From: CAVPRW01 sp046727435 [NCBI: bacterium]
GTDB lineage: Bacteria; Tectomicrobia; Entotheonellia; J063
Direction: 5' to 3'
DNA length: 6,813 nt
Assembly: GCA_046727435.1 (NCBI GenBank)
Contig: JBKPCR010000472.1
Coordinates: 1-6,813 of the forward strand
Below the pieces are notes generated by a model that had not been told where the DNA came from, made no database searches, and worked only from the letters and a program-made list of their open reading frames with translations. The position numbers were made by a program, and so were the translations under genes. Positions 1-6,813 of this stretch are shown one piece after another (positions within the stretch are counted from its first letter, which is position 1; each line of letters opens with the position of its first letter).

Positions 1-193
1 TGGCAGAGGCGCGCGTCGGGCTCGACCGTGATCGCCGGCCGGACAATGCGGCACGTCCGCCGCGTCGTTTGAGCGACCGCACCCCAGCAGAGTGCACGCA
101 GGAGTGGTGTGAACGGCAGTCGTCATCCGATGGACGCTCACGTTTCCCCTGGCCCACATTATTGGGGGCAGATCATTCGCTCGAGCGTATGCC
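1..193. other. Unassigned flank outside the IS relic
   Basis: No gene is recognised here. A plus-strand frame stays open from base 3 through 284, but its product is low in complexity, rich in Arg, Ser and Pro, resembles nothing I know, and runs into the IS relic, so I treat it as chance. The minus strand gives no convincing start or family motif either. A 10-bp perfect palindrome (CGCTCGAGCG) sits at 178-187, just outside the proposed IS end; its significance is unknown. The first bases may belong to a gene lying off the left edge, which cannot be judged from this window. Confidence 0.4.
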
Positions 194-980
194 AGATCTG
201 TCACAATTTTTGAGGGGTGATAGAGACAGCCCCACTGGGCTACGGATGAGGCTGCCAGGGAGTAGAACTGTCCGGCCAGAGTGAATCCTTCTGTCCCCCT
301 TTTCCCCCTATTTGGCCTATCTTGAGCATGTGCCTGAGCTCGATGCCAACCAGAATACCTTGAGACGCCTCAAACGACTTGAACTCCGACAGTAGACGGG
401 TGACCTGCTTCATGCTGCGATGGTCTTGCTCGACGATATTGTTGAGGTACTTCACCTGGCGGATGATGATTGCCGTGCAGTGCGCCTCGTTGTACCCCCG
501 GATGGCGGCCGAATTGGTCCTGCTCCGGTCGATGGTGACCGTCTCGGGGACGCTATGGCGCCGAAGCGCCTTGATGAGGAAGTGCTGGGCTGTTTGCTGG
601 TCTCAGTGGGAGGTGAGTAGAGAGTCAATGATGTGGCCATGCTTCTCTACTGCACGGTAGATACCGCCATTGCCCAGGTACACGGTTGTAGGTCTCATCC
701 AGGCACCAGCTGAGAGACACCAGCCGCTTGTGGTGGTGGAACGCCTCTTTGAGTTGGGGACTATATTTGAGCACCCAACAATTGACGGTCGAATGGTCGA
801 CGGCAACACCACGCTCCTGCATGAGTTCTTAGGTTTGGTAGTAACTCAGGGGGTATGCCACATACCAGCGGACGCACGTGAGGATGGTTTCTTTCTCAAA
901 GTGGGTTCCCTTGAAGTTCTGCACGCTTTCTCCCTTCCTCAGACCTCTTCGAGGCTGGGCCAATGAGACACTCACAGCCC
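194..980 (-). mobile_element. Degenerate IS6-family insertion sequence (ends tentative)
   Basis: The element is defined by the transposase relic it contains (240-924). The ends are inferred: the left end begins near AGATCTGTCACAATTTTTG (194-212), and the right end, read on the minus strand from 980, begins GGGCTGTGAGTGTCTCATTG. Both carry a CTGT core close to the tip, as IS6-family terminal repeats often do, but the rest of the two ends matches poorly. The resulting length of about 790 bp and the 56-nt leader before the transposase GTG both fit the family. No 8-bp target duplication is visible (flanks CGTATGCC and TGGGGCCA). The element therefore looks old, with eroded ends, or its true borders differ by some tens of bases. 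Confidence 0.5.
240..924 (-). pseudogene. IS6-family DDE transposase, inactivated
   Basis: This is a relic of the single transposase of an IS6-type element, the enzyme that carries out replicative cointegrate formation. The reading starts at a GTG (924) preceded by the purine-rich AGGAAGGGAG. Recognisable in order are the N-terminal NFKGTHF and VRWYVAYPLSY segments, the helix-turn-helix stretch DHSTVNCWVLKY, the first catalytic Asp in LDETY, the second in TVTIDRS, and the Glu in KYLNNIVEQDHR, followed by the usual FKSFEASQGILVGIELRHML tail. About 228 codons remain, a normal family length. Inactivation is clear: TAA at 829-831 where the family has an acidic residue, a net 2-nt deletion near 657-661 (WRY to YRAVEKHG), and TGA at 603-605 where Arg is expected. 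All three catalytic residues are still encoded, so decay came by nonsense and frameshift changes, not active-site loss. No intact copy is present to supply transposase. Confidence 0.88.
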
Positions 981-1053
981 TGGGGCCAACTGTGCCCCCA
1001 CATCCAGTGTGCTCAGTACAAACTTAGGATCCAAGGCAATGTCAGCACAATCG

Positions 1054-2182
1054 CTACATAGGTGATAAACTAGAATCTGCGCGGCCATCCTGGGATTGGT
1101 TGGGCGAGATGAGTACTGTGCGAGGGGCAGATGTAGAGCTCTCGGGATCTGCAAGGGCGTGGAGGATGGGAGTATCTTGCACCGAAAACAGAATGGCGTC
1201 ATCATCGGTATCATTCGCATGCTCATGCCAAGCCCACGGTGGCACGACGAAGAAGTCGCCGGTCTTCCAGGCAAAGCGCTCGCCGTTAACGATCGTATAA
1301 CCCTCTACCCGGAAAACGTGATAGACGGCGCTATTCGCCTGCCGATGCGCCTTAGCGTGTACGCCTGACCGAATGAGCTGGATCCAACAGGCCATGGTCG
1401 GCAGCACCGGCCCACCGGTATGCGGATTAATATACTCCAATGCCACATCGTCGAAAGGGCTGGCACCAGAGGTGGCCAACTGCCGCAACGCTTCCTCGGT
1501 ACGTTCCCACTTGTAGTTGAGCAGAGGCGACGAGGGACCAGGGGCATGCTTCCAGGTGGGGCGCAATTGCCCAACGCCATAGCGATGCTCCGAGTCATTG
1601 GTTGGTTTTGTTAGGGATTGCTGCTCGCCAGCGGAAAGCTCGAAGAAGTTGGCGTCCATATCGCGCACAAACGGTAGGTCGAGTCCATCCATCCACCAGA
1701 CCGGCTCATCGCTGCCGTTGCCGTGATCGTGCCAGGTCTAAGGCGGGGTGAGAACCAAGTCGCCAGGGCCCATAAAGCACTGATCCCCTTCCACCGCAGT
1801 ATAGGCCCCTTCCCCTGGATGATGAAGTGAATAAGCGAATAGCTGAGGGCGAATGCCGGTGCGCTGGAGCGGTTTCGCCAAGCAGAAGGATCTGCACCCC
1901 GGCTCACAACGTCGATGTAGCCGCCCACTTGCCGCCGAGGCCAGGATTCATGAAGGCGATCACCCAGCGTTCGCCGCCGCGCTCGATGGGGACCTACTTC
2001 GCCGAACGATGTGCCAGGGGTGCGATGTCGGCCCAGCGCCAGAGGTAAGGGATGGCTTGCGGCTGAGGCTTGCGCGGCAGGAGCTGCAGGGCGATTTCCT
2101 AGAGCGGCACGAGATGCTGGCGTTCCAGGTCCTGGTACAGCTCGGGTAATTCGTCCAGAGTGATCTTGGGCGTGCCCGCCAT
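1054..2182 (-). pseudogene. Gentisate 1,2-dioxygenase-like bicupin, decayed
   Basis: The intact family uses Fe(II) and O2 to open the ring of gentisate (or a related hydroxybenzoate) to maleylpyruvate in the cytoplasm. The reading starts at ATG 2182, behind a perfect GGAGGAG. The N-terminal part (ELYQDLERQHLVPL, then PIERGGERWV and NPGLGGK), the first cupin (APAHRH, then FIIQGKG, then TWHDHGN) and the second cupin (SAVYHVFRVEGYTIVNGE, then FFVVPPWAWHEH) can all be followed, for a total near 373 codons, close to the family's usual length. It is broken by TAG 2099-2101, TAG 1994-1996, TGA 1904-1906 and TAG 1738-1740. There is also an apparent 8-nt insertion (about 1827-1834) and a 1-nt deletion (about 1806-1809). 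Three of the four stops replace expected Trp codons. The second cupin has AHRQ where AHRH is usual (Gln at 1339-1341). The C-terminal 212 codons (1692-1054) remain open and could in principle yield a single-cupin fragment. Its substrate within the broad family is uncertain. Confidence 0.85.
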
Positions 2183-2187
2183 CGGAG

Positions 2188-2194
2188 CTCCTCC
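2188..2194 (-). promoter_or_regulatory. Shine-Dalgarno of the cupin pseudogene
   Basis: GGAGGAG lies 5 nt before ATG 2182, a near-ideal ribosome-binding site. It fixes the start of the decayed cupin gene and shows that the translation signal has survived while the coding sequence has not. Its last bases form part of the small palindrome GGAGCTCC. Confidence 0.7.
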
Positions 2195-2203
2195 GTTGAT
2201 AAT

Positions 2204-2278
2204 AGTGCTGAGTGCTGAGGACGGCATAGAGCTCACGCTTTTCACTCAGCACTCAGCACTCATCCCTCAGCACTCGCT
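2204..2278. repeat. Heptamer-built inverted repeat, type ACTCAGC
   Basis: A perfect 16-bp inverted repeat pairs AGTGCTGAGTGCTGAG (2204-2219) with CTCAGCACTCAGCACT (2245-2260) around a 25-nt loop. The right arm belongs to a run of heptamers in phase: ACTCAGC 2244, ACTCAGC 2251, ACTCATC 2258, CCTCAGC 2265, ACTCGCT 2272. The left arm holds two copies of the complementary heptamer. The structure fills the gap between the SBP3 stop and the cupin start. On the minus-strand transcript it would form a strong hairpin, but no U-tract follows, so it is not a classical intrinsic terminator. It could stabilise or end the SBP messages before the dioxygenase gene, or be a selfish small repeat; the sequence does not decide. 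Confidence 0.85.
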
Positions 2279-2280
2279 TT

Positions 2281-3597
2281 TCATCCTTCCGCATACCGCG
2301 CGTAGATCTCCACCACCTTTTTGTGCGCGTCCTCGACAGCCTTCTCGACCTCCCAGTTCTCCACCAGCACCCGGTGCATCATGCGGCCAATTGTGTAGGT
2401 GGCCAGCACCTCACCCGCCGCTGCGTTCATGCTGCCGGGGGAGGCGAACTGGCGCCCCCGCTCCAGCATCACCCGCCAGTGCTGGAATGCGGGCCGCTTC
2501 CAGAAGTCGGACTCATACATGCCCTTGTACGGTGGCCCCCAACGTCCGTCCCCTTCTTCCATCACTACCCGGAGGTTCTCCGGTTCCATCCAGTACTGCG
2601 CCAGCCCTTTGGCCACCTCGGGGTAAGGGTTATGCTTGAAGAGGAGCCATTCCGCGGTGGTAAGCTCCTCAATCGCACCGGCCGGGCCGGCCGGCACGGG
2701 GAGCAGACCGGTCACATCGTACAACTCTTTGTCGGATTCCGCCAGGTGGGCATAGATGCTGGTGGGGTTGAGGACGAAGATCACCTGCCGCGACTGAAAC
2801 GCCTTGTTGTTGCTCTGATTATCCCAGGAGATCGCCCCTTTGGGGATGATCTTGTGCTTATTGAACATATCGGCGATCAGCTGCACGGCCTGCACCGTGC
2901 CCGGCGAGTTGAGGGCGATGGTCTTATCGTCGGCTTCAACGAGCTTCCCGCCGTAGCACCAGATCATATTCATGACGTTGTTATCGGTATCGTTCTGCAG
3001 GCCAAGGCAGATCCCATAGCCGGTCAGCTTGGGAGGCTTTTGCAGCTTTTTGCATACCTCGACGAACTCATCCCAGGTTTTGGGCGGATCGACCTTGGCA
3101 GCTTCAAGGAGATCCATGCGGGTGACCAAGGGCCAGGGGCTCACGGACTGCGGGACGCTGTAGGCTTTCCCCTTATGCATGACGGTCTTTAAGGAGACAT
3201 CGAAGAGACCGCCCGGCACTTGCTGCATCTTCTCGACGACGTCGGTCACGTCCAGTAGGTGGCCCTGGGAGCGATAGAGCGCCGCCAGGCCGCTTCCAGC
3301 CCGGGTGACATCCGGCGGGTTCCCCGCCTCGAGCGCCGCGACCGTCTTTGGTAGGACTTGTCCGCTGCCGAGTTCCACGTATTGGAGCTCGTTTTCCTTG
3401 ATTCCGGCTTGCTTGGCGTAGGCGTAACACTGGTCCTTCAGAAGCTTATCCACCTGCGGCGCCAGGGCGACGGGATTCCACACGATCAATTTCTCGCGGC
3501 GCGCCGCATGGGCCCGGCGCACCAACCACCAGGGCCCGGTCGTCGCCAGTGCTGCCGCCACCCCTGCCTGTTTCAAGATGTCGCGTCGTGTCAGCAT
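2281..3597 (-). CDS. ABC transporter solute-binding protein, copy 3 (SBP3)
   Basis: This is a periplasmic or cell-surface receptor of the extracellular solute-binding family 1 type (sugar or related polar solute), 438 aa. The start is the ATG of MLTRRDILK, chosen because all three paralogs begin there; the frame is open to a GTG at 3648, but that part is permease-derived (see 3616-3652). A Tat signal runs TRRDILK (residues 3-9), a hydrophobic stretch 11-25, then RRAHA with likely cleavage after Ala31; basic residues before the cut are typical Sec-avoidance signs. The mature protein shows LIVW near residue 37, AALEAGNPPDV 87-97, KGKAYSVP 142-149 and PPKTWDE 171-177, standard landmarks of the fold. 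It is about 84% identical to SBP2 and 78% to SBP1, without gaps. The ribosome-binding site is weaker than those of its sisters (AAAGGGATGGG, no AGGAG). It ends in TGA, whereas the permease, SBP1 and SBP2 end in TAG. The ligand is unknown. Confidence 0.92.
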   Translation of the reverse strand: MLTRRDILKQAGVAAALATTGPWWLVRRAHAARREKLIVWNPVALAPQVDKLLKDQCYAYAKQAGIKENELQYVELGSGQVLPKTVAALEAGNPPDVTRAGSGLAALYRSQGHLLDVTDVVEKMQQVPGGLFDVSLKTVMHKGKAYSVPQSVSPWPLVTRMDLLEAAKVDPPKTWDEFVEVCKKLQKPPKLTGYGICLGLQNDTDNNVMNMIWCYGGKLVEADDKTIALNSPGTVQAVQLIADMFNKHKIIPKGAISWDNQSNNKAFQSRQVIFVLNPTSIYAHLAESDKELYDVTGLLPVPAGPAGAIEELTTAEWLLFKHNPYPEVAKGLAQYWMEPENLRVVMEEGDGRWGPPYKGMYESDFWKRPAFQHWRVMLERGRQFASPGSMNAAAGEVLATYTIGRMMHRVLVENWEVEKAVEDAHKKVVEIYARYAEG

Positions 3598-3615
3598 CAC
3601 GGTTTCCCATCCCTT

Positions 3616-3652
3616 TCTTTTAACGGCCCCCAGCCTGGGCCCCTTCACACCC
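3616..3652 (-). pseudogene. Remnant of the permease 3' end ahead of SBP3
   Basis: The DNA just upstream of SBP3 encodes VKGPRLGAVKR in frame with SBP3, against VKGLTLGAVKG at the end of the intact permease (6421 onward). Over the 33 nt starting at GTGAAGGG, 25 bases match by hand count, and the alignment continues without a gap to the start codon: the distance from the permease AAA codon to the ATG is 27 nt in both places. The permease TAG stop is AAG here. Homology upstream of about 3652 is not evident. I infer that SBP3 was copied together with the last dozen or so codons of a permease gene. Confidence 0.72.
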
Positions 3653-3682
3653 GGCGGCGGAGCCGTGCGGTTGGGGGTAAGA

Positions 3683-3758
3683 ACAGGACTGAAGACTGAA
3701 TGCTGAGGACTGAGGAAGAAAAATCTTGCTCTCAGTCCTCATCACTCAGTCCTGTCTT
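3683..3758. repeat. Heptamer-built inverted repeat, type GGACTGA
   Basis: The left side is a run of heptamers: GGACTGA 3686, AGACTGA 3693, ATGCTGA 3700, GGACTGA 3707. The right side carries the complementary phase: CTCAGTC 3731, CTCATCA 3738, CTCAGTC 3745. Pairing gives an 11-bp inner stem (TGAGGACTGAG 3704-3714 with 3731-3741), a 16-nt loop, an asymmetric internal bulge, and a 10-bp outer stem (ACAGGACTGA 3683-3692 with 3746-3755). It begins 2 nt after the SBP2 stop on the transcript and sits between SBP2 and SBP3. There is no U-tract after the stem. It is built like the repeat at 2204-2278 but uses a different heptamer. Confidence 0.83.
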
Positions 3759-3760
3759 CT

Positions 3761-5077
3761 CTATCCCTCTGCATACCGGGCATAGATCTCCACCACCTTT
3801 TTGTGCGCGTCCTCGACGGACTTCTCAGCCTCCCAGTTTTCCACCAGTACCCGGTGCATCATGCGGCTGATCACGTTGGTCACTATCACTTCACCCCCCG
3901 CCGCACTCATGCTACCGGGGGAGGCGAACTGGCGTCCCTGCTCGAGCATCATGCGCCAATGCTGGAACGCCGGTCGCTGCCAGAAGTCAGACGCATACAT
4001 ACCCCTGTACGGCGGCCCCCAGCGCCCGTCCCCTTCTTCCATGACGACCCGGAGATTTTCCGGCTCCATGGAGTACTCCACTAGCCCTTTGGCCACTTCG
4101 GGATAGGGGTTGTGCTTGAAGAGGACCCATTCCCCTGTGCCGAGTGACTGGACCGACCCGGCCGGGCCGGCCGGCACAGGGAGCAGACCGGTCGCATCGT
4201 ACAGCTCTTTGTCCGACTCCGCTAGGTGGGCATAGATGCTGGTGGGGTTGAGGACGAAGATCACCTGCCGCGACTGATAGGCCTTATTATTCCCCTGATT
4301 ATCCCAGGAGATCGTCCCCTTGGGGATGATCTTATGCTTATTGAACATGTCCGCGATCAGCTGCACGGCCTGGACCGTGCCCGGCGAGTTAAGGGCGACG
4401 GTCTTATCGTCGGCCTCCACCAGTTTCCCGCCGTAGCTCCAGATCACATTCATCACGTCGTTATCGGCATCCGTGGTTAGGCCGAGGCAGATGCCAAAGC
4501 CGGTGAGCTTGGGAGGCTTCTGTAGCTTCTTGGACACCTCGATGAGCTCGTCCCAGGTCTTGGGGGGATCGACCTTGGCGGCCTCGATGAGATCGAGGCG
4601 GGTGACCAGGGGCCGGGGGCTCACCTGGTATGGGACGCCGTAGGCCTTCCCCTTATGCATGGCGGCCTCGAGGCAGATCGGAAAAAGACCCCCCGGCACT
4701 TGCTGCATCTTCTCGACGATGTCGGTCACCTCCAGGAGGTGTCCCTGGGCGCGATAGAGAGACGCCTGGCTGCTCCCGGCCCGGGCGACATCCGGCGGGT
4801 TCCCCGCCTCCAGCGCCGCGACCATCTTTGGTGCCTGTTGTCCGGTGCCGAGCTCCACGTATTGGATCTCGTTTTCCTTGATCCCGGCTTGCTTGGCGTA
4901 GGCGTAACATTGGTCCTTGAGGATCTTATCCACCTGCGGGGCCAGGGCGATCGAACTCCACACGATCAATTTCTCACGGCGCGCCGCGTGCGCTCGGCGC
5001 ACCAACCACCAGGGTGCGGTCGTCGCCAGCGCTGCCACCATCCCGGCTTGTTTCAGAACACCGCGTCGTGTCAGCAT
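3761..5077 (-). CDS. ABC transporter solute-binding protein, copy 2 (SBP2)
   Basis: This is the middle member of the array, 438 aa, starting at the ATG of MLTRRGVLK. The frame is open upstream to 5287, but that part only shadows the 3' end of SBP1 and is discarded. Tat signal: TRRGVLK, with Gly where the sisters have the commoner Asp, then a hydrophobic stretch and RRAHA with cleavage after Ala31. The fold and role are as for SBP3: extracytoplasmic capture of a solute and delivery to the permease. Its private differences lie at residues 101-106 (GSSQAS), 132-139 (FPICLEAA), 147-155 (GVPYQVSPR), 201-207 and 308-318. In several of these both sisters agree with each other against it (for example SVPQ versus GVPY at 147-150), which points to an altered binding site. 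Translation is probably coupled to SBP1, whose stop is 11 nt upstream. It ends in TAG. Confidence 0.93.
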   Translation of the reverse strand: MLTRRGVLKQAGMVAALATTAPWWLVRRAHAARREKLIVWSSIALAPQVDKILKDQCYAYAKQAGIKENEIQYVELGTGQQAPKMVAALEAGNPPDVARAGSSQASLYRAQGHLLEVTDIVEKMQQVPGGLFPICLEAAMHKGKAYGVPYQVSPRPLVTRLDLIEAAKVDPPKTWDELIEVSKKLQKPPKLTGFGICLGLTTDADNDVMNVIWSYGGKLVEADDKTVALNSPGTVQAVQLIADMFNKHKIIPKGTISWDNQGNNKAYQSRQVIFVLNPTSIYAHLAESDKELYDATGLLPVPAGPAGSVQSLGTGEWVLFKHNPYPEVAKGLVEYSMEPENLRVVMEEGDGRWGPPYRGMYASDFWQRPAFQHWRMMLEQGRQFASPGSMSAAGGEVIVTNVISRMMHRVLVENWEAEKSVEDAHKKVVEIYARYAEG

Positions 5078-5083
5078 AGCCGT

Positions 5084-5090
5084 CTCCTCT
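5084..5090 (-). promoter_or_regulatory. Shine-Dalgarno of SBP2 overlapping the SBP1 stop
   Basis: AGAGGAG lies 6 nt before ATG 5077, and its first two bases are the last two of the SBP1 TAG (5089-5091). The same AGAGGAG at the same 6-nt spacing precedes SBP1, which supports the chosen starts and suggests that ribosomes terminating on SBP1 can restart on SBP2. Confidence 0.75.
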
Positions 5091-6405
5091 ACCCCTCCGG
5101 ATAGCGCGCGTAGATCTCCACCACCTTGTTGTGCGCCTCCTCGACGGCCTTCTCCGCCTCCCAGTTTTCCACCACCACGCGGTGCATCATGCGGGCCAGC
5201 ACCGTGGTAACCCACACCTCGCTCGCTGCGGCCGTCAGGCTGCCAGGCGAGGCGAACCCGCGCCCTCGGTCCAGCATCAGACGCCAATAGTGGAACCCGG
5301 GCTTCTCCCAGAAGGGCGTGTTATACATGCCTTTGTATGGCGGACCCCAGCGCCCGCCACCTTCTTCCATCACGACTCGCAGGTTCTCCGGCTCCATGGA
5401 GTACTGGACAAACCCTTTGGCCACCTCGGGGTAGGGGTTGTGCTTGAAGAGCCACCACTCCGCCGTGCCGACCCGATCGTATTGCCCTGCCGGGCCGCCC
5501 GGCGCTGGGAGCATCCCGGTCACATCATAGAGCTCTTTGTCCGACTCCGCCAAGTGGGCATAGATGCTGCTGGCGTTCATGACGAAGATCACCTGCCGCG
5601 ACTGGTAGGCCTTGTTGTTTCCTTGATTATCCCAGGAGATCGACCCTTTGGGGATGATCTTGTGCTTGAGGTACATGTCGGCGATTAGCTTCACCGCCTG
5701 GACCGTGCCCGGCGAGTTGAGGGCCACGGTCTTATCGTCGGCTTCCACGAGTTTCCCGCCGTAGGGCCAGACCACATCCATCACATTGCCTTCGGTATCC
5801 GTGTGAAGTCCCAGGCACATGCCAAACCCCAAAAGCTTGGGAGGCTTCTGCAGCCTTTTAGACACCTCGATGAGCTCGTCCCAGGTCTTGGGGGGATCGA
5901 CCTTGGCGGCCTCCAAGATATCTAGGCGCGTGACCAGAGGCGAGGGGCTGATGGACTGCGGGACGCTGTAGGCTTTCCCCTTATACATGACGGCATTGAG
6001 AGAGGCGTCGAAGAGACCGCCTGGCACTTTCTGCATCTTCTCGACGACATCGGTCACCTCGATCAGGTGTCCCTGGGCGCGATAGAGAGCCCCCTGGCCC
6101 TGGCCGCCCCGGCAGACATCTGGCGGGTTCCCCGCCTCCAGCGATGCTACCAGCTTCGGGATCAATTGTCCGGTGCCGATTTCCACATATTGGAGCTCGT
6201 TCTCCTTGATCCCGGCTTGCTTGGCGTAGGCGTAGCACTGCTCTTTGAGGAGTTTATCTACCTGCGGCGCCAGGGCGACGGGGCTCCAGACGATCAATTT
6301 CTCGCGGCGCGCCGCGTGGGCCCGACGTACGAACCACCAGGGGGCGGTGGTCGCCAGCGCCGCCACCGCCCCGGCCTGTTTCAAGACGTCACGTCGTGTC
6401 GGCAT
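5089..6405 (-). CDS. ABC transporter solute-binding protein, copy 1 (SBP1)
   Basis: This is the permease-proximal and most divergent receptor of the array, 438 aa from the second ATG (MPTRRDVLK). An ATG two codons earlier (6411) abuts AGAGGAG with no spacing, whereas 6405 has the 6-nt spacing seen for SBP2, so 6405 is preferred. Tat signal: TRRDVLK, the hydrophobic AGAVAALATTAPWWF, then RRAHA with cleavage after Ala31. The body has the family-1 binding-protein landmarks LIVW, ASLEAGNPPDV, KGKAYSVP and PPKTWDELIEVSKRL. It is about 78% identical to both SBP2 and SBP3 by hand count, with no gaps, so it split off before the other two separated. Private positions cluster at 98-105 (CRGGQGQG), 201-214, 307-318 and 361-373, the same patches that vary in the sisters. 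It starts 15 nt after the permease stop, so the two are surely cotranscribed. It ends in TAG. The ligand is not deducible; a sugar, polyol or sugar-phosphate is the family's usual range. Confidence 0.93.
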   Translation of the reverse strand: MPTRRDVLKQAGAVAALATTAPWWFVRRAHAARREKLIVWSPVALAPQVDKLLKEQCYAYAKQAGIKENELQYVEIGTGQLIPKLVASLEAGNPPDVCRGGQGQGALYRAQGHLIEVTDVVEKMQKVPGGLFDASLNAVMYKGKAYSVPQSISPSPLVTRLDILEAAKVDPPKTWDELIEVSKRLQKPPKLLGFGMCLGLHTDTEGNVMDVVWPYGGKLVEADDKTVALNSPGTVQAVKLIADMYLKHKIIPKGSISWDNQGNNKAYQSRQVIFVMNASSIYAHLAESDKELYDVTGMLPAPGGPAGQYDRVGTAEWWLFKHNPYPEVAKGFVQYSMEPENLRVVMEEGGGRWGPPYKGMYNTPFWEKPGFHYWRLMLDRGRGFASPGSLTAAASEVWVTTVLARMMHRVVVENWEAEKAVEEAHNKVVEIYARYPEG

Positions 6406-6411
6406 ACCCAT

Positions 6412-6418
6412 CTCCTCT
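6412..6418 (-). promoter_or_regulatory. Shine-Dalgarno of SBP1
   Basis: AGAGGAG stands 6 nt before ATG 6405 and directly touches the alternative ATG at 6411. The spacing decides the start in favour of 6405. It lies in the 15-nt gap after the permease stop. Confidence 0.7.
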
Positions 6419-6420
6419 CG

Positions 6421-6813
6421 CTATCCTTTGACCGCCCCCAACGTCAGTCCCTTCACCACCCAACGCTGGAGGAGGAGAAACATGATGACCGGGGGCAGGG
6501 CGCTAAGGATCGTCGAGGCCATCAACGGCCCCCAGTAGAACACGTCCGCACTCATGAAGTTGACCAGCCCCGTGGTGATCGTTTTGGCCTGATTGGTGCT
6601 GGTGAACACGTAGGCATACAGAAACTCGTTCCATGCACGGGTGAACGCGAAGAACGTCACCACCACAATGGCCGGCATTGCGACGGGCAGGACCACCCGG
6701 ATGAGCGCTGTGATACGATTACAGCCGTCCACCAGCGCGGCTTCTTCGAGCTCGACCGGCACCGACCTGAAATACCCCATGAGCAGCCAGGTGGCAAACG
6801 GCACATCGGCGCC
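6421..6813 (-). CDS. Carbohydrate-type ABC transporter permease, MalG-like, C-terminal part
   Basis: This is the inner-membrane channel subunit of a binding-protein-dependent importer, in the MalG/UgpE group. Only the last 130 codons are in the window; the gene runs off the right edge (family members are usually about 270-300 aa). The cytoplasmic EAA loop that docks the ATPase is present at residues 24-43 of this fragment: EEAALVDG, then the conserved LP of VVLP. It is followed by a membrane segment (about 46-63), the WNEF motif typical of this group (61-64), the periplasmic TITTGLVNFMS region, a last membrane segment (about 97-116), and the family-typical end VKGLTLGAVKG. It is transcribed ahead of SBP1, the reverse of the common receptor-first order. 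The partner permease and ATPase would be expected further right. Its 3' end is the source of the copy at 3616-3652. Confidence 0.93.
   Translation of the reverse strand, partial: GADVPFATWLLMGYFRSVPVELEEAALVDGCNRITALIRVVLPVAMPAIVVVTFFAFTRAWNEFLYAYVFTSTNQAKTITTGLVNFMSADVFYWGPLMASTILSALPPVIMFLLLQRWVVKGLTLGAVKG

Follow-up and report, generated by a model that had tools for sequence, protein, structure and literature searches.

Three tandem receptor genes behind one permease in a Tectomicrobia bacterium: a probable multi-receptor sugar-type ABC importer

Several paralogous receptor genes are linked to one permease in a stretch of 6,813 nucleotides from an Entotheonellia bacterium (Tectomicrobia), the whole of which we refer to as the window. 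We consider it probable that these genes belong to a multi-receptor sugar-type ABC importer that arose when its substrate-binding protein was duplicated in tandem, twice. Read 5' to 3' along its minus strand, on which the features listed next lie, the window carries the end of a permease gene, three receptor genes (C3, C2 and C1), a broken gentisate 1,2-dioxygenase gene and two IS6-family fragments. The permease gene (6421-6813) is truncated by the window edge, and its C-terminal part of 130 amino acids is MalG-like, with the BPD_transp_1 domain of sugar-type ABC importers. C3 (5089-6405) adjoins the permease, C2 (3761-5077) is in the middle and C1 (2281-3597) is distal, each with 438 codons. 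The C3 reading frame is open from 6411, which gives a protein of 440 amino acids from the first ATG (6411) or 438 from the second (6405); a Shine-Dalgarno match lies 5 nt upstream of the second ATG, compared with 0 nt for the first. C1, C2 and C3 are all preceded by a ribosome-binding-site match (-7.3 to -8.4 kcal/mol, 5-8 nt from the start). The spacer between the permease stop codon and C3 is 9 or 15 nt, that between C3 and C2 is 11 nt, and that between C2 and C1 is 163 nt. At the protein level C1 and C2 are 84% identical, C1 and C3 78%, and C2 and C3 79%, in an alignment without internal gaps. The coordinates and identities reported in the sequence-only reading were thus correct, and its three frames are indeed complete and gapless. 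A single permease end is visible within the window, which ends inside that one gene, and neither a partner permease nor an ATPase was seen within these limits. Apart from a relic of about 70 nt described below, the copies have no second permease between them, and the locus is therefore most simply read as one channel with several receptors.

Each of the three proteins matches the families SBP_bac_1 (PF01547) and SBP_bac_8 (PF13416), with E values of 2e-33 to 2e-32 and profile scores of 113-117 bits against curated cut-offs of 26-27. The structure model of C1, the sole copy modelled, has a mean pLDDT of 92.4 and the two-lobed fold of sugar receptors. It superimposes on a Thermotoga lettingae substrate-binding protein (5ci5) with Z 46.3 and an rmsd of 1.9 over 385 residues, and on Thermotoga MalE3 (6dtq) with Z 45.5 and an rmsd of 2.3 over 381 residues; the folds are alike, yet sequence identity is 20-21%. 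The top-ranked structural matches (Foldseek, VIA-align) are mostly sugar receptors, and since these bind many ligands they do not name the ligand of C1. A TAT signal model with a cut-off of 16.7 scored 22.4 for C1 and 21.0 for C3, and C2 was not among the matches listed. All three copies are probably exported, folded, two-lobed receptors. In each of them serine 280 stands in place of a sugar-contact tryptophan, W290 in TdCIBP and the aligned W230 in maltose-binding protein (MBP), the latter of which we take to contact sugar as well. This replacement suggests that a long, aromatic-stacked oligosaccharide is not an obvious ligand; the contact of W290 with sugar is described in the part of PMC13084667 drawn on here. 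The genes near the orthologs in other genomes (20 proteins at six loci) encode PhzF, aminotransferase, Ldh_2, HpcH aldolase and SDR proteins, and they are too variable to name the ligand.

The premise that importer operons normally carry one binding protein holds in the relatives that we examined. We searched the genome contigs of 84,980 species with a profile whose query alignment had been broadened with four plasmid-borne homologues; 503 stretches matched, 492 of them encode a relative, and the best 80 loci were kept. A profile search of genome contigs that used the three copies alone confirmed no relative, as did three viral scans; Megablast against E. coli genomes gave no match, and a phage search returned only two weak matches to Listeria phage records. 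None of the 80 loci (the best of the 492 relatives) has an immediately adjacent second receptor, and the same three-gene array was found in none of them; the receptor is flanked by at least 1.5 kb on each side in 69 of them and on a single side in the other 11. A second receptor-like place is present somewhere in the flanks of eight of the 80 loci, never adjacent, and the nearest is 2.6 kb away, at L041, slightly more than the distance limit applied to the flanks, with a 302-codon open reading frame in between.

By identity, the seven closest loci come from six Candidatus Rokuibacteriota metagenome-assembled genomes (L006-L011) and from one labelled Proteobacteria (L012). Identity to C1 is 78-82% for the receptors of L006-L011, two of which were matched incompletely or as separate pieces; the same six share 73-74% with C2 and 69-70% with C3, and for L012 the figures are 70% (C1), 68% (C2) and 66% (C3). 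The L010 receptor changes frame after about 55 residues. These six orthologous loci have one receptor each, against three in the window, and five of them share the permease-receptor junction of the window; the contig of the sixth, L011, begins inside the receptor gene. Across the wider set L006-L033, a single receptor follows the permease in 26 of 28 loci, the others being L011 and L024, whose contig likewise begins inside the gene; four of the 28 carry a second receptor-like gene farther off. In the phylum of G001, which is the genome of L006 and the first of the six genomes of L006-L011 (G001-G006), 15 of 95 genomes match C3 at E<=1e-60, with at most 18 candidates per genome scored. Two of the 15 hold two matches, which lie on separate contigs in one genome and are two pieces of a decayed copy in the other. 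At L102 (G058), a lone receptor gene of the family (about 970-2036) is decayed and has an internal deletion. The three-copy array is thus special to the lineage of the window as far as sampled. The closest relative differs by gene: the permease fragment is 84% identical to that of G007, the genome of L012, and 78-81% identical to those of five of G001-G006, while C1 is closest to the Rokuibacteriota orthologs. At E<=1e-20 the permease fragment has 7-20 matches in every one of G001-G006 and one in G007. The Rokuibacteriota relatives thus seem, from their sequences, to multiply transporters otherwise, which would make an expansion of the receptor alone mildly unusual.

The three copies are related by descent within the window's own lineage. 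In a maximum-likelihood tree of 19 receptors (C1-C3 and 16 others, with L010 and L011 included as fragments), C1, C2 and C3 form one clade (support 100/99) in which C2 and C3 are sisters (100/98); the array was therefore made by two duplications in this lineage. Branch lengths are 0.031 for C1, 0.062 for the stem of C2 and C3, 0.098 for C2 and 0.18 for C3, the longest of the three copies. The DNA between the genes preserves a trace of the first duplication. The 70 nt directly upstream of C1 (3598-3667) align over their whole length with an equally long stretch in front of C3, which includes the last codons of the permease, so that this segment is a relic of a permease 3' end and leader. The anchored alignment scores 62, whereas all 2000 shuffles and the 2584 other 70-mers in the window score lower. 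When the full spacer was instead compared locally, without an anchor, with the entire permease fragment, the score of 48 barely exceeded the highest of 500 shuffles (47), and it is the placement of the match at the start of C1 that makes it convincing. We infer from the relic that C1 once lay directly behind a permease end, and that the first duplication took that end along. The 14-nt leader of C2 is the same as that of C3 at 11 of 14 positions, as expected if a second, tighter duplication split C2 and C3.

These events are old. Pairwise dS among the copies is 0.49-0.57, with omega (dN/dS) of 0.19-0.24. The four close orthologs of full length differ from one another by a dS of 0.22-0.42 and from C1 by 0.93-1.09. 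Since the copies, at a dS of about 0.5, are farther apart than any pair of the four closest full-length orthologs, the array is no recent amplification. Along the gene, the synonymous difference between C1 (2281-3597) and C2 (3761-5077) varies from 0.19 to 0.58, and patchy gene conversion might be the cause. In the order of steps that we propose, the ancestor would have had the arrangement permease-permease-receptor that its relatives still keep. The receptor and the tail of the upstream permease would then have been copied together, with C1 as one product and the relic before it as the scar, and the other product would have been duplicated again to give C3 and C2 behind the permease.

We next consider whether all three copies are maintained. 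We fitted a codon model to eight receptors, using custom scripts rather than a standard package, and estimated omega at 0.059 for the background, 0.066 for C1, 0.152 for C2, 0.140 for C3, 0.167 for the stem of C2 and C3, and 0.078 for the stem that the three copies share. Neutrality (omega = 1) is rejected on each terminal branch (2dlnL 7.2 for C1, 19.6 for C2 and 69.1 for C3), and it cannot be rejected on the short stem of C2 and C3 (2dlnL 2.0). Purifying selection acts on all three copies. The sequence-only reading had supposed as much from the contrast between three undamaged receptor genes and decayed neighbours, and both halves of that contrast stand: no copy has a dN/dS near 1, and beyond the array the dioxygenase gene is broken and the IS6-family transposase survives as two fragments. 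Pseudogenisation of any copy was considered and is ruled out by the intact frames and the omega values. A model with two classes gives an omega of 0.147 for C2, C3 and their stem and 0.062 for the remainder, about 2.4-fold apart, and improves on a single omega by a 2dlnL of 26.3. C1, whose omega resembles that of single-copy orthologs, is the conservative copy, and the higher omega of C2 and C3 may be merely relaxed constraint. Branch-site tests for positive selection on C1, C2, C3 and C2+C3 with their stem were significant in none of four cases (p 0.22, 0.18, 0.22 and 1.0), and we accordingly dropped positive selection as a demonstrated fact.

How, then, might the three receptors divide their work? 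Most likely a single permease pair would receive C1, C2 and C3 alike. The ancestral ligand has probably stayed with C1, and C2 and C3 may have shifted in ligand range or affinity; a difference in ligand among the copies is a reasonable reading. At 60 positions of the mature proteins, C1 has the state common to four orthologs and C2 or C3 has changed, and at 22 positions all three copies differ. We asked whether these changes fall on ligand contacts, using MBP and TdCIBP as templates, which are only about 16-19% identical to the window receptors. The contact positions of both were placed by hand from alignments, a profile alignment in the case of MBP. Ten of the 18 MBP contact positions are residues that we take to be sugar contacts. 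The other eight come from the part of PMC3080849 drawn on here, where the named MBP contact residues include Glu45, Arg367 and Asp363. The 18 MBP contacts (of 403 positions) hold seven of the 60 derived changes (odds ratio 4.0, p 0.0096, circular-shift p 0.020), with p values here and below uncorrected across many tests. As a control, positions that vary among the orthologs show no excess on the MBP contacts (2 of 50, odds ratio 0.88). Three of the 22 three-way positions fall on MBP contacts, which is not significant (p 0.068). Of nine residues from that source (the eight and Glu45), four are derived by hand count (p 0.031); adding Arg367 and Asp363, neither of which was counted as derived, gives four of 11 (p 0.065).

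The second template does not repeat this pattern. The 13 TdCIBP contacts (of 403 positions), from the part of PMC13084667 used here, hold one of the 60 derived changes, no excess. Six of the 13 (Thr61, Ser63, Asp64, Glu66, Arg91 and Tyr94) precede the aligned stretch and were positioned by extrapolating its offset; Arg389 and Asp403 follow it and were omitted. The two sets pooled hold eight of the 60 derived changes in 27 positions (odds ratio 2.6, p 0.033). We therefore rejected a clean claim of a changed pocket, as MBP supports it and TdCIBP does not; the enrichment is suggestive of ligand differences among the copies. Of the earlier proposal, that one transport channel is served by receptors with different ligands or affinities, the first part stands as the simplest reading, whereas the second has the MBP contacts in its favour and the TdCIBP contacts and the four branch-site tests against it. 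A more specific form of the proposal, which we think less likely than not, is a neofunctionalisation series on a fixed channel, with the ancestral specificity in C1 and a different new ligand in each of C2 and C3.

Alternatively, all three receptors could bind the same ligand, with the array raising receptor abundance or permitting different expression and with constraint relaxed on C2 and C3. We regard such dosage or regulatory redundancy as rather unlikely, and the evidence bears on it in both directions. The non-significant branch-site tests are in its favour, and the contact positions mapped from TdCIBP are largely conserved; with no enrichment there, the centre of the binding pocket may have stayed as it was, which could leave the copies redundant in part. 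The locus also has structures that could set mRNA levels. A strong hairpin built of 7-nt repeats lies in the 163-nt gap that sets C1 apart from C2 (3660-3763; -44.2 kcal/mol, z -6.7), and a second lies just 3' of C1 (2190-2286; -39.6 kcal/mol, z -4.0). The repeats are related units of the type ACTCAGC / CTCAGTC, and neither of two exact patterns written for them occurs in 106 related loci. Terminator-like sites were sought in 2150-3800 by a consensus scan, which gave none on the minus strand and one on the plus strand, and scans of the window with Rfam (at gathering scores) and for tRNAs gave no match. The hairpins after C2 and C1 may separate the expression of C1 from that of C2 and C3. However, retention at a dS of about 0.5, with an omega well below 1 for each copy, is long for pure redundancy, and there are positions (98, 155, 201, 308, 310, 311, 318, 398 and 404 among others) at which C1 agrees with the four orthologs while C2 and C3 depart from it and from one another.

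The boundary of the array is the gentisate 1,2-dioxygenase gene (1054-2203), which is outside the importer and broken: intact homologues align to it in two different frames. Unbroken homologues (best 64%) are present in the phylum of G001, where 29 of 95 genomes match at E<=1e-30. The IS6-family transposase fragments that follow lie at 240-455 and 625-822.

Two further explanations fare worse. C2 or C3 could be decoupled from the permease and act as a sensor, as a scavenging receptor or with another permease, and the abundance of paralogous permeases in six of the related genomes means that other partners may exist; we think this improbable, as the short spacers from the permease to C3 and from C3 to C2 favour co-expression with the permease, and no sensor was found among the eight window proteins searched. 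That metagenome assembly joined copies from different strains into a chimera is very improbable indeed, because the copies are 16-22% apart at the protein level and form one clade separate from 16 other receptors, their junctions differ and one carries the permease-tail relic, and GC3 is uniform (0.80-0.81 in the receptors, 0.82 in the permease).

An importer with several receptors is already an established kind. The nearest likeness is the chromosomal opp locus of Borrelia burgdorferi, which, in the part of PMC5736914 drawn on here, has three tandem receptors, OppA1-OppA3, attributed to serial gene duplication; relapsing-fever Borrelia are described there as having only two OppA receptors at this locus. 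Like the window, the locus of B. burgdorferi has three tandem receptors at one importer. Unlike it, Opp is a peptide importer with two heterodimeric permeases and two further plasmid-encoded receptors, and the oppA genes, each with a promoter of its own reported in the same portion of that source, have been studied by experiment, whereas the window is known from sequence. According to the relevant part of PMC10846223, HisJ and ArgT of Salmonella overlap in specificity and both use the HisQMP permease, which would resemble our array in the shared permease but is an amino acid importer with two receptors rather than three. The same extract describes the Pseudomonas receptors CbcX, CaiX and BetX, with distinct ligands (choline, carnitine and betaine, respectively), all of which use the CbcWV permease. 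A narrow search of the open-access literature did not find a description of the array reported here, which is a further example of the kind, in a different receptor family and lineage.

If the neofunctionalisation series is true, a soil bacterium would have widened its uptake while adding no permease, although its lineage seems in other cases to multiply complete transporters. With single-copy orthologs in relatives and three selected copies on what is probably one channel, the locus lends itself to a compact test: we know the ancestral state, the sequence reveals in which order the duplications occurred, and the copies are told apart by a limited number of positions. It would otherwise be one more multi-receptor importer, and it could show whether receptor duplication alone widens the diet of an uncultured soil lineage.
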